Positions 1 to 64,000 of a stretch of 64,000 nt of DNA are shown here, in pieces (the stretch's first letter is position 1; the number at the start of each line of letters is the position of its first letter). Source of the DNA: Catenuloplanes niger (GTDB lineage: Bacteria; Actinomycetota; Actinomycetes; Mycobacteriales; Micromonosporaceae); NCBI RefSeq assembly GCF_031458255.1, contig NZ_JAVDYC010000001.1, forward strand, positions 6,395,001 through 6,459,000, written 5' to 3'. The position numbers and the translations under genes were made by a program. Below the pieces are notes generated by a model. The model ran no database searches, was not told where the DNA came from, and was given only the letters and a program-made list of their open reading frames with translations.

Positions 1-1445
1 CGATCCTCGCCGAGGTGCCCACGATCCGGGCCGTGGTCACGGTCGCCGGCCGGGGCTCCGCCGACGGGCGCGTGGTGACGCTCGCGGAGCTGGAGTCCAC
101 CGGCGCGGCCGCGCACCGGGCCGACCCGGGCGCGTTCGAGAAACGCTGGCGCGAGGTGCCGCCCGAGGCGCCGGCCACGATGCTCTACACGTCCGGCACC
201 ACCGGTGACCCGAAGGGCGTGGTCCTCACCCACCACAACCTGGTCTACCAGTGCGTGCTCATCGAGGACACGGTGCCGACGCCCGACCACGCGCGATCGC
301 TGGCCTACCTGCCGCTGGCGCACATCGCGGAGCGGATACTCGGCATCTACTACCCGCTCTACCGGGCCGGCCACGTCACCATCTGCCCCGACCAGAGGCA
401 GCTGCTCGCCGCGCTGGTCGCGGTCCGGCCGATCTCGTTCTTCGGCGTGCCCCGCGTCTGGGAGAAGATGGTGGCCGGGGTGCAGGCACAGGTCGCCGCG
501 GCCGAGGAGGCCGTCCGCGCCGCGTTCGACGCCGCCAGCACCGCGGCGCTGGAGAGCTACCGGCTGCGCGCCGCCGGCTCGCCGGTCCCGCCGGAGCTCG
601 CCGCCCGGGTCGCCGCGCTCGACGCGGCCGTGCTCCGCCCGGTGCGCGCCCGGCTCGGGCTGGACGAGCTGGTCTGGGCGGGCAGCGGTGCCGCGCCGAT
701 CCCGGTGTCCACGTTGCTCTACCTGGCCGGTCTCGGCATCGACGTGTTCGAGGTCTGGGGCATGACCGAGACCACCGGCACCTGCACGATCAACACACCG
801 GAGGCGTTCCGCACCGGCAGCGTCGGGCGGGTCAACCCGGGCATGGAGCTGCGCATCGCCGACGACGGGGAGATCCTGGTCCGCGGGCCGCTGATCTGTT
901 CCGGTTACCTCACGGCCGCCGGCGGCGTCGAGCCGATCACGGACGCGGACGGCTGGCTGGCGACCGGCGACGTCGGCGTGCTCGACGACGACGGATTCCT
1001 GACGATCACCGACCGGAAGAAGGAGTTGATCATCAGCTCCGGTGGGAAGAACATCTCGCCGGCCCAGATCGAGTCGCTGCTGCGCGCCCACCCGCTGATC
1101 GGCCAGGCCGTGGCGATCGGCGACCGACGGCCGTACGTGACCGCGCTCATCGTGCTGGACGAGGAGATCGCGCCGATGTGGGCCCGCGGCAAGGGCCTGC
1201 CCGACACGTCGATCGCCGCCCTCGCCGCCGATCCGCTGCTGCACGCGGAGATCACCGCGGCGGTCGACGCGGCCAACGCCAAACTCTCCCGGCCCGAGCA
1301 GGTCAAGGCGTTCCGGATCATGCCGGCCGCGTGGACCCCCGAGTCCGGCGAGCTCACCCCGACCCTGAAACTCCGCCGCCGCGTCGTCATCGAGCAGCAC
1401 ACCGCGGCCATCGACGCGCTCTACGCCACCGCGTCCGACACCTGA
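1..1445 (+). CDS. Long-chain acyl-CoA synthetase (AMP-binding), 5' end outside window
   Basis: Activates fatty acids to acyl-CoA through an acyl-AMP. The reading frame is open from the first bases, so the N-terminus lies outside the window; about 480 residues are visible. The adenylate-forming motifs appear in order: the phosphate-binding loop YTSGTTGDPKG near 190 nt, GSGAAP near 680, EVWGMTETTG near 750, ATGDVGVLDDDG near 960 and DRKKELIISSGGKNISP near 1010. The C-terminal TPTLKLRRR carries the lysine usual in the FadD15-type branch of long-chain ligases. It converges on the oxygenase gene at 1502-2398. The neighbouring acyl-CoA dehydrogenases and racemase suggest a lipid-degradation setting. 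The exact chain-length preference cannot be read from the sequence. Confidence 0.93.
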   Translation, partial: ILAEVPTIRAVVTVAGRGSADGRVVTLAELESTGAAAHRADPGAFEKRWREVPPEAPATMLYTSGTTGDPKGVVLTHHNLVYQCVLIEDTVPTPDHARSLAYLPLAHIAERILGIYYPLYRAGHVTICPDQRQLLAALVAVRPISFFGVPRVWEKMVAGVQAQVAAAEEAVRAAFDAASTAALESYRLRAAGSPVPPELAARVAALDAAVLRPVRARLGLDELVWAGSGAAPIPVSTLLYLAGLGIDVFEVWGMTETTGTCTINTPEAFRTGSVGRVNPGMELRIADDGEILVRGPLICSGYLTAAGGVEPITDADGWLATGDVGVLDDDGFLTITDRKKELIISSGGKNISPAQIESLLRAHPLIGQAVAIGDRRPYVTALIVLDEEIAPMWARGKGLPDTSIAALAADPLLHAEITAAVDAANAKLSRPEQVKAFRIMPAAWTPESGELTPTLKLRRRVVIEQHTAAIDALYATASDT

Positions 1446-1501
1446 GCCCGGCGGCGGTCACCCGTGCGGCCCGGTCCTTCCCGGGCCGCGCGGGCCGGCC
1501 G

Positions 1502-2398
1502 TCAACCGGCGGGAAGACGCGCCGGTGCCCGGTCGTGGCCGGCCGGCGGGTCGTGCCGTTCCCGGCGGTCGGCGCGCGCCGTCACGATCCGTGCCGCCAT
1601 GCGGCCGCCTGCCGTCCGCAGCGGTGGCGGCACCAGGGCCATGGTGCCGCGGACGACGCGGGCGAAGCGGCGCAGGCGGCGCTCCTGCTCCGGCGACCAG
1701 GTGAGGCCGAGACGGTCGCGCAGCACCTCGGGCAGCGCGCCGACCAGCACCAGGTGCGCGAGCCGCCCGGCACCCGCGCCGACCGGACGCCACACGAAGG
1801 AGGGGATCACGGCCAGCGGCTTCTTCAGGTGCCGGACGCTGTCGATCACGTCCCACACGGCCTGGTTGTCCTCGAGCCGGTTCAGGACGCGCTCGTCGTA
1901 GTACGCGCGGAAGCTCGCCCAGTCCGCGGGCAGATGGTGCTCGCGCAGCCCGAGCAGCAGCCCGACCTGGCGCATGTCCGCGTAGTACTCGGCCGTCTGC
2001 GCGTCCGTCAGCGGCCGGCCGAAGGTCCGGTGCGCGTCCACGCCACCCTGGACGAGCGTCGCGTGCACCCACAGGTACGCCTCCGGGTGGAGCGCGTGAT
2101 AGCGGCGGCCCTGATCGTCGACGCCCCTGATCGTCTCGTGCAGCCGGCGGAGGCGGGCGGTCTCCCGCTCGGCGCCCCGCTGCCCGCCGTAGATCACGGT
2201 GGAGAGCGACAGGTAGGTGCGGACCAGGCGCTGCCACGGCTCCTCCCGGTAGTTCGAGTGCTGCAGCACGCCCGCGCCGACCACCGGATGCGCCACCTGC
2301 AGCACCAGCAGCGGCGGCCCGAGCAGCATGTTCCGGGCATCGCCGAAGTACCGCCAGACCACCGACCCGCGCCGCGGCGCCCTGGCTTCCACCCGCAT
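1502..2398 (-). CDS. MpaB-family oxygenase (DUF2236)
   Basis: About 298 residues of the DUF2236 / ER-bound oxygenase MpaB catalytic domain, a heme-dependent family that includes rubber oxygenase Lcp and fungal MpaB. Visible family hallmarks are WRYFGDARNMLLGPPLL near the start, LQVAHPVVGAGV with the conserved histidine, and LHPEAYLWVHATL in the middle. I chose the ATG at 2398 because GGGAGG sits 7 nt upstream of it; an in-frame ATG at 2434 lacks such a site. The open frame continues upstream into G-rich repeats that are not coding-like. A second DUF2236 gene lies at 4472-5395, so two paralogues flank the P1 peptidase. The substrate is unknown. Confidence 0.85.
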   Translation of the reverse strand: MRVEARAPRRGSVVWRYFGDARNMLLGPPLLVLQVAHPVVGAGVLQHSNYREEPWQRLVRTYLSLSTVIYGGQRGAERETARLRRLHETIRGVDDQGRRYHALHPEAYLWVHATLVQGGVDAHRTFGRPLTDAQTAEYYADMRQVGLLLGLREHHLPADWASFRAYYDERVLNRLEDNQAVWDVIDSVRHLKKPLAVIPSFVWRPVGAGAGRLAHLVLVGALPEVLRDRLGLTWSPEQERRLRRFARVVRGTMALVPPPLRTAGGRMAARIVTARADRRERHDPPAGHDRAPARLPAG

Positions 2399-2916
2399 CC
2401 GCCCGCCTCCCTCCGCCGTCACCCGTCTCCTCATGCATACATCGCCGCCGTCGCACACCAACTCTCCCCCACCCACCGGCCCCGACGCACGGCGCCCGAA
2501 AAGCCTGTTCCACCGGTACGCGGCGCGAGCGAGCGGCCGACGCGGTGGCCCTGCCGAGGGCGTGAGTGGGCGCCGGCGCCGGTGGCCGGTGCCGGATGGT
2601 TCGGCGAGGGGCCGGTGCGGCTCCGCCGGCGGGCTTCGGGTGGGTGCCGGCGGCGTGCGTGGGTGCCGCGGTGCCGAATGGGCGCCGGTAGACGGCCGGT
2701 GCGGTTGCCGGAGGCAGCGGTGTGCGGCCGGTGCTGTTCGGCGCGGCGCATCGGCCGGTGCCGCCGGTCCTGGCCGGCGCGGGCACGGGTAGGTGGCCGG
2801 TGCGGCCACTGGCGGCGCCGGCGCGAGCGGGCCGCCGGTGCCGCTGGTCGAGAGCGCGATGGGGGCGTGGATCGCGGGGCGGTGGGTGGCGCCGGGCTGT
2901 GTCGCCGGCCGGGTCG
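2399..2916. repeat. Degenerate G-rich repeat intergenic stretch
   Basis: This gap of about 520 bp separates the MpaB-type gene from the end of the P1 peptidase gene. From about 2560 it is filled with irregular repeats of GCCGGTGCGG/GGCGCCGGTG type, with strong G bias on the plus strand. Long open frames run through it on several frames, but they encode only Arg/Gly/Ala/Pro-rich sequence with no recognisable domain, so I do not call a gene. The part next to 2398 presumably holds the promoter of the oxygenase gene. Confidence 0.55.
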
Positions 2917-4440
2917 TCACACCGCGGGGCCGGGCCGGGGGACCGCGGTGCGGATCGCGGTGGCGACGACCGTGATCGCGGTGGCGCGGATCGTGTCGAG
3001 GTCGTTGTCGCCGGCCGGGACGGCGGAGCCGGTGGCGAGGGCGACCACCGCGTCACCGTCGAAGCGGGTGTGTGCCGGGTGGAGCGCACGCGCCATGCCG
3101 TCGTGGCCGCTCTGGGCCAGCAGCAGGCACTCACCCTTGGTGAGCTTCGCGTCCGTGACGACCACGACGAGCGTGGTGTTCTCCCGGCCGGACGAGGCAC
3201 CGAACGGCCGCGTCACGCCGCCGGTGGGCGCGCGCGTCGCGCCGCCGCCGGCCCCGTCACCGGACGGCCGCCGCGGATCGCCGGTGGGCGTGGTGCCGGG
3301 CGCCGGTGGCGGGTTGTCGGTGGGTGCGGCGTCCGACGGCGGCCGCGGATCGCCGGTGGGCGTGGTGCCGGGCGCCGGTGGCGGGTTGTCGGTGGGTGCG
3401 GCGTCCGAGGGCGGCCGCGGGGTGCCGGTGGGTGGGGTCTCGTCGTTCGGTGGTGCGGTGAGCAGGGGTGAGCCGTCCGGAGCGATGATCACGCCGAGCG
3501 CGTTGACCACGGCGAACGCGGTCACGACGGCGCCGCTGACGTCGCGCGCGGAGGCGGCGCCGAATCCGCCGGGGTCCTGGCGGCCGAGCCACCGCCCACT
3601 CATCGCGCCCGTGCCCGCACCGACCCGGCCGACCCGGATCGCCGCGGTCGCCGCACCGCCGGCATCCCCCGGCATCGCGTCGCCCCCGGCGACCGGGGCG
3701 GGGGCGGGCGGGGTGTCGAGGGCGTGGCGGAGGGCGGCGCGGCCGGCGGTGGCGTCGGGCGGGGTGGTGGCCACGGACGCGTCGAAGACGGACATGCCGA
3801 TCACGATCGGGACCGGGCCGTACGCGGTGGGGAAGCCCTCGTCGCGGGCACGCAGCGCCCGCATCACGCCGTCCCCGGCGGCCAGGCCGAACGCGGAGCC
3901 GCCGGAGAGCACGACGGCGTCCACCCGGTCCACCATCCGTTCCGGGCTGAGCAGCTCGAACTCCCGGGTCGCGGGTGCGCCGCCGCGCACCTCGCCGGAG
4001 CCGACGGTGCCGGGCGGCGGCAGGATCACGGTCACGCCGGTACCGTCGCCCGTCCAGTGGCCGACGCGCACGCCGGCCGGCACCTCGACCACCGTCACGA
4101 CCGACCCGTCGCCACCGGCCGCCCGCCCGTCCGACTCCGCGGAACCGGCGGCCGCCCGACCGTCCGGCTCCGCGGAACCGGCGGCCGGACGACCATCCGC
4201 CGCTGCGGAACCGGCGGCCGCCCGGGCGTCTGCCGCCGCGGAACCGGTGGCCGGACGTTCATCCAGCGCCGCGGAACCGGCGGCCGGACGTGCGTCCGGC
4301 GCCGCGGATTCGGCGGCCCGAGGTCCATCCGGTGCGGCGGAGGCCGCAGCCGGGCGTCCGTGCGGCGTCGTGGGAGCGGGTGCCGGATCGGCGGTGGGCG
4401 GGTGGACGTCCGGTGCGGGGGCGTCGGGGCTGGTACCCAT
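2917..4440 (-). CDS. P1-family (S58, DmpA-like) peptidase with repeat insertions
   Basis: A 507-residue relative of DmpA/Rv1333-type self-processing aminopeptidases (N-terminal nucleophile fold). Family signatures are GVRVGHWT (near residue 123), VVLSGGSAFGLAAGDGVM, GVIIAPDGSPLL and the C-terminal subunit start ENTTLVVVVTDAKLTKGEC, followed by HDGMARALHPAHTRFDGD. In relatives the chain is cut before the Ser/Thr that becomes the nucleophile; here that is Asn421-Thr422. Two expansions are odd. Residues 1-112 are Ala/Gly/Asp-rich 11-residue repeats (consensus GSAAADGRPAA). A Pro-rich insert with 24-residue repeats lies directly before the expected cut site. The start at 4440 is uncertain; the conserved domain begins near residue 113, so a shorter product is possible. 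Confidence 0.82.
   Translation of the reverse strand: MGTSPDAPAPDVHPPTADPAPAPTTPHGRPAAASAAPDGPRAAESAAPDARPAAGSAALDERPATGSAAADARAAAGSAAADGRPAAGSAEPDGRAAAGSAESDGRAAGGDGSVVTVVEVPAGVRVGHWTGDGTGVTVILPPPGTVGSGEVRGGAPATREFELLSPERMVDRVDAVVLSGGSAFGLAAGDGVMRALRARDEGFPTAYGPVPIVIGMSVFDASVATTPPDATAGRAALRHALDTPPAPAPVAGGDAMPGDAGGAATAAIRVGRVGAGTGAMSGRWLGRQDPGGFGAASARDVSGAVVTAFAVVNALGVIIAPDGSPLLTAPPNDETPPTGTPRPPSDAAPTDNPPPAPGTTPTGDPRPPSDAAPTDNPPPAPGTTPTGDPRRPSGDGAGGGATRAPTGGVTRPFGASSGRENTTLVVVVTDAKLTKGECLLLAQSGHDGMARALHPAHTRFDGDAVVALATGSAVPAGDNDLDTIRATAITVVATAIRTAVPRPGPAV
3271..3430. repeat. 72-bp tandem repeat inside the P1 peptidase gene
   Basis: Two near-identical 72-bp units (3271-3342 and 3343-3414) followed by a decayed third. 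They encode a 24-residue unit ending APGTTPTGDPR. The period keeps the reading frame. The array lies in the linker immediately N-terminal to the predicted autoproteolysis point. Confidence 0.9.
4115..4335. repeat. 33-bp tandem repeats, N-terminus of the P1 peptidase gene
   Basis: About six to seven degenerate 33-bp units encode an 11-residue motif near GSAAADGRPAA (variants include GSAEPDGRAAA and GSAALDERPAT). The frame is preserved and no other domain overlaps the array. Confidence 0.85.
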
Positions 4441-4471
4441 CCGGCGATGGTATGCCGGTCTGATACGCCGG

Positions 4472-5395
4472 TCAGCCGCCCGGTGTCTCCGGGCTCGGCC
4501 GGGACGGTGTCGCGCGCCGGCAGTGCGCCGGGACGTCCGGGCCGGGTGGCGGCGCGCCGAGGTCCGCCGGGTGGTATCCGGCCGGATATCCCGGGTACGT
4601 CCGGTTGCCCGGCATCCGGGCCAGCGCCGACTCCGTGCGTGCCGGGAAGAACCGGAGCGCGTACGCCCGCCCGTGCAGCGCGGCGCGCACGGCCGCGCCC
4701 AGCAGCGGCGGCGCCGGCCGCATGCCGAACGCGCGCAGCATCTCCGGTGACAGCAGGCTGCGCACCCCGGCCCGGGCGGCCGGCCGCAGCGGGGCCGGGA
4801 ACCAGCTCGCGAACAGCGCGATCGTGTGGTCGCCGATCTCCCGGTTGCTCGCCGCGAAGACGAAGTGGCTCTCCTCGTACCGTTGCTTGAAGGTCTTGAA
4901 CTCGTCGAACGTGCCGGGGATGTCGCGGATGCCCATGCGCGTGCCGACCGCGCGGTAGTAGTGGTAGGCCGCGAGTTTCTCGTGCGGGTGCAGCGGCCGC
5001 CAGCCGTAGGCGGAGATCCAGTCGATCGGGTCGTGGACGAACGTGGACAGTACGTACCGCATGTCGTCGTTCGAGATGGCGTAGTGGCCGTGCGCGCGGT
5101 TGATGACCCGCAGCGCGGACCGGCCGCGCGGCGAGTCGTACCCGTGCGCGGCGATCTCCGCCATCAGCAGTGCCGTGTCGTCGTACCGTTTCTGCGGTCG
5201 CCGCCGGAATTCGCCGGTGGCGGCGAGCAGCGCGGAGATCGAGGGTACGCAGTACGTGCGGAACAGCGCGAACTCCAGCGCCCGCGTGTAGTCCCAGGGG
5301 AATTCGAATCCGGCGGAGATGCGGTGGATCTCGACGTGGTCGCGGACCGGATCGAGGCGCGCGATCCGGTGCAGCCAGCGGTGCCGATCGCGCAT
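4472..5395 (-). CDS. MpaB-family oxygenase (DUF2236), second paralogue
   Basis: 307 residues. The N-terminal half matches the DUF2236 pattern: FPWDYTRALEFALFRTY, RYDDTALLMAEI and NRAHGHYAISNDDMRYVLSTFV, then WRPLHPHEKLAAYHYYRAVG and an FDEFKTF segment. It differs clearly from the paralogue at 1502-2398 and is closer to the group annotated as oxygenase MpaB family in actinobacteria. The next gene upstream in the same direction, an acyl-CoA dehydrogenase, ends 9 nt from this start, so the two are very probably co-transcribed. A role in oxidising a hydrophobic substrate fits that context but is inference. The C-terminal 40 residues are Pro-rich. Confidence 0.85.
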   Translation of the reverse strand: MRDRHRWLHRIARLDPVRDHVEIHRISAGFEFPWDYTRALEFALFRTYCVPSISALLAATGEFRRRPQKRYDDTALLMAEIAAHGYDSPRGRSALRVINRAHGHYAISNDDMRYVLSTFVHDPIDWISAYGWRPLHPHEKLAAYHYYRAVGTRMGIRDIPGTFDEFKTFKQRYEESHFVFAASNREIGDHTIALFASWFPAPLRPAARAGVRSLLSPEMLRAFGMRPAPPLLGAAVRAALHGRAYALRFFPARTESALARMPGNRTYPGYPAGYHPADLGAPPPGPDVPAHCRRATPSRPSPETPGG

Positions 5396-5404
5396 GACAG
5401 CCCC

Positions 5405-6538
5405 CTACAGTCCCAGCGACCGGCCGATGACCTCTTTCATGATCTCGGTCGTGCCGCCGTAGATGGTCTGGACGCGCGAGTCGAGGAAGGCCCGGGCGAC
5501 CGGGTACTCGCGCATGTATCCGTACCCTCCGTGCAACTGCAGACAGCGGTCGACGACACGCTGCTGGAGTTCGGTGGTCCACCATTTCGCCATCGCGGCG
5601 TCGACGGCGCTCAGGTCCGGCGTGACCAGGCAGCGGTCGACGAAGACGCGGCCGAGTCGCAGTTCGGTGGCGAGCTCCGCGAGCAGGAAGCGGCTGTGCT
5701 GGAACCGCCCGATCGGCCGGCCGAACGCCTCGCGTTCCCGGCAGTGGTCCAGCGTGATCCGGAAGATCTCCTCGGCCGCGGCCATGGCAGCGACCGCGAT
5801 CGAGAGGCGTTCCGCGGGCAGGTTCCGCATCAGGTACGCGAATCCCATGCCGGGCTCGCCGAGCACGTTGGCCGCGGGCACCCGGACGTCCTGGAAGAAC
5901 AGTTCCGCGGTGTCCTGCGCGTGCTGGCCGATCTTGTCGAGCGTGCGCCCGCGGGTGAAACCGTCCATGCCGCGCTCGACCACGAGCAGGCTGATCCCGT
6001 GGCTGCCGGCCGCCGGGTCGGTGCGCGCGGCCACGATCACCAGGTCGGAGATGATGCCGTTGCTGATGAACGTCTTCTGCCCGTTGAGGATCCAGTCGTC
6101 GCCGTCCCGGACCGCGGTGGTGCGCATGCCCTGCAGGTCGCTGCCCGCGTCCGGCTCGGTCATCGCGATCGCCGTGATGAGCTCGCCGGTGCAGAAGCCG
6201 GGCAGCCAGCGTTGCTTCTGCTCCTCCGTGGCCAGCGCCGTCAGGTAGGGCCCGACGATGTCGTTGTGCAGCGGGAACGCCGGCCCGGTCGCGCCGGCGC
6301 GGGCCAGTTCCTCGGCCAGGATCGCGTGGTACCGGAGGTCGGCCACGTCCGCGCCGCCGTACGCGGCGGGCACGAAGAAGCCGAGCAGCCCGGCCCGCCC
6401 GGCCGCGGTCCACACCGCACGGTCGACGATCCGGGCCTGTTCCCAGCGCGCGTGGTGCGGCGCGATCTCCTTGGCCACGAACGTCGACACCAGCGACCGG
6501 AACGCGTCGTGGTCCTCCGTGAAAATGTCGCGCTTCAC
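5405..6538 (-). CDS. Acyl-CoA dehydrogenase
   Basis: A 377-residue FAD flavoprotein that introduces an alpha,beta double bond into acyl-CoA. Landmarks are the N-terminal helical domain (1-115), the FAD/substrate segment ITAIAMTEPDAGSDLQG and WILNGQKTFISNG (near 125-160), and the C-terminal ERLSIAVAAMAAAEE and LQLHGGYGYMREYPVARAFLDSRVQTIYGGTTEIM region. The catalytic base of most members is a Glu in the YGGTTEIM context, which is present. The gene lies 9 nt upstream of the second MpaB gene and 85 nt downstream of the racemase-like gene, giving a probable minus-strand operon 7688 to 4472. Confidence 0.93.
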   Translation of the reverse strand: MKRDIFTEDHDAFRSLVSTFVAKEIAPHHARWEQARIVDRAVWTAAGRAGLLGFFVPAAYGGADVADLRYHAILAEELARAGATGPAFPLHNDIVGPYLTALATEEQKQRWLPGFCTGELITAIAMTEPDAGSDLQGMRTTAVRDGDDWILNGQKTFISNGIISDLVIVAARTDPAAGSHGISLLVVERGMDGFTRGRTLDKIGQHAQDTAELFFQDVRVPAANVLGEPGMGFAYLMRNLPAERLSIAVAAMAAAEEIFRITLDHCREREAFGRPIGRFQHSRFLLAELATELRLGRVFVDRCLVTPDLSAVDAAMAKWWTTELQQRVVDRCLQLHGGYGYMREYPVARAFLDSRVQTIYGGTTEIMKEVIGRSLGL

Positions 6539-6623
6539 GACATCATCTCCTTCACCTGCGCGATCAGCGTGTCCGTGGGGTGGTGCGGTCCGCCCGCGTG
6601 GACCGGTGGCGTCCCGGCCCGCA

Positions 6624-7688
6624 TCACGCCTCCCACTCGGCCAGCACGTCGCCGGCGTCCGCGCCGGGCAGCGCGGGCGGCCGGCCGAGCGACGCCGGGG
6701 TGGCGGAGAAACGCGGCGCCGGGGCCGGCTGCACCACGCCGTCCCGGTCGACGAACGTGCCCCGGGCCACCAGGTGCGGGTCCCGGGTGGCCTCGCGGAG
6801 GGACAGCACCGGCGCCACGCACGCGTCGCTGCCCGCGAAGACCTTCACCCATTCCTCCCGGGTACGGCCGGCGAACGCCGTTGCGATGTCGGCGCGCAGG
6901 TCGGGGCCGTCGGACACGCCCAGCAGCCGGACGAACTCCGCGAAGAACGCCGGTTCCAGCGCGCCGACCGCCATGTGACCGCCGTCCGCGGTGCGGTAGA
7001 CGTCGTACTGCGGCGCGCCGGTGTCCAGCAGGTTCACGCCGCGCTCGTCCCGCCAGGCACCGGCCGCGAGCAGCCCGTGCAGCAGCGTGGTCAGGTGCGC
7101 CGCGCCGTCGACGACGGCCGCGTCCACCACCTGGCCGCGCCCGGACCGCAGTGCCGCGAGCACGCCGACGACCAGGTAGAGCGAGCCGCCCGCGAAGTCG
7201 CCGAGCAGGTTGACCGGCACCTGCGGCGGCCCGCCGGCCCGGCCGATCGGGTGCAGCGCGCCGGACAGCGCCAGGTAGCCGATGTCGTGCCCGGCCGTGT
7301 GCGCGAGCGGCCCGTCCTGCCCCCACCCGGTCATCCGGCCGTAGACCAGCAGCGGGTTGCGCGCCAGCACCGGGTCCGGCCCGACGCCGAGCCGTTCCGC
7401 GACGCCCGGTCGCCAGCCCTCGATCAGCACGTCCGCGCGCGCGGCCAGCGTCAGCACCAGGTCCACGCCGGCCGGTGTCTTCAGGTCCGCGACCACCGAG
7501 CGTTTGCCGCGGTTGAGCAGGTCGCGGGCCGGGTCGACGGAGAGCGGCGAGCCGGGTCCGGGGCGGTCGACGCGCACCACGTCCGCGCCGAGGTCGGCCA
7601 GCAGCATCGCGGCGAACGGCGCCGGTCCGATCCCGGCCAGTTCCACCACCCTGAGCCCGTGCAACGGTCCGGCCACGCGTACCCCCAT
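6624..7688 (-). CDS. CaiB/BaiF family III CoA-transferase, alpha-methylacyl-CoA racemase-like
   Basis: 354 residues. The family III CoA-transferase fold starts with LRVVELAGIGPAPFAAMLLADLGADVVRVDRP. It is closest to alpha-methylacyl-CoA racemase (Mcr): GHDIGYLALSGAL provides His134, LLGDFAGGS provides Asp164 and the VGALEPAFFAEF segment provides Glu245. These match the His/Asp/Glu set known for the mycobacterial racemase. That enzyme epimerises 2-methyl-branched acyl-CoA so that beta-oxidation can proceed. The gene is divergent from the GntR regulator, with only 26 bp between the starts, and heads the operon that continues into an acyl-CoA dehydrogenase. A CoA-transferase activity on another acid cannot be excluded. 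Confidence 0.88.
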   Translation of the reverse strand: MGVRVAGPLHGLRVVELAGIGPAPFAAMLLADLGADVVRVDRPGPGSPLSVDPARDLLNRGKRSVVADLKTPAGVDLVLTLAARADVLIEGWRPGVAERLGVGPDPVLARNPLLVYGRMTGWGQDGPLAHTAGHDIGYLALSGALHPIGRAGGPPQVPVNLLGDFAGGSLYLVVGVLAALRSGRGQVVDAAVVDGAAHLTTLLHGLLAAGAWRDERGVNLLDTGAPQYDVYRTADGGHMAVGALEPAFFAEFVRLLGVSDGPDLRADIATAFAGRTREEWVKVFAGSDACVAPVLSLREATRDPHLVARGTFVDRDGVVQPAPAPRFSATPASLGRPPALPGADAGDVLAEWEA

Positions 7689-7692
7689 ATAG

Positions 7693-7704
7693 TGATATTT
7701 GGTA
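7693..7704 (+). promoter_or_regulatory. Candidate GntR operator, copy 1
   Basis: TGATATTTGGTA lies between the divergent racemase-like gene and the GntR gene. The same 12-mer with one change, TGATATTTGATA, occurs at 8382-8393 before the acyl-CoA dehydrogenase gene. These are conspicuously A/T-rich words in a G+C-rich setting, and both lie in promoters adjoining the regulator gene. Binding by this regulator is inferred. Confidence 0.5.
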
Positions 7705-7714
7705 ATGTAAGCGG

Positions 7715-8344
7715 ATGCTGGCTGAGGAAGTGGCGACCGCGCTGCGCGCCCGGATCATGTCCGGTGAGCTGCGGCCCGGCGACCGGATCCGCCTCGAGGA
7801 GGTCGCCGCGCAGCTCGGCGTCAGCATCACGCCGGTCCGCGAGGCGCTGCTGCACCTGCGCGGCGAGGACATGGTGGAGCTGGAGCCGCGCAAGGGCTAC
7901 GTGGTCGCGCCGCTGTCCCGGCAGGACATCCGCGACGTCTTCGCGCTGCAGGGCGAGATCGCCGGTGAGCTGGCCGCGCGCGTCGCGGGCCGGATCACCG
8001 ACGGGCAGCTGGCGCAGCTGAGCCTGATGGACCGCGCGCTGGCCCGCACCCGCCGGGCCGACGAGGTCGAGACGCGCGAGTTCGACTTCCACCGCGCGGT
8101 GAACCGGATCGCGGAGGCGCGCAAGCTCAGCTGGTTCCTGCACACGGCGACGCGATACACGCCGGCCCGCTTCTACTCCGCGGACCCGGGCTGGCGGGCC
8201 GGCATGCGCACCGATCACGAGGCGTTGCTGGCCGCGTTCGCCGCACGCGACCCGGAGGCGGCCCGCACGGTGATGCGCCGGCACTTCGTCGACGGCGCGG
8301 ACCGGCTGGTCAAGCACCTGGACGAGCTCGGCATCTGGTCCTGA
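7715..8344 (+). CDS. GntR-family regulator with FCD effector domain
   Basis: 209 residues. The winged helix-turn-helix occupies residues 1-68 (LRPGDRIRLEEVAAQLGVSITPVREALLHLRGEDMVE), followed by an FCD domain to about 200. EFDFHRAVN, TDHEALLAAF and MRRHFVDG provide the Asp/His positions that usually bind a metal and a carboxylate ligand. FadR-type FCD regulators often sense acyl or organic acids. The gene sits between the divergent racemase-like operon and a downstream acyl-CoA dehydrogenase. A shared 12-bp word occurs in both flanking promoters, so local control of acyl-CoA catabolism is the likely role. The effector is unknown. Confidence 0.92.
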   Translation: MLAEEVATALRARIMSGELRPGDRIRLEEVAAQLGVSITPVREALLHLRGEDMVELEPRKGYVVAPLSRQDIRDVFALQGEIAGELAARVAGRITDGQLAQLSLMDRALARTRRADEVETREFDFHRAVNRIAEARKLSWFLHTATRYTPARFYSADPGWRAGMRTDHEALLAAFAARDPEAARTVMRRHFVDGADRLVKHLDELGIWS

Positions 8345-8381
8345 CATGCCTCTCCCAACAGGGGAAACGTACCCCTGGATT

Positions 8382-8393
8382 TGATATTTGATA
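8382..8393 (+). promoter_or_regulatory. Candidate GntR operator, copy 2
   Basis: TGATATTTGATA, followed by TGCTACG, about 48 bp before the ATG at 8441. It matches the word at 7693-7704 at 11 of 12 positions and is itself a direct repeat TGATAT-T-TGATAT. It is likely part of the promoter/operator of the acyl-CoA dehydrogenase gene. Confidence 0.5.
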
Positions 8394-8440
8394 TGCTACG
8401 TTCGTTGTCAATCCCCTGGTGGTGGCGGAAGGGACTGGCA

Positions 8441-9562
8441 ATGAACATCGATCTGGTGGAGCTGAGCGAGGAGCGGGAGGCGTTCGCCGGGGCGATCCGC
8501 GCGTTCTGCCGCCGGGAGGCCGGCACCCGGGCCCGCCGCGACGAGCTGACCGGCAGCGGCGCGCACGCCCACAACCAGGAGCTCTACGAGCGGATCGCGC
8601 GCCTCGGCTGGCTCGGCGCCGGCGGCATGGCCGACGCGTGCGTGTTCCTGGAGGAGACGACGTACGGCATGCTGCCGATCGGCGGCTACACCACGTCGCT
8701 GATCGTCGCCGGTGCGGTCGAGCGGTTCGGCACCGACGCGCAGCGGCGGCGGATCCGGTCCGGGCTGGAGGGTGGCCGCACGTTCTCGATCTCGATGTCC
8801 GAGCCGGACGCGGGCTCCGACGTCGCCGCGCTCGCCTGCAAGGCGATCCCGGACGGCGACGGCTGGGTGATCGACGGCCAGAAGACCTGGTGCTCCAACG
8901 CCCACTTCGCGGACACCGTGCTGCTGGTCGCGCGCACCGGCGGCGCGCCGGGCGACCACGACGGGCTCACCATGTTCCTGGTCCCGGCGGACGCGCCCGG
9001 CCTGCGGATCAGCGGCATCGACACGATGGGCGGCCGCGAGGTCAACGACCTGTGGTTCACCGGCGTGCGGGTCGGGGCGGACGCCGTGGTCGGCACGCCC
9101 GGCGCCGCGTGGAAGCAGCTGATGGCCGGGCTCAACGTCGAGCGCCTGATCCTGGCCGCGGTCATGCTCGGCACCGCCCGCCGCGCATTCGACGACGTCC
9201 TGGCGTACGTTCGGGAGCGCACGCAGTTCGGCCGGCCGATCGGCAGCTTCCAGGTGCTCCGCCACCGGATCGCCGACCTGGCCACCGAGATCGAGTGCAC
9301 CCGCCTGCTGGTCCACCGCACCGCCGCGCTGGTCGACCGCGATCCCGCGCGCGTGCTGCCCCGCCAGTCGTCGATGGCGAAGCTCAAGGCCACCGAGGTC
9401 GCCCGCCGGGTCGCGCTGGACGGCATGCAGATGATGGGCGGGTACGGGTACGCCACCGAGTTCGACATGGAGCGCCACGTCCGCGCCGCGCTGGTCTCCA
9501 CGGTCTACGGCGGCACCAGCGAGATCCAGCGCGACATCATCGGCAAAACCTACGGGCTTTGA
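8441..9562 (+). CDS. Acyl-CoA dehydrogenase
   Basis: 373 residues. The ATG at 8441 follows GGAAGGGA and gives the normal N-terminus MNIDLVELSEEREAF; an in-frame ATG at 8381 would lie inside the presumed operator. FAD/acyl motifs are FSISMSEPDAGSDVAAL and WVIDGQKTWCSNAH, then ERLILAAVMLGTARRAFDDV and MQMMGGYGYATEFDMERHVR, ending STVYGGTSEIQRDIIGKTYGL. It follows the GntR gene in the same direction with a 96-bp spacer carrying the shared 12-mer, so it is likely controlled by that regulator together with the divergent racemase operon. Confidence 0.92.
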   Translation: MNIDLVELSEEREAFAGAIRAFCRREAGTRARRDELTGSGAHAHNQELYERIARLGWLGAGGMADACVFLEETTYGMLPIGGYTTSLIVAGAVERFGTDAQRRRIRSGLEGGRTFSISMSEPDAGSDVAALACKAIPDGDGWVIDGQKTWCSNAHFADTVLLVARTGGAPGDHDGLTMFLVPADAPGLRISGIDTMGGREVNDLWFTGVRVGADAVVGTPGAAWKQLMAGLNVERLILAAVMLGTARRAFDDVLAYVRERTQFGRPIGSFQVLRHRIADLATEIECTRLLVHRTAALVDRDPARVLPRQSSMAKLKATEVARRVALDGMQMMGGYGYATEFDMERHVRAALVSTVYGGTSEIQRDIIGKTYGL

Positions 9563-9619
9563 CGTTTATCCCCACAACCCCCGGGTACGCCTGCGTATCC
9601 GCTGGTCAGGGGGTTGGTC

Positions 9620-10312
9620 ATGGGTCTGCAGACGCTCGCCACGGGAATCGACACGGCCGGGGTGCGCCTCGCCGCCGACATCGTGATGCCGGCCGAGGCG
9701 ATCGGCGTGGTGCTGTTCGCGCACGGCAGCGGCAGCTCCCGGCACAGCCCGCGCAACACGGTCGTCGCGGACGAGCTGCACCGCCACCGGCTCGGCACCA
9801 TCCTGCCCGACCTGCTCACCTGGGACGAGGCGGCCGCGGACGCACGCGACCGCCACCTGCGCTTCGACATCGGGCTGCTCGCCGACCGGCTGATCGGCGT
9901 GATCGACTGGATCTGCGCGCAGGACTGGCGCCGAGGCCAGCCCGACCAGGGCAAGCACGAGCCGAACGTACCGCCGGCGATCGGGCTCTTCGGCGCCAGC
10001 ACCGGTGCCGGTGCCGCGCTCGTGGCCGCGGCCGCCCGCCGCGACGTGGTCCGCGCGGTCGTCTCCCGCGGCGGCCGCCCCGACCTGGCCGGTCCCGCGC
10101 TGGTCGAGGTGGCCGCGCCGACGCTGCTCGTGGTGGGCGAGCACGACCCCGAGGTGATGGCGCTCAACCGGGACGCCCGCGCGCAGCTGACCACGCTCTC
10201 CGACCTGCTGATGATCCCCGGCGCCACCCATCTCTTCGAGGAGGAGGGCACGCTGGAGCAGGTCTCGTCGGCCGCCGCGGCCTGGTTCGCCGACCACCTG
10301 CGGAAGGGCTGA
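9620..10312 (+). CDS. Dienelactone hydrolase-family alpha/beta hydrolase
   Basis: About 230 residues. The ATG at 9620 is preceded by CAGGGGG. The alpha/beta hydrolase frame is visible: the oxyanion loop VVLFAHGSGSSRHSPRN, the nucleophile elbow IGLFGASTGAGAALVAAA (Ser in GASTG), the acid region LLVVGEHDPEVM and the histidine in MIPGATHLFEEEG. It is 5 nt upstream of a phosphoribosyltransferase gene. The two domains occur together, sometimes fused, in many actinobacteria, where they often sit in stress or dormancy loci; the shared function is not established. Substrate unknown. Confidence 0.87.
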   Translation: MGLQTLATGIDTAGVRLAADIVMPAEAIGVVLFAHGSGSSRHSPRNTVVADELHRHRLGTILPDLLTWDEAAADARDRHLRFDIGLLADRLIGVIDWICAQDWRRGQPDQGKHEPNVPPAIGLFGASTGAGAALVAAAARRDVVRAVVSRGGRPDLAGPALVEVAAPTLLVVGEHDPEVMALNRDARAQLTTLSDLLMIPGATHLFEEEGTLEQVSSAAAAWFADHLRKG

Positions 10313-10317
10313 CGCCC

Positions 10318-10965
10318 ATGCGGTTCACCGACCGCGCCGACGCCGCCCGCCGGCTCGCCGGCGCGGTCGCCGAGCACCTCGCGACGCTGCCACCGGGCCG
10401 TCCACTCGTGCTGGGACTCCCGCGTGGCGGCGTACCGATGGCCGCGCTCATCGCCCGGCACGTCGGCGGCGATCTCGACATCACGGTCGCCCGCAAGATC
10501 GGCGCACCGGGCCACCCCGAGTTCGGCATCGGCGCCGTCGCCGCCTCCGGCGACCCGATCTTCGATCCGCGCTCGCTCGACCGCCTCGGGCTCACCCCGG
10601 CCGACCTGGCACCGGACGTGGGGCGGGAACGCGCCGAGGCCCGCCGCCGCCTCGTCGAGTACCGCGGTACCCGGCCGTCCCCGCGGGTCGGCGGCCGCGT
10701 CGTGATCGTGGTCGACGACGGGCTGGCCACCGGCGTCACCGCGCGCGCCGCGGTCCGGGCGCTGCGCGCGGACCGCCCGGCCCACCTCGCGCTCGCCGTG
10801 CCGGTCTGCACGCCCGAGGCCCGCGACCTGCTCGCCGCCGAGACCGACGCGGTGCTCTGCCTGCACTGCCCGGCCGACTTCCGGGCGGTCGGGGCGTACT
10901 ACGACGACTTCGCGCAGCTGACCGACGCGGACGTGCACACCGCGCTCTCCACGGCCGCGGGCTGA
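10318..10965 (+). CDS. Type I phosphoribosyltransferase-domain protein
   Basis: 215 residues. The PRPP-binding loop is the classic run VVIVVDDGLATGVTA near residues 125-139. The N-terminal LVLGLPRGGVPMAALIARHVGGDLDITVARKIGAPGHPEFGIGAVA is typical of the stand-alone PRTase group paired with dienelactone hydrolases. The ATG at 10318 is 5 nt after the hydrolase stop, so the two form an operon. The base or acceptor substrate cannot be inferred. A 17-bp tandem repeat begins 36 bp after its stop codon. Confidence 0.88.
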   Translation: MRFTDRADAARRLAGAVAEHLATLPPGRPLVLGLPRGGVPMAALIARHVGGDLDITVARKIGAPGHPEFGIGAVAASGDPIFDPRSLDRLGLTPADLAPDVGRERAEARRRLVEYRGTRPSPRVGGRVVIVVDDGLATGVTARAAVRALRADRPAHLALAVPVCTPEARDLLAAETDAVLCLHCPADFRAVGAYYDDFAQLTDADVHTALSTAAG

Positions 10966-11000
10966 CGGCCGCGCGCCGCGCCGGGCTCCCGAGCGCGTGG

Positions 11001-11095
11001 CGCGCGGGGCTGCCGGGCGCGCGGGGCTGCCGGGCGCGCGGGGCTGCCGGGCGCGCGGGGCTGCCGGGCGCGCGGGGTTGCCGGGCGCGCGGGGC
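11001..11095. repeat. 17-bp tandem repeat (five units plus remnant)
   Basis: Four identical units CGCGCGGGGCTGCCGGG (11001-11068), a fifth with one C to T change (11069-11085) and a partial sixth. The array fills the gap between the convergent PRTase gene and the sensor kinase gene. A 17-bp period would not preserve a reading frame, consistent with non-coding DNA. Confidence 0.95.
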
Positions 11096-11150
11096 CGGCG
11101 CCGGTGGGTTCCGGTGCGGCTGCGCGTGCGGGGTCCGGCGGCGGATCCGG

Positions 11151-13076
11151 TCAGATCAGCGCCGGCGTGAGCGCGACCGGGAGGCTGATCGTGACGTGGG
11201 TGCCCTGGTCGAGCTCGGAGACCAGGGTGATGTCGCCGCCGTGGCCCTCGACGATGCTGCGGGTGATGGCGAGGCCCAGGCCGGAGCCCTGGATCGCCTG
11301 CTCGCTCGCGTTCGCGGCGCGGTAGAAGCGGCGGAACAGGTTCGCCTGGTCCTCGCGGGGGATGCCCATGCCGGTGTCGCTGATGGTGATCTCGACGTGG
11401 TCGGGGCGGCCGCTCGGGACGGCGCACCGGATCGTCACGTGACCGGGCCCGGGGGTGAACTTGATGGCGTTGGAGAGCAGGTGCAGCAGCGCGCGTTCGA
11501 GCAGCTCCGGGTCGCCGGCCACGTGCGCGTCCCGGGCGCGGTTGTCGACGGTGAAGGACAGGTTCGCGGCGGTGGCCGCCGGCGCGAGTGAGGTGGTGGC
11601 CAGATCGACGACGCTGGCGATGCGGACCGGGCGCTTCTCCAGCTCCGAGCTGGCCGCCTCCACCTGGGAGAGCGTGAGCAGGTCGTCGACCAGGTTGAGC
11701 AGGCGCCGGGCGTTGCGGTCGACCACGCCGAGCATGCGCTGCTGGGCGGGCGGGATCGCGGTCATGTCGTCCTGGATCGCCTCCAGGTAGCCCTGGATGC
11801 TGGTCAGTGGCGTCCGCAGCTCGTGCGAGATGGTGGAGACGAACTCGTCCTTGTGCCGGTCGAGCGCCTGCAGTTCGGCCACCACCGCGCGCTGCTGCGC
11901 GTGGAGTGCGGCGTGGTGCAGCGCCCGGTTGAGGTCCTCCACGACCAGGTCGAGCAGCTGCCGGTCGTCGTCGGTGGTCGCCCGGCGCGGGTCCAGCTCC
12001 ACGGTCAGCACGCCACGGGCCTCGTCGGTGACGCCGACCTGACGGCTCAGATCCGTGCCGGGTGCGGCCCGGTCGAGCAGCATCGGCTCCAGTCCGGGCC
12101 GGTGCCACTGCGCCGCGCGCGGCGCCCGGCCGCCGAGCCGGATCCAGACCCGGTCGGCGTGCATGGCGGTGCCGAGGCGGTCCACGACCTCCTGCAGGAT
12201 CACGTCGGTCTCCAGCGCGTCACCGATCGCGCCGCCGATCGCCCGGGCCAGCGCGCGGGTCTCCAGCTGCTGCTGTTGCAGGCGGCGCAACCGGTCGCTC
12301 TCCTCGGCGAGCGTGTTCAGCGACAGGCCGGCCTCGCGCAGCTCGGCCGGGCCGGACACCCGGACGCGGGCGCCGTGCTCGGCCGCGGCCAGCCGGCGCA
12401 GCGTGCGGGTCAGGTGGGACAGCGGCATGCCGACGCCGCGCACCACGCGGACCGCCATGACCAGCACGAAACCGACGCTGACCAGGGTCAGTACGATCGT
12501 GGTGGCCTCCGCGAGCGGCACCAGCCGGCTGATCGAGCGGACCACCTGAGCCTGCTTGTTCGTCAGCCACACCTCGGCCTCGCGGTGCGCGGCGCGGAAC
12601 CGGTCGGACCACTGCTTGCCGACCGCGTCCCAGGCCGTGCTCACGGCCGCGGGGCCGCCGGGTCCGGCCGCGATCGGCGCGGCGAACTCGGTGAGCCACC
12701 GTTCGCCCAGCACACGCTCGGTCTCCAGCAGCCGGCGCAGCGTCGGGTCGTCGGTGTGGCTCAGCGCGTCGTCCAGCGCGGGCGCGAACTCGGCCGAGCC
12801 CCGGTGGTACGCGTCCAGGAAGCGCGCGTCCGCGGTCAGCTGGTAGCCACGGATGCCGGTCTCCGCGTCGGTCAGCGCCTGCAGCGCGCGGGTGTTCGCG
12901 GCGCCGGCCGGGTAGATCGTCTCGGTGAGGACGCGCGCGGACGCGGTCAGGTGACCGATCATGGCCCACCGCACGACGCCGGCGACCACGAGCAGCACGG
13001 TCAGGACGGTGAAGCCGACGATGAGCTGCCGGACCGCGGAACCACGCGGAGCATCACGCCACCATGCTGCGCGCAT
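11151..13076 (-). CDS. Membrane sensor histidine kinase (CHASE3-HAMP-GAF)
   Basis: 641 residues. There are TM helices near 18-40 and 190-212, with an extracytoplasmic CHASE3-like helical domain between them (ETGIRGYQLTADARFL). A HAMP linker follows at about 213-265, then a GAF-like domain (285-395), a HisKA domain with the phospho-acceptor His418 in STISHELRTPLTSIQGY, and a HATPase_c domain (N box LLSNAIKFTPG, G1 box DTGMGIPREDQANLFRRFYR, G2 GSGLGLAITRSI). No response regulator is adjacent, so it is an orphan kinase here; the nearest receiver protein is 30 kb away at 43105-43491. The signal is unknown. Confidence 0.93.
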   Translation of the reverse strand: MRAAWWRDAPRGSAVRQLIVGFTVLTVLLVVAGVVRWAMIGHLTASARVLTETIYPAGAANTRALQALTDAETGIRGYQLTADARFLDAYHRGSAEFAPALDDALSHTDDPTLRRLLETERVLGERWLTEFAAPIAAGPGGPAAVSTAWDAVGKQWSDRFRAAHREAEVWLTNKQAQVVRSISRLVPLAEATTIVLTLVSVGFVLVMAVRVVRGVGMPLSHLTRTLRRLAAAEHGARVRVSGPAELREAGLSLNTLAEESDRLRRLQQQQLETRALARAIGGAIGDALETDVILQEVVDRLGTAMHADRVWIRLGGRAPRAAQWHRPGLEPMLLDRAAPGTDLSRQVGVTDEARGVLTVELDPRRATTDDDRQLLDLVVEDLNRALHHAALHAQQRAVVAELQALDRHKDEFVSTISHELRTPLTSIQGYLEAIQDDMTAIPPAQQRMLGVVDRNARRLLNLVDDLLTLSQVEAASSELEKRPVRIASVVDLATTSLAPAATAANLSFTVDNRARDAHVAGDPELLERALLHLLSNAIKFTPGPGHVTIRCAVPSGRPDHVEITISDTGMGIPREDQANLFRRFYRAANASEQAIQGSGLGLAITRSIVEGHGGDITLVSELDQGTHVTISLPVALTPALI

Positions 13077-13156
13077 CTCTCTCCAGTCGTCGCGGTTCCC
13101 TGCGGATCCATACGGCGGCCGGGCACCGAACCTGAGTTTTTGCGCTTCCGGCGGCG

Positions 13157-13990
13157 TCAGCCCGCGAGCGCCTGCAACGTGTACGTCAGCGGCAGCCGCT
13201 CCGGCCGGTCAGTGAGCCGCCACTCGCCGATCGAGTCGTCGTGGTGCATCCTGCCGGGCAGCGCCTCCCACGGTACGGAGTCGTGCTCGACCAGCCCGGT
13301 GATCCGCATCCCGGCGTCCAGCACCGCGGTCACGATCTCGCCCAGGCCGTGGTTCCAGCTGTGCGTGACCGTGTTCGTCAGCGTCCGCCCGCCGGTCTCG
13401 ACGTAGGTCGCCGCCTCCTCCCAGACCAGCGGCTCCGCCGTCTCGAAGTAGGGCAGCTCGACCGCGAGCCCCGGTCCCTCGATCCGTTCGTCGATCGCCC
13501 ACAGCATCGGGTGCCCCTCGCGGATGAACAGCCGGCCGCCCGGCCGTAGCAGCCCGGCCACGGTGCGCGCCCAGCGCCGGATGTCGGGCAGCCAGCCGAT
13601 CGCCCCGATCCCGGTGTAGACCAGGTCGAACCGGGCGCCGCCGAGCGCGTCGACCGCGCCGTAGACGTCGGACTCCACGAACTCCACCGGGACGCCCGCG
13701 CCCGCCGCGACCCGCCGCGCCTCGGCCAGCGACGCGGGGGAGAAGTCCAGGCCGGTCATCCGGGCGCCGAGCCGGGCGAGCGAGACGGTGTCCGTGCCGA
13801 TGTGGCACTGCAGGTGCACCGCGTCCAGCCCGCTGATGTCGCCGAGCCGGGGCCGGTCGAACCGGACGACGTCGCTCAGGTACGCCGGGTCCTCCGCGAA
13901 CCGGTCGACGCGGTAGCCGGGCGCGGCCACGTGCAGGCCCGCGCGCTCGTCCCAGTTCCGCCGGTTGATGTCGAGATAGTCACCGCTCAC
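13157..13990 (-). CDS. Class I SAM-dependent methyltransferase
   Basis: 277 residues. N-terminal YLDINRRNWDERAGLH is common in actinobacterial methyltransferases of this group. The SAM-binding motif I region is AVHLQCHIGTDTVSLARLGARMTGLDFSPASLAEAR, followed by FDLVYTGIGAIGWLPDIRRW and a LLRPGGRLFIREGHPM loop. No specificity-determining domain is recognisable; small-molecule O- or N-methylation is likely. It is divergent from the lipoprotein gene starting near 14049-14082, with a short spacer, and lies downstream of the sensor kinase gene start. Confidence 0.88.
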   Translation of the reverse strand: MSGDYLDINRRNWDERAGLHVAAPGYRVDRFAEDPAYLSDVVRFDRPRLGDISGLDAVHLQCHIGTDTVSLARLGARMTGLDFSPASLAEARRVAAGAGVPVEFVESDVYGAVDALGGARFDLVYTGIGAIGWLPDIRRWARTVAGLLRPGGRLFIREGHPMLWAIDERIEGPGLAVELPYFETAEPLVWEEAATYVETGGRTLTNTVTHSWNHGLGEIVTAVLDAGMRITGLVEHDSVPWEALPGRMHHDDSIGEWRLTDRPERLPLTYTLQALAG

Positions 13991-14081
13991 GGCGGAAGGC
14001 TAGCGTCCGGGCGGTCTGGTCCTCGACCGTAATTCGCAGTAGGTTGACATGCTCCGGGACCGCTCGCCAGACTGTGCCCCG

Positions 14082-14666
14082 ATGAGAGCGCTCTCTATGG
14101 CGCCGTGGACGGCGCTCGTCGTACCGGTGCTGGCTCTTGCCGTGGGATGTTCCGGTCCGGCGCCCGAGACGGCCCCGTTGCCGCCACCGAGCGTGGCGGC
14201 AACGGCCGCGACCACCTTCAACGGTACGGACGTGGCCTGGATCCAGCTGATGATCCCGATGACCGAGCAGCTGGTGCCGCTGCTGGAGATCGGGGCCGAG
14301 CGCGCCGGGGAGCAGCCGCTGCGTGACCTCGCGGCCCGGCTGCGCGACACGCACCGCGCCGAGGCGGGCGAGCTGCGCGCGCTGCTGGCCCGCACCGGGC
14401 TGCCGGACGTGAACCCGCACGAGGGCCACAACATGCCCGGCATGGTCACGCCGGATGAGGTCACCGCGCTGTCCCAGGCGCGGGGCGCCGCGTTCGACGA
14501 GGGCTTCACCACGTCGCTGCGCGACTATCTGGCCCAGGTCGCGATGGTCTCCGGCAGCGAGAGCGAGGTCGGCGCGGACCCGCAGACCACCGCGCTCGCC
14601 GCCCGCATCGCGGCGGACCGAGAGAAGGACCTGGCCGCACTGGACACCGCCGCCCAGGCGTCCTGA
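14082..14666 (+). CDS. DUF305-like lipoprotein lacking the usual histidine pairs
   Basis: About 194 residues from the ATG at 14082 (205 from an in-frame ATG at 14049). The shorter start gives a normal lipoprotein signal, MRALSMAPWTALVV then LALAVGC with the lipobox cysteine. The rest follows the DUF305 layout of two helical halves. However, the two metal-type MI-x-HH motifs of that family are replaced: the first reads LMIPMTEQL and the second FTTSLRDYLAQV. EGHNMPGM in the middle keeps a His/Met-rich stretch that could bind copper. It is best viewed as a divergent relative that has probably lost the canonical metal sites. Located on the outer face of the membrane. Confidence 0.7.
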   Translation: MRALSMAPWTALVVPVLALAVGCSGPAPETAPLPPPSVAATAATTFNGTDVAWIQLMIPMTEQLVPLLEIGAERAGEQPLRDLAARLRDTHRAEAGELRALLARTGLPDVNPHEGHNMPGMVTPDEVTALSQARGAAFDEGFTTSLRDYLAQVAMVSGSESEVGADPQTTALAARIAADREKDLAALDTAAQAS

Positions 14667-14770
14667 TCCCGGCGTGGTCCGGCCCGGCGGCGACGTCACC
14701 GGTGCGCGGACGGCGGTGCGGCGCCGGCGCGGCGACGTGGCCGGCGTCCGGACGGCGGGCCGGCGACGGT

Positions 14771-15244
14771 TCAGCGGGCCGGTTCGGGATCGGTGACGTC
14801 GGCGACGGTGGCGGTCAGCGCCGCGATCGCGTCGTCCGCGGCCAGCGTGAGCCCGGTGCCGTGGGCGCCGCCGCCGAGCGAGATCCGGCGGCCCACGATC
14901 CGCTCGTCCGCGATCACCGGCCAGGCCGTGGTGGCGCCGAACGGCGTGATGGTGCCGCGCTCGTACCCGGTGGCGTCCTTCGCGGTCGCGGCGTCCGGCA
15001 TGGAGAGGCGGTTGACGCCGAGCAGCGTGCGCAGCTTCGGCCAGGAGATCACCCGGCCGCCCGGCACCAGCACGAACAGGTAGTCGTCGTCGCCGCGCCG
15101 GACCACGATCGTCTTCACCAGGTCGTGCACCTCGACGTGGCGCGCGACCGCGGCCTCCGCCAGGCTCCGGACCGGTCCGTGCGTGACGACCTCGTGTGCG
15201 ATGCCGGCGGCGGCGACCGCGCGTACGGCTGGGGTGTCGCTCAT
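14771..15244 (-). CDS. YbaK/EbsC-family aminoacyl-tRNA deacylase
   Basis: 157 residues from the ATG at 15244 (MSDTPAVRAV). The YbaK/ProX-type editing domain spans the whole protein: VVTHGPVRSLAEAA, VHDLVKTIVVRRGDDDYLFVLVPG with the conserved lysine, then GYERGTITPFGA and RISLGGGAHGTGLTL. Relatives deacylate mischarged tRNA (for example Cys- or Ala-tRNAPro) in trans. The frame is open upstream of 15244, but that part overlaps a better small gene on the other strand and carries no domain. Confidence 0.9.
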   Translation of the reverse strand: MSDTPAVRAVAAAGIAHEVVTHGPVRSLAEAAVARHVEVHDLVKTIVVRRGDDDYLFVLVPGGRVISWPKLRTLLGVNRLSMPDAATAKDATGYERGTITPFGATTAWPVIADERIVGRRISLGGGAHGTGLTLAADDAIAALTATVADVTDPEPAR

Positions 15245-15380
15245 GACGAAGATCAAACCATTGATGCGACGGTACGGTTCCCGGCAGTGGCGGATGTCGC
15301 CATCCGGAACCTGACCCGCGTCGCCGGCGTCTTTCCTGGTGCCGGTCGAGCCGGACCGGCCACGGAATCGAGGGGGCGGA

Positions 15381-15515
15381 ATGCAGCCGTACGCAGATGC
15401 GCCGGAGAGCCGTACGTGGCGGGCACCGGTGGTGCCCGCGCGGCGCGACGGCGAGATGCCGTCCGTGGGGATCAATCCCCGCCCGGCGAAGCGGAAGGGT
15501 CGCGAGCGGTCGTGA
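15381..15515 (+). CDS. Small basic protein, 44 residues, unknown
   Basis: A short open frame with a strong ribosome site (GAGGGGG, 5 nt before ATG) encodes MQPYADAPESRTWRAPV followed by PARRDGEMPSVGINPRP and the basic tail AKRKGRERS. Most third codon positions (about 38 of 44) are G or C, as expected of real genes in this genome. A strong hairpin begins 4 nt after the stop, as at the end of a transcription unit. I do not recognise the family. The basic tail could bind nucleic acid or a membrane. It is divergent from the YbaK gene. Confidence 0.5.
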   Translation: MQPYADAPESRTWRAPVVPARRDGEMPSVGINPRPAKRKGRERS

Positions 15516-15518
15516 GAC

Positions 15519-15563
15519 GAGCCCGGCCCTCGGCGCCGTGACCGGCCCGAGGGCGCCGGGCTC
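15519..15563. terminator. Hairpin terminator between convergent small genes
   Basis: An imperfect G+C-rich inverted repeat with arms GAGCCCGGCCCTCGGCGCCG and CGGCCCGAGGGCGCCGGGCTC-type sequence (15519-15538 and 15543-15563). It lies exactly between the stop of the 44-residue gene and the stop of the convergent 88-residue gene, so it may serve both strands. No U-tract follows, as is usual in high-G+C actinobacteria. Confidence 0.7.
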
Positions 15564-15830
15564 TCATCGTGCGATCGCCGGCGCCTGACGTAGCGCGGTG
15601 ATCTCCGGATAGGCCACCGCGAGCGTGTCGCGCACCCAGAGCATCCGCCGGACGGCGGTCTCCGGATCGTCGCCGAACTCGGCCGCCATCACGGCGGCAC
15701 ACCCCTCACTGCCCAGGCGCAGGATCATCCGGGTCACTTCGGCCTGGACCACCTGGCAGGTGGGGCGCTGCGACGGCTGCAGGTGGGAGACGAAGAGCGC
15801 CTCCGCAGCCAGATCGTCAACTGTTGTCAT
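15564..15830 (-). CDS. Small conserved actinobacterial protein (paralogue of 46795-47013)
   Basis: About 88 residues from the ATG at 15830, which has GGGGA 7 nt upstream; an ATG at 15836 would be too close to that site. The core ALFVSHLQPSQRP, then GSEGCAAVMAAEFGDDPETAVRRMLW, aligns with ALFASVLQASQRP and EHGCAGEVAGEFGDHPEAAAHRMIW in the gene at 46795. Both contain a single central Cys in a GCA context and an EFGD-P-A motif. It is a small all-helical family that I know only as hypothetical proteins in actinomycetes. Function unknown. Confidence 0.75.
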   Translation of the reverse strand: MTTVDDLAAEALFVSHLQPSQRPTCQVVQAEVTRMILRLGSEGCAAVMAAEFGDDPETAVRRMLWVRDTLAVAYPEITALRQAPAIAR

Positions 15831-16042
15831 CACCATGTCCCCGCTGCTAGCTCCATCTTCTTCTAACGTAGCACTGTTGTGATCTACCTAACTCCCAACT
15901 ACGCACCGCATCGGCGGACAGTGCGTGCGTCGACCGGTTCCTCGCCCATCGCCCGAACGGTCATATCCCGAAATAGTCGGGAAAAACCAGTGCTGATGGG
16001 AATTTCGGACAGTGGACTGCCGGGTGCGTTTTTTGGACAGGG

Positions 16043-17119
16043 CTACAGCGTGACCACGGTGCGGGCGCCCTCGCCGCGGCTCATCCGGGCGAACGCCGCG
16101 GGCGCGTCGTCCAGCGTGGCGTGATGGGTGACGAGCGGGCGCAGGTCCAGGGAACCGTCCAGCACCGCGGCCGCCAACCGGGGGATCTCCACGTCGAAGT
16201 CGGCCGAGCCGTAGACGCAGCCGCGCAGCGTCCGGCCGGAGTGGAACAGTTCCAGCGCGGAGAGTTCCACGATGTCCGACCGCGCGCCCATGCCGACCAC
16301 GACCACCCGGCCGCCCCGGCGCGCACCGCGGTAGGCGGCCCGGATCGTCGCGGCCCGCCCCACGCACTCGACCACCACGTCCGCGCCGCGCCCGCCGGTC
16401 AGCCCGCGCAGCGCCCTGCTCAGCGTGTCGTCCGAGAGCAGGAAGTCCGTCGCGCCCGCGGCCAGCGCCAGCTTCTCCTTCTCGGGCGACACGTCGATCG
16501 CCACGATCGGCCCGGCCCCGGCCGCGCGCGCGGCGCCGACCACGGACAGGCCCACGCCGCCCAGGCCGAGCACCGCCACGGACTCGCCGGGCCGCACGCC
16601 CGCGGTGTTGCGCACCGCGCCGAAGCCGGTCAGCACCGCGCAGCCGAGCAGCGCCGCGTCCGCGAACGACAGCGCGTCCGGCACCGGCACGGCGGCCCGC
16701 GCGGGGATCACCACGCGCGTGGCCAGCGCGCCCAGTCCCAGCGTGACGTGCAGCGGCGTGCCGTCCGGCAGGGTGCCGCGCGGGGTGGACGGGGCACCCG
16801 CGTTCTCGCACAGCCAGGGCTCGCCGTGGGTGCAGTGCCAGCACGCCCGGCACGGCGGCGCCCAGTTCAGCACCACCCGGTCGCCGGCGCGCATGCGTTC
16901 CACGCCCGGGCCGGCCGCGACCACCGTTCCGGCCGCCTCGTGGCCGAGGACCAGCGGGAACGACGGCGCGAGCGTGCCGTTGACCATGGACAGGTCGGAG
17001 TGGCAGACGCCGGCCGCGCCGATCTCCACCTCGATCTCACCCGGGCCGGGCGGATCGAGGCGGAACTCTTCCACGGTCAGCTCGGCGCCGCGCGCGACCA
17101 GGCCGCGGGCCGCGATCAC
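16043..17119 (-). CDS. Zinc-dependent medium-chain alcohol dehydrogenase
   Basis: 358 residues. Catalytic zinc ligands are seen in GVCHSDLS (Cys) and LGHEAAG (His-Glu). The structural zinc lobe is [15 protein letters not shown] with its four cysteines. The NAD(P) fold is [27 protein letters not shown], where the Asp after the fingerprint favours NAD. The gene begins inside the last codons of the upstream aldehyde dehydrogenase (4-nt overlap 17116-17119), so the two are translationally coupled and probably convert an alcohol to an acid in two steps. The substrate is unknown. The operon promoter carries a TetR-type palindrome. Confidence 0.92.
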
Positions 17120-18522
17120 CGCTGGATGGCCTTCGTCTCGAGGAACTCGGCCAGGCCGTGCGGGCCGAGCTCGCGGCCGAGGCCGGAGCGCTTGTAACCG
17201 CCGAACGGGGCGAGCGGGTTGAACCGGCCGCCGTTGATGTCGACCTGCCCGGTGCGCATCCGCCGGGCGACCCGCAGCGCGCGTTCCTCGTCACCGGACC
17301 AGACGCCGCCGGCCAGCCCGTACCGCGAGTTGTTCGCGATCGCGACCGCCTCGTCGTCGTCCGCGAACGGGATGATCGACAGCACCGGGCCGAAGATCTC
17401 CTCCTGGGCCACGGTCGCGTCCGGTGTCACGTCGGCCAGCACGGTCGGCGCCACGAAGTGGCCGGTCGGCGGGACGGTCGCGTCGAGCCCGCCGGTGGTG
17501 AGCCGGGCGCCCTCGGCGAGCCCCTTCGCCACGTACCCCCGGACCCGGTCCTTCTGGTTGCGGGAACTGAGCGGCCCGAGCCGCGTGCCCTCGGCGAAGG
17601 GGTCGCCGAGCGGATATCCGGCGGCGGTCGCGGTGGCCAGCTCGATCGCGGCCGGGTAGAGCGAGCGGTGCACGAGCATGCGCGTCCAGGCGGTGCAGGT
17701 CTGGCCGGAGTTGAGGAACGCGTTGCCGACGCCGACCTTGACCGCCCTCGTCAGGTCCGCGTCGGAGAGGATCACGTTCGCCGACTTGCCGCCCAGCTCC
17801 AGCGCCACCCGGGCGATCCGGTCCGCGGCCAGGTGGCTGATCCGGGCGCCGACCGCGGTCGAGCCGGTGAACGAGACCATGTCCACGTCCGGGTGGGCCG
17901 CGATCGCCTCGCCGACCACCGGGCCGGTGCCGGTGACCAGGTTGACCACGCCCGGCGGCAGGCCGGCCGCGTCGATCGCGTCGAAGAGCAGGTACGCCAC
18001 CAGCGGGGTGACCTCGCTCGGTTTGAGCACCACGGTGCAGCCGGCGGCCAGCGCGGGCGCGAGCTTGGCCACCACCTGGTGCAACGGATAGTTCCACGGG
18101 GTGATCGCGCCGACCACGCCGATCGGCTCGCGGACCACGGTGGAGTTGCCGATCGTCTCCTCCGGCAGCGCTCGCGCGGCGAGATCCGCGAAACTGCGCA
18201 GCACGGCCAGCGGCAGCCCGGCCTGCACCGCGGTCGCCACCTTCATCGGCGTGCCGAGCTCGCGCGCGACCGTGCGGGCGATCTCGTCGGCCCGGCCGGC
18301 CAGCACGGTGTGCAGCTTGTCCAGGTGGGCGGCGCGCTCGGCCGGGTCCGCGGCCGACCAGGCCGGGAACGCGCGCCGGGCCGCGGCCACCGCGCGGTCG
18401 ACGTCCTCGGCGGTGCCGGCCGGGACGTGGTCGATGATCGTCTCGTGGGTCGGGTCCTCGACCGGGATCGTGTCCCGGCCGGCCGGTGCGACCCAGGCGC
18501 CGTCGATGTAGAAGCGGTCCAT
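17116..18522 (-). CDS. NAD(P)-dependent aldehyde dehydrogenase
   Basis: 468 residues from the ATG at 18522, preceded by AAGGGG. Canonical ALDH features are [24 protein letters not shown], the cofactor loop [11 protein letters not shown], the general base in [13 protein letters not shown], the catalytic Cys276 in [11 protein letters not shown] and [13 protein letters not shown] near the C-terminus. The start lies only about 32 bp from a 19-bp palindrome (18554-18572) that recurs upstream of the TetR gene, so repression by that regulator is likely. It is the first gene of the ALDH-ADH operon. Confidence 0.93.
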
Positions 18523-18553
18523 GGTGTGCCCCTTCGTCGGTGAAGAGATCATA

Positions 18554-18572
18554 AAACTAGCGCCGCAAGTTT
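18554..18572. promoter_or_regulatory. TetR operator, copy 1 (ALDH-ADH promoter)
   Basis: AAACTAGCGCCGCAAGTTT: half-sites AAACTA and (A)AGTTT around a 7-bp centre. It overlaps the TetR stop codon (18557-18559) and lies about 32 bp before the ALDH start. The reverse complement of copy 2 is AAACTAGCGCCGATAGTTT, identical at 17 of 19 positions. Confidence 0.8.
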
Positions 18573-19204
18573 TCACCGTACCGGAACTGGTCATAGGTGC
18601 GCGTCAGTCCGTCGATCAACGCGTCCAGGCCGAGCGTGAACGCGCCCTCGTCCACGCTGCGCTGGTGCTCCGCGAGCCGGTGCGCCTGGGTGAGGTGCGG
18701 GTAGTCCTCCGCGTAGAGCGCCGGGTCCTCGACGAAGCCGCGGGCGAACGAGCCCAGCGCGGAGCCGGCCACCAGGTATCGCATCAGCGCGCCGATGTGC
18801 GTGGCGCGGGCCGGTGGCCAGCCCTCGCGGACCAGCCCGCCGTAGACCGCGTCCGCCATCCGCAGCGCGGCCGGCCGCCGGCCCGGGCCGCGGGCCATGT
18901 GCGGCACGATGTTCGGGTGCGCGGCCAGCGCGGCCCGGTACGAGTGGCCCCAGGTGCGCAGCGCCTCCGGCCAGGGACGATCCGCGAACGCGGCGGTCTC
19001 CACGTGCTCGATGATCGCGTCGGCGACCGCGTCCAGGATCTCGTCCTTGGTGGCGAAGTGGTTGTAGAGCGACGGGCCGCGCACGCCCAGCTCGGCCGCG
19101 AGCCGCCGGGTGGAGACCGCGTCCAGGCCCTCCTCGTCGATCAGCGCGGTCGCGGTCGCGATGATCCGCTCCCGGCTGAGGAGGGCTTGCTTCGGTCTCG
19201 GCAT
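18557..19204 (-). CDS. TetR/AcrR-family repressor
   Basis: About 215 residues. The ATG at 19204 follows AGGGAGA. The helix-turn-helix covers residues 12-58: [53 protein letters not shown]. The remainder is the helical ligand-binding and dimerisation domain. Palindromes AAACTA-N7-TAGTTT stand on each side of the gene, one in its own promoter shared with the divergent acyl-CoA dehydrogenase, the other before the ALDH-ADH operon. It therefore most likely autoregulates and controls both flanking units. The ligand is probably an acyl-CoA, alcohol or aldehyde from that pathway (inference). Confidence 0.93.
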
Positions 19205-19224
19205 GTCTCTCCCTGGACTTCGCA

Positions 19225-19243
19225 AAACTATCGGCGCTAGTTT
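19225..19243. promoter_or_regulatory. TetR operator, copy 2 (TetR / acyl-CoA dehydrogenase promoter)
   Basis: AAACTATCGGCGCTAGTTT, a palindrome with perfect 6-bp arms AAACTA/TAGTTT and a 7-bp spacer, centred in the 75-bp gap between the TetR start (19204) and the divergent acyl-CoA dehydrogenase start (19280). It matches copy 1 at 17 of 19 positions in reverse orientation. Confidence 0.85.
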
Positions 19244-19279
19244 AATGGCGTCGGGCCACCCGCGGACAGGGGAACGCTC

Positions 19280-20419
19280 ATGGATCTTGCACTCTCACCC
19301 GAACAGCACGCCGTGCGTGAGCTGGCCGCGCGCTTCGCCGACCGGGAGCTGCTGCCGCACGCGGCCGAGTGGGACCGCCGCGAGTCGATCGACCCCGGCA
19401 TCGTCAAGCAACTCGGCGACCTGGGCTTCCTCGGCCTGACCATCCCCGCCGCCGAGGGTGGGTCGGAGGGCGACCACCTGGCGTACTGCCTGGTGCTGGA
19501 GGAACTCGGGCGGGGCGACTCGGCCGTCCGCGGCGTGCTCTCCGTCTCGCTCGGCCTGGTCGCCAAGACCATCAGCGGGTACGGGTCGGCGGCGCAGCGA
19601 TCCGAGTGGCTGCCACGGCTGTGCGCGGGAGACGCGCTCGGCTGCTTCACGCTGACCGAACCCGGGACCGGCTCGGACGCCGGCTCGCTGACCACCCGGG
19701 CCGAGCGCGCCGGCACGGACTGGCTGATCAGCGGCGAGAAGACCTTCATCACGAACGGTACGTGGGCGGACGTCGCGCTCGTGTTCGCGCGCACCGGCGA
19801 GCGGGTGAGCGCGTTCCTCGTACCCACGGACGCCCCCGGCTTCGCCCGGCACGAGATCAAGGGGAAGCTCGGGCTGCGGGGACAGGCCACGGCCGCGCTG
19901 TCGTTCGACGCCGTGCGCGTGCCGTCCACCGCGCTGGTCGGCGCCGAGGGTGCGGGACTGCGGATCGCGATGTCCGCGCTCGCCAAGGGGCGCATGTCGG
20001 TCGCCGCCGGATGCGTCGGGATCGCGCAGGGCTGCCTGGACGCGGCCGTCTCCTACGCGGGCTCGCGCACCCAGTTCGGCAAGCCGGTCGCGGGACACCA
20101 GCTGGTGCAGCAACTGCTGTCCGCCATCGCGGTGGACACCGCGGCGGCCCGGCTGCTGACCTGGCGGGTGGCCGACCTGATCGACCGCGGCGAGCCGTTC
20201 GCCACCGAGTCGTCGATGGCGAAGCTGTTCGCCAGCGAGGCCGCGGTCCGGTGCGCGAACGACGCGCTGCAGGTCTTCGGTGGCTACGGATACATCGACG
20301 AGTACCCGGTCGGCAAGTACCTGCGCGACGCGCGGGTCATGACGCTCTACGAAGGCACCACCCAGATCCAGCAGCTCATCATCGGCCGGGCGCTGACCGG
20401 CATCAACGCCATCTCGTAA
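19280..20419 (+). CDS. Acyl-CoA dehydrogenase
   Basis: 379 residues starting MDLALSPEQHAVRELAARFA after CAGGGGAA. Motifs are LGCFTLTEPGTGSDAGSL, WLISGEKTFITNG, KGRMSVAAGCVGIAQGCLDAAV, FGGYGYIDEYPVGKYLRDARVMTLYEGTTQIQQLIIGRAL. The YEGTTQIQ context carries the catalytic glutamate typical of short/medium-chain enzymes. The gene is divergent from TetR, with the operator between them, and is followed after 22 bp by a second acyl-CoA dehydrogenase, so a regulon for degrading a CoA-activated substrate is likely. Confidence 0.93.
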   Translation: MDLALSPEQHAVRELAARFADRELLPHAAEWDRRESIDPGIVKQLGDLGFLGLTIPAAEGGSEGDHLAYCLVLEELGRGDSAVRGVLSVSLGLVAKTISGYGSAAQRSEWLPRLCAGDALGCFTLTEPGTGSDAGSLTTRAERAGTDWLISGEKTFITNGTWADVALVFARTGERVSAFLVPTDAPGFARHEIKGKLGLRGQATAALSFDAVRVPSTALVGAEGAGLRIAMSALAKGRMSVAAGCVGIAQGCLDAAVSYAGSRTQFGKPVAGHQLVQQLLSAIAVDTAAARLLTWRVADLIDRGEPFATESSMAKLFASEAAVRCANDALQVFGGYGYIDEYPVGKYLRDARVMTLYEGTTQIQQLIIGRALTGINAIS

Positions 20420-20441
20420 CTGTTCTGGAGGGGAATCGGCC

Positions 20442-21611
20442 GTGGACTTTTCGCTGAGCGACGAGGAGAAGGCGATCCGGGAGACGGTTCGCACCTTTGT
20501 CGAGAAGGAGGTCATGCCGCTGGAGGACACGGTGCTGCGCCGGGAGCGCGCGCACCGGCCGGGCCTGACCCTGGAGGAGCTGCGCGAACTGCAGCAGAAG
20601 GCGCGGGCGTTCGGCTTCTGGGGCCTCGCCACGCCGGAGGAGTACGGCGGGATGGCGCTGCCGGCCGTGATGCAGTCGCTGATCTGGACCGAGCTCGGGC
20701 GCACCGTCGTGCCGTTCCGGTTCGGCGGCGAGGCGGACAACATCCTCTTCTACGCGTCCGCGGAGCAGAGGGAGGAGTTCCTGCTGCCGACGATCGAGGG
20801 GAAACGGATCTCGTGCTTCGCGATCACCGAGCCGGGTGCCGGATCGGACGCGGCGAACATCCGGATGTCCGCGCGCCAGGACGGCGACGACTGGATCCTC
20901 AACGGGGAGAAGACGTTCATCACCAACGGCAACGAGGCCGACTTCGCGATCGTGGTCGCGGTGACCGACCGGGCGCTCGGCGCGCGCAAGGGCGGCGCGA
21001 CCGCGTTCCTGGTCGACCGCGCGATGGGGTGGCGGTCGGAGTTCATCCAGACCATGGGCGAGGGCGGGCCGGCGTCACTGATCTTCGAGGACGTGCGGGT
21101 GCCGTCCCGGAACATCCTCGGCACCGTCGGCCAGGGCTTCGAGCTGGGCATGCAGTGGATCGGCAAGGGGCGCTACACGATCCCGTCGCACGCCATCGGC
21201 ATCGCGGAACGCGCGCTGGAGATGGCGCTCGCGCACGCCCGCACCCGGGAGACGTTCGGCCGGGTGATCGGCGAGAACCAGGCGATCCAATGGATGATCG
21301 CCGACTCCGAGGTCGAGCTGGAGGCGGCGCGCATGCTGGTGCTGCGGGCCGCGTGGACCGTGGACGCCGGGCTGGACCCGCGGCACGCGTCGTCGATGGC
21401 GAAGCTCTACGGCGCCGCCATGGTCAACAACGTGGTGGACCGGGTGCTGCAGATCCACGGCGGCATGGGGTACACCCGCGAGCTGCCGATCGAGCGCTGG
21501 TACCGGCAGGTGCGGCTCTACCGCATCTTCGAGGGCACGGACGAGATGCAGCGGCTGATCATCTCCCGGGACCTGCTGCGCGGGTACACGAAGATCGGCC
21601 TTCTGCTGTAG
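20442..21611 (+). CDS. Acyl-CoA dehydrogenase
   Basis: 389 residues. The GTG start at 20442 has a strong GGAGGGG site and follows the previous dehydrogenase by 22 bp, indicating one operon. Motifs: ISCFAITEPGAGSDAANIR, WILNGEKTFITNGNEADFA, GRYTIPSHAIGIAERALEMAL, LQIHGGMGYTRELPIERWYRQVRLYRIFEGTDEMQRLIISRDLL. The N-terminal PLEDTVLRRERAHRPGLTLEELRELQQKAR segment differs from the preceding paralogue and may reflect another chain length. Two dehydrogenases in tandem fit a pathway with two desaturation steps or a heteromeric enzyme. Confidence 0.93.
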   Translation: MDFSLSDEEKAIRETVRTFVEKEVMPLEDTVLRRERAHRPGLTLEELRELQQKARAFGFWGLATPEEYGGMALPAVMQSLIWTELGRTVVPFRFGGEADNILFYASAEQREEFLLPTIEGKRISCFAITEPGAGSDAANIRMSARQDGDDWILNGEKTFITNGNEADFAIVVAVTDRALGARKGGATAFLVDRAMGWRSEFIQTMGEGGPASLIFEDVRVPSRNILGTVGQGFELGMQWIGKGRYTIPSHAIGIAERALEMALAHARTRETFGRVIGENQAIQWMIADSEVELEAARMLVLRAAWTVDAGLDPRHASSMAKLYGAAMVNNVVDRVLQIHGGMGYTRELPIERWYRQVRLYRIFEGTDEMQRLIISRDLLRGYTKIGLLL

Positions 21612-21652
21612 GCAGAGTGTGCCGGCGGCATCGGTCGGGCAGTCTCTACCGC

Positions 21653-22633
21653 ATGAGGCTGCTGGTGCTGGGCGGGACCGAGTTCGTGGGCCGGGCGGTG
21701 GTGGAGGCCGCGGTCGCGCGCGGATGGTGGGTGACCGTGCTCAACCGCGGCCGCAACACGGTGACGCAGACCGGGGTGGTGTCGCTGCGGGGGGACCGGC
21801 TCGCCGCGGACGGGCTCGCCGCGCTGGACGGGCTGTCGTTCGACGCGGTGGTGGACACGTGGAGCGGGGAACCGTCCGCCGTGGCCGCCGCCGCGTCCAC
21901 GGTCTCCGCCACCTCCTACGCGTACGTCTCCAGCCGGTCCGTCTACGCCTGGCCGGCGCCCGCCGGTGCCGCCGAGTCCGCGCCGCTGGTCGACCCGTCC
22001 GACGACGTCGCGGACTACGCGGGCATCAAACGGGCGGGCGAGCTGGCCGCGGTCGAGCACTTCGGCGACCGGGCGCTGCTGGTCCGCGCCGGGCTGATCC
22101 TCGGACCGTACGAGAACGTCGGGCGGCTGCCCTGGTGGCTGCGGCGCGTCGCACGCGGCGGCGACGTGCTCGCGCCCGGCCCGGCGTCGCTGCCGCTGCA
22201 GTACGTCGACGCCCGCGACCTGGCCGAGTGGACGCTCGACGCGCTCGCCGCCGGGCTCGGCGGACCGGTCAACCTGGTCAGCCCGTCCGGCCACGCCACC
22301 ATGTCGACGCTGCTCACCGCGTGCGTCACGGCCACCGGCGCGGATGCGCGCCTGCGCTGGGCCCCGCCGCGGGTGATCCTGGACGCGGGCGTGGAACCCT
22401 GGACCGACCTGCCGGTCTGGCTCCCACCGGGCGAGATGCACGACGCGATGCACACCTCCGACGTGTCCCGCGCGCTCGGCACCGGCCTGCGCTGCCGCCC
22501 GGTCGAGGAGACGGTGGCCGACACCTGGGCCTGGCTGCGGTCGATCGGCGGCGTCGCACCGCAGCGCCCGGACCGGCCACCGGTCGGCCTCGACCCGGAC
22601 GCCGAGGCCGCGATCCTCACGGAGCTGCGCTGA
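21653..22633 (+). CDS. NAD-dependent epimerase/dehydratase family protein (SDR)
   Basis: 326 residues. The Rossmann start MRLLVLGGTEFVGRAVVEAA and a later YAGIKRAGELAAVEHFG (YxxxK active-site pair) identify an extended SDR. The C-terminal region (PLQYVDARDLAEWTLDAL, then VNLVSPSGHATMSTLL) resembles actinobacterial reductases acting on nucleotide-linked or isoprenoid-like substrates, but the substrate cannot be assigned. The stop overlaps the next start (TGATG at 22631-22635), so it is translationally coupled to the macro-domain gene, giving a three-gene operon with the VOC protein. Confidence 0.88.
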   Translation: MRLLVLGGTEFVGRAVVEAAVARGWWVTVLNRGRNTVTQTGVVSLRGDRLAADGLAALDGLSFDAVVDTWSGEPSAVAAAASTVSATSYAYVSSRSVYAWPAPAGAAESAPLVDPSDDVADYAGIKRAGELAAVEHFGDRALLVRAGLILGPYENVGRLPWWLRRVARGGDVLAPGPASLPLQYVDARDLAEWTLDALAAGLGGPVNLVSPSGHATMSTLLTACVTATGADARLRWAPPRVILDAGVEPWTDLPVWLPPGEMHDAMHTSDVSRALGTGLRCRPVEETVADTWAWLRSIGGVAPQRPDRPPVGLDPDAEAAILTELR

Positions 22634-23148
22634 TGCCGGTGCTCGAGGTGGTGCTCGGCGACCTGGTCGCGCAGCGCGTGGACGCGATCGTCACCGCGGC
22701 GAACGAGTCGCTGCTCGGCGGCGGCGGAGTCGACCGGGCCGTGCACGCGGCGGCCGGACCCCGGCTCGCCGAGGCGGGATCCGCGCTCGCACCGCTCGAC
22801 CCGGGTGACGCGGTCGCCACCCCCGCGTTCCGCCTCGACCCGCCGGTCCGGCACGTGATCCATACGGTCGGGCCGGTCTGGGAGGGCGGCGGCTACGACG
22901 AGGCGGCCGTGCTCGCGTCCTGCTACCGGCGGTGCCTGGCGGTCGCGGACACGCTCGGGGTGCGCAGCCTCGCCGTTCCGGCGATCAGCACCGGTGTGTA
23001 CGGGTACCCGCCCGCCGAGGCCGCGCGCATCGCGGTGTCGACGCTGCGCACCACCCGTACCGGCGTGGCGGTGGTGCGTTTGGTCGCGTTCGACCAGGGA
23101 AACCTGGAGCTTCTGAGATCGGAGCTGCTGGCGCAGGAGGTGTCATGA
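22633..23148 (+). CDS. Macro-domain protein (O-acetyl-ADP-ribose deacetylase type)
   Basis: 171 residues forming a single macro domain. Signatures: VVLGDLVAQRVDAIVTAANESLLGGGGVDRAVHAAAGPRL at the N-terminus and LAVPAISTGVYGYPPAEAARIA near residue 120. The NAAN-like TAANESL loop with the following Gly run and ISTGVYG loop are the ADP-ribose-binding elements of the MacroD/YmdB class. These enzymes remove ADP-ribose or O-acetyl groups from ADP-ribosylated products. Coupled at both ends: it overlaps the SDR gene by 1 nt and the VOC gene by 4 nt. Confidence 0.93.
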   Translation: MPVLEVVLGDLVAQRVDAIVTAANESLLGGGGVDRAVHAAAGPRLAEAGSALAPLDPGDAVATPAFRLDPPVRHVIHTVGPVWEGGGYDEAAVLASCYRRCLAVADTLGVRSLAVPAISTGVYGYPPAEAARIAVSTLRTTRTGVAVVRLVAFDQGNLELLRSELLAQEVS

Positions 23149-23501
23149 CGGTCCGTTTCGCACAGTGGACGATCGACGCGCTCGATGTGGAGCTGATGGC
23201 GTCGTTCTGGAGCGCGGCGCTCGGCTACCGGGTGGAGCGGGAACCGGACGGATCCGCGCACCTCCGGTCGCCGGTGGACGGCGAGCCGAGCGTGTGGCTG
23301 CAGGCCGGCGGCGCGGTGAAACGGGACAAGAACCGCAACCACCCCGACCTGCGGCCGGCCACCGGGAGCACGGTGGACCAGGAGGTGGAACGGCTGATCG
23401 CGCTCGGCGCGACCCGGGCCGACGTCGGGCAGAAGGGCGACGAGCCGTTCGAGGTGCTGGCCGACCCCGAGGGCAACGAGTTCTGCGTCCTGCACCCGTA
23501 G
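23145..23501 (+). CDS. VOC (glyoxalase/bleomycin-resistance) family protein
   Basis: 118 residues. VOC beta-alpha-beta-beta-beta modules are visible as AQWTIDALDVELMASFWSAALGYRVERE and QEVERLIALGATRAD, then EPFEVLADPEGNEFCVLHP. The start ATG (23145) overlaps the macro-domain stop as ATGA and is preceded by AGGAGG. Members bind metals and act as dioxygenases, isomerases, or drug-binding proteins; the specific role here is unknown. Confidence 0.88.
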   Translation: MTVRFAQWTIDALDVELMASFWSAALGYRVEREPDGSAHLRSPVDGEPSVWLQAGGAVKRDKNRNHPDLRPATGSTVDQEVERLIALGATRADVGQKGDEPFEVLADPEGNEFCVLHP

Positions 23502-23536
23502 ATTTCACTCATTCCCGGGTGCGGAGCGCCGAGGGG

Positions 23537-23561
23537 CGGTAGCGTGACCGGAGCGCTACCG
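23537..23561. promoter_or_regulatory. Inverted repeat upstream of the DUF1232 gene
   Basis: Perfect 8-bp arms CGGTAGCG (23537-23544) and CGCTACCG (23554-23561) separated by 9 bp, only 8 bp before the ATG at 23569. A third partial copy, TAGCGGT, follows. It could be an operator or an RNA hairpin in the leader. It might also terminate the upstream SDR-macro-VOC operon, since it lies 36 bp after its last stop. Confidence 0.5.
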
Positions 23562-23568
23562 TAGCGGT

Positions 23569-24024
23569 ATGTCTGTGGAAGGACGACTGTGGGTCGCCGG
23601 GATCGCCCTGCTCATGCTCGCGATGCTGGCCGGCGCGATCGTCCTCGGCTTCCGCGTCTGGAAGATGCGCCGCATGCTCACCGAGCTCGGCGCGGGCGGC
23701 AAGTTCGCGTTCTGGGGCGCGATCATCTACACGATCTCGCCGGTCGACCTGCTGCCCGACCCGATCCTGCTGGACGACATCGGCGTGCTGGCGGGATCGT
23801 TGCTCTACCTCACCCACCTGGTGCGTAAGGTGCGCGCGGGCCGCCGTCCGCCGGTGCAGCAGGGCGGGCCGCTCTACACCACGCCCCTCGCGCCACCGCC
23901 TTCCTCGGCACCGCCCGCCGCGCCGCCGTATCCGCCGTATCCGCAGCAGGCGCCGCCGGTGCCCACCTCGCCGTCGCCCCACCGCCCGCTTCCGCCCGCG
24001 GGACCGAACCCGCCGACCACCTGA
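23569..24024 (+). CDS. DUF1232 (YkvA-type) membrane protein with Pro-rich tail
   Basis: 151 residues. One strong TM helix at about 7-29 (GIALLMLAMLAGAIVLGFRV), then the DUF1232 core ISPVDLLPDPILLDDIGVLAGSLLYL (residues 56-83), which forms a second hydrophobic hairpin. The last 55 residues are Pro/Ser-rich (PPYPPYPQQAPP), as in many actinomycete membrane proteins with disordered tails. The family has no known biochemical function. The gene is convergent with the helical-repeat gene. Confidence 0.87.
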   Translation: MSVEGRLWVAGIALLMLAMLAGAIVLGFRVWKMRRMLTELGAGGKFAFWGAIIYTISPVDLLPDPILLDDIGVLAGSLLYLTHLVRKVRAGRRPPVQQGGPLYTTPLAPPPSSAPPAAPPYPPYPQQAPPVPTSPSPHRPLPPAGPNPPTT

Positions 24025-24070
24025 TCGTTCGGTCAGCGCGCGCCATGTGCTGCCGCGCCGGCGGGAGCGG

Positions 24071-25417
24071 TCAGTCGGCGTTGTCGGTGAGGCGGTCGCC
24101 GCGGCGGGCCAGCATCTTCAGGCCGGGGATGCCGGCCACCGCCAGCCGCAGCTCCCGGGTGACCTCCAGCAGGTCGTGGATGTCCGGGCCGACGCGGTCC
24201 AGCGTGTGCAGGATCGGCAGGATGCTCTGCGTGAGGTGGCCGGTCAGCTTCGGCAGCTCGTCGATCAGCCGGATCGCGGCGTCGACCTCCTCCGGCGACA
24301 GCTGCTCCACGAACCGGTGCGCCATCGGTGCCGCCCGGTAGAGCGTCGGCGCATACGACGCGAGCAGCTCGTCGGCCGTGACCGCGGTGTTCTCCACCCG
24401 CGCGACCAGCGCGGACGCTCGCCCGGCGACTTTCTCCGCGCCGGTCACCACGCCCTCCGCGGACCCGGCCACCCGGGTCGCGGCCTCGATGATCAGCGCG
24501 GCTTCCTCGATCGCCTCGGTCGCGGCCGCGCTGATCAGCACGACCTCCTGGATCGCGGTCCTCGCCTCGCCGACCAGCGTGCCGGCCGTGCCCACGGTCT
24601 CGCCGGTGCGGCCGATCAGCCCGTTCGCCTCACCCAGCAGCGTCTCGATCGCGGTCACCGCGTGCTCGGCCCGCGTGATCAGCCCGGCGGCCCCACCGAT
24701 CGCCTGATCCGCGTGCGCCACCAGCGTCTCCGCCCGCCCCACCAGCACACCGGCCTCGTCGATGGTGCCGCCGGCGCGGCTCACCAGCGTGCCGGCCTGG
24801 TCGATGGTGCCGCCGGCGCGGGTGACGAGCGTGCCGGCCTGGTCGATGGTGCCGCCGGCGCGGGTGACCAGGCCGTCGGCGGTGTCGACGGTGGTGCCGG
24901 CGCGGCCGACCAGCAGTTCCGCCGTGCCGATCGTCGTCTCGACGCGGGTGACCAGCGTCTCCGCGGTGTCGACCGTCGTCTCGACCCGTGCGATCAGCGT
25001 CTCGGCCGTGTCGACCGCGGTGCCGACCCGGCCGGTCAGCGTCTCCACGTCACCGAGCACGGTCAGCAGCCGGCCCGGTGCCGAGGCCAGCGCGACCGCG
25101 GTCGAGACCGCGCCCCGGGCCACCTCGGTCGCCGCGTCCCGGGCCGCGCCCGCCACGCCGGGCGCGCCGGCGAGCACGTCCTGCGCGACGTTCAGCGCGC
25201 CCTGCGCCACGCCGATCGCGCCCTGCGCGGCGAGCAGGCTCGCGTCGACCGCGCCGCGGGCCGCTTCGGACGCGAGCCGGCCCGCGGGATTGTCACGGGC
25301 GGCCCGGCCGATCGCGCGGTGGGCGACACCGCTGAGCGAGGCGGCGCCGAGCGCGGCCCCTTCCAGCGCGGCGCGGCCGTAGCCGAACAGGTCAGCGGGT
25401 CGGGGTAGCGGAGCCAT
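24071..25417 (-). CDS. Long helical-repeat protein, unknown function
   Basis: 448 residues from the ATG at 25417 (MAPLPRPADLFGYGRAALEG). The N-terminal third is Ala-rich helix. Residues about 120-240 consist of 14-residue repeats of type RAGGTIDQAGTLVT / RVETTVDTAETLIA, with hydrophobic positions spaced as in long amphipathic helices. The C-terminus is less repetitive (ELPKLTGHLTQSILPILHTLDRVGPDIHDLLEVTRELRLAVAGIPGL). The design resembles apolipoprotein- or phasin-like membrane/lipid-binding helices found in actinomycetes; no enzyme motif is present. The frame stays open upstream to 25750, so a longer product is formally possible. Confidence 0.75.
   Translation of the reverse strand: MAPLPRPADLFGYGRAALEGAALGAASLSGVAHRAIGRAARDNPAGRLASEAARGAVDASLLAAQGAIGVAQGALNVAQDVLAGAPGVAGAARDAATEVARGAVSTAVALASAPGRLLTVLGDVETLTGRVGTAVDTAETLIARVETTVDTAETLVTRVETTIGTAELLVGRAGTTVDTADGLVTRAGGTIDQAGTLVTRAGGTIDQAGTLVSRAGGTIDEAGVLVGRAETLVAHADQAIGGAAGLITRAEHAVTAIETLLGEANGLIGRTGETVGTAGTLVGEARTAIQEVVLISAAATEAIEEAALIIEAATRVAGSAEGVVTGAEKVAGRASALVARVENTAVTADELLASYAPTLYRAAPMAHRFVEQLSPEEVDAAIRLIDELPKLTGHLTQSILPILHTLDRVGPDIHDLLEVTRELRLAVAGIPGLKMLARRGDRLTDNAD
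24761..24886. repeat. 42-bp repeats encoding 14-residue helical units
   Basis: Three nearly identical 42-bp units start at 24761, 24803 and 24845, each beginning GATGGTGCCGCCGGCGCGG. More diverged units continue to about 25060. They encode the RAGGTIDQAGTLV repeat of the minus-strand gene and keep its frame. Confidence 0.9.
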
Positions 25418-25787
25418 ACCCCCATTGTCCCCTGCCGGGACCACCGCCAACCACGCACCGTGAGAGAGCCGGATACCGGCGGGCCGCCCAGCCCTGTGGG
25501 ACTCGATCGCCGGAGGCGGTCCGCGAAGAGCACGCACCCTGGGGGAGCCGACGCACCCTGGGGGAGCCGACCACGCACGCGGAGAGCGGGACGCCGGTGG
25601 ACCCGGGGCCGGCCGACCACGCGTCGTGCGGCCCGGCGGTCGGCGACCGAGCGCCGGCGAGCCGGGCCGGCCGAACCGGACCACGACGAACTCCTCCGAC
25701 GTCTCCGGGTCCTGCAGCTCGATCACCTGCCCGATGCCGCCGCGGGCCACGCACGGTGCGGGGCGTGGCCGGCGGCGGACCGGCTGC
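25418..25787. other. Gap of about 370 bp with short repeats and one coding-like segment
   Basis: Lies between the helical-repeat gene and the LPxTG gene. It contains a perfect 19-bp direct duplication ACGCACCCTGGGGGAGCCG at 25532-25550 and 25551-25569, plus looser ACCACGCAC-type repeats. Minus-strand 25683-25750 reads as a coding-like peptide, GQVIELQDPETSEEFVVVRF, but no full gene can be supported. It presumably includes the promoter of the helical-repeat gene. Confidence 0.5.
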
Positions 25788-26624
25788 TCAGGAGACGAAG
25801 CGGGTGCGGCGGCGGGCGATCAGGAAACCGGCCGCGCCGCCGATGACGAGCAGCGCGCCGATGCCGGCGAGCACGGCGGTGTTCGCACCGGTGATCGGCA
25901 GTTCGCCGCCGCCGGCGCCGCCCGGGGGCGGGGTGGTGGCCGGTGCGCCCGCGGTGCCGGTCGCGGTGGGCGCCGGCGAACCGGACGGGGAGGCCGTCGG
26001 CGACACGGACGGCGAGGCCGACGGCGTCACCAGTCGCGGGTAGGCGAAACCGACCGAGGACGGCGTCGCGGGCGCGGGCAGTTCCCGGGCCTGGAGCGTC
26101 AGCGCCGTCTCGGTGCCGGCGACCGGCGTGCCGGCACCGGTCTCGGCGGCCGCCAGCGCGTCGATGTCGCCGCCCAGCGGCGCGGTCGACCGCGGCTGCC
26201 AGTTCCAGATCACCGACGTGACCCGGCCGGCCTGCGCGTCCGGCGTGGCGGCGACGCGGAACGGCCAGGCCGCGTACGTGCCGCCGGCCGCCAGTTCGGT
26301 GTCGAACTCGCACCACGCGCCGTCGAGGTTGCTGTCGGTGAAGTACCGGCAGTTCGTGAAGTCCTTCGGCAGGTCCAGGTCGTCGACCACGCGGATCCGC
26401 AGCAGGACGCCGTTGACCGGCTGTGCGCCGTAGTGGTGGACGCCGACCGTGACCGGCACGGACTCGCCCCGGTGGATCGGGAACGGGACCGGCTTGCCGG
26501 CCGCGTCCACGTCGGTCACCGTGCCGAGCACCGGCGGGTCCACGGCGGCCTGCGCGGCGGTGGGGACGGTGAGCGCGGCGACGGCCAGGCCGGCCACGCC
26601 GATCATTCGGAACAACGTCTTCAT
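25788..26624 (-). CDS. LPxTG-anchored surface protein
   Basis: 278 residues. A Sec signal peptide covers about 1-26 (MKTLFRMIGVAGLAVAALTV, then AQA before the likely cut). An extracellular beta-rich domain with two Cys (FTNCRY, AWCEFD) follows to about 195, then a Ser/Pro/Thr-rich stalk. The sortase motif LPITG is at 242-246, followed by a hydrophobic helix and the RRRTRF charged tail. It is therefore covalently attached to the cell wall. No enzymatic domain is recognised. The leader immediately upstream of the ATG is a perfect 14-bp inverted repeat, suggesting unusual control. Confidence 0.88.
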   Translation of the reverse strand: MKTLFRMIGVAGLAVAALTVPTAAQAAVDPPVLGTVTDVDAAGKPVPFPIHRGESVPVTVGVHHYGAQPVNGVLLRIRVVDDLDLPKDFTNCRYFTDSNLDGAWCEFDTELAAGGTYAAWPFRVAATPDAQAGRVTSVIWNWQPRSTAPLGGDIDALAAAETGAGTPVAGTETALTLQARELPAPATPSSVGFAYPRLVTPSASPSVSPTASPSGSPAPTATGTAGAPATTPPPGGAGGGELPITGANTAVLAGIGALLVIGGAAGFLIARRRTRFVS

Positions 26625-26673
26625 CTGTGTACGGTCTCCCCGTTGGTCGATACGACGGAGAGACCGTACACAG
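26625..26673 (-). promoter_or_regulatory. Perfect 14-bp inverted repeat abutting an ATG
   Basis: Arms CTGTGTACGGTCTC (26625-26638) and GAGACCGTACACAG (26660-26673) are exact reverse complements, separated by 21 bp. The first arm touches the start codon of the LPxTG gene (26622-26624). In the mRNA the leader folds into a hairpin ending right at AUG, with the purine-rich GGGGAGA ribosome site at the loop/stem junction. It could be an operator, a translation switch, or the end of the rtcB transcript. Confidence 0.75.
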
Positions 26674-26716
26674 GTAGCGACGCGTCCTCATCGGACTTTC
26701 GGGCCGTACCCGATGG

Positions 26717-27883
26717 TCAGTCGCCCTTGACGTTGATGAACTGGCGGAGCGTGTGGCGGATCTCGACCAGGTCGGCCGCGTCCGTCATCACCTGGTCGAT
26801 CGGCTTGTAGGCGGCCGGGATCTCGTCGATGAACGCGTCCGTGTCGCGGTACTCGATGCCTTTCATCGCCGCGCGGAGCTGGTCACGGGTGAACGTGCGG
26901 CGCGCGGCCGAGCGCGAGTAGTTGCGGCCCGCGCCGTGCGGCGCCGAGTTCAGCGCGACCGGGTTGCCCTTGCCGACCACCACGTACGACGCGTCGCCCA
27001 TCGAGCCGGGGATCAGGCCGGGTACGCCGCGCGCCGCGTTGATCGCGCCCTTGCGGGACAGCCAGACCTCGCGGCCGAAGTGCGTCTCGCGGGTCGTGTA
27101 GTTGTGGTGGCAGCTGACCCGCTCGGACTCGATCACGGCCTCGCCCTGCCACTCGGCGAAGCAGGCGACCACCCGGTCCATCATCTCCTCGCGGTTGAGC
27201 AGCGCGTACTCCTGCGCCCAGTTCAGCGCCGCGATGTACGCGTCGAACTCGGCCGTGCCCTCGACCAGGTACGCCATGTCCAGGTCGGGCAGGTCGATCC
27301 AGTACCGCTTCATCAGGTCCCGGGCGACCTGGATGTGGTGGCCGGCGATCCGGTTGCCGACGCCGCGCGAGCCGGAGTGCAGGAACAGCCAGACCATGCC
27401 GTTCTCGTCCGTGCTGCACTCGATGAAGTGGTTGCCGGAGCCGAGCGAGCCGAGCTGCAGCTCCCACCGGGCCGCGAAGTCCGCCGGGTTGAATCCCGCC
27501 TTGTCCGACATCTCGGTCAGGTGGGCGACGCGGGCGGCCGCGGTCGCGGTGAGCGTCTTGTTCACGCCGCCGGCGGAGAGCGGGATCGCCCGCTCGATCG
27601 CCTCGCGCAGCACGGAGAGCTTCCCGACCAGCGACGACCGGTGGAACTGCGTCTTCACCGCGGCCATGCCGCAGCCGATGTCCACGCCCACGGCGGCCGG
27701 GATGATCGCGCCGAGCGTCGGGATGACCGAGCCGACGGTCGCGCCCTTGCCCAGGTGCGCGTCCGGCATCAGCGCCAGGTGCGGGAAGATGAACGGCAGC
27801 GTGGAGGTACGTTCGGCCTGCTCACGGGTCTTCGACTCGAGAATGCTCGCCCAGTTGATGAGCCGCTCGTTGATCTTCTCCAT
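26717..27883 (-). CDS. rtcB: RNA-splicing ligase RtcB family protein
   Basis: 388 residues from the ATG at 27883, preceded by GGGAGGAA. RtcB joins RNA 3'-phosphate or 2',3'-cyclic phosphate to 5'-OH ends using GTP and Mn2+. Visible motifs are PDAHLGKGATVGSVIP, GVDIGCGMAAV (metal Asp and Cys), LGSGNHFIE, LHSGSRGVGN, SCHHNYTTRETH, IPGSMGDASYVV and SAPHGAGR with the likely guanylylated His316. An open frame runs far upstream, but only across the opposite-strand AAA gene. It is divergent from the AAA-ATPase/VWA operon (138-bp spacer). No RtcR or RtcA gene is nearby. Confidence 0.95.
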   Translation of the reverse strand: MEKINERLINWASILESKTREQAERTSTLPFIFPHLALMPDAHLGKGATVGSVIPTLGAIIPAAVGVDIGCGMAAVKTQFHRSSLVGKLSVLREAIERAIPLSAGGVNKTLTATAAARVAHLTEMSDKAGFNPADFAARWELQLGSLGSGNHFIECSTDENGMVWLFLHSGSRGVGNRIAGHHIQVARDLMKRYWIDLPDLDMAYLVEGTAEFDAYIAALNWAQEYALLNREEMMDRVVACFAEWQGEAVIESERVSCHHNYTTRETHFGREVWLSRKGAINAARGVPGLIPGSMGDASYVVVGKGNPVALNSAPHGAGRNYSRSAARRTFTRDQLRAAMKGIEYRDTDAFIDEIPAAYKPIDQVMTDAADLVEIRHTLRQFINVKGD

Positions 27884-28021
27884 GGTGACGTTCCTCCCCT
27901 CGGAACCAACAACAACGAAGATCAGCCTGCCGTACGCAAGGGGTGGCGGCAGCCTATTTTTCAGCCGCCAGCGGACAAACAAAAGCGGCGGAGCCTCCGT
28001 TTCGCGGGCTAGGTTCGGTGG

Positions 28022-29446
28022 GTGACAGAAACGCCAGAGGCGCTTGTGCCGAACCCGCCCGCCGGCCTGCCCCGCACGATCGGGGAGCTCAAGGCCGCCG
28101 GCCACATCTTCCGGACCGTCAAGGAGGAGCTGCGGGAGAACCTGCTCGCCCAGCTCCGCAGCGGGGAGACGCGCTTCCCCGGCGTCGTCGGCTACGACGA
28201 CACCGTGCTGCCCGAGGTCGAGCGCGCGCTGCTGGCCGGGCACGACATGGTCCTGCTCGGCGAGCGCGGCCAGGGCAAGACCCGCCTGATCCGCTCGCTC
28301 GTCAACCTGCTCGACGAGTGGACGCCGGTGCTGCCCGGCTCCGAGCTCAACGAGCACCCGCTGCGGCCGCTCACGCCGTCCGCCCAGGCCCAGGTGCGCC
28401 AGACCGGGGACGACACCCCGATCGCCTGGCTGCACCGGAGCATGCGGTACGGCGAGAAGCTCGCCACGCCGGACACCAGCGTCGGCGACCTGATCGGCGA
28501 CGTCGACCCCATCAAGATCGCCCAGGGCCGTACGCTCGGCGACCCGGAGACGATTCACTTCGGGCTCGTCCCGCGCACCAACCGGGGCGTCTTCGCGGTC
28601 AACGAGCTGCCCGACCTCGCCGAGCGCATCCAGGTCAGCCTGCTCAACGTGCTGGAGGAGCGGGACATCCAGGTCCGCGGCTACCAGCTGCGCATGCCGC
28701 TGGACATCCTGCTGGTCGCGTCCGCGAACCCGGAGGACTACACCAACCGCGGCCGGATCATCACGCCGCTGAAGGACCGGTTCGGCGCGGAGATCCGCAC
28801 CCACTATCCGGTCGAGCTCGAGATGGAACTCGACCTGGTCAAGCAGGAGGCCGACCTGGCCGCCGAGGTGCCGGACCACGTGCTGGAGATCGTCGCCCGA
28901 TTCGCCCGGGCGGTGCGTGAGTCGCCGAGCGTCGACCAGCGCTCCGGCGTCAGCGCCCGGTTCGCGATCGCGGCCGCGGAGACCGTCGCGGCCGGTGCGC
29001 TGCGCCGGGCCGGACTGCGCGGCGAGGCCCAGCCGGTCGCGCGCGTCGCGGACACCACGTCGATCGTCTCCACGCTGCGCGGCAAGGTCGAGTTCGAGAG
29101 CGGCGAGGAGGGCCGGGAGATCGAGATCCTGGCGCACCTGCTGCGCACCGCGGTCGCGGACACGTTCCGGGCCAAGCTGTCCGGCCTCGACCTGTCCGGC
29201 TTCACCGACCTCGCCGCGGACGGCACCATCATCGAGAGCGGCGACATGGTCAGCGCGGACGAGCTGCTCAACCAGGTCGGCACCGTGCCCGGCCTGGCCA
29301 AGGTGCTCGACCGGCTCGGCCTCGGCGACGCACCCACCCGCGGTGAGGCCGCGGCCGGCGTGGAGCTGGTCCTGGAGGGCCTGCACCTGACCCGGCGGCT
29401 GGCCAAGGACGTCACCGACGACGGCCGCACGATCTACGGGAGCTGA
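28022..29446 (+). CDS. AAA+ ATPase of the MoxR/Mg-chelatase ChlI type
   Basis: 474 residues, GTG start. Walker A GERGQGKT at 80-87. The strand equivalent to Walker B reads GVFAVNELPDLAER, with Asn-Glu in place of the usual Asp-Glu; this may be a family variant. Sensor-type DILLVASANPEDYTNRGRIITPLKDRFGA and an arginine-finger region follow, then a helical C-terminal lid. The VWA gene begins 4 nt after its stop, forming the classic MoxR plus VWA pair thought to act as a metal- or cofactor-dependent chaperone/remodelling machine. The divergent neighbour is rtcB. Client unknown. Confidence 0.9.
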   Translation: MTETPEALVPNPPAGLPRTIGELKAAGHIFRTVKEELRENLLAQLRSGETRFPGVVGYDDTVLPEVERALLAGHDMVLLGERGQGKTRLIRSLVNLLDEWTPVLPGSELNEHPLRPLTPSAQAQVRQTGDDTPIAWLHRSMRYGEKLATPDTSVGDLIGDVDPIKIAQGRTLGDPETIHFGLVPRTNRGVFAVNELPDLAERIQVSLLNVLEERDIQVRGYQLRMPLDILLVASANPEDYTNRGRIITPLKDRFGAEIRTHYPVELEMELDLVKQEADLAAEVPDHVLEIVARFARAVRESPSVDQRSGVSARFAIAAAETVAAGALRRAGLRGEAQPVARVADTTSIVSTLRGKVEFESGEEGREIEILAHLLRTAVADTFRAKLSGLDLSGFTDLAADGTIIESGDMVSADELLNQVGTVPGLAKVLDRLGLGDAPTRGEAAAGVELVLEGLHLTRRLAKDVTDDGRTIYGS

Positions 29447-29450
29447 CACG

Positions 29451-31427
29451 ATGGCCGGAAACCGGTTCCGGTACGGCGCGTGGCGGGACGGGCCGGACCC
29501 GCTCGCCCCGCCGTTCGACGTGCGGGCCGCGGTCGACCAGGTCGGCGGCGAGATCCTGGAGGGCCGCAACCTCCGGGACGCGCTGCGCGACCTGCTGCGC
29601 CGCGGCCCCCGGGGCGAGCGCGGCCTGGACGACCTGACCGCGCGGGCCAAGCGCATGCGCCGCGAGGCGATGCGGCGCGGCAACCTGGACGGCGCGGTCA
29701 CCCGCTCGCGCGCGCTGCTCGACCAGGCGCTCGCCGCGGAGAAGGACGCGCTGAACCGCAGCGACGACCCCGAGGCGATCTTCAAGCACGCGCAGCTGGA
29801 CAACCTGCCCCGGTCCACGGCCCGCGCGGTCGACGAGCTGTCCGAGTACCGGTGGACCAGCGACGAGGCCCGGCAGCTCTACCAGCAGATCCTCGACGGC
29901 CTGCGGAACGAGGTGCTGGAGCAGCGGTTCGCCGGCATGAAGCAGGCGCTGCAGAACGATCCGCAGGCCGCCGCGCGGATGGCCGAGATGATGGCCGACC
30001 TCAACGCGCTGCTCGAACGGCACGCCCGTGGCGAGGACACCACGGACGCGTTCGCCGAGTTCATGCGCCGGCACGGCGACATGTTCCCGGAGAACCCGGA
30101 GACCGTCGACGAGCTGATCGACGCGCTGGCCCGCCGTGCCGCCGCGGGCGAGCGGCTGATGCGGTCGCTCTCGCCGTCGCAGCGCGAGGAGCTGGAGAGC
30201 CTGATGGCGCAGGCGTTCCAGAACTCCGGGCTGGCCGAGCAGATGGCCGCGCTCGGCGACAACCTGCGCACGCTGCGGCCCAACCTCAACTGGGGCGGTC
30301 GCGAGCGGGTGCAGGGACGCGGCGAGCTCGGCTACGGCGACGCGGCCGGCGCGCTGGAGGAGATCGGCGACCTGGACGACCTGATCGACCAGCTCGGCCA
30401 GGACCATCCCGGCGCGACGCTGGACGACGTCGACGTCGAGGCGGTCGAGCGCCAGCTCGGCCGGTCCGCGGCCGACGACGTACGCCGGCTGCGCGATCTG
30501 GAACGGGAACTGCGCCGGCAGGGCTGGGTGCAGCGCGGCCAGGACGGGCTCACGCTCAGTCCCAAGGCGCTGCGCCGGCTCGGCGGCACCGCGCTCCGGC
30601 AGGTCTTCGCGCACCTCGGCGACGGCCGCCGCGGCCAGCACGACCTGCGCTCCGCCGGCGCCGCGGGCGAGCTGACCGGCGCGTCCCGCCCATGGGAATT
30701 CGGCGACGAGCAACCGCTGGACGTGGTCCGCACGCTCGGCAACGCGATCCGGCGTACCGCCTCGGCCGGTCAGGCCCCGATCCCGCTCCGGCTCCAGCCG
30801 GACGACTTCGAGGTGGCCGAGACCGAGCGCCGCGCGTCCGCCGCCGTCGCCGTGCTGGTCGACCTGTCATATTCGATGTTCGCGGACGGCCGGTGGGGCC
30901 CGATGAAGCAGACCGCGCTCGCGCTGTCCCACCTGGTCGCCACGAAGTTCCCGCAGGACGCACTGGAGATCATCGGTTTCAACCGGTATGCCGTGCGCCT
31001 CACCCAGCAGGAGCTCGCGGAGATCGAACCGACCCGGCTCCAGGGCACGAACCTGCAGCACGCCCTGATGCTGGCCGGCCGCCACCTGCGCAAACACCCG
31101 CAGGCCGAACCCGTGGTGCTGGTCATCACGGACGGCGAGCCGACCGCGCACCTCGACGCCGACGGCGAGGCCTGGTTCGACTGGCCGACCACGATGGAGA
31201 CGCTGCGCGCCACGCTTACCGAGGTCGACCACCTCACCCGCTACGGCGCCACGCTGAACACGTTCATGCTCGGCGACGACGAGGGCCTGCGCCGCTTCGT
31301 CGAGGGCCTGGCCCGCCGCAACGGCGGCCGCGTCTTCGCCCCCGACGCCGACGAACTCGGCTCCTACGTCGTCTCCGACTACATCCGCGCCCGTCGCGGC
31401 CGCCGCGGCGGCGGCCTGGCCGCCTGA
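29451..31427 (+). CDS. VWA-domain protein, partner of the AAA+ ATPase
   Basis: 658 residues. The long N-terminal helical part (1-400) is rich in charged residues and Met (RMAEMMADLNALLERHARGE). The VWA domain runs from about 463 to 640 with the MIDAS motif DLSYSM (near residue 469), RLQGTNLQHALMLAGRHL and VITDGEPTAHLD. It ends in a basic tail, RARRGRRGGG. The 4-nt spacing from the ATPase gene and a strong hairpin 14 bp after the stop define a two-gene operon. In ChlI/ChlD-like systems the VWA partner recruits substrate and stimulates the AAA+ hexamer; that role is inferred here. Confidence 0.9.
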   Translation: MAGNRFRYGAWRDGPDPLAPPFDVRAAVDQVGGEILEGRNLRDALRDLLRRGPRGERGLDDLTARAKRMRREAMRRGNLDGAVTRSRALLDQALAAEKDALNRSDDPEAIFKHAQLDNLPRSTARAVDELSEYRWTSDEARQLYQQILDGLRNEVLEQRFAGMKQALQNDPQAAARMAEMMADLNALLERHARGEDTTDAFAEFMRRHGDMFPENPETVDELIDALARRAAAGERLMRSLSPSQREELESLMAQAFQNSGLAEQMAALGDNLRTLRPNLNWGGRERVQGRGELGYGDAAGALEEIGDLDDLIDQLGQDHPGATLDDVDVEAVERQLGRSAADDVRRLRDLERELRRQGWVQRGQDGLTLSPKALRRLGGTALRQVFAHLGDGRRGQHDLRSAGAAGELTGASRPWEFGDEQPLDVVRTLGNAIRRTASAGQAPIPLRLQPDDFEVAETERRASAAVAVLVDLSYSMFADGRWGPMKQTALALSHLVATKFPQDALEIIGFNRYAVRLTQQELAEIEPTRLQGTNLQHALMLAGRHLRKHPQAEPVVLVITDGEPTAHLDADGEAWFDWPTTMETLRATLTEVDHLTRYGATLNTFMLGDDEGLRRFVEGLARRNGGRVFAPDADELGSYVVSDYIRARRGRRGGGLAA

Positions 31428-31440
31428 CGATATCCGCTCC

Positions 31441-31481
31441 CGGCGCCGGCCGCTCGCGTTCTTCGCCCGCGGCCGGCGCCG
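31441..31481 (+). terminator. Terminator of the AAA-VWA operon
   Basis: Perfect 13-bp arms CGGCGCCGGCCGC (31441-31453) and GCGGCCGGCGCCG (31469-31481) around a 15-nt loop, followed by CCTTTC, starting 14 bp after the VWA stop codon. Confidence 0.85.
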
Positions 31482-31492
31482 CCTTTCATCGT

Positions 31493-31578
31493 CCCGCTCC
31501 CGGCGGCGCATTCCCCGCACGCTCCCGCGGGCACCGGTCGTCGCTGGCGCTCCTCCCTTCCGGATCCGAGGCCGCAAG
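31493..31578. repeat. Dispersed 86-bp intergenic repeat, copy A
   Basis: Near-identical to 59244-59329 with no length difference. The conserved core begins GCTCCCGCGGGCACCGGTCG and ends GGATCCGAG-GCAAG. Both copies follow the end of a plus-strand operon. No coding potential is convincing. Confidence 0.88.
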
Positions 31579-32914
31579 ACCGACGCCGGCCACCGTGCCC
31601 GCGCGGGCCTCCCGTCCCGGCCGAGTCCGGCCGCCACCCGACCCGACACCCGCGCCCACGGAGACAGAGGCCTGCCCACGCCCCCGAGGCGAGCACACCC
31701 CACGCCGGCCGACCGGAATTCCGGCTATGGGCGCAAACCGGTCCCCACGCGTGATCCACGATCATGCGTGACGATCGTCGAGGCGCGAGTTCCCCTCGAC
31801 GGCCGTCAAGATCGTGGTTGGCGGGACACGTTTGGTGAGATCTGGTGAGAACGCGTTGTGGCGACATCTGTGTGGCGAGACCTGTGTGGGGAGATCGCGT
31901 TTGGCGAGAACGCGCCGGCAAGACCGGTTTGGCAAGAGCGTGCCGGTCGGAGCGCACACTGGTCGGAGCGCGCGAGCGAGCACGGCCTGATTATGGCTCG
32001 CGCCGGTTTTCGTCGTCAGGAATCGTGCGGCGGGCGGCGCAATCTGTCGTTTCGCTCTTTCGCCGTCAGGGGATCGTGCGGCGGGCAGCGCAATCAGCCG
32101 TTCCGCGACTGATATTCCGACATCCGGCAATCTCGGAGCGCACGGTAATCCTCATCTCGGCCCCAGGAGATCAGGAATGAGCGATCTCGGGTCGAGGCGC
32201 TCGCGAGCGCGCCCAAAGGCGATGGCTCCCGTCAACTTCGATCAGCACTGCCGCTCTAGATGAGATAAATAGCGAAATTTCGGGCACCAAGCGCCGAAAT
32301 CCTGTGTTGAATCACGCGCTCGCGCTCGCGCTCGCGACCGCGCTCGCGACCGCGTTCGTGGTCGCGGTCGTAATCGGGCCGCGCGCGTAATTGCAGCCGC
32401 GTTTACGCGCGCTCCCTTTATGGCCGCGACCGCGTTTGCTTTCGCGACCGCGTTTGCTTTCGCAACCGCGGTCGTCACGGTGTTCGCCTTCGCCACGGCG
32501 TTTGCGTCCGTCACGGTGCTCGTGTTCGCCACGAGGTTTCTATTCGTCACCACGTTTGCGTTGTGATCGCGTTCTCAAACGCGCTTGTGCTTGTGGCCGG
32601 GTTCGCGTTCGTGACGGCTTGGCGTTCGTGACCGGTTCGCGGTCGTGACGGCTTGGCGTTCGTGACCGGTTGGCGTTCGTGACCGGTTCGCGTTCGCAGC
32701 CGCGATCGGGATCGCCGTCGCGGCCGGAAGGCGACGAGCGCCGGGCTCGCGGGGCTTCTCGGTGACCGGCGGCGGGACCGGCTCCGGACGGCGGACCGGA
32801 GCGGAGCGCCAGCGGAGTCGGAGGGGAGCCGGAGGTTGGCCCGCGGGAGCATGCGGGCAGTACCGGGCCGGAAGCGGGAAGATCCGCTTCTGAATGCTTT
32901 TGGCGCTCCGCTAG
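31579..32914. repeat. Large intergenic region of degenerate short repeats
   Basis: About 1.3 kb without a credible gene. 31800-31960 has irregular repeats of GTGGCGAGAC/TTGGCGAGAACGCG type. 32020-32100 has a near-duplication around ATCGTGCGGCGGGC-GCGCAATC. 32300-32700 is a field of 6- to 12-bp variants of GCGTTCGTGACC and TTCGCGACCGCG. The last third includes tandem copies of TTGGCGTTCGTGACCGGTT. Codons read through it give only VAKANAVAK-like or Arg-rich strings. Base composition is less G+C-rich than in the neighbouring genes. It ends at the IS5-family insertion. Confidence 0.7.
32911..32914. repeat. Left target duplication of the IS element
   Basis: CTAG directly left of the left inverted repeat, matching CTAG at 33935-33938. 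This fits the C(T/A)AG or YTAR targets used by IS5-family elements. Confidence 0.75.
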
Positions 32915-33934
32915 AGCGTGTATCGAAGTCAGAGCCAGATGTTGATGCAGGCGATCTGGACGGTGGCTTCGTAGCGGACGGCGAGTTTGTCGTACCGGGT
33001 CGCGACCGCGCGGTGCTGCTTCAGCCGGCTGATCCCGCGTTCGATGGTGTTCCGTTGTTTGTACCGCTCAGCATCGAAGTCGTAGGGCCGGCCGCCGGCT
33101 GCACCCTTCCGGGTGCGGCCGGCGGCCTGGTCGGTCTTGATCGGGATGACACAGGTGATCCGGCGGCGGCGCAGATAGGCGCGGTTGGCCCGGCTGGAGT
33201 AGGCCTTATCGGCCATCACCGCCTCCGGCCGGGTTCTCGTCCGGCCGGACAGTTTCACGACCTTCACCCGTTCCAAGACCTTGACGAACTGCGGGCTGTC
33301 GCCCCGGTGCCCGGCCGTGACCACGATCGCCATGGGCTTGCATCCCTGCTCACAGGCCAGATGGACCTTTGTCGTCCAGCCGCCACGCGACCGGTCCAAC
33401 CCGTGATCGTCAGGCTCCGGATCACCGACACCGCCCGGCGGCTCCGCCTGCCCGGCGCTGTCGCGGCGTGCTCCGGCGGCATGCTGATGCGCCCGCGCGA
33501 TGGTCGAATCAACCGACAGATTCCAGATGATCGCGCCCACCGCCTCGGCCAAAGCTTGCAGCCGGGCGAGGATTCTCGACCAGGTCCCGTTGCGTTGCCA
33601 CCGGCGAAACAAAGCGTATGCCGCGGACCATGACCCGTAACACGGCGGTATGTCCCGCCACGCACAGCCGACCCTCACCCGCCATCGGATCGCGTCGATC
33701 ACCGTCCGTCGGCACGTCGCAGGCGGGCGGCCGGAACGCCGCTGGTCAGGAACAGAAAGCAACGGCTCCAGACGCGCCCACTGCACGTCGGTCAGGTCAT
33801 GCCGCCGCAACACCGCTAAGGTGTCCACGAGGTCTCCGGTATTCAGGTGTTTCTTGGTCGAAAAACCTTCTACCGGAGACCTCGCCTATTTCAGCCACGA
33901 CGCGCCGCAACCCTCGTGGACTTCGATACACGCT
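32915..33934 (-). mobile_element. IS5-family insertion sequence, complete (1020 bp)
   Basis: Bounded by perfect 16-bp inverted repeats, AGCGTGTATCGAAGTC at 32915-32930 and its reverse complement at 33919-33934, with CTAG on both flanks. It contains one intact transposase gene on the minus strand, whose stop codon overlaps the left inverted repeat. Intact ends, a full-length frame and a clean target duplication indicate a recent insertion. The right CTAG supplies the stop codon of the neighbouring aldehyde dehydrogenase gene. Confidence 0.93.
32929..33828 (-). CDS. IS5-family DDE transposase
   Basis: 299 residues in a single frame, unlike many IS427-group relatives that need a frameshift. N-terminal DNA-binding segment DLTDVQWARLEPLL, RWRVRVGCAWRDIP and RRWQRNGTWSRIL. 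The catalytic triad is visible as Asp in LSVDSTIARAHQHAAG, Asp in AVMADKAYSSRANR and Glu in RNTIERGISRLKQHRAVATRYDKLA. The gene fills the element, with about 106 bp between its start and the right inverted repeat. Probably functional. Confidence 0.95.
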   Translation of the reverse strand: MDTLAVLRRHDLTDVQWARLEPLLSVPDQRRSGRPPATCRRTVIDAIRWRVRVGCAWRDIPPCYGSWSAAYALFRRWQRNGTWSRILARLQALAEAVGAIIWNLSVDSTIARAHQHAAGARRDSAGQAEPPGGVGDPEPDDHGLDRSRGGWTTKVHLACEQGCKPMAIVVTAGHRGDSPQFVKVLERVKVVKLSGRTRTRPEAVMADKAYSSRANRAYLRRRRITCVIPIKTDQAAGRTRKGAAGGRPYDFDAERYKQRNTIERGISRLKQHRAVATRYDKLAVRYEATVQIACINIWL

Positions 33935-35467
33935 CTAGAGGCGGAACCCGAGATCCGCGGTGAGGTCGGCGACGTCCATCTGGGCCTTCTGGAGACGGCC
34001 GGAGTGGTCCCAGTTCATCGACTGCCAGCGGGTGAACTGGTCGAGGACCCAGCGGCCGGACTGGCGGCTGCCGTTGCCGGACTTGCCGTTCCCGCCGAAC
34101 GGTAGGTGCGCCTCGGCACCGGAGGTGGAGTTGTTGACGCTGACCATGCCGGCCGAGACGCGGCGGCGGAACGCGAAGACCTCGGCCGGGTCGGTGGTGT
34201 AGATGGCGCTGCTCAGGCCGTAGCCGGGCAGGTTGGCGAGGCGGATCGCGTCGTCGAGCGTGTCGTAGGGCAGCACGCCGACCAGCGGGCCGAACGTCTC
34301 GTGCAGGAAGATCGGGTCGGTCTCGGTGACGCCGGCGACGATGGTCGGGTGGTAGTAGAGGCCGGCCTCGGCCGTGCCGGTGAAGCCCTTGCGCGGCGCG
34401 TCCGCGGTGATCCGGCCGGTCGCGGACGAGCCGGAGACCGTGTGGTGCGGCGCGATCCAGCCGAGGTATTCGTCGAAGCGCGCGGCGAACCGGGCGTCGA
34501 GCAACGGGCCGAGCACGACGTCGCCGGCCGGGTCGCCGACCGGCGCGGCCTCGACCGCGGCGGTGAACCGGCGGAGGAACTCGTCGTGCACGCTCCGGTG
34601 CACGATCACGGTGCCCAGTGAGGTGCAGCGCTGCCCGGCGGTGCCGAAGCCGGCGAAGAGCGCGCCCTCGACGGCCAGGTCCAGGTCCGCGCTCGGCGTG
34701 ACCACCATGGGATTCTTGCCGCCGAGTTCCAGACAGGGCGACTGGAGGTGCTGGCCACACAGCTCGCCGATCCGGCGTCCGACCTCGGTGGACCCGGTGA
34801 AGCCGACCTTGTCGACGAGCCCGGCGTCGAGCGCGCGGGACAGCCCGGCGAACGTGTCGTCACCGTGCGCGAAGACCAGCTGGAGTACGCCGTCCGGCAA
34901 CCCGGCCGCGACGAACAGTTCGTAGAGCGCGTGCGCGGACGCGGCGGCGTACTCGGCCGGTTTCCAGACCACGGTGTTGCCGGTGAGCAGCGCGGGCACC
35001 AGGTACCAGGACGGGACCGCGACCGGGAAGTTCCCCGCGGTGATCACCGCGACCGTGCCGACCGGGTTTCGGAACGTGAACAGCTGCTTGTCCGGCATCT
35101 CGCTCGGCACGGTCTCGCCGTAGAGCCGCCGCCCCTCGCCGAGGAAGAACTCGCAGGTGTCGACGATCTCCCGGACCTCGCCGAGCGCCTCCGCGTACGG
35201 CTTGCCGATCTCCCGGGTGACCAGGCGGGCCAGGGCCTCCGCGTTCGCCTCGACCAGCCGGCCGGCCGCGCCCATCACCCGGCCGCGGACCGGTGCGGGC
35301 ACGTCGGCCCAGGCCGGCTGGCGTTCGTGCGCGGCCGTGCAGGCGGCGACGAACGTGTCCGCGTCGCCGAGCAGCACCTCCGCGACGACGTCGTCGGTGC
35401 GGGCGGGGTTGACGGACGGGTAGACGGTGCCCGCGCGCTCATCGGCCGGACGCGAAGTGATCCTCAT
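33935..35467 (-). CDS. Aldehyde dehydrogenase (ALDH7/semialdehyde type)
   Basis: 510 residues. Motifs: NPVGTVAVITAGNFPVAVPS, WKPAEYAAASAHAL, FTGSTEVGRRIGE, LELGGKNPMVV, catalytic Cys281 in GTAGQRCTSLGTVIVHRSVHDEF, HETFGPLVGVLPYDTLDDAI and PFGGNGKSGNGSR. The GTAGQRCTSL and HxSVHDEF pattern resembles the ALDH7 group (aminoadipate-semialdehyde or succinate-semialdehyde dehydrogenases), but the substrate is not certain. The TAG stop lies in the CTAG duplicated by the adjacent IS element, so the protein is intact while its natural downstream sequence, including any terminator, has been displaced by 1 kb. Confidence 0.9.
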   Translation of the reverse strand: MRITSRPADERAGTVYPSVNPARTDDVVAEVLLGDADTFVAACTAAHERQPAWADVPAPVRGRVMGAAGRLVEANAEALARLVTREIGKPYAEALGEVREIVDTCEFFLGEGRRLYGETVPSEMPDKQLFTFRNPVGTVAVITAGNFPVAVPSWYLVPALLTGNTVVWKPAEYAAASAHALYELFVAAGLPDGVLQLVFAHGDDTFAGLSRALDAGLVDKVGFTGSTEVGRRIGELCGQHLQSPCLELGGKNPMVVTPSADLDLAVEGALFAGFGTAGQRCTSLGTVIVHRSVHDEFLRRFTAAVEAAPVGDPAGDVVLGPLLDARFAARFDEYLGWIAPHHTVSGSSATGRITADAPRKGFTGTAEAGLYYHPTIVAGVTETDPIFLHETFGPLVGVLPYDTLDDAIRLANLPGYGLSSAIYTTDPAEVFAFRRRVSAGMVSVNNSTSGAEAHLPFGGNGKSGNGSRQSGRWVLDQFTRWQSMNWDHSGRLQKAQMDVADLTADLGFRL

Positions 35468-35525
35468 CGACGTACGATCTCACGCCGTGGGCCCGGCCGT
35501 CATCGACGGTGATCGACGGCGGCCG

Positions 35526-36047
35526 TCAGTCGTCGACCACCGATTCCAGCCGGCGGCTGTTGCCGCTGAAGAAGTCGATGGCCGCCTCGATCTCCGCGGG
35601 TGCGGACGCGACCGCGGCCAGGCTGATGAGCAGCTCCGCACCGTACCGGCGACGGTTGGCCCGCATGGTGCGCAGCACCTGGAGGTTGTCGTCCGCGGCG
35701 GCGGCCGGGTCGTGCAGGCGAACCAGCAGGCACGGTACGCGGCCCACCCGGCTCAGCCAGATCCGGTCGATCTGCGTCCACCGGGCGTGCGTGTCGTAGC
35801 TGGCCAGCGCCGCGGTCCGCACGCGCAGGCCGTAGGGGGAGACGGTGGCCGGCGCCAGGATCCTCCCGGCCATGAACGAGCCCACGAAGAGCAGCAGGAC
35901 CAGGCCCGAGGCGGCGAGCGCGACCAGCGGCGCGGCGGCCCGCCCGGTGACGGCCACCGTGGCGAGCGGCGCGAGCAGTACGGCGGTCAGCACACCGAAC
36001 GCCAGTCGGTCATGCCGTCCGCGCAGCACCAGAACCCCGTCGGACAC
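35526..36047 (-). CDS. Membrane protein with the RIW module, one copy
   Basis: 173 residues. Two TM helices (about 17-35 and 40-62) precede a cytosolic module: LRVRTAALASYDTHARWTQI then DRIWLSRVGRVPCLLVRLHDPAAAADDN, then RRRYGAELLISL and FFSGNSRRLE at the end. The same module occurs in the next two upstream genes. I do not recognise it from known families; the layout (TM hairpin then a small beta-rich domain with conserved Arg/Trp) is reminiscent of bacterial PH-like domains. Last gene of a five-gene minus-strand operon. Confidence 0.7.
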   Translation of the reverse strand: MSDGVLVLRGRHDRLAFGVLTAVLLAPLATVAVTGRAAAPLVALAASGLVLLLFVGSFMAGRILAPATVSPYGLRVRTAALASYDTHARWTQIDRIWLSRVGRVPCLLVRLHDPAAAADDNLQVLRTMRANRRRYGAELLISLAAVASAPAEIEAAIDFFSGNSRRLESVVDD

Positions 36048-36057
36048 GAAGTGGATC

Positions 36058-36789
36058 TTACGACGCGGCCCGCCGCCGGTCGCCCAGGACGAGACGCAGG
36101 ATCAGCGCCGCCCCGAGCGCCAGCAGCCCGGCGGCGACGGCTTCCGGCCACCGGCCCTCCACGAGCCCCCACGCGGTGCCGGTCAGGCCGGGCAGCAGCA
36201 TCGTGATGATCACCGTGCCGGCCGCGGTCGTCCGGAACGGGTCGCGGGGTCGCGGCGCCACGCCCGGGCCGGCACCCGGCACGTCCTCCAGCCGGTGCAG
36301 GCCGCCGCTGAGCCGGGGGATCGCCTCGGCGAGCGCGCCGGCGCCGGGGTGCAGGGCCCGCAGCGGAAGCACCACGTGGGCTCCGTACCGATCGTGGTTG
36401 CTCCGCATGTGCCGCAGCAGCATCCGTCGGTGCCCGGCGACCCGCTCGGGGTCCTTCAGCCGGATCTTCAGGAGCCGCGCCGGATGCGCCGGCTGGTACC
36501 AGATCCGGTCGATCTGGTCCCACCGGACCTCGACGTCGAGCCGGAACGGGTTCGCGGCGCGACTCCGCAGCCCCTCCGCGCCGAACCGGGCCGCCGTCAG
36601 GTTCGGGAGCAGCACGGCGAGGAAGCAGGCCCACGCGGCCAGGAGGAGCGCGACGAAGGAGAAGCCGTCGTCGGGCGAGCCGGCGTCCAGGCCGGCGGCG
36701 GACCGAAGTCCGACCGGCAGCAGCAGGACGCTGACCAGCAGCACGTTGACGAACAGGAAGGGTGCGCGAAGGGTCAGGTCACGCGACAT
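36058..36789 (-). CDS. Membrane protein with the RIW module and C-terminal TM pair
   Basis: 243 residues. TM helices are near 9-29 and 42-62, then the module VRWDQIDRIWYQPAHPARLL, KIRLKDPERVAGHRRM, RYGAHVVLPLRAL and RLSGGLHRLED, then two further TM helices near the C-terminus. It overlaps the upstream gene by 11 bp (36779-36789) and precedes the next by 10 bp, so it is co-translated with its two relatives. Function unknown; three similar proteins side by side suggest they form one membrane complex or arose by local duplication. Confidence 0.7.
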   Translation of the reverse strand: MSRDLTLRAPFLFVNVLLVSVLLLPVGLRSAAGLDAGSPDDGFSFVALLLAAWACFLAVLLPNLTAARFGAEGLRSRAANPFRLDVEVRWDQIDRIWYQPAHPARLLKIRLKDPERVAGHRRMLLRHMRSNHDRYGAHVVLPLRALHPGAGALAEAIPRLSGGLHRLEDVPGAGPGVAPRPRDPFRTTAAGTVIITMLLPGLTGTAWGLVEGRWPEAVAAGLLALGAALILRLVLGDRRRAAS

Positions 36790-37801
36790 GTTCCAGCTCC
36801 CGGGTGCCGCCGCTGCGGTGGGCGACGGCGGTGGCGAGGTAGGCCTCGTCCATGTTCGATCCGGCGGTCCGGATGATCACGTCGGCGCCGGTGCGGGCGC
36901 GGTTGCGGCGCATGCGGGCGCGCAGCCGCTCGTTGCCGCCCGCGATCGCGTCCGGGTTGTCGAGCAGCACCAGCACGGCCGGGCTCCGGCCGTGGCGGCT
37001 GTGCCAGATGCGGGCGACGCGCGGCCACGGGACCGTCAGGTCGTACGCGAGCGGGTGTGCCACGCGTAACCGCAGGCCGCTCGGCGCGATGATGTTCGGC
37101 GCGGCCAGCGGTCCGGCGACCCGCAGGCCGAGCAGCACCGCGGGGACCGCGATCAGCACGGCGACGGCCAGCGCGACCGGGGAGGCGTCACCGGCGTAGA
37201 CGAACGTCCACGGGACCAGCGTCGGCATGCCGATCAGGAGCAGGAAGAGGAACGCCCGGTTGTCGCCGATCACCACGTCGTAGCTGCCGGGCACCGGGTC
37301 GACGTACGCGCGTTCCAGCCGCAGCCGCCCGCCGCTGAACCGGGTGACCGCGTCGGCGACCAGCGGCCGGTTCCGGGTCTCCGCCGGCAACGGCAGGAGC
37401 AGGTCCGCGCCGCGACGGCTCCGGGAGCGGTGCATGCGCCTCCGGAACGCGAGGTCGCTCCCGGCGACGGCGTCCGGGTCACGCAGCCGGACGCCGATCG
37501 ACGGCCCGTTCGTCCAGATCCGCCCGACCGCGTCCCAGGGAATCGTCGGGTGGTATCGATATCCGGCCGGGTGGGCGGCGACCACGAGGCCGCGCGGGGA
37601 GAACCGGGGCGGCGTGCGCGACTGGCCGATCATGACGACGGCCGGGAAGAGCCCCATCGCGAGGCAGAGCACGCGGAGCGCCGGGCTGAAGACGTCGTTG
37701 TCGCCCATGAAGCCGGTGAACTGGGGCAGACCCAGGATCAACAGGTAGAAGGGCAGATGACCTGCGACGGGGGTACGGAGGACGAGCTCGTCGGCGCGCA
37801 C
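36779..37801 (-). CDS. Membrane protein with two RIW modules
   Basis: About 340 residues. The start is uncertain: I give the GTG at 37801 (VRADELVLRTPV); a TTG at 37828 would overlap the upstream stop as TTGA. Two repeats of [TM pair + module] are visible: YHPTIPWDAVGRIWTNGPSI with RFSGGRLRLERAYV, and LAYDLTVPWPRVARIWHSRH with RTGADVIIRTA and HRSGGTRELEHVA. The internal duplication matches the single module in each of the two following genes. No catalytic motif is visible. Confidence 0.65.
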   Translation of the reverse strand: MRADELVLRTPVAGHLPFYLLILGLPQFTGFMGDNDVFSPALRVLCLAMGLFPAVVMIGQSRTPPRFSPRGLVVAAHPAGYRYHPTIPWDAVGRIWTNGPSIGVRLRDPDAVAGSDLAFRRRMHRSRSRRGADLLLPLPAETRNRPLVADAVTRFSGGRLRLERAYVDPVPGSYDVVIGDNRAFLFLLLIGMPTLVPWTFVYAGDASPVALAVAVLIAVPAVLLGLRVAGPLAAPNIIAPSGLRLRVAHPLAYDLTVPWPRVARIWHSRHGRSPAVLVLLDNPDAIAGGNERLRARMRRNRARTGADVIIRTAGSNMDEAYLATAVAHRSGGTRELEHVA

Positions 37802-37824
37802 GACGGTGATCGTAGTGGCGGTCG

Positions 37825-38226
37825 TCAACCGTCCGAACAGGACCAACCGGACCAGGTGTCGATCGTGAGGACGAGCATCGGGCCCGCTGGGGGCGTTTCG
37901 GCGTACTGCGGGTATTTGGCCGTGAGCGCGTCGAGCGCGGCCGGCGGGGCGGTGTCCAGCACGGTGACCGTGCCGTCCAGGCGGACCCACCACAGGTGGG
38001 TCCAGTCGTCGTCGTACTCGTCGATCAGCAGGGAGGCGACGCCGGTCGCCCGGGCGTTGGCCAGGCGGCGCAGGCGTACCGTCCGCTTGGGTTTGTGGTC
38101 GACCGCGCTGACGACCTGGTCGCCGACCAGGGCGAAGCAGATCGGCACCAGGTGCGGCCGGCCGTCCGCGCCGACCGTGGCCAGCCGGCCGACGCGCGCG
38201 TCCGCCACCCGGGCGCGGAGGTCCAT
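37825..38226 (-). CDS. F420-dependent oxidoreductase of the PPOX class (Rv0121/TIGR03668 type)
   Basis: 133 residues. The split-beta-barrel flavin/F420 fold begins ARVGRLATVGADGRPHLVPICFAL and continues VVSAVDHKPKRTVRLRRLANARATGVASLLIDEYDDDWTHLWWVRLDGTV, ending KYPQYAETPPAGPMLVLTIDTWSGW. The KPKRTVRLRRLANAR segment is the phosphate-binding strand of this group. The substrate is unknown. It lies 3 bp downstream of the gene at 38230 and just upstream of the RIW-module membrane proteins, so all five appear to be one operon. Confidence 0.9.
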   Translation of the reverse strand: MDLRARVADARVGRLATVGADGRPHLVPICFALVGDQVVSAVDHKPKRTVRLRRLANARATGVASLLIDEYDDDWTHLWWVRLDGTVTVLDTAPPAALDALTAKYPQYAETPPAGPMLVLTIDTWSGWSCSDG

Positions 38227-38229
38227 CGC

Positions 38230-38763
38230 CTACCAGCCGGTGAAGCCCGCGGCCGCGAGCGTGCGGGTCAGTTCCGGCAGGTGCAGCGCGCTGATCAGGT
38301 GCATCGCCTCCGGGTGGCGCAGTTCCGCGGCCGCGGCGAGGTCGCGGGCGTCCGGCGCGGTCAGCCGGTCGACGTCCTCCGGGACCGGTGCGATCGCGGT
38401 CGCGGCGACGGCCAGGTCCGCGTCGGTGAGCAGCGCGGCGGCCCAGCTGGCCAGCACCTCGTCGACCTGTGCCCGCCACGGCTCGCCGGGTGTGGGGTGC
38501 ACGTCGGAGCCGGTCAGCCAGTCCAGCCGGCCCGCGCCGCCGGTGCCGGTGATCAGCAGCAGGCCGGCCTCCAGGTCGGTCGGGTAGCGCAGCCGGGCCG
38601 CGATCGCGACCGCGGCGCGGACCTGCTCCTCGGCCAGCCGGAAGGACAGGAAACCGGGCCGCGGCGGGTACGCCGAGAGCAGCCAGCGAGTCGTCGCGTG
38701 GATCACCGGGGACAGGTCGGTGAAGGGTGCCGACCCGGTTGACTCGATCGGCTCGGTGGTCAT
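38230..38763 (-). CDS. Conserved hypothetical protein
   Basis: 177 residues, first gene of the operon that includes the F420-type enzyme. No known domain is recognised. The sequence is helical and Ala-rich, with LRYPTDLEAGLLLITGTGGAGRLDWL in the middle and a C-terminal DARDLAAAAELRHPEAMHLISALHLPELTRTLAAAGFTGW. GTGGAG is a glycine-rich stretch but not a proper P-loop. It is divergent from fadD across 246 bp. Its 3-bp spacing to the F420 enzyme suggests a functional link. Confidence 0.65.
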   Translation of the reverse strand: MTTEPIESTGSAPFTDLSPVIHATTRWLLSAYPPRPGFLSFRLAEEQVRAAVAIAARLRYPTDLEAGLLLITGTGGAGRLDWLTGSDVHPTPGEPWRAQVDEVLASWAAALLTDADLAVAATAIAPVPEDVDRLTAPDARDLAAAAELRHPEAMHLISALHLPELTRTLAAAGFTGW

Positions 38764-38968
38764 GAGAACCTCGCAAAGGCGTGCTGCGCTTGGAGACTCG
38801 CCGTGCGACGGTGCGAGCGAGCAGGCCTCATGGTAGGTGAGCAGGGCCCGTCCGCCAGCCCCGTGCTCGGGTGAACCCGAAAAAATTACCCGTTCGCGGG
38901 GTGATCAATCGGACTTGTGGCCATCGATGCACCCATGAGCGACGCTCGGTTTCCGATCATCCGGCTGG

Positions 38969-39000
38969 TAACCTACGGAAACGTAGGTTACGGAACCGTA
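38969..39000. promoter_or_regulatory. Operator-like palindromes upstream of fadD
   Basis: TAACCTACG-GAAA-CGTAGGTTA (38969-38990) is a perfect 9-bp inverted repeat, overlapping a second palindrome TACGG-AA-CCGTA (38989-39000). They lie 9 bp before the GTG start and end at the ribosome site GTAGGAG. A/T-containing palindromes of the form CCTACG-N4-CGTAGG are typical of TetR-type operators in actinobacteria. No TetR gene is adjacent. An RNA hairpin with a GAAA tetraloop is an alternative reading. Confidence 0.72.
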
Positions 39001-39009
39001 GGAGTGCGT

Positions 39010-40701
39010 GTGGCAGACGATCGGCCCTGGCTGGCGGCCTACCCCGAGGGAGTTCCGGCGGACATCACCGTCCCCGAGAAGCCGCTGACCGCGAACCTGG
39101 ATGCCGCCGTCGCCCGCTTCCCGGACCGGGTCGCGCTCGACTTCCTCGGCGCCGCCACCACGTACCGGCAGCTCGGTGACCAGGTCGCGCGCGCGGCCGG
39201 TGCGCTGCACGAGCTGGGCGTCCGCGCCGGTGACCGGGTCGCGCTGGTGCTGCCGAACTGTCCGCAGCACGTGGTCGCGTTCTACGCGGTGCTCCGGCTC
39301 GGCGCGATCGTGGTCGAGCACAACCCGCTCTACACCAAGGACGAGCTCGCGCACCAGCTCGCCGACCACGGCGCCCGCGTCGCGATCGTCTGGCAGAAGG
39401 TCGCGTCGCTGGTCGACGCGACCCGGGACCGGACCGGCGTCGAGACGATCGTCGCGGTCGACCTGCCCGCCGCGCTCCCGCTGGTCAAGCGGCTCGCGCT
39501 GCGCCTGCCGGTCCCGGCGGCCCGGAAGACCCGCGCGGACATGACCGGCCCGGCCCCGGCGTCCGCGCTGGACTGGGAGAAGCTGATCGCCCGCGCCGCG
39601 CCGGTCGCGGACGGCGTGCCCGGACCGTCCGTGGACGACACCGCGATGCTGCAGTACACCGGCGGCACCACCGGCACGCCCAAGGGCGCGATCCTGTCGC
39701 ACCGCAACCTCGCCGCGAACGCTGAGCAGAACCGGTTCTGGCCGCCCGGCCTGCGGGACGGCGGCGAGACGTTCTACGCGGTGCTGCCGATGTTCCACGT
39801 GTACGGCGTGACGCTCTGCCTGACCACGGCCATCACGATCGGGGCGACGCTGGTGCTGCTGCCCCGGTTCGACCCCGGCATGGTGCTGGACGCGGCCAAG
39901 CGCCGCCCGCCCACGTTCTTCCCGGGCGTACCGCCGATGTACGACCGGCTCGGCGCCGAGATGCGCAAGCGCGGTGTCGACCTCTCCTCGGCCCGCTACG
40001 CGATCTCCGGTGCCATGGCGCTGCCGCCGGACACGGTCGACCGGTGGGAGAAGCTGACCGGCGGTCTGCTGATCGAGGGCTACGGCATGACCGAGACCTC
40101 GCCCATCACGATCGGCAACCCGATGTCGAAGAACCGGCGCGCGGGCTCGATCGGCGTGCCGTTCCCCTCCACCCGGGTCCGCCTCACCGACCCCGAGGAC
40201 CCGTCCGTGGAGGTGCCCCGCGGCGAGCCCGGCGAGCTGCTCATCCAGGGCCCGCAGGTGTTCTCCGGTTACTGGAACCTGCCGGAGGAGACCGCCCGGG
40301 TGCTGCTGCCCGGCGGCTGGATCCGCACCGGTGACGTGGCCGTGATGAGCGAGGACGGCTACCTCACGATCGTCGACCGGATCAAGGAACTGATCATCAC
40401 CGGCGGCTTCAACGTGTACCCCTCCGAGGTGGAGGAGGTGCTGCGCGGGCACGCCGACGTGGCGGACGCGGCCGTGGTCGGCATGCCGGGCAAGGACGGC
40501 GGCGAGCAGGTCGTCGCCGTGGTGGTGCCGGTCGAGGGCACCCAGCCGGACCCGGAGACGCTGCGCGCCTGGACGCGTGAGCGGCTGGCCGGCTACAAGG
40601 CGCCGCGCCGCATCGTGATCGTCCCCGAGCTGCCGCGCAGCATGATCGGCAAGGTGCTCCGCCGGCAGGTCCGCGAGAACCTCCTCGCCGACGGTTCCTG
40701 A
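39010..40701 (+). CDS. fadD: Long-chain fatty-acid-CoA ligase
   Basis: 563 residues from the GTG at 39010, chosen because GTAGGAG lies 5 nt upstream; earlier in-frame starts would place the palindrome inside the gene. Adenylation motifs: MLQYTGGTTGTPKGAILSH, VLPMFHVYGVTLCL, YAISGAMALPPDTVDRWEKL, GYGMTETSPI, WIRTGDVAVMSEDGYLTIVDRIKELIITGGFNVYPSEVEEVL and the catalytic Lys in RSMIGKVLRRQVRE. It forms acyl-CoA for beta-oxidation or lipid synthesis. It stands alone between a palindromic operator and a strong terminator hairpin, so it is a single-gene unit. Confidence 0.93.
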   Translation: MADDRPWLAAYPEGVPADITVPEKPLTANLDAAVARFPDRVALDFLGAATTYRQLGDQVARAAGALHELGVRAGDRVALVLPNCPQHVVAFYAVLRLGAIVVEHNPLYTKDELAHQLADHGARVAIVWQKVASLVDATRDRTGVETIVAVDLPAALPLVKRLALRLPVPAARKTRADMTGPAPASALDWEKLIARAAPVADGVPGPSVDDTAMLQYTGGTTGTPKGAILSHRNLAANAEQNRFWPPGLRDGGETFYAVLPMFHVYGVTLCLTTAITIGATLVLLPRFDPGMVLDAAKRRPPTFFPGVPPMYDRLGAEMRKRGVDLSSARYAISGAMALPPDTVDRWEKLTGGLLIEGYGMTETSPITIGNPMSKNRRAGSIGVPFPSTRVRLTDPEDPSVEVPRGEPGELLIQGPQVFSGYWNLPEETARVLLPGGWIRTGDVAVMSEDGYLTIVDRIKELIITGGFNVYPSEVEEVLRGHADVADAAVVGMPGKDGGEQVVAVVVPVEGTQPDPETLRAWTRERLAGYKAPRRIVIVPELPRSMIGKVLRRQVRENLLADGS

Positions 40702-40710
40702 CCCCACCGC

Positions 40711-40738
40711 AGCCGCGCCCGGCGGGCCGGGCGCGGCT
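40711..40738 (+). terminator. Terminator of fadD
   Basis: Perfect 12-bp arms AGCCGCGCCCGG (40711-40722) and CCGGGCGCGGCT (40727-40738) with a 4-nt loop, starting 10 bp after the fadD stop codon. Confidence 0.87.
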
Positions 40739-40852
40739 GGCCGGGCCGTTCCGGCGACGTGGCCGGCACCCGGCTGATGGCGGCCGGGCGTGCTCGCGGC
40801 GTGCGGTCGCCCGGTGGGTTTTCCGGCCCGGCCGCCGGGTAGTTCCGTTGCC

Positions 40853-42025
40853 ATGAGCGTTTCCGGAACCGCGGTCGGCGCGCCCCGCACCGAGAGCGGC
40901 AGGACGGAACGGCGACGGCCGCCCCGGGCCACCGCGAGGGACACGGTCCGCGTGCTCACCCGGGTGCTCGCGCCCGGCGTCGCCCGCGGCGTGGTCGTGC
41001 CGCGCCCGTGGACCGGCCGGCTCGGCCTGGACCGGTTCGCGGACGCCGAGATCAACCGCCTGCGCGACCGGTACGGGCTCGGCCCGCTGCGCCTCGCCGT
41101 GCCGGGCCGCTCGGTCGCGCTGATCCTGGACGAGGGCCATGCCCGCCGCGTGCTCTCCGGGGAATTCCCACCGGTGGGACGGGAACGCCGCAGCGCGCTG
41201 GCGCACTACACATTCGGGAGCGCGCCGGCGCATCAGACGGCAGGGAGCCCGGACGCGGAGGTCGAGCCGCCGGGTGACGTGGAACGGATCGTCCGCGAGG
41301 AGATCCGGCCGCTGGCCGCGGACGGCACGATCGGCTGGGACGAGGTGCGGCCCGCGCTGCGCCGCGCGGTCCGCCGGATCGTGCTCGGCGACACCGCCCG
41401 CGACGACGAGCTGCTCACCGGCCTGCTCGACCGGCTGCGCACGGATGCGAACTGGGGCTACCTGCGCCGCCGCCGCGACCCGGTGCGCTGGCGCTTCCTG
41501 GCCCGGATCCGCGCCCACCTGCGCCGCGCCGGCCGGGCCGAGGGCACCGGGACGGTGCCGGAGTCGCTGGTCGAGCGCGCGCCGCTGCTGCTCGCCGAGC
41601 TGGAGGACGCGGGCGCGGTGGCGTACCGGGCGCTCGGTCTGCTGGCCGCGCACCCGGGCGCGCCGGCCGAGGCGCGCGCGGACGTCACGTACCTCCAGGC
41701 CGCTGTGCGGGAGGCCCGCCGGCTGTGGCCGGACGAACCCGCGGTGCTGCGCGACACCCGCCGCAAGACGCGCTGGGACGGCGCCGAACTGCCGGCCGGG
41801 ACCACGCTCGTCGTTCCCACGGTCTGGCTGCACCGGCCGGCCCGCTTCGCGCCCGTCGCCTCCACGCTCCCGCCCGACCCGGCGCTCCGGACCGCGACCG
41901 CGATGATCAAGAGCCTGATCGACGGGTACGACGTGCGCCCGGCCGGGCCCGGCGGCCTGATCCCGATGCCACGCACGCTCCACCCGTCCGAGCTGCGGTT
42001 CTCGTTCCGCCGCGCGCGGGAGTGA
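40853..42025 (+). CDS. Cytochrome P450-like protein lacking the heme cysteine
   Basis: 390 residues. The C-terminal half keeps the P450 K-helix motif ExxR in VREARRLWPDEPAVLRDTR, followed by KTRWDGAELPAGTTLVVPTVWLHR as in normal P450s. The heme-binding loop FxxGxxxCxG is absent: the chain goes RFAPVASTLPPDPALRTATAMIKSLIDGYDVRP and contains no Cys there. The I-helix AGxxTT motif is also missing (LELEDAGAVAYRAL-like). It may be a non-heme relative with a structural or binding role, or a decayed enzyme kept in frame. The N-terminal 40 residues are basic. The PAP2 gene follows after 37 bp. Confidence 0.75.
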   Translation: MSVSGTAVGAPRTESGRTERRRPPRATARDTVRVLTRVLAPGVARGVVVPRPWTGRLGLDRFADAEINRLRDRYGLGPLRLAVPGRSVALILDEGHARRVLSGEFPPVGRERRSALAHYTFGSAPAHQTAGSPDAEVEPPGDVERIVREEIRPLAADGTIGWDEVRPALRRAVRRIVLGDTARDDELLTGLLDRLRTDANWGYLRRRRDPVRWRFLARIRAHLRRAGRAEGTGTVPESLVERAPLLLAELEDAGAVAYRALGLLAAHPGAPAEARADVTYLQAAVREARRLWPDEPAVLRDTRRKTRWDGAELPAGTTLVVPTVWLHRPARFAPVASTLPPDPALRTATAMIKSLIDGYDVRPAGPGGLIPMPRTLHPSELRFSFRRARE

Positions 42026-42062
42026 GGGCTGGTTCACAGGTTCGCGGATTAGTGTCCTCCGG

Positions 42063-42968
42063 ATGGACCGGCGGCAGGGTTACCTCGCGACCTGGCTCGT
42101 GCTGCTGACCGTGGCGCAGGCCGCCGCGCTGCTCGCCGTCTACCGGGTCTTCGTGCAGACCCGGACCGGCCAGGCCGTCGACACCATCGCGCTCACCGCG
42201 AACTGGATCGGCTACGAGGAGCTGTACCGCCCGGTCACGCTGGTGCTGAACACGATGTCCGTGGTGTCGCTCGCGCTGGTGACCGCGCTGGTCTTCTTCA
42301 TCGCGGTGTACCGGCGGCGGTACCGGCTCGCGATCGTCGCGATCGTGGTGATCGCCGGCGCGAACGTCACCACCCAGCTGCTCAAACACCAGGGGCTGCG
42401 GCCGGAGTACGGCATCGACCCGTGGCGGGAGGGCAACACGCTGCCCAGCGGCCACACCACGATCGCGGCCTCGGTGGCGATCGCGTTCATCCTGGTCCTG
42501 CCGCGGGCGATCAGCGCGGCCGGGACACTGGCGCTGGCCGGGTGGGCCGCGTTCGCCGGGGTGGCCACGCTCGCGGCCGGCTGGCACCGGCCGAGTGACG
42601 CGGTGGCCGCGTTCCTGGTCGCCGGCGCCTGGGCCTCCGCGACCAGCCTCATCCTCGTACCGTCGCCGCTCGCCGTTGTTCCCGGTCCGGATCGGGGCAT
42701 TCTCCGGGGCACCGGTCCCGGGTGGGCCGCGGGCACGCTGCTGGGTGGTGGGGTGGCCGCGCTGGTGGTGGCCGGGCTGCTGCTCTGGCTCACCTACGAC
42801 GTGATCAACTGGTCGATCGAGGAGCTGAGCCGGACCCGGCTGCTGGTCGCCTACGCGGGCGGCGCGGCCGGGATCGTCGGCACCGCCGGCGTGGTGCTCG
42901 GCCTGATCGCCGCGACCGTGCCGCGGCTGGTGCCACCGCGCGCACCGCTCGCGCGCGCCACCGACTGA
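42063..42968 (+). CDS. PAP2-superfamily membrane phosphatase
   Basis: 301 residues with about six TM helices. Phosphatase motifs: C1-like KHQGLRPEYG, C2 LPSGHTTIAAS with the catalytic His, and C3 AGWHRPSDAVAAF (His and Asp). The active site faces the outside. It dephosphorylates lipid phosphates or polyprenyl pyrophosphates in relatives. The last 90 residues hold two more TM helices beyond the catalytic core. It follows the P450-like gene closely and may share its transcript. Confidence 0.88.
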   Translation: MDRRQGYLATWLVLLTVAQAAALLAVYRVFVQTRTGQAVDTIALTANWIGYEELYRPVTLVLNTMSVVSLALVTALVFFIAVYRRRYRLAIVAIVVIAGANVTTQLLKHQGLRPEYGIDPWREGNTLPSGHTTIAASVAIAFILVLPRAISAAGTLALAGWAAFAGVATLAAGWHRPSDAVAAFLVAGAWASATSLILVPSPLAVVPGPDRGILRGTGPGWAAGTLLGGGVAALVVAGLLLWLTYDVINWSIEELSRTRLLVAYAGGAAGIVGTAGVVLGLIAATVPRLVPPRAPLARATD

Positions 42969-43104
42969 CGCGGCCGTCGGGGGAGCGCCGACGCGGGATC
43001 GGCGGCCCGGCCGGAGGTCTCTTGCGGGAGAACCGGTGTTTCTGCCGGCACGGGCCGCCGAGGCGCGATCCTACGGTCCGCGCCGTTCAACGTTGAGTGT
43101 GGGG

Positions 43105-43491
43105 TCAGTGGCGAACCGCGCGGAGCGCCGCGGTGGCGAGCGCCGTCTCGACCGTCTCCAGCAGGTGACGCGACTGGAACGGCTTCGGCACCAGGTAGTC
43201 GTGCGGGCTCGGCGGGTCGTTCAGCTCCTCCGCCCGGAGCGAGCCGCTGGCCAGCACGATCGGCAGGTTCGCGGTCTCCGGGTCGAGCCGCAGCGTGTTG
43301 CGCACCTCCAGGCCGGTCATGTGCGGCATCTGGTTGTCGATGATCAGCACGTCCGGCCGGTCCTGGCGGACGCGGGCCAGCGCCGCCGCACCGTCCTCCT
43401 CGACCGTCACGACGTGACCGGCGCGGCGCAGCACGGCCGCCACGATGGCGCGTAAGTCCGGATCGTCGTCGGCAGCGATGATGGTCGCCAT
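43105..43491 (-). CDS. Single-domain response regulator (receiver)
   Basis: 128 residues, start ATG 43491 with GGAGGAC upstream. A complete CheY-like receiver: acidic pocket ADDDP (Asp8-10), phospho-acceptor Asp52 in DVLIIDNQMPHMTGLEV, Ser/Thr switch in VLASGSL and the Lys in YLVPKPFQSRHLLE. There is no output domain, so it acts by protein contact or as a phosphorelay intermediate. No histidine kinase is adjacent. Its promoter region next to hrpB contains an inverted repeat TGTCAG-TAAG-CTGACA (43579-43594). Confidence 0.92.
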   Translation of the reverse strand: MATIIAADDDPDLRAIVAAVLRRAGHVVTVEEDGAAALARVRQDRPDVLIIDNQMPHMTGLEVRNTLRLDPETANLPIVLASGSLRAEELNDPPSPHDYLVPKPFQSRHLLETVETALATAALRAVRH

Positions 43492-43611
43492 ACGTCCTCC
43501 CAGTGCCGTTGCAGCCGGGCTACCCCAACTGCTTTCAAGCACTAAAACACCATATGTCGGTTTTTTCGTGTGAATTGGTGTCAGTAAGCTGACAGTGTCG
43601 GTTGCCCGGAA

Positions 43612-46600
43612 TCAGCCCCGGCGTGGCTGCACCCGTCTCGTCGGCGGCGCGGTGGTCGGGTCCTCCGGCCACGGATGCCGCGGATAGCGCCCCCGCATCT
43701 CCGCTCTGACCTGCGGATATCCGTTCCTCCAGAAGGACGGCAGGTCGGCGGTCACCGCCACCGGCCGCCCGGCCGGGGACAGCAGGTGCAGCACCACCGC
43801 GACCCGCCCGGCACCGACCATCGGCGCCCGCGCCCACCCGAACGCCTCCTGCACCTTCACCGCCAGCACCGGCGCGGCCGGATCCGCGTAGTCCAGCCGC
43901 ACCCGCGACCCGCTCGGCACCGTCACCCGCTCCGGCGCCACCTCGTCCAGCCGCGCCGCCTCCCGCCACGGCAGCAGCCGCCGCAGCGCGGAACCCAGGT
44001 CGGCGCTCCGCAGGTCCCGCAGCCGCCGGGCCCGGGCCAGCTCCGGGCCCAGCCACTCGTCCAGCCGGTCCAGCAGCGCGGCGTCGCTCACGTCCGGCCA
44101 GGGCTCGCCGAGCGCGGCCCGGCAGAACGCCAGCCGCTCACGCAGCGCGGTCGCCTCCCGCCCCCAGTCCAGCACCGCGGCCAGACCACGTTCCGCGAGC
44201 GCGTCCCGTAGCGCGGCCGTGACCAGCGCCCGGTCCGGCCGGGCGAGCGGCCGCTCGCGCAGCACCAGCGCACCGAGCCGCTCCACGTGCCGCGCCCGCA
44301 ACTCGTCACCGTCCCAGGCCACCTCGTCGGCCGCGCTCAGCAGCGGCGCACCCGCCTCCCGCGCGGTCGCCTCGTCGATCACGGCGGCGAGACGGACCCG
44401 CGCGTTCGCCCGCCCGGCCGCCCGGTCCGCGCCCGCGATCGCCAGCCACGCGCTGCCGGCCAGCGTCGACCCGTCCGCCAGCTCGGCCGCGGTCCCGCCG
44501 GCCATCAGATAACCGTTGCTCCCGGCCGACCGGACCCGCGCCAGCCACTCCGGGTATGCCAGCCCGGCCACCAGCCCCGCCGCCAGATCGTCCGGCAACC
44601 GCCCGGCACCCCGGCGAACCGCACCCCGCCGCTCCACCGTCCCGTCCGGCCCGGCGGGTGCGCTGCCCGGCCGGCCGGCGCCGTCGTCGGCCGTCCGGTC
44701 CGGTCCGGCGAGTGCCCGGCGATGTCCGGCGGCCGTGCCGTCCGGTCCGGCGGGCGTCCGGCCGTGTCCGGCGGCCGTGCCGTGCGGTCCGGTGGCTGTG
44801 CCGTGCGGTCCGGTGGCTGTCCGGTCGTGTCCGGCGGTTGTGCGGTCCGGTCCGGGACCTGTGCTCGACGGATCGGCGGACGGGGTGCCGCCGTCGGCCG
44901 TCCCGTCCGGGGCGGTGGTCGCGGCGGAGCGGAGGCGGCGGGACTCGGCGCGCCAGCGGGCGGCGGCGGCCGGGTCGGCGCCGGTGCGCAGCGCGCGCCA
45001 GGCCGCGGCCAGGTCGTCCCGGCGGCCGGTGAGCGTGTCGTCCGCGAGCAGCGCGACCACCTCGGCCGCGCGCTCGGCGCCGACCGCGGGCGCGCCGTCG
45101 AGCAGCGCCCGGGCCAGCCGCGGGTGCGCGCCGACCCGGGACATGGCCCGGCCGCGCGGCGTCACCCGGCCGTTCGCGGCGACCGCGCCCAACGCGCGCA
45201 GCGTGGTCGTGGCCACCTCCAGCGCGGCGGCCGGCGGCCGGTCGGGGAGCGCGAGCCCGGAGCCGTCCGGCGCGCCCCAGACGGCCAGCTCCAGCGCGAA
45301 CGCGGTCAGATCCGCCGCCGCGATCTCCGGCTCCGGGAACGCGGGCAGCCGCTCGTGCTCCGCCTCCGCCCAGCACCGGTAGACCCGCCCCGGCGCCTCC
45401 CGCCCGGCCCGGCCGGCGCGCTGGGTGGCCGAGGCCCGCGAGACCCGCACGGTCGCGAGGGACCCGAGACCCCGGGACAGATCCATCCGGGGTACGCGGC
45501 TGAGCCCCGCATCCACCACCACGCGCACGCCCGGCACGGTCAGGCTGCTCTCCGCGACCGCGCTGGCCAGCACCACGCGCCGCCGCGCGCCCGGCCGCAG
45601 CGCCGCGTCCTGCGCACCCGACTCCTGCCGTCCGTGCAGCGTGACCAGGTCGACCTCGCCGCGCAGCCCGGCCAGCCGGCCCGCCACCGCGCCGATCTCG
45701 CCGGCCCCCGGCAGGAACACCAGCAGGTCCCCGGCGCTCTCCGCCACCGCCCGCCGCACCACGGCCGCCACATGATCGAGGAACCGCGGCTCCACCCGCA
45801 TCCCGTGCGGCGGCGGGATCGGCCGCTCCGGCGGCGCCCACACCACCTCCACCGGGAACACCGCCGCGGTCGCGGTCACCACCGGCACCCCACCGGCCCC
45901 CACCGCCACCGGCCCTCGACCCGCGCCGCCGTCGGCGACCGCGCCGCCGTCGGCGACCGCGCCGCCGTCGGCGACCGCGCCACCGTCGGTGGCCGGACCG
46001 CCGCCGTTGCCCGCGCTGCCGCCGACCGGGCTGTCGCCGGGATCGGCGTCCGGTGGGGCGAGGGCGTCCGGGGCGGCCAGGCAGCGGGCGATGCGGTCCG
46101 CCTCCGCGGTCGCGGAGGTGGCGAGCACGAGCAGGTCGGGACGAAGGTTCGCGCGGACGTCGGCCGCGAACGCGAGCGCCAGGTCGGAGTCCAGGTGGCG
46201 TTCGTGGCACTCGTCGAGGATCACGGCGGCGACGCCGGGCAGCTCGGGGTCGCGTTGCAGCCGGGCGACCAGGACGCCGGTCGTCACCACCTCGACACGG
46301 GTCCGCGGGCCGACCCGGCGCTCGCCCCGGACCGTGAAACCGACGGTCTCGCCGACCGGCTCCCCGAGCAACGCGGCCATCCGCCGCGCGGCGGCTCGCG
46401 CGGCGACCCGCCGGGGTTCCGCGACCACCACGCGCCCGGCTGCCGCCGGAAACGCCCCGCCGGCACCGCCCGCCGACCCGGTGCCGCCGTCCGCGCGGTG
46501 ACCGCCGGCCAGGGCGGCGGGGTCCGAGGCGAGGGCGGCGGGGTCCGAGGCCAGGGCGGCGCGGTTCGAGGCCGGGGTGGCCAGGGCCGCGGCCAGCGCC

Positions 46601-46731
46601 AGCGGGACCACCGTGGTCTTGCCGGTGCCCGGCGGTGCGACCAGCACGGCCGCGCCGTGTGCGCGCAGCGCCGGGATCAGCGACGCGAGCACCGCCTCGA
46701 CCGGGAGCCCGGTCCTCTGCCAGCCCGTCAC
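43612..46731 (-). CDS. hrpB: ATP-dependent helicase HrpB with repeat insertions
   Basis: About 1039 residues from the GTG at 46731 (VTGWQRTGLPVEAV); a TTG at 46782 would add 17 residues. DEAH/RHA helicase motifs: Walker A VLVAPPGTGKTTVVPLA, DECH box VILDECHERHLDSDLAL, VLATSATAE, GLSRVPRMDLSRGL and QRAGRAGREAPGRVYRCW. The C-terminal HrpB-specific domain ends LPSFWRNGYPQVRAEMRGRYPRHPWPEDP. Normal HrpB is roughly 820 residues; the extra length comes from a GGAVAD repeat near residues 246-270 and a Gly/Thr/Pro/His-rich insert at about 600-700. Function in bacteria is poorly defined (RNA helicase). Confidence 0.9.
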   Translation of the reverse strand: MTGWQRTGLPVEAVLASLIPALRAHGAAVLVAPPGTGKTTVVPLALAAALATPASNRAALASDPAALASDPAALAGGHRADGGTGSAGGAGGAFPAAAGRVVVAEPRRVAARAAARRMAALLGEPVGETVGFTVRGERRVGPRTRVEVVTTGVLVARLQRDPELPGVAAVILDECHERHLDSDLALAFAADVRANLRPDLLVLATSATAEADRIARCLAAPDALAPPDADPGDSPVGGSAGNGGGPATDGGAVADGGAVADGGAVADGGAGRGPVAVGAGGVPVVTATAAVFPVEVVWAPPERPIPPPHGMRVEPRFLDHVAAVVRRAVAESAGDLLVFLPGAGEIGAVAGRLAGLRGEVDLVTLHGRQESGAQDAALRPGARRRVVLASAVAESSLTVPGVRVVVDAGLSRVPRMDLSRGLGSLATVRVSRASATQRAGRAGREAPGRVYRCWAEAEHERLPAFPEPEIAAADLTAFALELAVWGAPDGSGLALPDRPPAAALEVATTTLRALGAVAANGRVTPRGRAMSRVGAHPRLARALLDGAPAVGAERAAEVVALLADDTLTGRRDDLAAAWRALRTGADPAAAARWRAESRRLRSAATTAPDGTADGGTPSADPSSTGPGPDRTTAGHDRTATGPHGTATGPHGTAAGHGRTPAGPDGTAAGHRRALAGPDRTADDGAGRPGSAPAGPDGTVERRGAVRRGAGRLPDDLAAGLVAGLAYPEWLARVRSAGSNGYLMAGGTAAELADGSTLAGSAWLAIAGADRAAGRANARVRLAAVIDEATAREAGAPLLSAADEVAWDGDELRARHVERLGALVLRERPLARPDRALVTAALRDALAERGLAAVLDWGREATALRERLAFCRAALGEPWPDVSDAALLDRLDEWLGPELARARRLRDLRSADLGSALRRLLPWREAARLDEVAPERVTVPSGSRVRLDYADPAAPVLAVKVQEAFGWARAPMVGAGRVAVVLHLLSPAGRPVAVTADLPSFWRNGYPQVRAEMRGRYPRHPWPEDPTTAPPTRRVQPRRG
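44640..44935. repeat. Degenerate repeat insertion in hrpB
   Basis: About 300 bp of irregular GTGCCGTGCGGTCCGGTGGC-type units encode a TGPHGTATGPHGTAAGHGRT-like low-complexity stretch in the middle of the helicase. Two adjacent 21-bp copies near 44784-44825 are nearly identical. The frame is preserved. Confidence 0.85.
45923..45994. repeat. 18-bp tandem repeat in hrpB
   Basis: Three perfect units GCGCCGCCGTCGGCGACC at 45923, 45941 and 45959 and one diverged unit at 45977. They encode the hexapeptide GGAVAD on the minus strand. Confidence 0.95.
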
Positions 46732-46794
46732 GAAGAATCGCCGCCTCTCGCCGTACCCTCGGATGCCCCTGGGTTGTAGCAAACGGCGCCGGGG

Positions 46795-47013
46795 TCAGTC
46801 GCGGTAGGAGCGGCTGACCATGTCGAGGGCCCAGATCATCCGGTGGGCGGCGGCCTCCGGGTGGTCGCCGAACTCGCCCGCGACCTCGCCGGCGCAGCCG
46901 TGCTCGCCGAGCCGGCCGAGCGTGTCGACCACGGCCGCGCGGACCTCGGTCTCCGCCGGACGCTGGGATGCCTGCAGTACGGATGCAAAAAGCGCGTCCG
47001 CGCGAGTGTTCAC
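46795..47013 (-). CDS. Small conserved actinobacterial protein (paralogue of 15564-15830)
   Basis: 72 residues, MNTRADALFASVLQASQRP, then GEHGCAGEVAGEFGDHPEAAAHRMIWALDMVSRSY. It shares the LFxSxLQxSQRP start and the GCAxxxAxEFGDxPExAxxRMxW core with the gene at 15564. Both begin with a short polar leader. It lies 63 bp upstream of the hrpB start (63 bp between its stop side and 46731) and may be co-transcribed with it. All-helical, soluble, one conserved Cys. Function unknown. Confidence 0.75.
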   Translation of the reverse strand: MNTRADALFASVLQASQRPAETEVRAAVVDTLGRLGEHGCAGEVAGEFGDHPEAAAHRMIWALDMVSRSYRD

Positions 47014-47098
47014 GGTGCACCTCCTGATACGTCGTGCCTGGTGACACAGCTAACCCGGTACGCGGTGCCGGTGGGGGTCGCGGGCGGTTGCGGAACGG

Positions 47099-48742
47099 TC
47101 ACAGCGATTCTTCGGTGACCGTCCCGGCGGCGACCGCGAGCCGGCGGTTGACCCGGACCGCGTCCAGCATCCGGCGGTCGTGCGTGACCAGCAGCAGCGT
47201 GCCGGGGTAGCCCTCCAGCGCGGACTCCAGCTGCTCGATCGCCGGCAGGTCCAGGTGGTTCGTGGGCTCGTCGAGCACCAGCAGGTTCACGCCGCGCGCC
47301 TGGAGCAGGGCCAGGGCCGCGCGGGTACGTTCGCCCGGCGACAGCGACCCGGCCGGGCGCAGCACGTGGTCGGCGCGCAACCCGAACTTGGCCAGCAGCG
47401 TCCGCACCTCGGCCGGCGCCTGCTCCGGCACGTGCGCGGCGAACGCGTCCAGCAGCGGGTCGCCGCCGAGGAACAACCCGCGCGCCTGGTCCACCTCGCC
47501 GACCACCACGCCGGAGCCGAGCGCGGCCGTGCCGGAGTCGAGCGGGAGCCGGCCGAGCAGGGCCGCGAGCAGCGTCGACTTGCCGGAACCGTTCGCACCG
47601 GTGATCGCGACCCGGTCCGCCCAGTCGATCTGCAGCGTGACCGGCCCGAGCGTGAACCCGCCGCGGGTCACCGTCGCCTCCCGCAGCGAGGCGACGACCG
47701 CGCCGGCCCGGGGCGCGGCCGCGATGGTCATCCGCAGCTCCCACTCCTTGCGTGGCTCCTCGACCGTCTCCAGCCGTTCGATCATCTTCTCGGTCTGCCG
47801 GGCCTTCGCGGCCTGCTTCTCGGTCGACTCGGCCCGGTGCTTGCGGGCGATCTTGTCGTTGTCGGTGGACTTGCGGCGCGCGTTGCGGACGCCCTTCTCC
47901 ATCCAGTTGCGCTGCATGCGGGCGCGCGCCTCGAGGCCCTCCCGGGTGTCCGCGTACTCCTCGTAGGACTCGCGGGCGTGCCGGCGCGCGGTCTCCCGTT
48001 CCTCCAGGTACGCCTCGTACCCGCCGCCGTAGGTGTTGACCTGCTGCTGTGCCAGGTCCAGCTCGACCACCCGGGTCACGGTCCGGGCCAGGAACTCGCG
48101 GTCGTGGCTGACCAGCACGGTCGCGGCGCGCAGCCCGGTGACGAAGCGCTCCAGGCGGGCCAGGCCGTCCAGGTCCAGGTCGTTCGTCGGCTCGTCGAGC
48201 AGCACCACGTCATAGCGGCTGAGCAGCAGCGACGCGAGGCCGACGCGGGCCGCCTGGCCGCCGGAGAGCCCGGTCATCGGGTGGTCCAGGTCGACCGTCA
48301 GGCCGAGGTCGGCCGCGACCGCCTCGGCGCGCTCGTCCAGGTCCGCGCCGCCCAGGTCGAGCCAGCGTTCCAGCGCGTTCGCGTAGAGATCATCGGCACC
48401 GGCCCGCTGTTCGGTCAGCGCGGTGGTGGCCTCGTCCAGCGCCGCCTGTGCCGCGGCCACGCCGGTGCGGCGGGCCAGGAACGCGCGCACCGACTCGCCC
48501 GGCACCCGGTCGGCCTCCTGCGGCAGGTAACCGACGGTCGCGGTCGGCGGGTTGACCTGCACCGTGCCCTGCTCGGCCGGGATCAGCCCGGCCAGCGTGC
48601 GGAGCAGCGTGGACTTGCCGGCGCCGTTCACCCCGACCAGGCCGATCACGTCGCCGGGCGCGACGACGAGGTCCAGACCGGAGAAGAGGATGCGGTCCCC
48701 GTGGCCGGCGGCGAGCTCGCGGGCAATCATCGTGGCGGTCAC
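47099..48742 (-). CDS. ABC-F family ATPase (ribosome-associated type)
   Basis: 547 residues with two ABC domains and no TM helices. First domain: Walker A LVGVNGAGKSTLLRTLAG, signature GLSGGQAARVGLA, Walker B VVLLDEPTNDLDLDGL. The linker of about 80 charged residues (ARRHARESYEEYADTREGLE) is the P-site-tRNA interaction motif region. Second domain: ITGANGSGKSTLLAALLG, SLSPGERTRAALALLQ, LLVLDEPTNHLDLPAIEQL. ABC-F proteins act on the ribosome in translation control or antibiotic protection. The GTG at 48742 is given; an ATG at 48730 is an alternative. Which subtype it is cannot be told here. Confidence 0.92.
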   Translation of the reverse strand: MTATMIARELAAGHGDRILFSGLDLVVAPGDVIGLVGVNGAGKSTLLRTLAGLIPAEQGTVQVNPPTATVGYLPQEADRVPGESVRAFLARRTGVAAAQAALDEATTALTEQRAGADDLYANALERWLDLGGADLDERAEAVAADLGLTVDLDHPMTGLSGGQAARVGLASLLLSRYDVVLLDEPTNDLDLDGLARLERFVTGLRAATVLVSHDREFLARTVTRVVELDLAQQQVNTYGGGYEAYLEERETARRHARESYEEYADTREGLEARARMQRNWMEKGVRNARRKSTDNDKIARKHRAESTEKQAAKARQTEKMIERLETVEEPRKEWELRMTIAAAPRAGAVVASLREATVTRGGFTLGPVTLQIDWADRVAITGANGSGKSTLLAALLGRLPLDSGTAALGSGVVVGEVDQARGLFLGGDPLLDAFAAHVPEQAPAEVRTLLAKFGLRADHVLRPAGSLSPGERTRAALALLQARGVNLLVLDEPTNHLDLPAIEQLESALEGYPGTLLLVTHDRRMLDAVRVNRRLAVAAGTVTEESL

Positions 48743-48898
48743 AAGGTGTGCAGCCTACAGAGCCGCCGGCCGGGGCCGGACGGCAAGCGGAGGTGGAGCG
48801 TGCCCGCCTGCCCCGGTCCGCCCCTCGCACCCGGATTCCACCCCGGAGCAACGCCCGAGCGGTTACGTTGAGCCTGGTGGCCGGTGTGACGGGAGCGG

Positions 48899-49864
48899 GT
48901 GACGGGCATGGATGAGCGTTCGTTCTGGACCGCTGTCGCGCTGCTGTCGGCGGAGGAGCTGGACGCCGCGGTCGCCACGCTCACGGCCGAGCTGGCCGGC
49001 CGGCCGGTCAACGAGATCACCGCGTTCGCGGATCACCTGGCCGTGGTCGTGCACGCGATCGACACGCCCGCGCACGCGTCGTTCGTGCCCGGCGGCGCGG
49101 AGGCGTTCCTGGCCGCCCGGTGCGCGGTGGTGGCGGCCGGCCGGGAGACCTACCTGCGGGTGTTCGGCGACCCGCCGGCGATCGCGGAGTTCGCCAGCCC
49201 GGGCGCGGAGTGGCTGCTCGCGGTGCCGGCGAACGCGTTCGAGCGGGCCACCGGCCTGGCCTGGACGCACGAGCCGCCGGTCAGCGTGGAGACCGGCAGC
49301 AACCCGCTCTGGTCGCCGATCGCGGCGGACGACACGGCCGAGGAGACCTGGCTGACGTACGGCGGCGGGCTGCACACCGTGCTCGGCACCCGCCCCGCCT
49401 ACGACGCGACCATGCAGGTGCTGATCGCGGCCGTGGACGCGGAGCCGCGCTGGCGCCGCTGGTGGTCCCGGTCCGGCCTGCACACGCTCGACCTGGCGCC
49501 GCTGTGGAGCGAGGGCGACGCGCCGGGCGTGACCGTGCGCCGCGGCGCGCAGCGCGTGGTGGTCGACGCGATCATGGACCCGCGCGGCTTCGCCCGCACC
49601 GACCGCACGTTCCTGCGCGAACTGGCCCGCGCCGACCTGCTGACCATGTTGGAGGCGGTCCGGTCCGCGCTGGACCTCGGCCCGCTGCCGTCCCTGCCGC
49701 GCATCCCCGACCTGCCGGACATGCCCGACTCCTTCGCCCCCGGCCAGGAACTGCCCCGCCTCGACGTCGACGAGGTGGTCCGCTTCGCCGAGGAGGTCGG
49801 CGGCGTCGACCTCGAGGAACTCCGCCCGGTCCTGCACATGCTCGCGACCGACCCGCCGCTCTGA
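48899..49864 (+). CDS. DUF4240-domain protein
   Basis: 321 residues from the GTG at 48899 (GGGA 5 nt upstream); an ATG at 48908 gives MDERSFWTAVALL. The N-terminal 130 residues match the DUF4240 pattern MDExxFW with a helical repeat and AAGRETYLRVFGDP. The remainder (LWSPIAADDTAEETWLTYGG and a C-terminal PSLPRIPDLPDMPDSFAPG linker) is not recognised. DUF4240 proteins are common in actinomycetes and have no known function. Its end touches the end of the convergent oxidase gene (49864/49865) with no spacer. Confidence 0.72.
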   Translation: MTGMDERSFWTAVALLSAEELDAAVATLTAELAGRPVNEITAFADHLAVVVHAIDTPAHASFVPGGAEAFLAARCAVVAAGRETYLRVFGDPPAIAEFASPGAEWLLAVPANAFERATGLAWTHEPPVSVETGSNPLWSPIAADDTAEETWLTYGGGLHTVLGTRPAYDATMQVLIAAVDAEPRWRRWWSRSGLHTLDLAPLWSEGDAPGVTVRRGAQRVVVDAIMDPRGFARTDRTFLRELARADLLTMLEAVRSALDLGPLPSLPRIPDLPDMPDSFAPGQELPRLDVDEVVRFAEEVGGVDLEELRPVLHMLATDPPL

Positions 49865-50851
49865 TCAGAGCCCCAGGACCAGGTCGCGCACGTCGGCCGC
49901 GCAGCCCCAGGACAGGCTGACACCGGCGCCGCCGTGCCCGTAGTTGTGCACCACGTGATGCCCGCCGACCAGCTCGTGCTCCACCCGCACCGGATCACGG
50001 ACGGGCCGGATGCCGATGCGGTGCCCGAGCACCGGCAGCTCCGCGATCCGCGGGTCGATGCGGGCGCAGCGGGCGATGATCCCGGCGGCGATACGGGCGT
50101 CCTCGTCCACGTCGGCCCGGCCGATCTCGGCGCTTCCTCCGAGGACCAGCAGTGGTCCCTGCGGCAGCAGATACGTCATCTCCCGGGGAGCATCGTCATG
50201 GGTCATTCCCGGTGGGCCGCCGAGGTGCTCGGCGAAGAATTCCTCGATGCCCGGGTTCTCCACAATGACGAGCTGGCCCCGGATCGGTGTGACGCGCGAG
50301 TCCGGGACGAATTCCGCCGCGCCCGGTCCGGTGCAGTTGATCACGATCGGAGCCTCACCGGCGACGGCAGCCAGGCTGGGTGCGTGCCCGATGGAAATCG
50401 TTCCGCCGGCCGCCTTCAGTCTGTGCTGTAGGTATTCGAGGTAGACCGGCATGTCGACGACCGGGGCGTGATATCTCCAGCCGGTGACGAAACCGGGCGG
50501 CAGATCGTCGGGGTCACAGCGCCGGAACCCTGGCAACGTCGTCACGTGGGTCGGCGGTGTGGCAGGCACGCGGGTGGCCTCCATGCCATCGAGCACGTGG
50601 ACACCCGCGTCCGGCGCGTTCCGGGCGAGGCTGGTGAGAGTCCGGTAGGTGACATCTGTCCACGGTCGGATCCGCTCATGCGAGGCATACAACGGATCCC
50701 AGATCGCCCCTGCGGCGTAGGACGTGGATTCCAGCGCCGGCGCTGCGGTGCGGATGCGGACGTCCATCCCGGCTTCCGCGAGGAGTGCCCCGGTGGTGAG
50801 GCCGGCTACACCGGCGCCAATGATCAAGACTTCCGCGCGAACGCTGGTCAT
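49865..50851 (-). CDS. FAD-dependent D-amino-acid oxidase family protein
   Basis: 328 residues from the ATG at 50851. FAD fold at the start: AEVLIIGAGVAGLTTGALLAEAGMDVRI. DAAO features: SYAAGAIWDPLYAS, an active-site region with VDMPVYLEYLQHRL, INCTGPGAAEFV, PIRGQLVIVENPG, TYLLPQGPLLVLGG and the C-terminal GHRIGIRPVRDPVRVE and VVHNYGHGGAGVSLSWGCA. It oxidatively deaminates D-amino acids, or a related glycine-type substrate. It is divergent from the SCO2521-type gene with 188 bp between them; there is no evidence that it belongs to that cluster. Confidence 0.9.
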   Translation of the reverse strand: MTSVRAEVLIIGAGVAGLTTGALLAEAGMDVRIRTAAPALESTSYAAGAIWDPLYASHERIRPWTDVTYRTLTSLARNAPDAGVHVLDGMEATRVPATPPTHVTTLPGFRRCDPDDLPPGFVTGWRYHAPVVDMPVYLEYLQHRLKAAGGTISIGHAPSLAAVAGEAPIVINCTGPGAAEFVPDSRVTPIRGQLVIVENPGIEEFFAEHLGGPPGMTHDDAPREMTYLLPQGPLLVLGGSAEIGRADVDEDARIAAGIIARCARIDPRIAELPVLGHRIGIRPVRDPVRVEHELVGGHHVVHNYGHGGAGVSLSWGCAADVRDLVLGL

Positions 50852-51039
50852 CCCGTCACGGTAGACGGGCATCGCACAATTTCGACCGCGGACATTCACA
50901 ATTTATCCGTTGATATCGCGATCACAGGAAGATCGTGTTCTGAGATTTCCTCGGAATGGAGCAGTAAACCCGCAAGGGGGCGTTGCGATGTCAACACGGA
51001 GTGGGGTGCAATCGGAGGGCCTGCGCGATTAAGGAATCG

Positions 51040-51951
51040 ATGTTGATCCTCGGAGAGATTCATACCGGACTGTTGCGTCACCCCACCTCGGTCACCACGG
51101 GTGTGGCACGGGACCTGCTCGACCTGGTCGCCGGTGAACCGGTGCGGGTGTCCGAGCGGCCGATCTCCTGCGCGTGGTCACCCGACCTGATCACCGGCGT
51201 GGACTGCCCGCTCGCCGGCACGTCCGGCCGGGCCGTCGGGACGGTCCGGCACTGCGCCGTCCTCACCGGCGGCTGCGTGGTGCAGGCGTCGGCGTACACG
51301 ACGGTCGATCCCGCGACCGAGGCGCGGCGCCTGCCGTGGTCGCACTACATCTCGCGCCCCGGCCACGTGGAGGTGCTGGCGAAGACGCCGCCGGCCGGCC
51401 TCGCCGACGCCTTCCTGGCCGGCGAGCGCGGGCCGGGCGCGCTCGACCTCGGCGGCATCTGCGCCCGCACGATCGACCGGGTGCAGGCCTCGCCGCGGCT
51501 CGACCGGCGGGTGGCGCTCCGGGTGCCGCGCACCCGGTTCCGCTGGGCCGCCACCGTGGGGCCGGACCGGGTGGACCTGCTGGTCGACGACGGTGACCTG
51601 CGCACGCTTCGGCTCGCGCTGCCCGAGCTGCCGGCCGGCCGGATCGCCGACCTGTGCGCGGACATCGCACGGCACGACTGGCTGCTCAGCTCGCTGATCG
51701 AGGTGATCGGCGCGAGCGCGCTCGGCGTCCGGGCCCGAGAGGAGACGCTGCCCCGGCTGGCCCCGGCGATTGACACGCTGCTCCACCTGTGGATGCCCGC
51801 GGCCCGGCTGGACGGCGGAATGGCTGCGGTCTGGGAGTCGCTGGAGCTGCGGCCCGGCTTCACCCGGCAGTGGGAGACGCTGGTCGCCCGCATCCGCGAC
51901 CAGCTCTCGGTCGGCACGGTCGAGGCACTGTCGGCCGGGGTGCGTGTCTGA
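51040..51951 (+). CDS. SCO2521-family protein
   Basis: 303 residues; the ATG at 51040 follows AAGGA. The sequence MLILGEIHTGLLRHPTSVT opening, with SWDPDLITGVDCPLAG-like and ARTIDRVQASPRLDRRVALRVPR segments, is what I know from the SCO2521 family, which travels with SCO2522-SCO2525 in Streptomyces and relatives. No enzymatic motif is seen; it looks like a mixed alpha/beta soluble protein. It is coupled to the next gene by a 1-nt overlap (TGATG). The rest of the family cluster runs convergently on the other strand (52876-57387). Function unknown. Confidence 0.8.
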   Translation: MLILGEIHTGLLRHPTSVTTGVARDLLDLVAGEPVRVSERPISCAWSPDLITGVDCPLAGTSGRAVGTVRHCAVLTGGCVVQASAYTTVDPATEARRLPWSHYISRPGHVEVLAKTPPAGLADAFLAGERGPGALDLGGICARTIDRVQASPRLDRRVALRVPRTRFRWAATVGPDRVDLLVDDGDLRTLRLALPELPAGRIADLCADIARHDWLLSSLIEVIGASALGVRAREETLPRLAPAIDTLLHLWMPAARLDGGMAAVWESLELRPGFTRQWETLVARIRDQLSVGTVEALSAGVRV

Positions 51952-52892
51952 TGCAGGCCACGGTCCGAAATCGCGTCGTACGGACGGCTGTCGTAGCAGT
52001 CGTCGTGGGGGCCTTCACCTACCTGGTCACCGACTATCTGAACCAGCCGCAGGCACTCGCGATCACGCTGTCCATTCTCATCGGAAGCGTGACGTTGATC
52101 AGTCAGTTCCTGATCGAGTTCGAGCAGCGGCTCGCGGCCGTCGAGCAGTCCGTGCAGAGCAATGCGCTGAGCATGAAGAACTCGATGCGCGACTCTTTCT
52201 CAAAGATCAATGAAGCGACCGACCTGTTCGCGCGGGTCGAGGCCTCCCCGTTACCGACCGATCTCGTCACACAACTGGTCCGGGACGCGACGCAGATAGC
52301 GACGGACTCGCCGCCGCTCGTGTACGACTTCTTCACGCAGGAGATCACGAGAACGTCCGACGTCCTGCGGAAACTCGGCAGGGGCGGTGAGGTGACCTAC
52401 GACGGTGAGGATCGCGACTGGCTGCTCGGCCTCACTCGTCACGCGCGCATCGGCATCGACGCGATCAGCCTGACCCTGGTGGACCGGGGGTTGTGGACCA
52501 GCGAGATCGGTCAGCGCTACCTACAGGTCCAGCACAGCGCCGTGGAGCGGGGAGCGGTGGTCCGCCGCATTTTTGTGATCGACCGCCCCAGCGACGGCAT
52601 CGACCCCGAGGTGCGTGAGGCGTGCGAGGCGCAGAGCCGGATCGGCATCAGGGTCCGACTGCTCGACCGCACCCGAATTCCCGCTACGCTGCGCGTGTTC
52701 GGACTCGGCTTCATCGTCTTCGACGATCTGCTGAGCTACGAGATCATCGCGCCCGCACCGCTGGAGGACACGGCCCGTTCGACGATCGCGGAGACTCGGC
52801 TGTCGCTGCTTCCCACCCGGGTGCGCGACCACGCCCGGATCTACCGGGAGCTGTGGGAGCTGGCGTCCGAGATGCCTACGCCCGTGAGGTGA
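51951..52892 (+). CDS. Two-TM coiled-coil membrane protein of the SCO252x cluster
   Basis: 313 residues. Two TM helices at about 9-28 and 35-57 are followed by a short coiled coil (EQRLAAVEQSVQSNALSMKN). The soluble C-terminal domain has RIFVIDRPSDGIDPEVREAC and then LRVFGLGFIVFDDLLSYEII, a pattern reminiscent of phospholipase-D-like/effector-control domains but without HKD motifs. Only this gene and the SCO2521-type gene are on the plus strand; its last 17 bp overlap the end of the convergent SCO2522-type gene. I do not recognise a named family. Codon use is a little less G+C-rich than that of its neighbours. Confidence 0.65.
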   Translation: MQATVRNRVVRTAVVAVVVGAFTYLVTDYLNQPQALAITLSILIGSVTLISQFLIEFEQRLAAVEQSVQSNALSMKNSMRDSFSKINEATDLFARVEASPLPTDLVTQLVRDATQIATDSPPLVYDFFTQEITRTSDVLRKLGRGGEVTYDGEDRDWLLGLTRHARIGIDAISLTLVDRGLWTSEIGQRYLQVQHSAVERGAVVRRIFVIDRPSDGIDPEVREACEAQSRIGIRVRLLDRTRIPATLRVFGLGFIVFDDLLSYEIIAPAPLEDTARSTIAETRLSLLPTRVRDHARIYRELWELASEMPTPVR

Positions 52893-53847
52893 AGACGTAG
52901 TCGATGCGGTCGACGACCTCGGCCGGCAGCGGGATGCCCTCCGCGGCCGCGCGCGCCGCGACCTGCTCGGCCACGTCGCGCTGGACCGCCACCTGGCTCA
53001 GGATCACCCGTACCGCGGTCTCGATCTCGATGAACCGGGTGTCCAGCACCGAGGCGGTGCGGAACGCGGCGAACGGCGCGGCCCGCGGCTCCCACTGGAT
53101 CACGGCCGGCATCTCGTGCCAGGACGCCGGCAGGTCCGCGCGGGTGGCCGGTTCCGGTCGCCAGACCGGCTCGCCGTGGTCGCGCAGCAGGCCCAGCCGG
53201 AGCAGCTGCCAGACCGCGGCCAGGAACGGGCACGCCCACAGCCGGCCGGTCTTGCGCTCCTGCCAGATCTCCACGTCGACGTAGATCGAGTGGTTCTTCA
53301 CCGCGTTCTGCCGGGGCGGTTGCCAGCCGCGGGCCGCGTCCATCGCCTCGGACGCGGCCGTGCCGGTGGACGGCGGCTCCCCGTTGGCCAGCCAGCCGCT
53401 CTGGTGCGTGGGCGGGCGGGAACCGTTCGTGCCGCGCGGCGGGTCGGCGACCAGCCGGCCCTCCACGATGCGGGCCACCTCGACGCCGTCCGCGGTCGCG
53501 CACGCGGACTCGCGCGCGATGTAGTCGATCCGCAGGCCGGCCTCGTCCGCGGCGGCGGCCAGCTCCGGGAGCACGTCGGCGGGCGAGCCGAACGGCGCGA
53601 AGTAGTCGTCGATCAGGAAGCAGGTGCTGATCCGGGTGGCCTGGCCGGGACGGCTGTCCGCCTCCATCCGGCGCAGCGCGTCCGCCCACGGCCGGACCCG
53701 GCGGAACTGCGCGCGCAACCGCTCCGGCCCGGCCGCGAAGTCCTCCATGTAGAGGTGGCCCAGCTCGATCGAGAGGTGGGCGAGCGGCGTCGACCGTACC
53801 CTCGGCGTCGCGGTCGTCTCGGTGTAGGTCACCTCCGGGACGGTCAC
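52876..53847 (-). CDS. SCO2522-family protein
   Basis: 323 residues from the GTG at 53847, which overlaps the P-loop gene's stop as GTGA (4 nt). Family-like segments: HLSIELGHLYMEDFAAGPERL, RISTCFLIDDYFAPFGSPAD, IDYIARESACA, then ENHSIYVDVEIWQERKTG-type and WACPFLAAVWQLLRLGLLRD in the second half. STCFLIDDYF is the most conserved-looking block, with two adjacent Asp that could bind a metal (inference). The C-terminus contains a helical repeat ending RIDYVFTSRA. The enzymatic function, if any, is unknown. Last gene of the minus-strand operon. Confidence 0.8.
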   Translation of the reverse strand: MTVPEVTYTETTATPRVRSTPLAHLSIELGHLYMEDFAAGPERLRAQFRRVRPWADALRRMEADSRPGQATRISTCFLIDDYFAPFGSPADVLPELAAAADEAGLRIDYIARESACATADGVEVARIVEGRLVADPPRGTNGSRPPTHQSGWLANGEPPSTGTAASEAMDAARGWQPPRQNAVKNHSIYVDVEIWQERKTGRLWACPFLAAVWQLLRLGLLRDHGEPVWRPEPATRADLPASWHEMPAVIQWEPRAAPFAAFRTASVLDTRFIEIETAVRVILSQVAVQRDVAEQVAARAAAEGIPLPAEVVDRIDYVFTSRA

Positions 53848-54761
53848 AGGCCCTCCCAGGCGGTGTCGTCGACGATCCGCTTCGCCAGCGCGTCGAGCGC
53901 GTCCACGGTCTGCTGGTTGGCCGCGTGCCGCTCCCACACGTCGCCGTCCGTGAGCAGCTGCTCGCGCCACTGCAGCACCGGGTCGAGCGGGATCTGGCCG
54001 AGCATCAGCGTGCGCCCGACCCGCTCCCGGGCGGCCTGCCGCTGCAGCTCCTGGTTGCACGCGTCCACCCAGGCCAGCTGCTCGGGGCGGAGCCCGGCGT
54101 AGTCCGGCGACCTCGGGTCGACCACCGCGGTCCGCACGAAGCGCACCGAGTTCGCCAGCTGCCGGGGGTCGTGGCCGCGGTCCTCGCCGATCCGCAGGAT
54201 GCCCCGGGCACCGTAGACCAGGCTCGCCGCGGCGCCGATGTGCTGGCTGGTCCACCGGTGGAAGACCAGCCACCGGTGCCGCAGATGTGCCAGCTCGGCG
54301 CGCGCGGTCGCGGCCAGCGCGATGTCGATCGCGTACGACCGGCCCGCGCTCAGGTCGATCAGGCAGAGGTCGAACTCCTCATCCAGCCGGAGGAACAGCT
54401 CCGCGCACCGGTCGACGATCTCACCGGTCGACGCGAACTCACCGCCGCCGGCGTCGCCCGGGTAGAGCATCAGCCGGCCCGCCCCGGCCGGCCGGCTGCG
54501 CAGGCTCGGCCGCTGCGACTCGGTCCACACGTTCAGCCGGCGCGGCGACGCGCTCTGGCCGCGCAGGTAGGAGTGCATGCCGTCGAACTCCACCCCGGCC
54601 TGCGCCGCCGAGATCTGGAAGATCGCGCCCGCGGTCGGCGAGCCGAAGTCGAAGTCGAGGTAGCAGGCGTCGCCGCCCTGCAACGCGTGCCGGTAGACCA
54701 CGTTGCTGCTGGTCACCGAGCGTCCGGTGCCGCCCTTGTCGGACGTGGCGAAAACGAGCAT
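53844..54761 (-). CDS. SCO2523-family variant P-loop ATPase (MinD/ParA-like)
   Basis: 305 residues. It starts LVFATSDKGGTGRSVTSSNV: a deviant Walker A like that of ParA/MinD (KGGTGK), except that the usual second lysine is Arg (KGGTGRS). Switch/Walker B region: FDLCLIDLSAGRSYAIDIAL. The ATG is 1 nt from the stop of the SCO2524-type gene upstream, and its end overlaps the SCO2522-type gene, so expression is tightly coupled. ParA-like proteins use ATP-dependent dimerisation to position cargo on membranes or DNA; whether the Arg variant hydrolyses ATP is open. Confidence 0.82.
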   Translation of the reverse strand: MLVFATSDKGGTGRSVTSSNVVYRHALQGGDACYLDFDFGSPTAGAIFQISAAQAGVEFDGMHSYLRGQSASPRRLNVWTESQRPSLRSRPAGAGRLMLYPGDAGGGEFASTGEIVDRCAELFLRLDEEFDLCLIDLSAGRSYAIDIALAATARAELAHLRHRWLVFHRWTSQHIGAAASLVYGARGILRIGEDRGHDPRQLANSVRFVRTAVVDPRSPDYAGLRPEQLAWVDACNQELQRQAARERVGRTLMLGQIPLDPVLQWREQLLTDGDVWERHAANQQTVDALDALAKRIVDDTAWEGL

Positions 54762-54762
54762 G

Positions 54763-56613
54763 TCACACCGGCTCGGCGGTGGCCTCGCGCGCGGCGGCGA
54801 GGCGGTCGAGCCGGATGAGCACGTCCTCGGCCAGCGCCTTGGCGCTGCCCGGCCGCTGCCGCAGGATCCGGCGGGCGCGCTGGAGCTGGCGGTTGACCTG
54901 TTCCAGCTCGGTGCGCAGCCGTTCGCCGCGCTGCGCGAGACCGTTGAGCTGCTCCTGGTCGTACAGGTGCTCGGCCTCGATCAGCAGGTCGGCGGCGATG
55001 TCGGTGAGCCGCTCGCTGCGCGGTGGCGAGCTGCGGATCACCTGGGCGGCCTGGATCAGGCAGTCGACCACGCGCTTCGTGTAGTACCAGGAGGGGAGCG
55101 TGTGCGTGACGTCGAGGTCGAACACCCGGGACGGGTCGTCCCACAGGTTCGCGGCGCGGTCGTCGGTCAGCCGGCGGTCGGTGAGGTGCCGCCACACGTC
55201 GCCGGCCAGCGACGTGGCGCTCTGCCGGGCCGCGTTGTCGGAGAGCAGGCCGGCGAGGTGCACCGTGCGCTTGAGCAGCACCGGCGCGAAGTCCGACGCG
55301 ACCCACCCGAGCTGCGGCCCGCCGACCTTCTCGCTGCCGACCAGCAGGAAGGTCTCACCGGGACGGTGCAGGCGGATCGCCGGGTCATCCGCGAACGGGC
55401 GGCGGGTGATCCGGCTGCGGTTGGCCAGTTCGTCCAGTACGGTGCCGACCCGGGCGAGGTCGGCGTCGGACGCCCGTCGGGTGATCAGGTCCTGCATCAC
55501 CATGCCGCTGATCAGCAGGCTGAAGTAGTCGGACTGCTGACCGTCGGTCGCAGCCCATGGAAGATCTTCCAGCGGCCATCGGCCCGAGCCGAATGTCGCG
55601 ATGACGGACCAGTACGACTGGGTGAGATCCCAGCGCAGCTGCAACGCCTGCGCGAGGCGCAGCTGCTCCTCGTTGAGCAGGCCGAGCAGCCGGGTGCGCT
55701 CGGAGAACAGCGACCGGATAGCGTCGAGCGCGACCACCGTGAAATACAGGTACGGCTTCGGCTCGGCCACGCCGGCGGGCTGCCGCCCGATCTGGTCCTT
55801 TCCCTCGATCGGTGGCGCGTTCTCCACCAGGCCCCAGGACCATCCGCACTCGAACAGCCGGTGCGGGTTGTCGAGCAGGCTGCCCTCCTCGGCACCGGAA
55901 CCGATCGTGACGTCGTCCCGGAGGCGGGCGTTGATCTCCCGCAGCGAGAGCCGGAGCTGTTCCACGACCTGCCGCTCCGGCAGCCGGCTCTGATTGGTGG
56001 TCTTCAGCAGTTGCCGGCCCTGCTCGTCGCTGGTGTCGAAGACGTTGACCGCGAAGCTGCGCAGCAGGCCGACCATGGCGGCGGTGAGCCGGGTGCCGGC
56101 CATCTGCTCGAGCCGGTCGACCTGCTGCCGCAGCGTCTCCCGGGTGACCACCGCGCGGAACGTCTTGGCGAAACCGATCGTCGCGAGCATCAGCGTCACC
56201 GAGATCGAGAACGAGTCGACCACGTCGAGACCGCGCTGTTCGGGTTTGATCTCGTCGACCGCGCTCGGGTCGGCCGCGGTGAAGTACGTGTCGCCGGCGA
56301 ACACCGGCGTGCCGTCCGGCGCGGTGTACTTCTCCAGGTACTCCGTGATCAGCTGGACCAGCCGTCTCGGCACCTCGAGGTGATCGCCGAGCGCGGCCAG
56401 CGAGCCGATGACGTCGTCCTCGGTCTCGTCCGGCCGGTCGATGCGGAACGTGGGCACGTCCGCGGCCGGTGACATGATGCAGAGCAGCTGCTCCGCGTCA
56501 CTGATCGAGTTGCTGCCGTCGCGACCGCCCCAGCGCCACTCGGCACCGCCACCGGAGTAGCTGGCGAATGCCCGCCAGACCTCCAGAAGGTGCTGGCGAG
56601 GTTGGACATCCAT
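54763..56613 (-). CDS. SCO2524-family protein
   Basis: 616 residues. No catalytic motif is visible. N-terminus VWRAFASYSGGGAEWRWGGR, DGSNSISDAEQLLCIMSPA and VPTFRIDRPDETEDDVIGSL is the part I associate with the SCO2524 family. The rest is mostly helical, with a Gln/Arg-rich C-terminal helix (ELEQVNRQLQRARRILRQRP) likely to form a coiled coil. It is the largest protein of the cluster and may be a scaffold (inference). Its start lies 9 bp from the methyltransferase stop, and its stop is next to the P-loop gene start. Confidence 0.8.
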   Translation of the reverse strand: MDVQPRQHLLEVWRAFASYSGGGAEWRWGGRDGSNSISDAEQLLCIMSPAADVPTFRIDRPDETEDDVIGSLAALGDHLEVPRRLVQLITEYLEKYTAPDGTPVFAGDTYFTAADPSAVDEIKPEQRGLDVVDSFSISVTLMLATIGFAKTFRAVVTRETLRQQVDRLEQMAGTRLTAAMVGLLRSFAVNVFDTSDEQGRQLLKTTNQSRLPERQVVEQLRLSLREINARLRDDVTIGSGAEEGSLLDNPHRLFECGWSWGLVENAPPIEGKDQIGRQPAGVAEPKPYLYFTVVALDAIRSLFSERTRLLGLLNEEQLRLAQALQLRWDLTQSYWSVIATFGSGRWPLEDLPWAATDGQQSDYFSLLISGMVMQDLITRRASDADLARVGTVLDELANRSRITRRPFADDPAIRLHRPGETFLLVGSEKVGGPQLGWVASDFAPVLLKRTVHLAGLLSDNAARQSATSLAGDVWRHLTDRRLTDDRAANLWDDPSRVFDLDVTHTLPSWYYTKRVVDCLIQAAQVIRSSPPRSERLTDIAADLLIEAEHLYDQEQLNGLAQRGERLRTELEQVNRQLQRARRILRQRPGSAKALAEDVLIRLDRLAAAREATAEPV

Positions 56614-56622
56614 CCCGGCTGC

Positions 56623-57387
56623 TCACTTCCTGTGAGACGCGCTGCCTCTACCCGCGAAACCCGTTACGACGATCATTCCTTTGTAGCCGTCGCGGAGTGT
56701 CGTGTCGTCCACCGTGTGGACACTGACATTATGGGTCAGCCCCGCAACGCAGCGCTCGATGTCGTACTCGTCCACGGCCAGCGCGGGAAACTCCAGCGCG
56801 CCGACCTGGTAACCCTGGGAATCCTTCATGAAGGCGGCGGCAAATGGGGCGAACCGCTTCAGCGAGCCCAGGAAGTTGCGAGTGGCCCGTTCGAACTCGT
56901 GCCGGTTCTGCGTGATCGACTCGGCGACGAAGAACATCGTCCCCATGTCGAACGCGCCGTCCTGCGGCAGTGTGAAGACATTGCCGGCGACGATCTCGGT
57001 GCGGCCGCTGATCGCGGTGCTGGGATCAGTGATCACGTCGTAGGCCGGGCGGCCGGTGCGCAGCCGAGCGGTGAATTCGGCCCAGATCGGGCTGGGTGAC
57101 GCCTGCTGGCGCGCGAGCCACGCGCGGTTCGTGCGCGCCCGCTCGAACAGCGTCACCCGATCGGCCCAGGGCAGCATGGACAGCGCGGGGTAGAGATTCG
57201 CGCCGGTGCCGACGTCGATCGCACGGCCGTGCCGGCGCAGCTGGGATGAGGAGAAGAACGCGCCGAGATGATCAATAATTTCGGCGTCAGCTCGCCGGAC
57301 GCTGTCATAGTTATGCGTGAAGTAGAAGTCAGAGTCGAATGCATCCCATGCCCACTCCGAATTCGACCGAGTCTGCGCATCAGTCAT
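56623..57387 (-). CDS. SCO2525-family SAM-dependent methyltransferase
   Basis: 254 residues from the ATG at 57387 (MTDAQTRSNSEWAWDAFDSD). SAM-binding motif I: AIDVGTGANLYPALSMLP, followed by acidic strand VTLFERARTNRAWLARQ and EIVAGNVFTLP. FDMGTMFFVAESITQNRHEF is the catalytic-side motif. First gene of the minus-strand operon methyltransferase - SCO2524 - P-loop - SCO2522. The SD-like GAGGGAG lies about 12 nt before the ATG, a rather long spacing. The target of methylation (protein, lipid or small molecule) is unknown. Confidence 0.82.
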   Translation of the reverse strand: MTDAQTRSNSEWAWDAFDSDFYFTHNYDSVRRADAEIIDHLGAFFSSSQLRRHGRAIDVGTGANLYPALSMLPWADRVTLFERARTNRAWLARQQASPSPIWAEFTARLRTGRPAYDVITDPSTAISGRTEIVAGNVFTLPQDGAFDMGTMFFVAESITQNRHEFERATRNFLGSLKRFAPFAAAFMKDSQGYQVGALEFPALAVDEYDIERCVAGLTHNVSVHTVDDTTLRDGYKGMIVVTGFAGRGSASHRK

Positions 57388-57837
57388 GACTGACTGTAAC
57401 TCCCTCGTTGGGCTGAGTATTTGCCCTTGGTTTGTGCTCGTTTCCGGCAAATCGACGAGGCTCGTTCGTGGAGCGTCTCTGTGGCGCGGAGTGGGCAACG
57501 AATCTGTGACTGTCGCGTGGTGTATTGCCCGGCGGCGTGGACAGAATGCCTCGATTGTACGCCATCCGGGGGGTCGGCTCATGGATTGCGGCCGGTCGAT
57601 CGTCTTGCTGATCGGTGCTATCGGGTGGGTTCGGTCGGCGGGATTCAGCTTGCCAATTCATGATCTTCGGGAGTGCTCGCGGGTGATCTGGTTCAATTTT
57701 GCTGGTGGAGTCACCCCTGCTGGACGGACGTCGGCCGAATCCGCCGTGGACGTGATGCGGGTGGAGGTCTAGCGTCGGCATTGACCGGAATCGCTTGCCG
57801 CACTTCTAATCGATCTTCGATGACGGGATGGCCGCAG
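57388..57837. promoter_or_regulatory. Divergent promoter region, SCO252x operon and P450
   Basis: About 450 bp between the divergent methyltransferase and P450 genes. It is visibly richer in A+T than the genes on either side (for example TTGCCAATTCATGATC at about 57650). Open frames on both strands through it (57386-57772 plus, 57380-57781 minus) have poor codon bias and no domain, so I take them as non-coding. It most likely contains both promoters. No clear palindrome longer than 6 bp was noticed. Confidence 0.6.
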
Positions 57838-59034
57838 ATGACCGCTCCGCACCTCCGGACCACGCGCACCTGCCCGTTCGCCCCACCCGAGGAGCACGAG
57901 CGGCTGCGCGACCAGGAGACGCCGACGAAGGTCACCATGCCGAACGGGGAGCAGGCCTGGGCGCTCGGCCGGCTCGACCACGTCCGCGCGATGCTGTCCG
58001 ACCCGCGGTTCAGCTCCAACCGCTGGCTCCGCGGCTTCCCCACGCTCACCAAGGACCGCCCGCAGGACGTGCCCGGCCGGCACGCGCGGCGTACCCCGCT
58101 GGTGATGATGGACCCGCCGGAGCACGGCGAGGCCCGGCGCGCCGTCGTCGGCGAGTTCACCGTCCGGCGGATGGAGGCGCTGCGCCCGCGGATCCAGCGG
58201 ATCGTCGACGACCACATCGACGCGATGCTCGCCGGGCCGAACCCGGCCGACCTGGTCACGGCGCTGTCCCTGCCGGTCCCGTCGCTGGTGATCTGCGAGC
58301 TGCTCGGCGTGCCCTACGGGGACCACGACTTCTTCCAGACGTCCTCCGCCACGCTGCTCAGCCTGACCGCGCCGGCCGAGGAGCGCGCGGCCGCGGCCGA
58401 GGCGCTGCACGTCTACCTGGCCGGCCTGATCGCGCGGCGCCGCGAGCAACCGGGCGACGACCTGCTCAGCCGGCAGCTCGCCACGTCGGACGACGTCGAG
58501 GCGCTGGTCTCGCTCGGGTTCCTGCTGCTGCTCGCCGGCCACGAGACCACCGCGAACATGATCTCCCTCGGCGTGGTGGCGCTGCTCGACCACCCCGACC
58601 AGCTCAAGGCGATCACCACGGACCCGTCCCGGACGCCGGCCGCGGTCGAGGAGCTGCTGCGCTACTTCACGATCGCGGAGTTCGCCACGTCCCGGGTCGC
58701 GCGGGAGGACGTCGAGCTGGGCGGCGTGCTGATCCGCGCCGGCGAGGGCGTGGTCACGCTCGGCAACGCGGCGAACCGGGACCCGGCCGCGTTCCCGCAC
58801 GGTGCCGAGCTGGACGTCGAGCGCGGCGCGCGGCACCACATCGCGTTCGGCTTCGGCGCGCACCAGTGCCTGGGCCAGAACCTCGCCCGCCTGGAGCTCC
58901 AGATCGTCTTCGACACGCTGTTCCGCCGCGTCCCGAGCCTGCGCCTGACCGAGCCCGCGGACGGCCTGCCGTACAAGGACGACGCGACGGTCTACGGCCT
59001 CTACCGCCTGCCGGTCACCTGGGACGCGCCATGA
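57838..59034 (+). CDS. Cytochrome P450
   Basis: About 398 residues; the ATG at 57838 gives MTAPHLRTTRTCPFAPPEEH. Motifs: I-helix LLLLAGHETTANMIS, K-helix ExxR in VEELLRYFTIAEFATSR, and the heme-thiolate loop FGFGAHQCLGQNLARLEL with the cysteine ligand. A bacterial class I monooxygenase that receives electrons from the ferredoxin encoded immediately after it (4-nt overlap). The substrate is unknown; PFAPPEEHERLRDQETPTKVTMPNG at the start resembles CYP105/CYP107-like actinomycete enzymes of secondary metabolism or xenobiotic oxidation. Confidence 0.95.
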   Translation: MTAPHLRTTRTCPFAPPEEHERLRDQETPTKVTMPNGEQAWALGRLDHVRAMLSDPRFSSNRWLRGFPTLTKDRPQDVPGRHARRTPLVMMDPPEHGEARRAVVGEFTVRRMEALRPRIQRIVDDHIDAMLAGPNPADLVTALSLPVPSLVICELLGVPYGDHDFFQTSSATLLSLTAPAEERAAAAEALHVYLAGLIARRREQPGDDLLSRQLATSDDVEALVSLGFLLLLAGHETTANMISLGVVALLDHPDQLKAITTDPSRTPAAVEELLRYFTIAEFATSRVAREDVELGGVLIRAGEGVVTLGNAANRDPAAFPHGAELDVERGARHHIAFGFGAHQCLGQNLARLELQIVFDTLFRRVPSLRLTEPADGLPYKDDATVYGLYRLPVTWDAP

Positions 59035-59231
59035 CGAAGATCCACGCGGACACGAGCCGGTGCATCGGCGCTGGTCAGTGCGTGCTGACCGACCCGGACG
59101 CGTTCGACCAGGACGACGCGGCGGGCATCGTGATCGTCCTGCGTCCCGAGCCGCCGGACGACGCGGCGGTCACGCGCGCCCGGCAGGCGGTCCTGATCTG
59201 TCCCAGCCAGGCGCTGTCGTTGGAGCAATGA
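59031..59231 (+). CDS. 3Fe-4S ferredoxin, redox partner of the P450
   Basis: 66 residues. Cysteine pattern SRCIGAGQC (Cys-x5-Cys) and later LICPSQAL (Cys-Pro) gives three ligands, as in single [3Fe-4S] ferredoxins that serve actinomycete P450s. The start ATG overlaps the P450 stop (ATGA), so the two are coupled. No reductase gene is adjacent; a distant flavoprotein must supply electrons. Confidence 0.95.
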   Translation: MTKIHADTSRCIGAGQCVLTDPDAFDQDDAAGIVIVLRPEPPDDAAVTRARQAVLICPSQALSLEQ

Positions 59232-59243
59232 CGAACCGATGTG

Positions 59244-59329
59244 CCCGCTCCCGGCGGGCCGAGTGCCGCATGCTCCCGCGGGCACCGGTCGTCGCTGGCG
59301 CTCCTCCCTGCGGGATCCGAGGGCGCAAG
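59244..59329. repeat. Dispersed 86-bp intergenic repeat, copy B
   Basis: Ungapped match to 31493-31578. It begins 12 bp after the ferredoxin stop codon and contains GCTCCCGCGGGCACCGGTCG as the core. It lies just before a terminator hairpin. Confidence 0.88.
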
Positions 59330-59338
59330 GACGCGAAC

Positions 59339-59376
59339 GGCCCGCTCCGCGTCCTTGGAATCCCGCGGAGCGGGCC
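59339..59376. terminator. Terminator between P450-ferredoxin and the convergent phosphoesterase
   Basis: Perfect 13-bp arms GGCCCGCTCCGCG (59339-59351) and CGCGGAGCGGGCC (59364-59376) with a 12-nt loop, 6 bp from the stop of the convergent gene. It can serve both directions. Confidence 0.87.
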
Positions 59377-59382
59377 GGCCGG

Positions 59383-60915
59383 TCAGAGCGGGAACTCGTC
59401 GAAGAGCACCACGTCGCCGCCGGCCACGGTGTCGTAGCGGTAGGAGCGCACCACCCCGGCGGCCGAGTCCAGCAGCGTGAACACGGTGATCTCGTTGCTG
59501 GCGACGAACGGCAGCGGCTCGCCGCCGGGCCCGGTCAGCGGCGCCACCGTCGGCAGCACCGGCTCCAGCCCGCCGGGGTCGCCCTGCAGCACGTAGTCCG
59601 GGCCGGCCGGCGCGATCCGGGAGCGGCCGGAGAGCTTGTGGTACGCGCCCCAGGTGTTGCCCACGTTCGACGTCTCCAGCCAGTTGACGCCCGCGTCGTC
59701 CCGGAACCGGGCCCACACGTGCGAGTGCCCGTTCAGCACCAGGTTCACGTAGTAGGCGGAGAAGACCGGCGCGAGGTCGCGCAGCACGTAGTCGTTCGCC
59801 AGCGGATACTCGTACCGGATCTCCTCGTCCGTGATCACCCGCACCGGATCCGTGTAGGCCGGCACCGAGTTGAAGCCCAGCCCGTGGCTCGGATGGTGGA
59901 ACATCACCACGCGGTAGCGCGCGTTCCGGGCCTCGTCCGACGCCAGCGCGGAGACCAGGAACGCGTACTGCGGCGATCCCTTGCCGATCGGCGCGAAGAT
60001 GAACCGCCCGTGTCCCCACCGTTCCGGCGAGTCCCGGTCCGCGGGCCGTTCGGAATAGGTGCCCCGGGTGCCGGGCCGCTCCGGGCGCCAGATCTCCGTG
60101 CCGAACAGCGACACCACATAGACGTCGCCGACCGTCCGCGCCCACCAGCGCGGCCCGCCGGTCTCGCTGGCCGGGACCGGGAACATCGCCTCGTACGTGC
60201 TCACGTCCCAGTCGTCCGGCACCGCGTCGTGGAACTGCGCGTTCAGCGTCGGCGACGCGGTCCGGCGGATCACCTCGTGGTTGCCGATCGTGGGGTAGAG
60301 CGGCGCGGACGAGATGATCGGCGCGCCGGTGAACGTGCGCCCGCCCGCGGTCCACGACGCCCGCCCGCCGAACGCGGCGAAGAACGCGCGCCCGTCGGCG
60401 TGGTCGAACCAGTCGCTGCCCCGGTCCACCACGTTGACCATGTCGCCCGCGAAGAGCACGCCGTCCAGGTCGCCCGCGGTCTCCGCGGCCAGCTCCAGGT
60501 TCGCCGGGACCATCGGGCCCAGCTGGTGATCGCTGGTGAGCAGCAGGCGCACCGGCGTCCCGGCCGCCGGCGCGCCGCGCAGCGTGTGGACGCCGGAGAG
60601 CACGGACCCGGACATCACCCGGTACGCGGTGCGCCCCTCCGGCAGGCCCGTCACGACCGCGAGCTGGCGGTGGACCGGCCGCTCGACCGGCCCGCCCGGC
60701 GCCGGCGGCCGCGCGTCCTCCCGCATCCGGGGCAGCCGGGTGGTGGCCGCCGGCACCACGCGCACCTCGTGCGCCGTCGCCGGTGTGACGGCCGCGAGCA
60801 CGTCCGCGGGCCCGAGCAGCACCGCGTTGACCGCGCCGGGTTCCGAGGTGTGCCAGACGACGGTGACGGATCCGGGCCGGGGATCGAGCAGGTACGGCTC
60901 GCAGAGCAGGTCCAT
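59383..60915 (-). CDS. Calcineurin-like metallophosphoesterase (purple acid phosphatase type)
   Basis: 510 residues. The N-terminal 115 residues form an Fn3/PAP-type beta domain (LDPRPGSVTVVWHTSEPGAV). The phosphoesterase domain has the five metal-binding blocks: LLLTSDHQLG, VLFAGDMVNVVD, YPTIGNHEVI, VVMFHHPSHG and VLNGHSHVWAR. No signal peptide is evident, so it could be cytoplasmic, or it could be exported by another start. The C-terminal part (LPTVAPLTGPGG) is a small accessory domain. Upstream are 31-bp repeats and the terminator of ggt. Confidence 0.88.
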   Translation of the reverse strand: MDLLCEPYLLDPRPGSVTVVWHTSEPGAVNAVLLGPADVLAAVTPATAHEVRVVPAATTRLPRMREDARPPAPGGPVERPVHRQLAVVTGLPEGRTAYRVMSGSVLSGVHTLRGAPAAGTPVRLLLTSDHQLGPMVPANLELAAETAGDLDGVLFAGDMVNVVDRGSDWFDHADGRAFFAAFGGRASWTAGGRTFTGAPIISSAPLYPTIGNHEVIRRTASPTLNAQFHDAVPDDWDVSTYEAMFPVPASETGGPRWWARTVGDVYVVSLFGTEIWRPERPGTRGTYSERPADRDSPERWGHGRFIFAPIGKGSPQYAFLVSALASDEARNARYRVVMFHHPSHGLGFNSVPAYTDPVRVITDEEIRYEYPLANDYVLRDLAPVFSAYYVNLVLNGHSHVWARFRDDAGVNWLETSNVGNTWGAYHKLSGRSRIAPAGPDYVLQGDPGGLEPVLPTVAPLTGPGGEPLPFVASNEITVFTLLDSAAGVVRSYRYDTVAGGDVVLFDEFPL

Positions 60916-60953
60916 GCTGCAAGGCTAGGAAACCCGGGCGCAGAAGCGGGTCG

Positions 60954-61077
60954 ACAGTGACATGGGTCAACGAGCAAAGGGTTGGCAGCGGCAGGCGCCA
61001 ACGAGCAAAGGGTTGACAGTGACATGGGTCAACAGGAAAAGGGTTGACAGTGACATGGGTCAACAGGAAAAGGGTTG
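60954..61077. repeat. Four 31-bp iterons upstream of the phosphoesterase gene
   Basis: Units at 60954, 60985 (diverged), 61016 and 61047; the last two are identical. Each carries GTCAAC followed 9 bp later by GTTGAC, an internal inverted repeat, and a TTGACA-like hexamer. The array is 39 bp upstream (on the minus strand) of the start at 60915 and borders a 15-bp stem-loop. Confidence 0.92.
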
Positions 61078-61108
61078 ACCACCCACGGGGGAAGGTGGTC
61101 AACCCTTT
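61069..61108. terminator. 15-bp perfect stem-loop downstream of ggt
   Basis: Arms AAAGGGTTGACCACC (61069-61083) and GGTGGTCAACCCTTT (61094-61108) with a 10-nt loop; a run of Ts closes each strand. It lies about 85 bp after the ggt stop codon, and its left arm shares the GGGTTGACC word with the iterons. Confidence 0.87.
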
Positions 61109-61193
61109 ATGCGCTCAGCGTACGACGCCCACGCCGGGAACGCCAGGCCCGAATTCGCACTTTCGCTTCACCGCCCGGCCATCCCGGCGTCTC

Positions 61194-62987
61194 CTAACGG
61201 CCGGAGCGGACCACCCCGGCGGCGCCGACCCCGCGCCGAACCGGTTCCGCCACGGCCGTGAGCTGGCCGTTCCGGCCGAACTCGATCGCGGTCGCGGCAC
61301 CGATCTCGGCCGTGGACGTGAACGCCGGATGCCCGAGCGCGGTCAGGTCCGCGCCGTACGCGGCGATGAACGCGGGCTCGGCCTGCGGCGTCGCGGAGTT
61401 GCGCTGCGACGCCCGCGGCGCGGCCACCGCGGCCGGCAGGCTCATGCCCAGGTCGATCCGGTTGATGAGGATCTGCAGCACGGTGGTGATGATGGTGGCG
61501 CCGCCCGGCGAGCCGACCGCCACGAACGGCTTGCCGTCCTTGAGCACAATCGTCGGCGACATCGAGCTGCGCGGGCGCTTGCCGGGACCGGGCAGGTTCG
61601 GGTCGGCCGCGGTGCCCTGGGTCGGCGTGAAGTTGAAGTCGGTCAGCTCGTTGTTGAGCAGGATGCCGCGGCCCGGCACCACGATCCCGGCGCCGCCGAT
61701 CTGCTCGATCGTGAACGTGAACGACACGACGTTGCCCCACCTGTCGGCCACGGTCAGGTGCGTGGTGCTCTGGCTGGCGTCCGTGTCCGGCACACCGGCG
61801 GCGGCGGGGGCACAGCCGGTGTACCGCCCGTCCGGCACGCCCGGCGCGACCGGCTTCGGCAACGCGGCGGAACCGGAGATCACGCACCGCCGCTCGGCCG
61901 CGAACCGGTCACTCAGCAGCTCGTCCAGCACCGCCCGGCGGGTGTGGTCGCCCACGTAGCGGTTGCGGTCCGCGAACGCCAGCGCGGACGCCTCCAGGTA
62001 CCGGTGCAGCGCGTCCGCGTCGTCCAGCGCGGCCAGGTCGTACCCCTCCAGGATGTTGAGCGCCTCACCCACCGCGGCGCCGCCGCTGGACGGCGTGGCC
62101 ATCCCGTAGACGTCCAGCCCGCGGTAGTCCGAGCGGGTCGGCGCCGGGAACCGCGCCTGGTAGCGGGCGAGGTCGCGGACCGTCATGCCGCCGGGCCGGA
62201 TCGGGTGCGCCCAGGTGCCGATCGGCGTGTCCGACACCGGCGGCCGCTGCACGGTCGCCGCGATGTCGCGCGCGATCGCCCCCTCGTAGAACACGTCCGT
62301 GCCGCGCTTCGCGATCAGCCGGTACGTGTCCGCCAGGTCCGGGTTGCGGAACGTGGAGCCGACCGCGGGCGGCGCACCGCCGGGCAGGTACAGCTCCGTG
62401 GACGAGTCGAACTGCCCGAAGATCGCCGCGTTCGCCGCGACCTGCGCGTTGAACGTCGCGTCCACCGTGAAGCCGCGGTCCGCCACGTCCGCGGCCGGGC
62501 GCAGCAGCTCGCCGAGCGACCGGGAGCCCCATCGGTCCGCCGCCGCCTCCCAGACCGCGAGCGTGCCCGGTACGCCGACGGAGAGGCCGCTGACCCGGGC
62601 CGCGTTGAAGTCCAGCGCCGTACCGTCCGGGTTCTGGAACGAGTTCTCCCGCATCGACGCGGGCGCGGCCTCCCGGCCGTCGACGGTGTGCACCCGCCGG
62701 GTGCGCGCGTCGTAGTAGACGAAGAACCCGCCGCCGCCGATCCCGGCCGAGAACGGCTCCGTCACGCCGATCGTCGCGGCGGCCGCGATCGCGGCGTCGA
62801 CCGCGTTGCCGCCCCGGCGCAGCACGTCCAGGCCCACCGCGGTGACGGTCGGGTCGACCGAGGAGACCGCGCCGCCGTACCCGGTCGCGGTCGGGGAGAT
62901 CGGGGGCTGGTAGGAGGCGTGCGCCGGTGCGGCATTGATCATGGTGGCGGCGAGCGTGGCGGCGGTGAACGCCGCGAGATGCTTCAC
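61194..62987 (-). CDS. ggt: Gamma-glutamyltransferase
   Basis: 597 residues with a Sec signal peptide (about 1-24, ending APAHA). The Ntn-hydrolase precursor self-cleaves before the Thr of the small subunit: SQSTTHLTVADRWGNVVS, nucleophile Thr408. Other motifs: GRGGNAVDAAIAAAATIGVTEPFSAGIGGGGF, YGMATPSSGGAAVGEALNIL, GRGILLNNELTDF and GSPGGATIITTVLQILINR. It hydrolyses or transfers the gamma-glutamyl group of glutathione or poly-gamma-glutamate at the cell surface. About 148 bp upstream separates it from a divergent small gene. Confidence 0.95.
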   Translation of the reverse strand: MKHLAAFTAATLAATMINAAPAHASYQPPISPTATGYGGAVSSVDPTVTAVGLDVLRRGGNAVDAAIAAAATIGVTEPFSAGIGGGGFFVYYDARTRRVHTVDGREAAPASMRENSFQNPDGTALDFNAARVSGLSVGVPGTLAVWEAAADRWGSRSLGELLRPAADVADRGFTVDATFNAQVAANAAIFGQFDSSTELYLPGGAPPAVGSTFRNPDLADTYRLIAKRGTDVFYEGAIARDIAATVQRPPVSDTPIGTWAHPIRPGGMTVRDLARYQARFPAPTRSDYRGLDVYGMATPSSGGAAVGEALNILEGYDLAALDDADALHRYLEASALAFADRNRYVGDHTRRAVLDELLSDRFAAERRCVISGSAALPKPVAPGVPDGRYTGCAPAAAGVPDTDASQSTTHLTVADRWGNVVSFTFTIEQIGGAGIVVPGRGILLNNELTDFNFTPTQGTAADPNLPGPGKRPRSSMSPTIVLKDGKPFVAVGSPGGATIITTVLQILINRIDLGMSLPAAVAAPRASQRNSATPQAEPAFIAAYGADLTALGHPAFTSTAEIGAATAIEFGRNGQLTAVAEPVRRGVGAAGVVRSGR

Positions 62988-63135
62988 AGTGACCCTCCGA
63001 GATCGACGATTGTCAGACCAGGCCTACCGCTCCCCATCTCGCGACGCAAGCGTACGGAGCAGTTCGGTTGCCGGAAGGTAGCAACGGGTGGCTGCGTCTT
63101 CCCTGCAAAGCACCCGATTTCCTACCGTCGTGACC

Positions 63136-63411
63136 ATGCGCGACAACGAGAAGGTGCGGTTCGACCCCACCGCCCCGGACATTCGCCCGGTCGGCTGGCA
63201 GGTGCAGATGCGGATCGACTGGGTGGTGACCCAGGTGATGGCGACACATCGCGGCCTGCCGGAGGACCAGGTGCGGATCGAGCTCGCCCAGCGGCTGCGC
63301 GGCATGGGCGCGACCGCCGGCCAGCGTCAGGTGGACAACTACGCGCGGGCGATCTCCGCGCTGCCGTCCCTGCCCGCGACCGGAACCGCCACGGACACGG
63401 CCGGCCGGTAA
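63136..63411 (+). CDS. Small conserved hypothetical protein
   Basis: About 91 residues from the ATG at 63136; a GTG at 63130 and an ATG at 63088 are in the same frame. The sequence MRDNEKVRFDPTAPDIRPV, QMRIDWVVTQVMATHRGLPEDQVRIEL and RQVDNYARAISAL is highly charged and helical. It lacks cysteines and a TM segment. It is divergent from ggt and sits 42 bp upstream of a permease gene. I do not recognise the family. Confidence 0.65.
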   Translation: MRDNEKVRFDPTAPDIRPVGWQVQMRIDWVVTQVMATHRGLPEDQVRIELAQRLRGMGATAGQRQVDNYARAISALPSLPATGTATDTAGR

Positions 63412-63453
63412 CCGGACGTTTACCGATCATGAATCGGCGGCACATCTGCCGCC

Positions 63454-64000
63454 ATGACGACGGCCACGGAGTCCACCGAGCTGCGCCGCGTGATCAGCCG
63501 GCCGGTGCTGACGTTCTTCATCCTCGGCGACGTGCTGGGCGCCGGCATCTACTCGCTCACCGGCGAGGTCGGCGCGGACTCCGGCGGCGCGATCTGGGCC
63601 AGCTTCCTGATCGCGTTCGGGTTGGCGTTCCTGACCGCGTTCGCCTACCTCGAGCTGGTCACGAAGTACCCGCAGGCGGCCGGCGCCGCGCTCTACGTCG
63701 ACCGCGCGTTCGGCATCCGGGCGCTGTCGTTCATGGTCACGTTCGCGGTGATGGCGTCCGGCGTCACGTCCGCCGCGTTCGCGGCCAGCCGGGTCGGTGG
63801 CCGTTACTTCACCGGCCTCACCGGCGTCGAGAACCCGCCGGCCGTGCTGATCGGCGTCGTCGCGATCCTGCTCGTCGCGGCCGTGAACCTGTGGGGCGTC
63901 GCGGAGTCGATGCGGGTCAACGTCGTGATCACCTGCATCGAGCTGGCCGGCCTGCTGTTCATCATCGGCGTCGGCGGCTGGGTGCTGGCCACCGGCGGTG
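63454..64000 (+). CDS. APC-family amino-acid/polyamine permease, 3' end outside window
   Basis: 182 residues are visible. MTTATESTELRRVISRPV is followed by FFILGDVLGAGIYSLTGEVG, the TM1 signature of the APC superfamily with its helix-break GxGIY-like motif (GAGIYSL). Helices 2-5 follow (FLIAFGLAFLTAFAYLEL, FMVTFAVMASGVTSAAFAA, VLIGVVAILLVAAVNLWGV, VVITCIELAGLLFIIGVGGW). The substrate is unknown. The frame runs off the right edge of the window. Confidence 0.9.
   Translation, partial: MTTATESTELRRVISRPVLTFFILGDVLGAGIYSLTGEVGADSGGAIWASFLIAFGLAFLTAFAYLELVTKYPQAAGAALYVDRAFGIRALSFMVTFAVMASGVTSAAFAASRVGGRYFTGLTGVENPPAVLIGVVAILLVAAVNLWGVAESMRVNVVITCIELAGLLFIIGVGGWVLATGG

What the first reader, a model, noticed from the sequence alone, without database searches (positions are those of the whole stretch)
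51040..57387. SCO2521-SCO2525 type gene cluster: a candidate undescribed membrane/ATPase/methyltransferase system
Two facing operons hold a SCO2521-type protein, a two-TM coiled-coil protein, a SCO2522-type protein, a ParA/MinD-like P-loop protein with a variant Walker A, a 616-residue SCO2524-type protein and a SAM methyltransferase. Four of the minus-strand genes are packed with 1- to 10-bp spacings or overlaps, and the two operons end on each other with a 17-bp overlap. Conservation of the same set in Streptomyces implies one machine, yet no biochemical function is known to me. The mix of a positioning-type ATPase, a membrane protein and a methyltransferase would suit a polarly localised complex, or a defence or signalling device. 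The family names are from memory; the functional idea is inference.
Basis: partly seen in the sequence, partly recalled or inferred. Interest (0 to 1): 0.85.

Follow-up and report, generated by a model that had tools for sequence, protein, structure and literature searches.

The report
MinD-like core with swappable amine-enzyme modules
A four-protein machine of unknown function, found in many filamentous soil bacteria and built round an unusual MinD-type ATPase, is kept as a block while the membrane protein, immune-type ATPases and amine-modifying enzymes beside it are exchanged, which suggests a modular signalling or self-defence device rather than a cell-positioning machine.

Summary
In detail: five genes match the NCBIfam SCO2521-SCO2525 families above cut-off, and spacings and the 17-bp tail overlap are as stated. 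The interpretation needs redrawing. The constant part is four proteins, SCO2521-2524: SCO2522 and SCO2524 co-occur in 83 genomes of 150, with one exception each way. SCO2523 has Arg for the P-loop Lys in 110 of 110. SCO2522 has a confident model without a solved relative; SCO2524 weakly resembles (alpha/alpha) toroids. SCO2525 already has a published growth/development role. Best reading: an ATPase-centred signalling core with exchangeable outputs acting on an amine or D-amino acid. No function is shown; anti-invader immunity is the main rival; polar positioning has no support.

The parts
49865..50899 (-). D-amino-acid-oxidase-type FAD oxidase (P0007; likely real start ATG at 50851), divergent from SCO2521 with 188 bp between
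Evidence: Pfam DAO 104 bits; PDB D-amino acid oxidases, best E 1e-36. DAAO in 67 of 110 core loci; within 12 kb of SCO2524 in 46 of 84 core-positive genomes (hits of 187 bits or more).
51040..51951 (+). SCO2521 family protein, 303 aa, no hydrophobic segment of TM kind, fold unknown
   Evidence: NCBIfam NF040565 343.5 bits; no PDB sequence relative; present in 106 of 110 loci.
51951..52892 (+).
   Evidence: Hydrophobic segments near residues 9 and 33; DUF6879 in 41 of 47 members; beside SCO2521 in 83 of 110 core loci.
52876..53847 (-). SCO2522 family protein, 323 aa, probable enzyme or ligand binder of unknown fold
   Evidence: NF040566 467 bits; model pLDDT 89; best PDB fold match E 0.18; invariant His, Glu, Asp, Arg, Cys over 47 sequences.
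53844..54761 (-). SCO2523 MinD/ParA-like P-loop protein with Arg in place of the P-loop Lys (KGGTGRS)
   Evidence: NF040564 487 bits; K9, R14, D38, D136 invariant in 32 aligned sequences; KGGTGR[ST] in 110 of 110.
54763..56613 (-). SCO2524 family protein, 616 aa, mostly helical, weak (alpha/alpha) toroid resemblance
   Evidence: NF040567 889 bits; model pLDDT 92.7; Foldseek sugar epimerase/isomerase and glycosidase toroids with prob. up to 0.96 but E 0.026 and up; the lowest E-value (0.0017) is a different helical protein, Nro1.
56623..57387 (-). SCO2525 SAM-dependent methyltransferase, NNMT/PNMT/TEMT-like, 254 aa
   Evidence: NF040568 288 bits; 7 of 7 relatives tested exceed the Pfam NNMT_PNMT_TEMT cut-off, the window protein is just under it; family profile matches solved NNMT, PNMT and INMT, E 1e-8 to 7e-6.

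Best explanation
This is a two-layer system of filamentous actinobacteria. Layer one is a constant core of four proteins (SCO2521-2524) built round a MinD-type P-loop protein that probably binds nucleotide but, with Arg for the P-loop Lys, probably acts as a slow or non-hydrolysing switch. Layer two is an exchangeable output set: a membrane-anchored DUF6879 protein, whose place beside SCO2521 can be taken by a NACHT ATPase, and small-molecule enzymes that act on amino groups (the N-methyltransferase-like SCO2525, and a D-amino-acid oxidase or a GNAT acetyltransferase). I infer that the core reads a state of the cell or its wall and gates the membrane/STAND output, while the enzymes make, tune or remove an amine or D-amino-acid ligand, the output being growth restraint or a developmental decision. 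Shown by computation: composition, co-occurrence, exchange, families. Inferred: complex formation, switching, the ligand and the output.
For: Core: SCO2523, 2524, 2522 and 2521 in 110, 110, 107 and 106 of 110 loci (loci were chosen by SCO2524); SCO2524/SCO2522 83-1-1-65 of 150 genomes. Exchange beside SCO2521: TMcc 83, NACHT 14 of 110. On the SCO2524 tree the 13 NACHT-HEAT loci fall in one 14-row clade (support 100; the other row not assessable), and a separate NACHT-FGE sits inside Planotetraspora, whose other five members here have TMcc. The output set moves as a unit: TMcc+SCO2525+DAAO together away from the core in four core-positive genomes (L139, L175, L176, L177); DAAO-NACHT-SCO2525 (L080) and NACHT-SCO2525-DAAO (L083) in a row. 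Dependence: SCO2525 over its cut-off in 0 of 66 core-negative genomes; GNAT 35/38 against 1/161. Substitution: of 110 loci DAAO alone 66, GNAT alone 24, both 1 (L087, adjacent there), neither 19; the one core-positive genome of the Streptomyces-type genus without a GNAT-model hit (G475) has a DAAO between SCO2523 and SCO2522. Amine chemistry. Growth/development role of SCO2525 in S. coelicolor: passages in PMC11472566 and PMC6344877.
Against: No ligand, complex or biochemical activity is shown. The DAAO subfamily also lives apart from the system: 17 of 66 core-negative genomes of the family and 127 of 199 of the Streptomyces-type genus, where it was near the core in only two, G475 and G603. 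DAAO and GNAT are confounded with lineage: all 25 GNAT loci lie in one 27-row half of the tree (that fork has weak support, 54), and G603 has both a distant GNAT and a DAAO within 8 kb. NACHT does not always replace TMcc: G386 (= L041) has NACHT at the core and TMcc about 325 kb away. 19 of 110 loci have neither DAAO nor GNAT, 48 of 110 lack SCO2525 within reach. Weaker SCO2525-like methyltransferases do occur in core-negative genomes.
Confidence: 0.38

Rival explanations
1. An anti-invader (abortive-infection type) conflict system: the MinD-like core is a switch held off, and NACHT/STAND or membrane DUF6879 proteins are effectors that kill or stall an infected hyphal compartment.
For: A constant core with an NTPase plus variable effectors, STAND NTPases, FGS domains and inactive MinD/ParA-like domains are features listed for conflict systems of multicellular bacteria (PMC7159879, passages and part 1 of section 35). 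NACHT-HEAT and NACHT-FGE beside SCO2521. In L178 (G401) a P-loop protein with C-terminal TPR stands where SCO2524 should be. One of the 80 loci (L055) lies on a contig titled plasmid.
Against: No PADLOC match for the six proteins of the finding, one NACHT-HEAT or the NACHT-FGE protein. No SCO2524 relative in the scan of 2.9 million viral contigs or in 72,556 plasmid records. The SCO2524 tree mostly groups Streptomyces-type, Frankia, Streptosporangiaceae and Micromonosporaceae rows separately (exceptions such as L089 and L058), and the loci keep common neighbours within groups, unlike fast-moving defence islands. Published developmental role of SCO2525.
Confidence: 0.27
2. A biosynthetic cluster: SCO2522, SCO2524 (toroid enzyme), SCO2525, GNAT/DAAO make a small amine-containing metabolite or hormone, and the membrane protein exports or senses it.
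For: Three small-amine enzyme families; SCO2524 weakly resembles sugar epimerases and glycosidases; SCO2522 has many invariant polar residues.
Against: SCO2525 and DAAO/GNAT are optional while the core is not; a MinD-like protein and NACHT ATPases are not expected in a pathway; fold evidence for SCO2524 is weak (toroid matches from E 0.026 up; best E belongs to another fold).
Confidence: 0.2
3. A polar or septal positioning apparatus.
For: MinD/ParA fold, membrane protein, growth/development phenotype in a hyphal organism.
Against: P-loop Lys replaced in 110 of 110; amine-metabolism enzymes and STAND ATPases are unexplained; no MinC/MinE/ParB-like partner recognised (not searched for).
Confidence: 0.08

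Closest known systems
NTP-dependent conflict systems of multicellular bacteria (Kaur et al. 2020, eLife, PMC7159879)
   Same: Constant core containing an NTPase plus variable partners that include STAND ATPases and an FGE/FGS domain; inactive MinD/ParA-like domains occur there; hosts here are mainly filamentous.
   Different: None of that paper's core modules (MoxR-vWA, DO-GTPase, VMAP) was seen in the core proteins scanned; the core is four unrelated families; inheritance looks mainly vertical; small-amine enzymes accompany it.
NCBIfam SCO2521, SCO2522, SCO2523, SCO2524, SCO2525 families (NF040565, NF040566, NF040564, NF040567, NF040568)
   Same: The five window proteins exceed the curated cut-offs.
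   Different: The family names give no role; TMcc/DUF6879, DAAO, GNAT and NACHT partners are not part of them.
MinD/ParA ATPases and KGGVGR-motif variant AAA ATPase (NF047398)
   Same: Deviant Walker A with first Lys, DFDFG and Walker B Asp kept; 31.7 bits to NF047398.
   Different: P-loop Lys is Arg; the score is far below NF047398's cut-off of 90.
SCO2525 as a development gene (Gehring et al. 2004, J Bacteriol; not held, known from citing passages)
   Same: Same gene family.
   Different: The passages read concern one gene in S. coelicolor; they do not describe a system round it.

Membership tests
SCO2521-SCO2525 NCBIfam families | Score over each curated cut-off over nearly the full model | tested here: met
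   5 of 5.
MinD/ParA P-loop ATPases | Deviant Walker A signature Lys (first K of KGG), DxD switch I, Walker B Asp | tested here: met
   K9, D36, D38, D136 invariant in 32 sequences (motif roles recalled); MinD/Mrp structures by profile, E 1e-5 to 2e-3.
MinD/ParA P-loop ATPases | P-loop Lys (KGGxGK[ST]) | tested here: not met
   KGGTGR[ST] in 110 of 110 (three further loci there: KGGTGRS, KGGACRS, KGGTGRT). KGG.GK[ST] in 6 of the 8 CbiA-family loci of the same genome that were held, no motif found in the other 2 (15 matches in the genome).
MinD/ParA P-loop ATPases | ATP binding and hydrolysis, dimerisation | not testable with these tools
   -
D-amino-acid oxidase | Full-length DAO domain, FAD motif, substrate Arg and C-terminal HNYGHGG signature | tested here: met
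   the Arg of RPVR and one active-site Tyr align with porcine DAAO (residue roles recalled); the second Tyr is not evidently kept.
NNMT/PNMT/TEMT small-amine methyltransferases | Pfam PF01234 gathering score | tested here: inconclusive
   7 of 7 relatives scanned pass; the window protein is just under (22.0 against 25). Substrate untested.
(alpha/alpha) toroid sugar enzymes (SCO2524) | Significant fold match | tested here: inconclusive
   About 21 of the 50 listed Foldseek matches are toroid enzymes (fold assignment recalled), prob. up to 0.96, but none has E <= 0.001 and the lowest E (0.0017) is Nro1, another helical fold.
Conflict systems of PMC7159879 | Constant NTPase core with variable effectors, varying even between close relatives | tested here: met
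   NACHT-FGE in one Planotetraspora, TMcc in five others. That these are effectors is inference.
Conflict systems of PMC7159879 | A described core (MoxR-vWA, DO-GTPase, VMAP, etc.) | tested here: not met
   No such Pfam/NCBIfam hit in the window's core proteins or in 50 SCO2524 and 47 SCO2522 family members scanned against Pfam.
Conflict systems of PMC7159879 | Extensive lateral transfer | tested here: inconclusive
   SCO2524 tree mostly follows organism groups; common neighbours within groups; no formal reconciliation; one locus on a contig titled plasmid (L055).
Known anti-phage systems | PADLOC model hit | tested here: not met
   none for the core, SCO2525, TMcc or two NACHT proteins; DAAO has only a short FAD-motif hit (27.7 bits).

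The most novel reading that the evidence does not exclude
A new kind of bacterial self-monitoring device in which a MinD-fold pseudo-switch with three families of unknown mechanism couples D-amino-acid/amine chemistry (a by-product of cell-wall turnover) to interchangeable membrane DUF6879 or NACHT ATPases, deciding growth, lysis or differentiation in hyphae.
Probability: 0.22. Interest if true: 0.87.

Novelty: new variant of a known kind. Interest (0 to 1): 0.62.

Why it matters
The five families carry locus-tag names and, in what I could read, no role. Separating a strict four-protein core from an optional output set, and finding the oxidase/acetyltransferase partner and the NACHT substitution, turns an open question into direct tests: which amine, which trigger, which output. 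If the output is an immune-type ATPase in some lineages and a membrane protein in others, it links development of filamentous actinobacteria with STAND-type death or defence machinery. Two of the proteins (SCO2521, SCO2522) have no solved relative detectable here.

Tried and rejected
Rejected or corrected. (1) Natural SCO2521-TMcc fusion in L048: the join is a run of N in the assembly, left out of the SCO2521 and TMcc alignments. (2) A second long plus-strand family (c130) in L036 and L149: shadow frames of a NACHT gene on the other strand. (3) 'DAAO is always dedicated': false, it is common in genomes without the core; its neighbours there (S15 peptidase, GH9, GH39, alkyl sulfatase, an unidentified regulator-like protein) differ between genomes. 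(4) 'NACHT replaces TMcc' as a general rule: false for G386. (5) My first reading, that two genomes of the Streptomyces-type genus lack GNAT and have DAAO at the core: after fetching, G603 has a more distant GNAT beside TMcc and its DAAO is further off; only G475 stands. (6) One search counted L147 as having another slot protein; none is clear there, so the tally is TMcc 83, NACHT 14, other two-TM 6, none or unclear 3, not assessable 4. L067 and L083 were entered as NACHT by hand. (7) Distance correlations between components are all positive and confounded by kinship; not used. (8) Viral fold library for SCO2524: no match with E <= 0.001. (9) Literature: searches gave three papers that name SCO2521-2525 and no paper with DUF6879; this holds for the library only. 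(10) PADLOC, NCBIfam and Pfam scans: 12 of 12 used; SCO2521 relatives were not scanned as a family.

Biases. Presence near the core depends on flanks of about 10 kb and on contig ends. In one search I used only DAAO hits of 187 bits or more. Fisher tests treat genomes as independent, which they are not. The SCO2524 tree is a quick one with long branches that meet.


Full report
WHAT IS THERE. Seven genes lie between 49865 and 57387. On the minus strand run SCO2525, SCO2524, SCO2523 and SCO2522 with spacings of 9 bp, 1 bp and a 4-bp overlap; on the plus strand SCO2521 and a two-TM protein share one base; the two runs end on each other with a 17-bp overlap. Five proteins exceed the cut-offs of the NCBIfam SCO2521-SCO2525 families. 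The two-TM protein (here TMcc) has two hydrophobic segments near its start (two in 33 and one in 14 of 47 members), and its C-terminal part is DUF6879, seen in 41 of 47 members. None of the six proteins of the finding matches PADLOC; the oxidase has only a short FAD-motif hit there.

SPREAD. In a genus that I take for Streptomyces 39 of 199 have a match, 38 over the cut-off. In a phylum-wide draw it is in 5 of 296. In genome contigs 363 stretches encode a relative, of which 80 were kept; one of these (L055) is on a contig titled plasmid. No relative was found in the scan of viral contigs or in the plasmid records.

CORE AND VARIABLE PARTS. I mapped 110 loci with SCO2524: 80, the window, and 29 fetched by choice. 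SCO2523 is in 110, SCO2522 in 107, SCO2521 in 106. The test that does not depend on locus choice is the whole-genome one (150 genomes): SCO2524 and SCO2522 together in 83, one alone each way, neither in 65. The odd genomes are G334 (no SCO2522) and G401, where SCO2523, SCO2522 and SCO2521 are present and a P-loop protein with C-terminal TPR stands in the place of SCO2524. SCO2525 over its cut-off is in 47 of 84 core-positive and 0 of 66 core-negative genomes. Weaker SCO2525-like methyltransferases do occur without the core, in both groups.

THE PLACE BESIDE SCO2521. It holds TMcc in 83 of 110 loci, a NACHT ATPase in 14, another two-TM protein in 6, nothing clear in 3, and cannot be judged in 4 (with L147 corrected). 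Of the 14, 13 are NACHT-HEAT by a profile of my own, one of them short (L083); Pfam confirmed NACHT and HEAT in L041, L036, L149 and L083, with DUF4062 in the first three. One is NACHT-FGE (L067). On a quick SCO2524 tree the 13 lie in one 14-row clade with support 100, the other row being not assessable, so that exchange is probably one event. The NACHT-FGE locus lies among Planotetraspora whose other five members have TMcc, a second event. The output genes travel together: TMcc, SCO2525 and DAAO form an island away from the core in G330, G352, G386 and G406 (L139, L175, L176, L177), and NACHT keeps the same company in L080 and L083.

THE OXIDASE AND THE ACETYLTRANSFERASE. A DAAO of the window's type is in 67 of 110 loci and within 12 kb of SCO2524 in 46 of 84 core-positive genomes. 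The window's own genome has the linked copy, two distant ones (41 and 36% identity) and a fragment, so this closeness is far beyond chance. The gene is seen in several arrangements: divergent from SCO2521 (window), convergent with TMcc (for example L037), just upstream of SCO2524 (L089, L090), in the island, beside the GNAT (L087), and between SCO2523 and SCO2522 in G475. It is not exclusive: 17 of 66 core-negative genomes have it, and in the Streptomyces-type genus it is common (127 of 199) but near the core in only two, G475 and G603. There a GNAT acetyltransferase is the partner: 35 of 38 core-positive against 1 of 161 core-negative genomes at E <= 1e-25. Of the three misses, G603 and G607 have a more distant GNAT beside the core (G603 also a DAAO within 8 kb), and G475 has no GNAT-model hit but the DAAO inside the core locus. 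Over the 110 loci DAAO occurs alone in 66, GNAT alone in 24, both in 1, neither in 19. All 25 GNAT loci are in one half of the tree, so I claim functional substitution only as likely.

WHAT THE PROTEINS ARE. SCO2523 is a MinD/ParA fold; the first Lys, DFDFG and Walker B Asp are invariant in 32 sequences, and the P-loop Lys is Arg in 110 of 110. SCO2525 is related to nicotinamide, phenylethanolamine and indolethylamine N-methyltransferases. SCO2522 has a confident model (pLDDT 89), no PDB fold match better than E 0.18, and invariant His24, Glu28, His31, Arg72, Asp81, Asp108, Arg112, Glu113, His186 and Cys206 over 47 sequences, which suggests an active or binding site. SCO2524 (pLDDT 92.7) is mostly helical; about 21 of 50 listed Foldseek matches are (alpha/alpha) toroids of sugar epimerases, isomerases and glycosidases (fold assignment recalled) with probability up to 0.96, but E 0.026 and up, and the lowest E-value (0.0017) belongs to Nro1, a different helical protein with a poor TM-score, so the toroid is a lead, not a result. 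Sixteen Trp, Arg, His and Asp positions checked are identical in 50 of 50 sequences. SCO2521 has no relative in the PDB by sequence and was not modelled.

PRIOR KNOWLEDGE. [quoted passage not shown] as a HrdB target with a morphogenetic role (PMC6344877, passage); and as a SAM-dependent methyltransferase mutated earlier (PMC3017869, passage). The primary source named in the first of these, Gehring et al. 2004, was not held. The nearest thematic kin are the constant-core, variable-effector systems of PMC7159879 (passages and part 1 of section 35 read).

MECHANISM. Shown: composition, co-occurrence, exchange. Inferred: that the four core proteins form a complex gated by SCO2523; that TMcc or NACHT is the output; that SCO2525 with DAAO or GNAT acts on a common amine or D-amino acid. 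I put 0.38 on this reading, 0.27 on anti-invader immunity, 0.20 on a biosynthetic role and 0.08 on polar positioning.

Noticed in passing
window 57828-59231 (+): A cytochrome P450-like gene followed by a small ferredoxin-like gene lies just beyond SCO2525 (recognised by eye from the translations).
   Followed up: no
Upstream of SCO2524 in L037, L046, L049-L051, L054, L057, L059-L067, L069, L070, L072-L074, L082, L084: In most of these Streptosporangiaceae loci a D-2-hydroxyacid dehydrogenase (c5, 25 loci in all, two of them L087 and L164 of other groups) and an acetolactate-synthase-like ThDP enzyme (c7, 23 loci in all, one of them the core-less L142; named by eye) are neighbours; both would act on 2-oxo acids, the product of a DAAO.
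   Followed up: partly
L030:16886-17983 (+): A DUF7638-DUF7639-NADAR protein lies directly after the DAAO and before a second TMcc-SCO2525 pair.
   Followed up: no
L178:3644-6256 (+): An 870-aa protein with a P-loop (GRAGVGKTE) and C-terminal TPR overlaps the start of SCO2523 where SCO2524 normally lies; STAND/AP-ATPase identity is my inference.
   Followed up: partly
L172:5756-7027 (+): Inside the core locus of G475, on the opposite strand, a 423-aa protein looks by eye like a GNAT domain joined to several TM segments; no PDB match and no hit to my GNAT model, so unconfirmed.
   Followed up: partly
G296, G371 and G385: SCO2524 appears in two or three separate pieces, so some copies may be frame-shifted or decaying.
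   Followed up: no
L089:14712-15533 (-), L097:13702-14814 (-): The protein beside SCO2521 ends in two hydrophobic segments with a loop NPLGFGDI in L089 (NPMDVPEL in L097); ion-channel nature is only a guess, no PDB match for L097.
   Followed up: partly
L026:3025-11836 and 17062-18015: Tandem TMcc-SCO2525 pairs plus a second SCO2524 and a second DAAO in one Paractinoplanes locus.
   Followed up: no
L171 (G000:C1:9543224-9543607): A second, unlinked stretch with 28% identity to the TMcc C-terminal part in the window's own genome.
   Followed up: no
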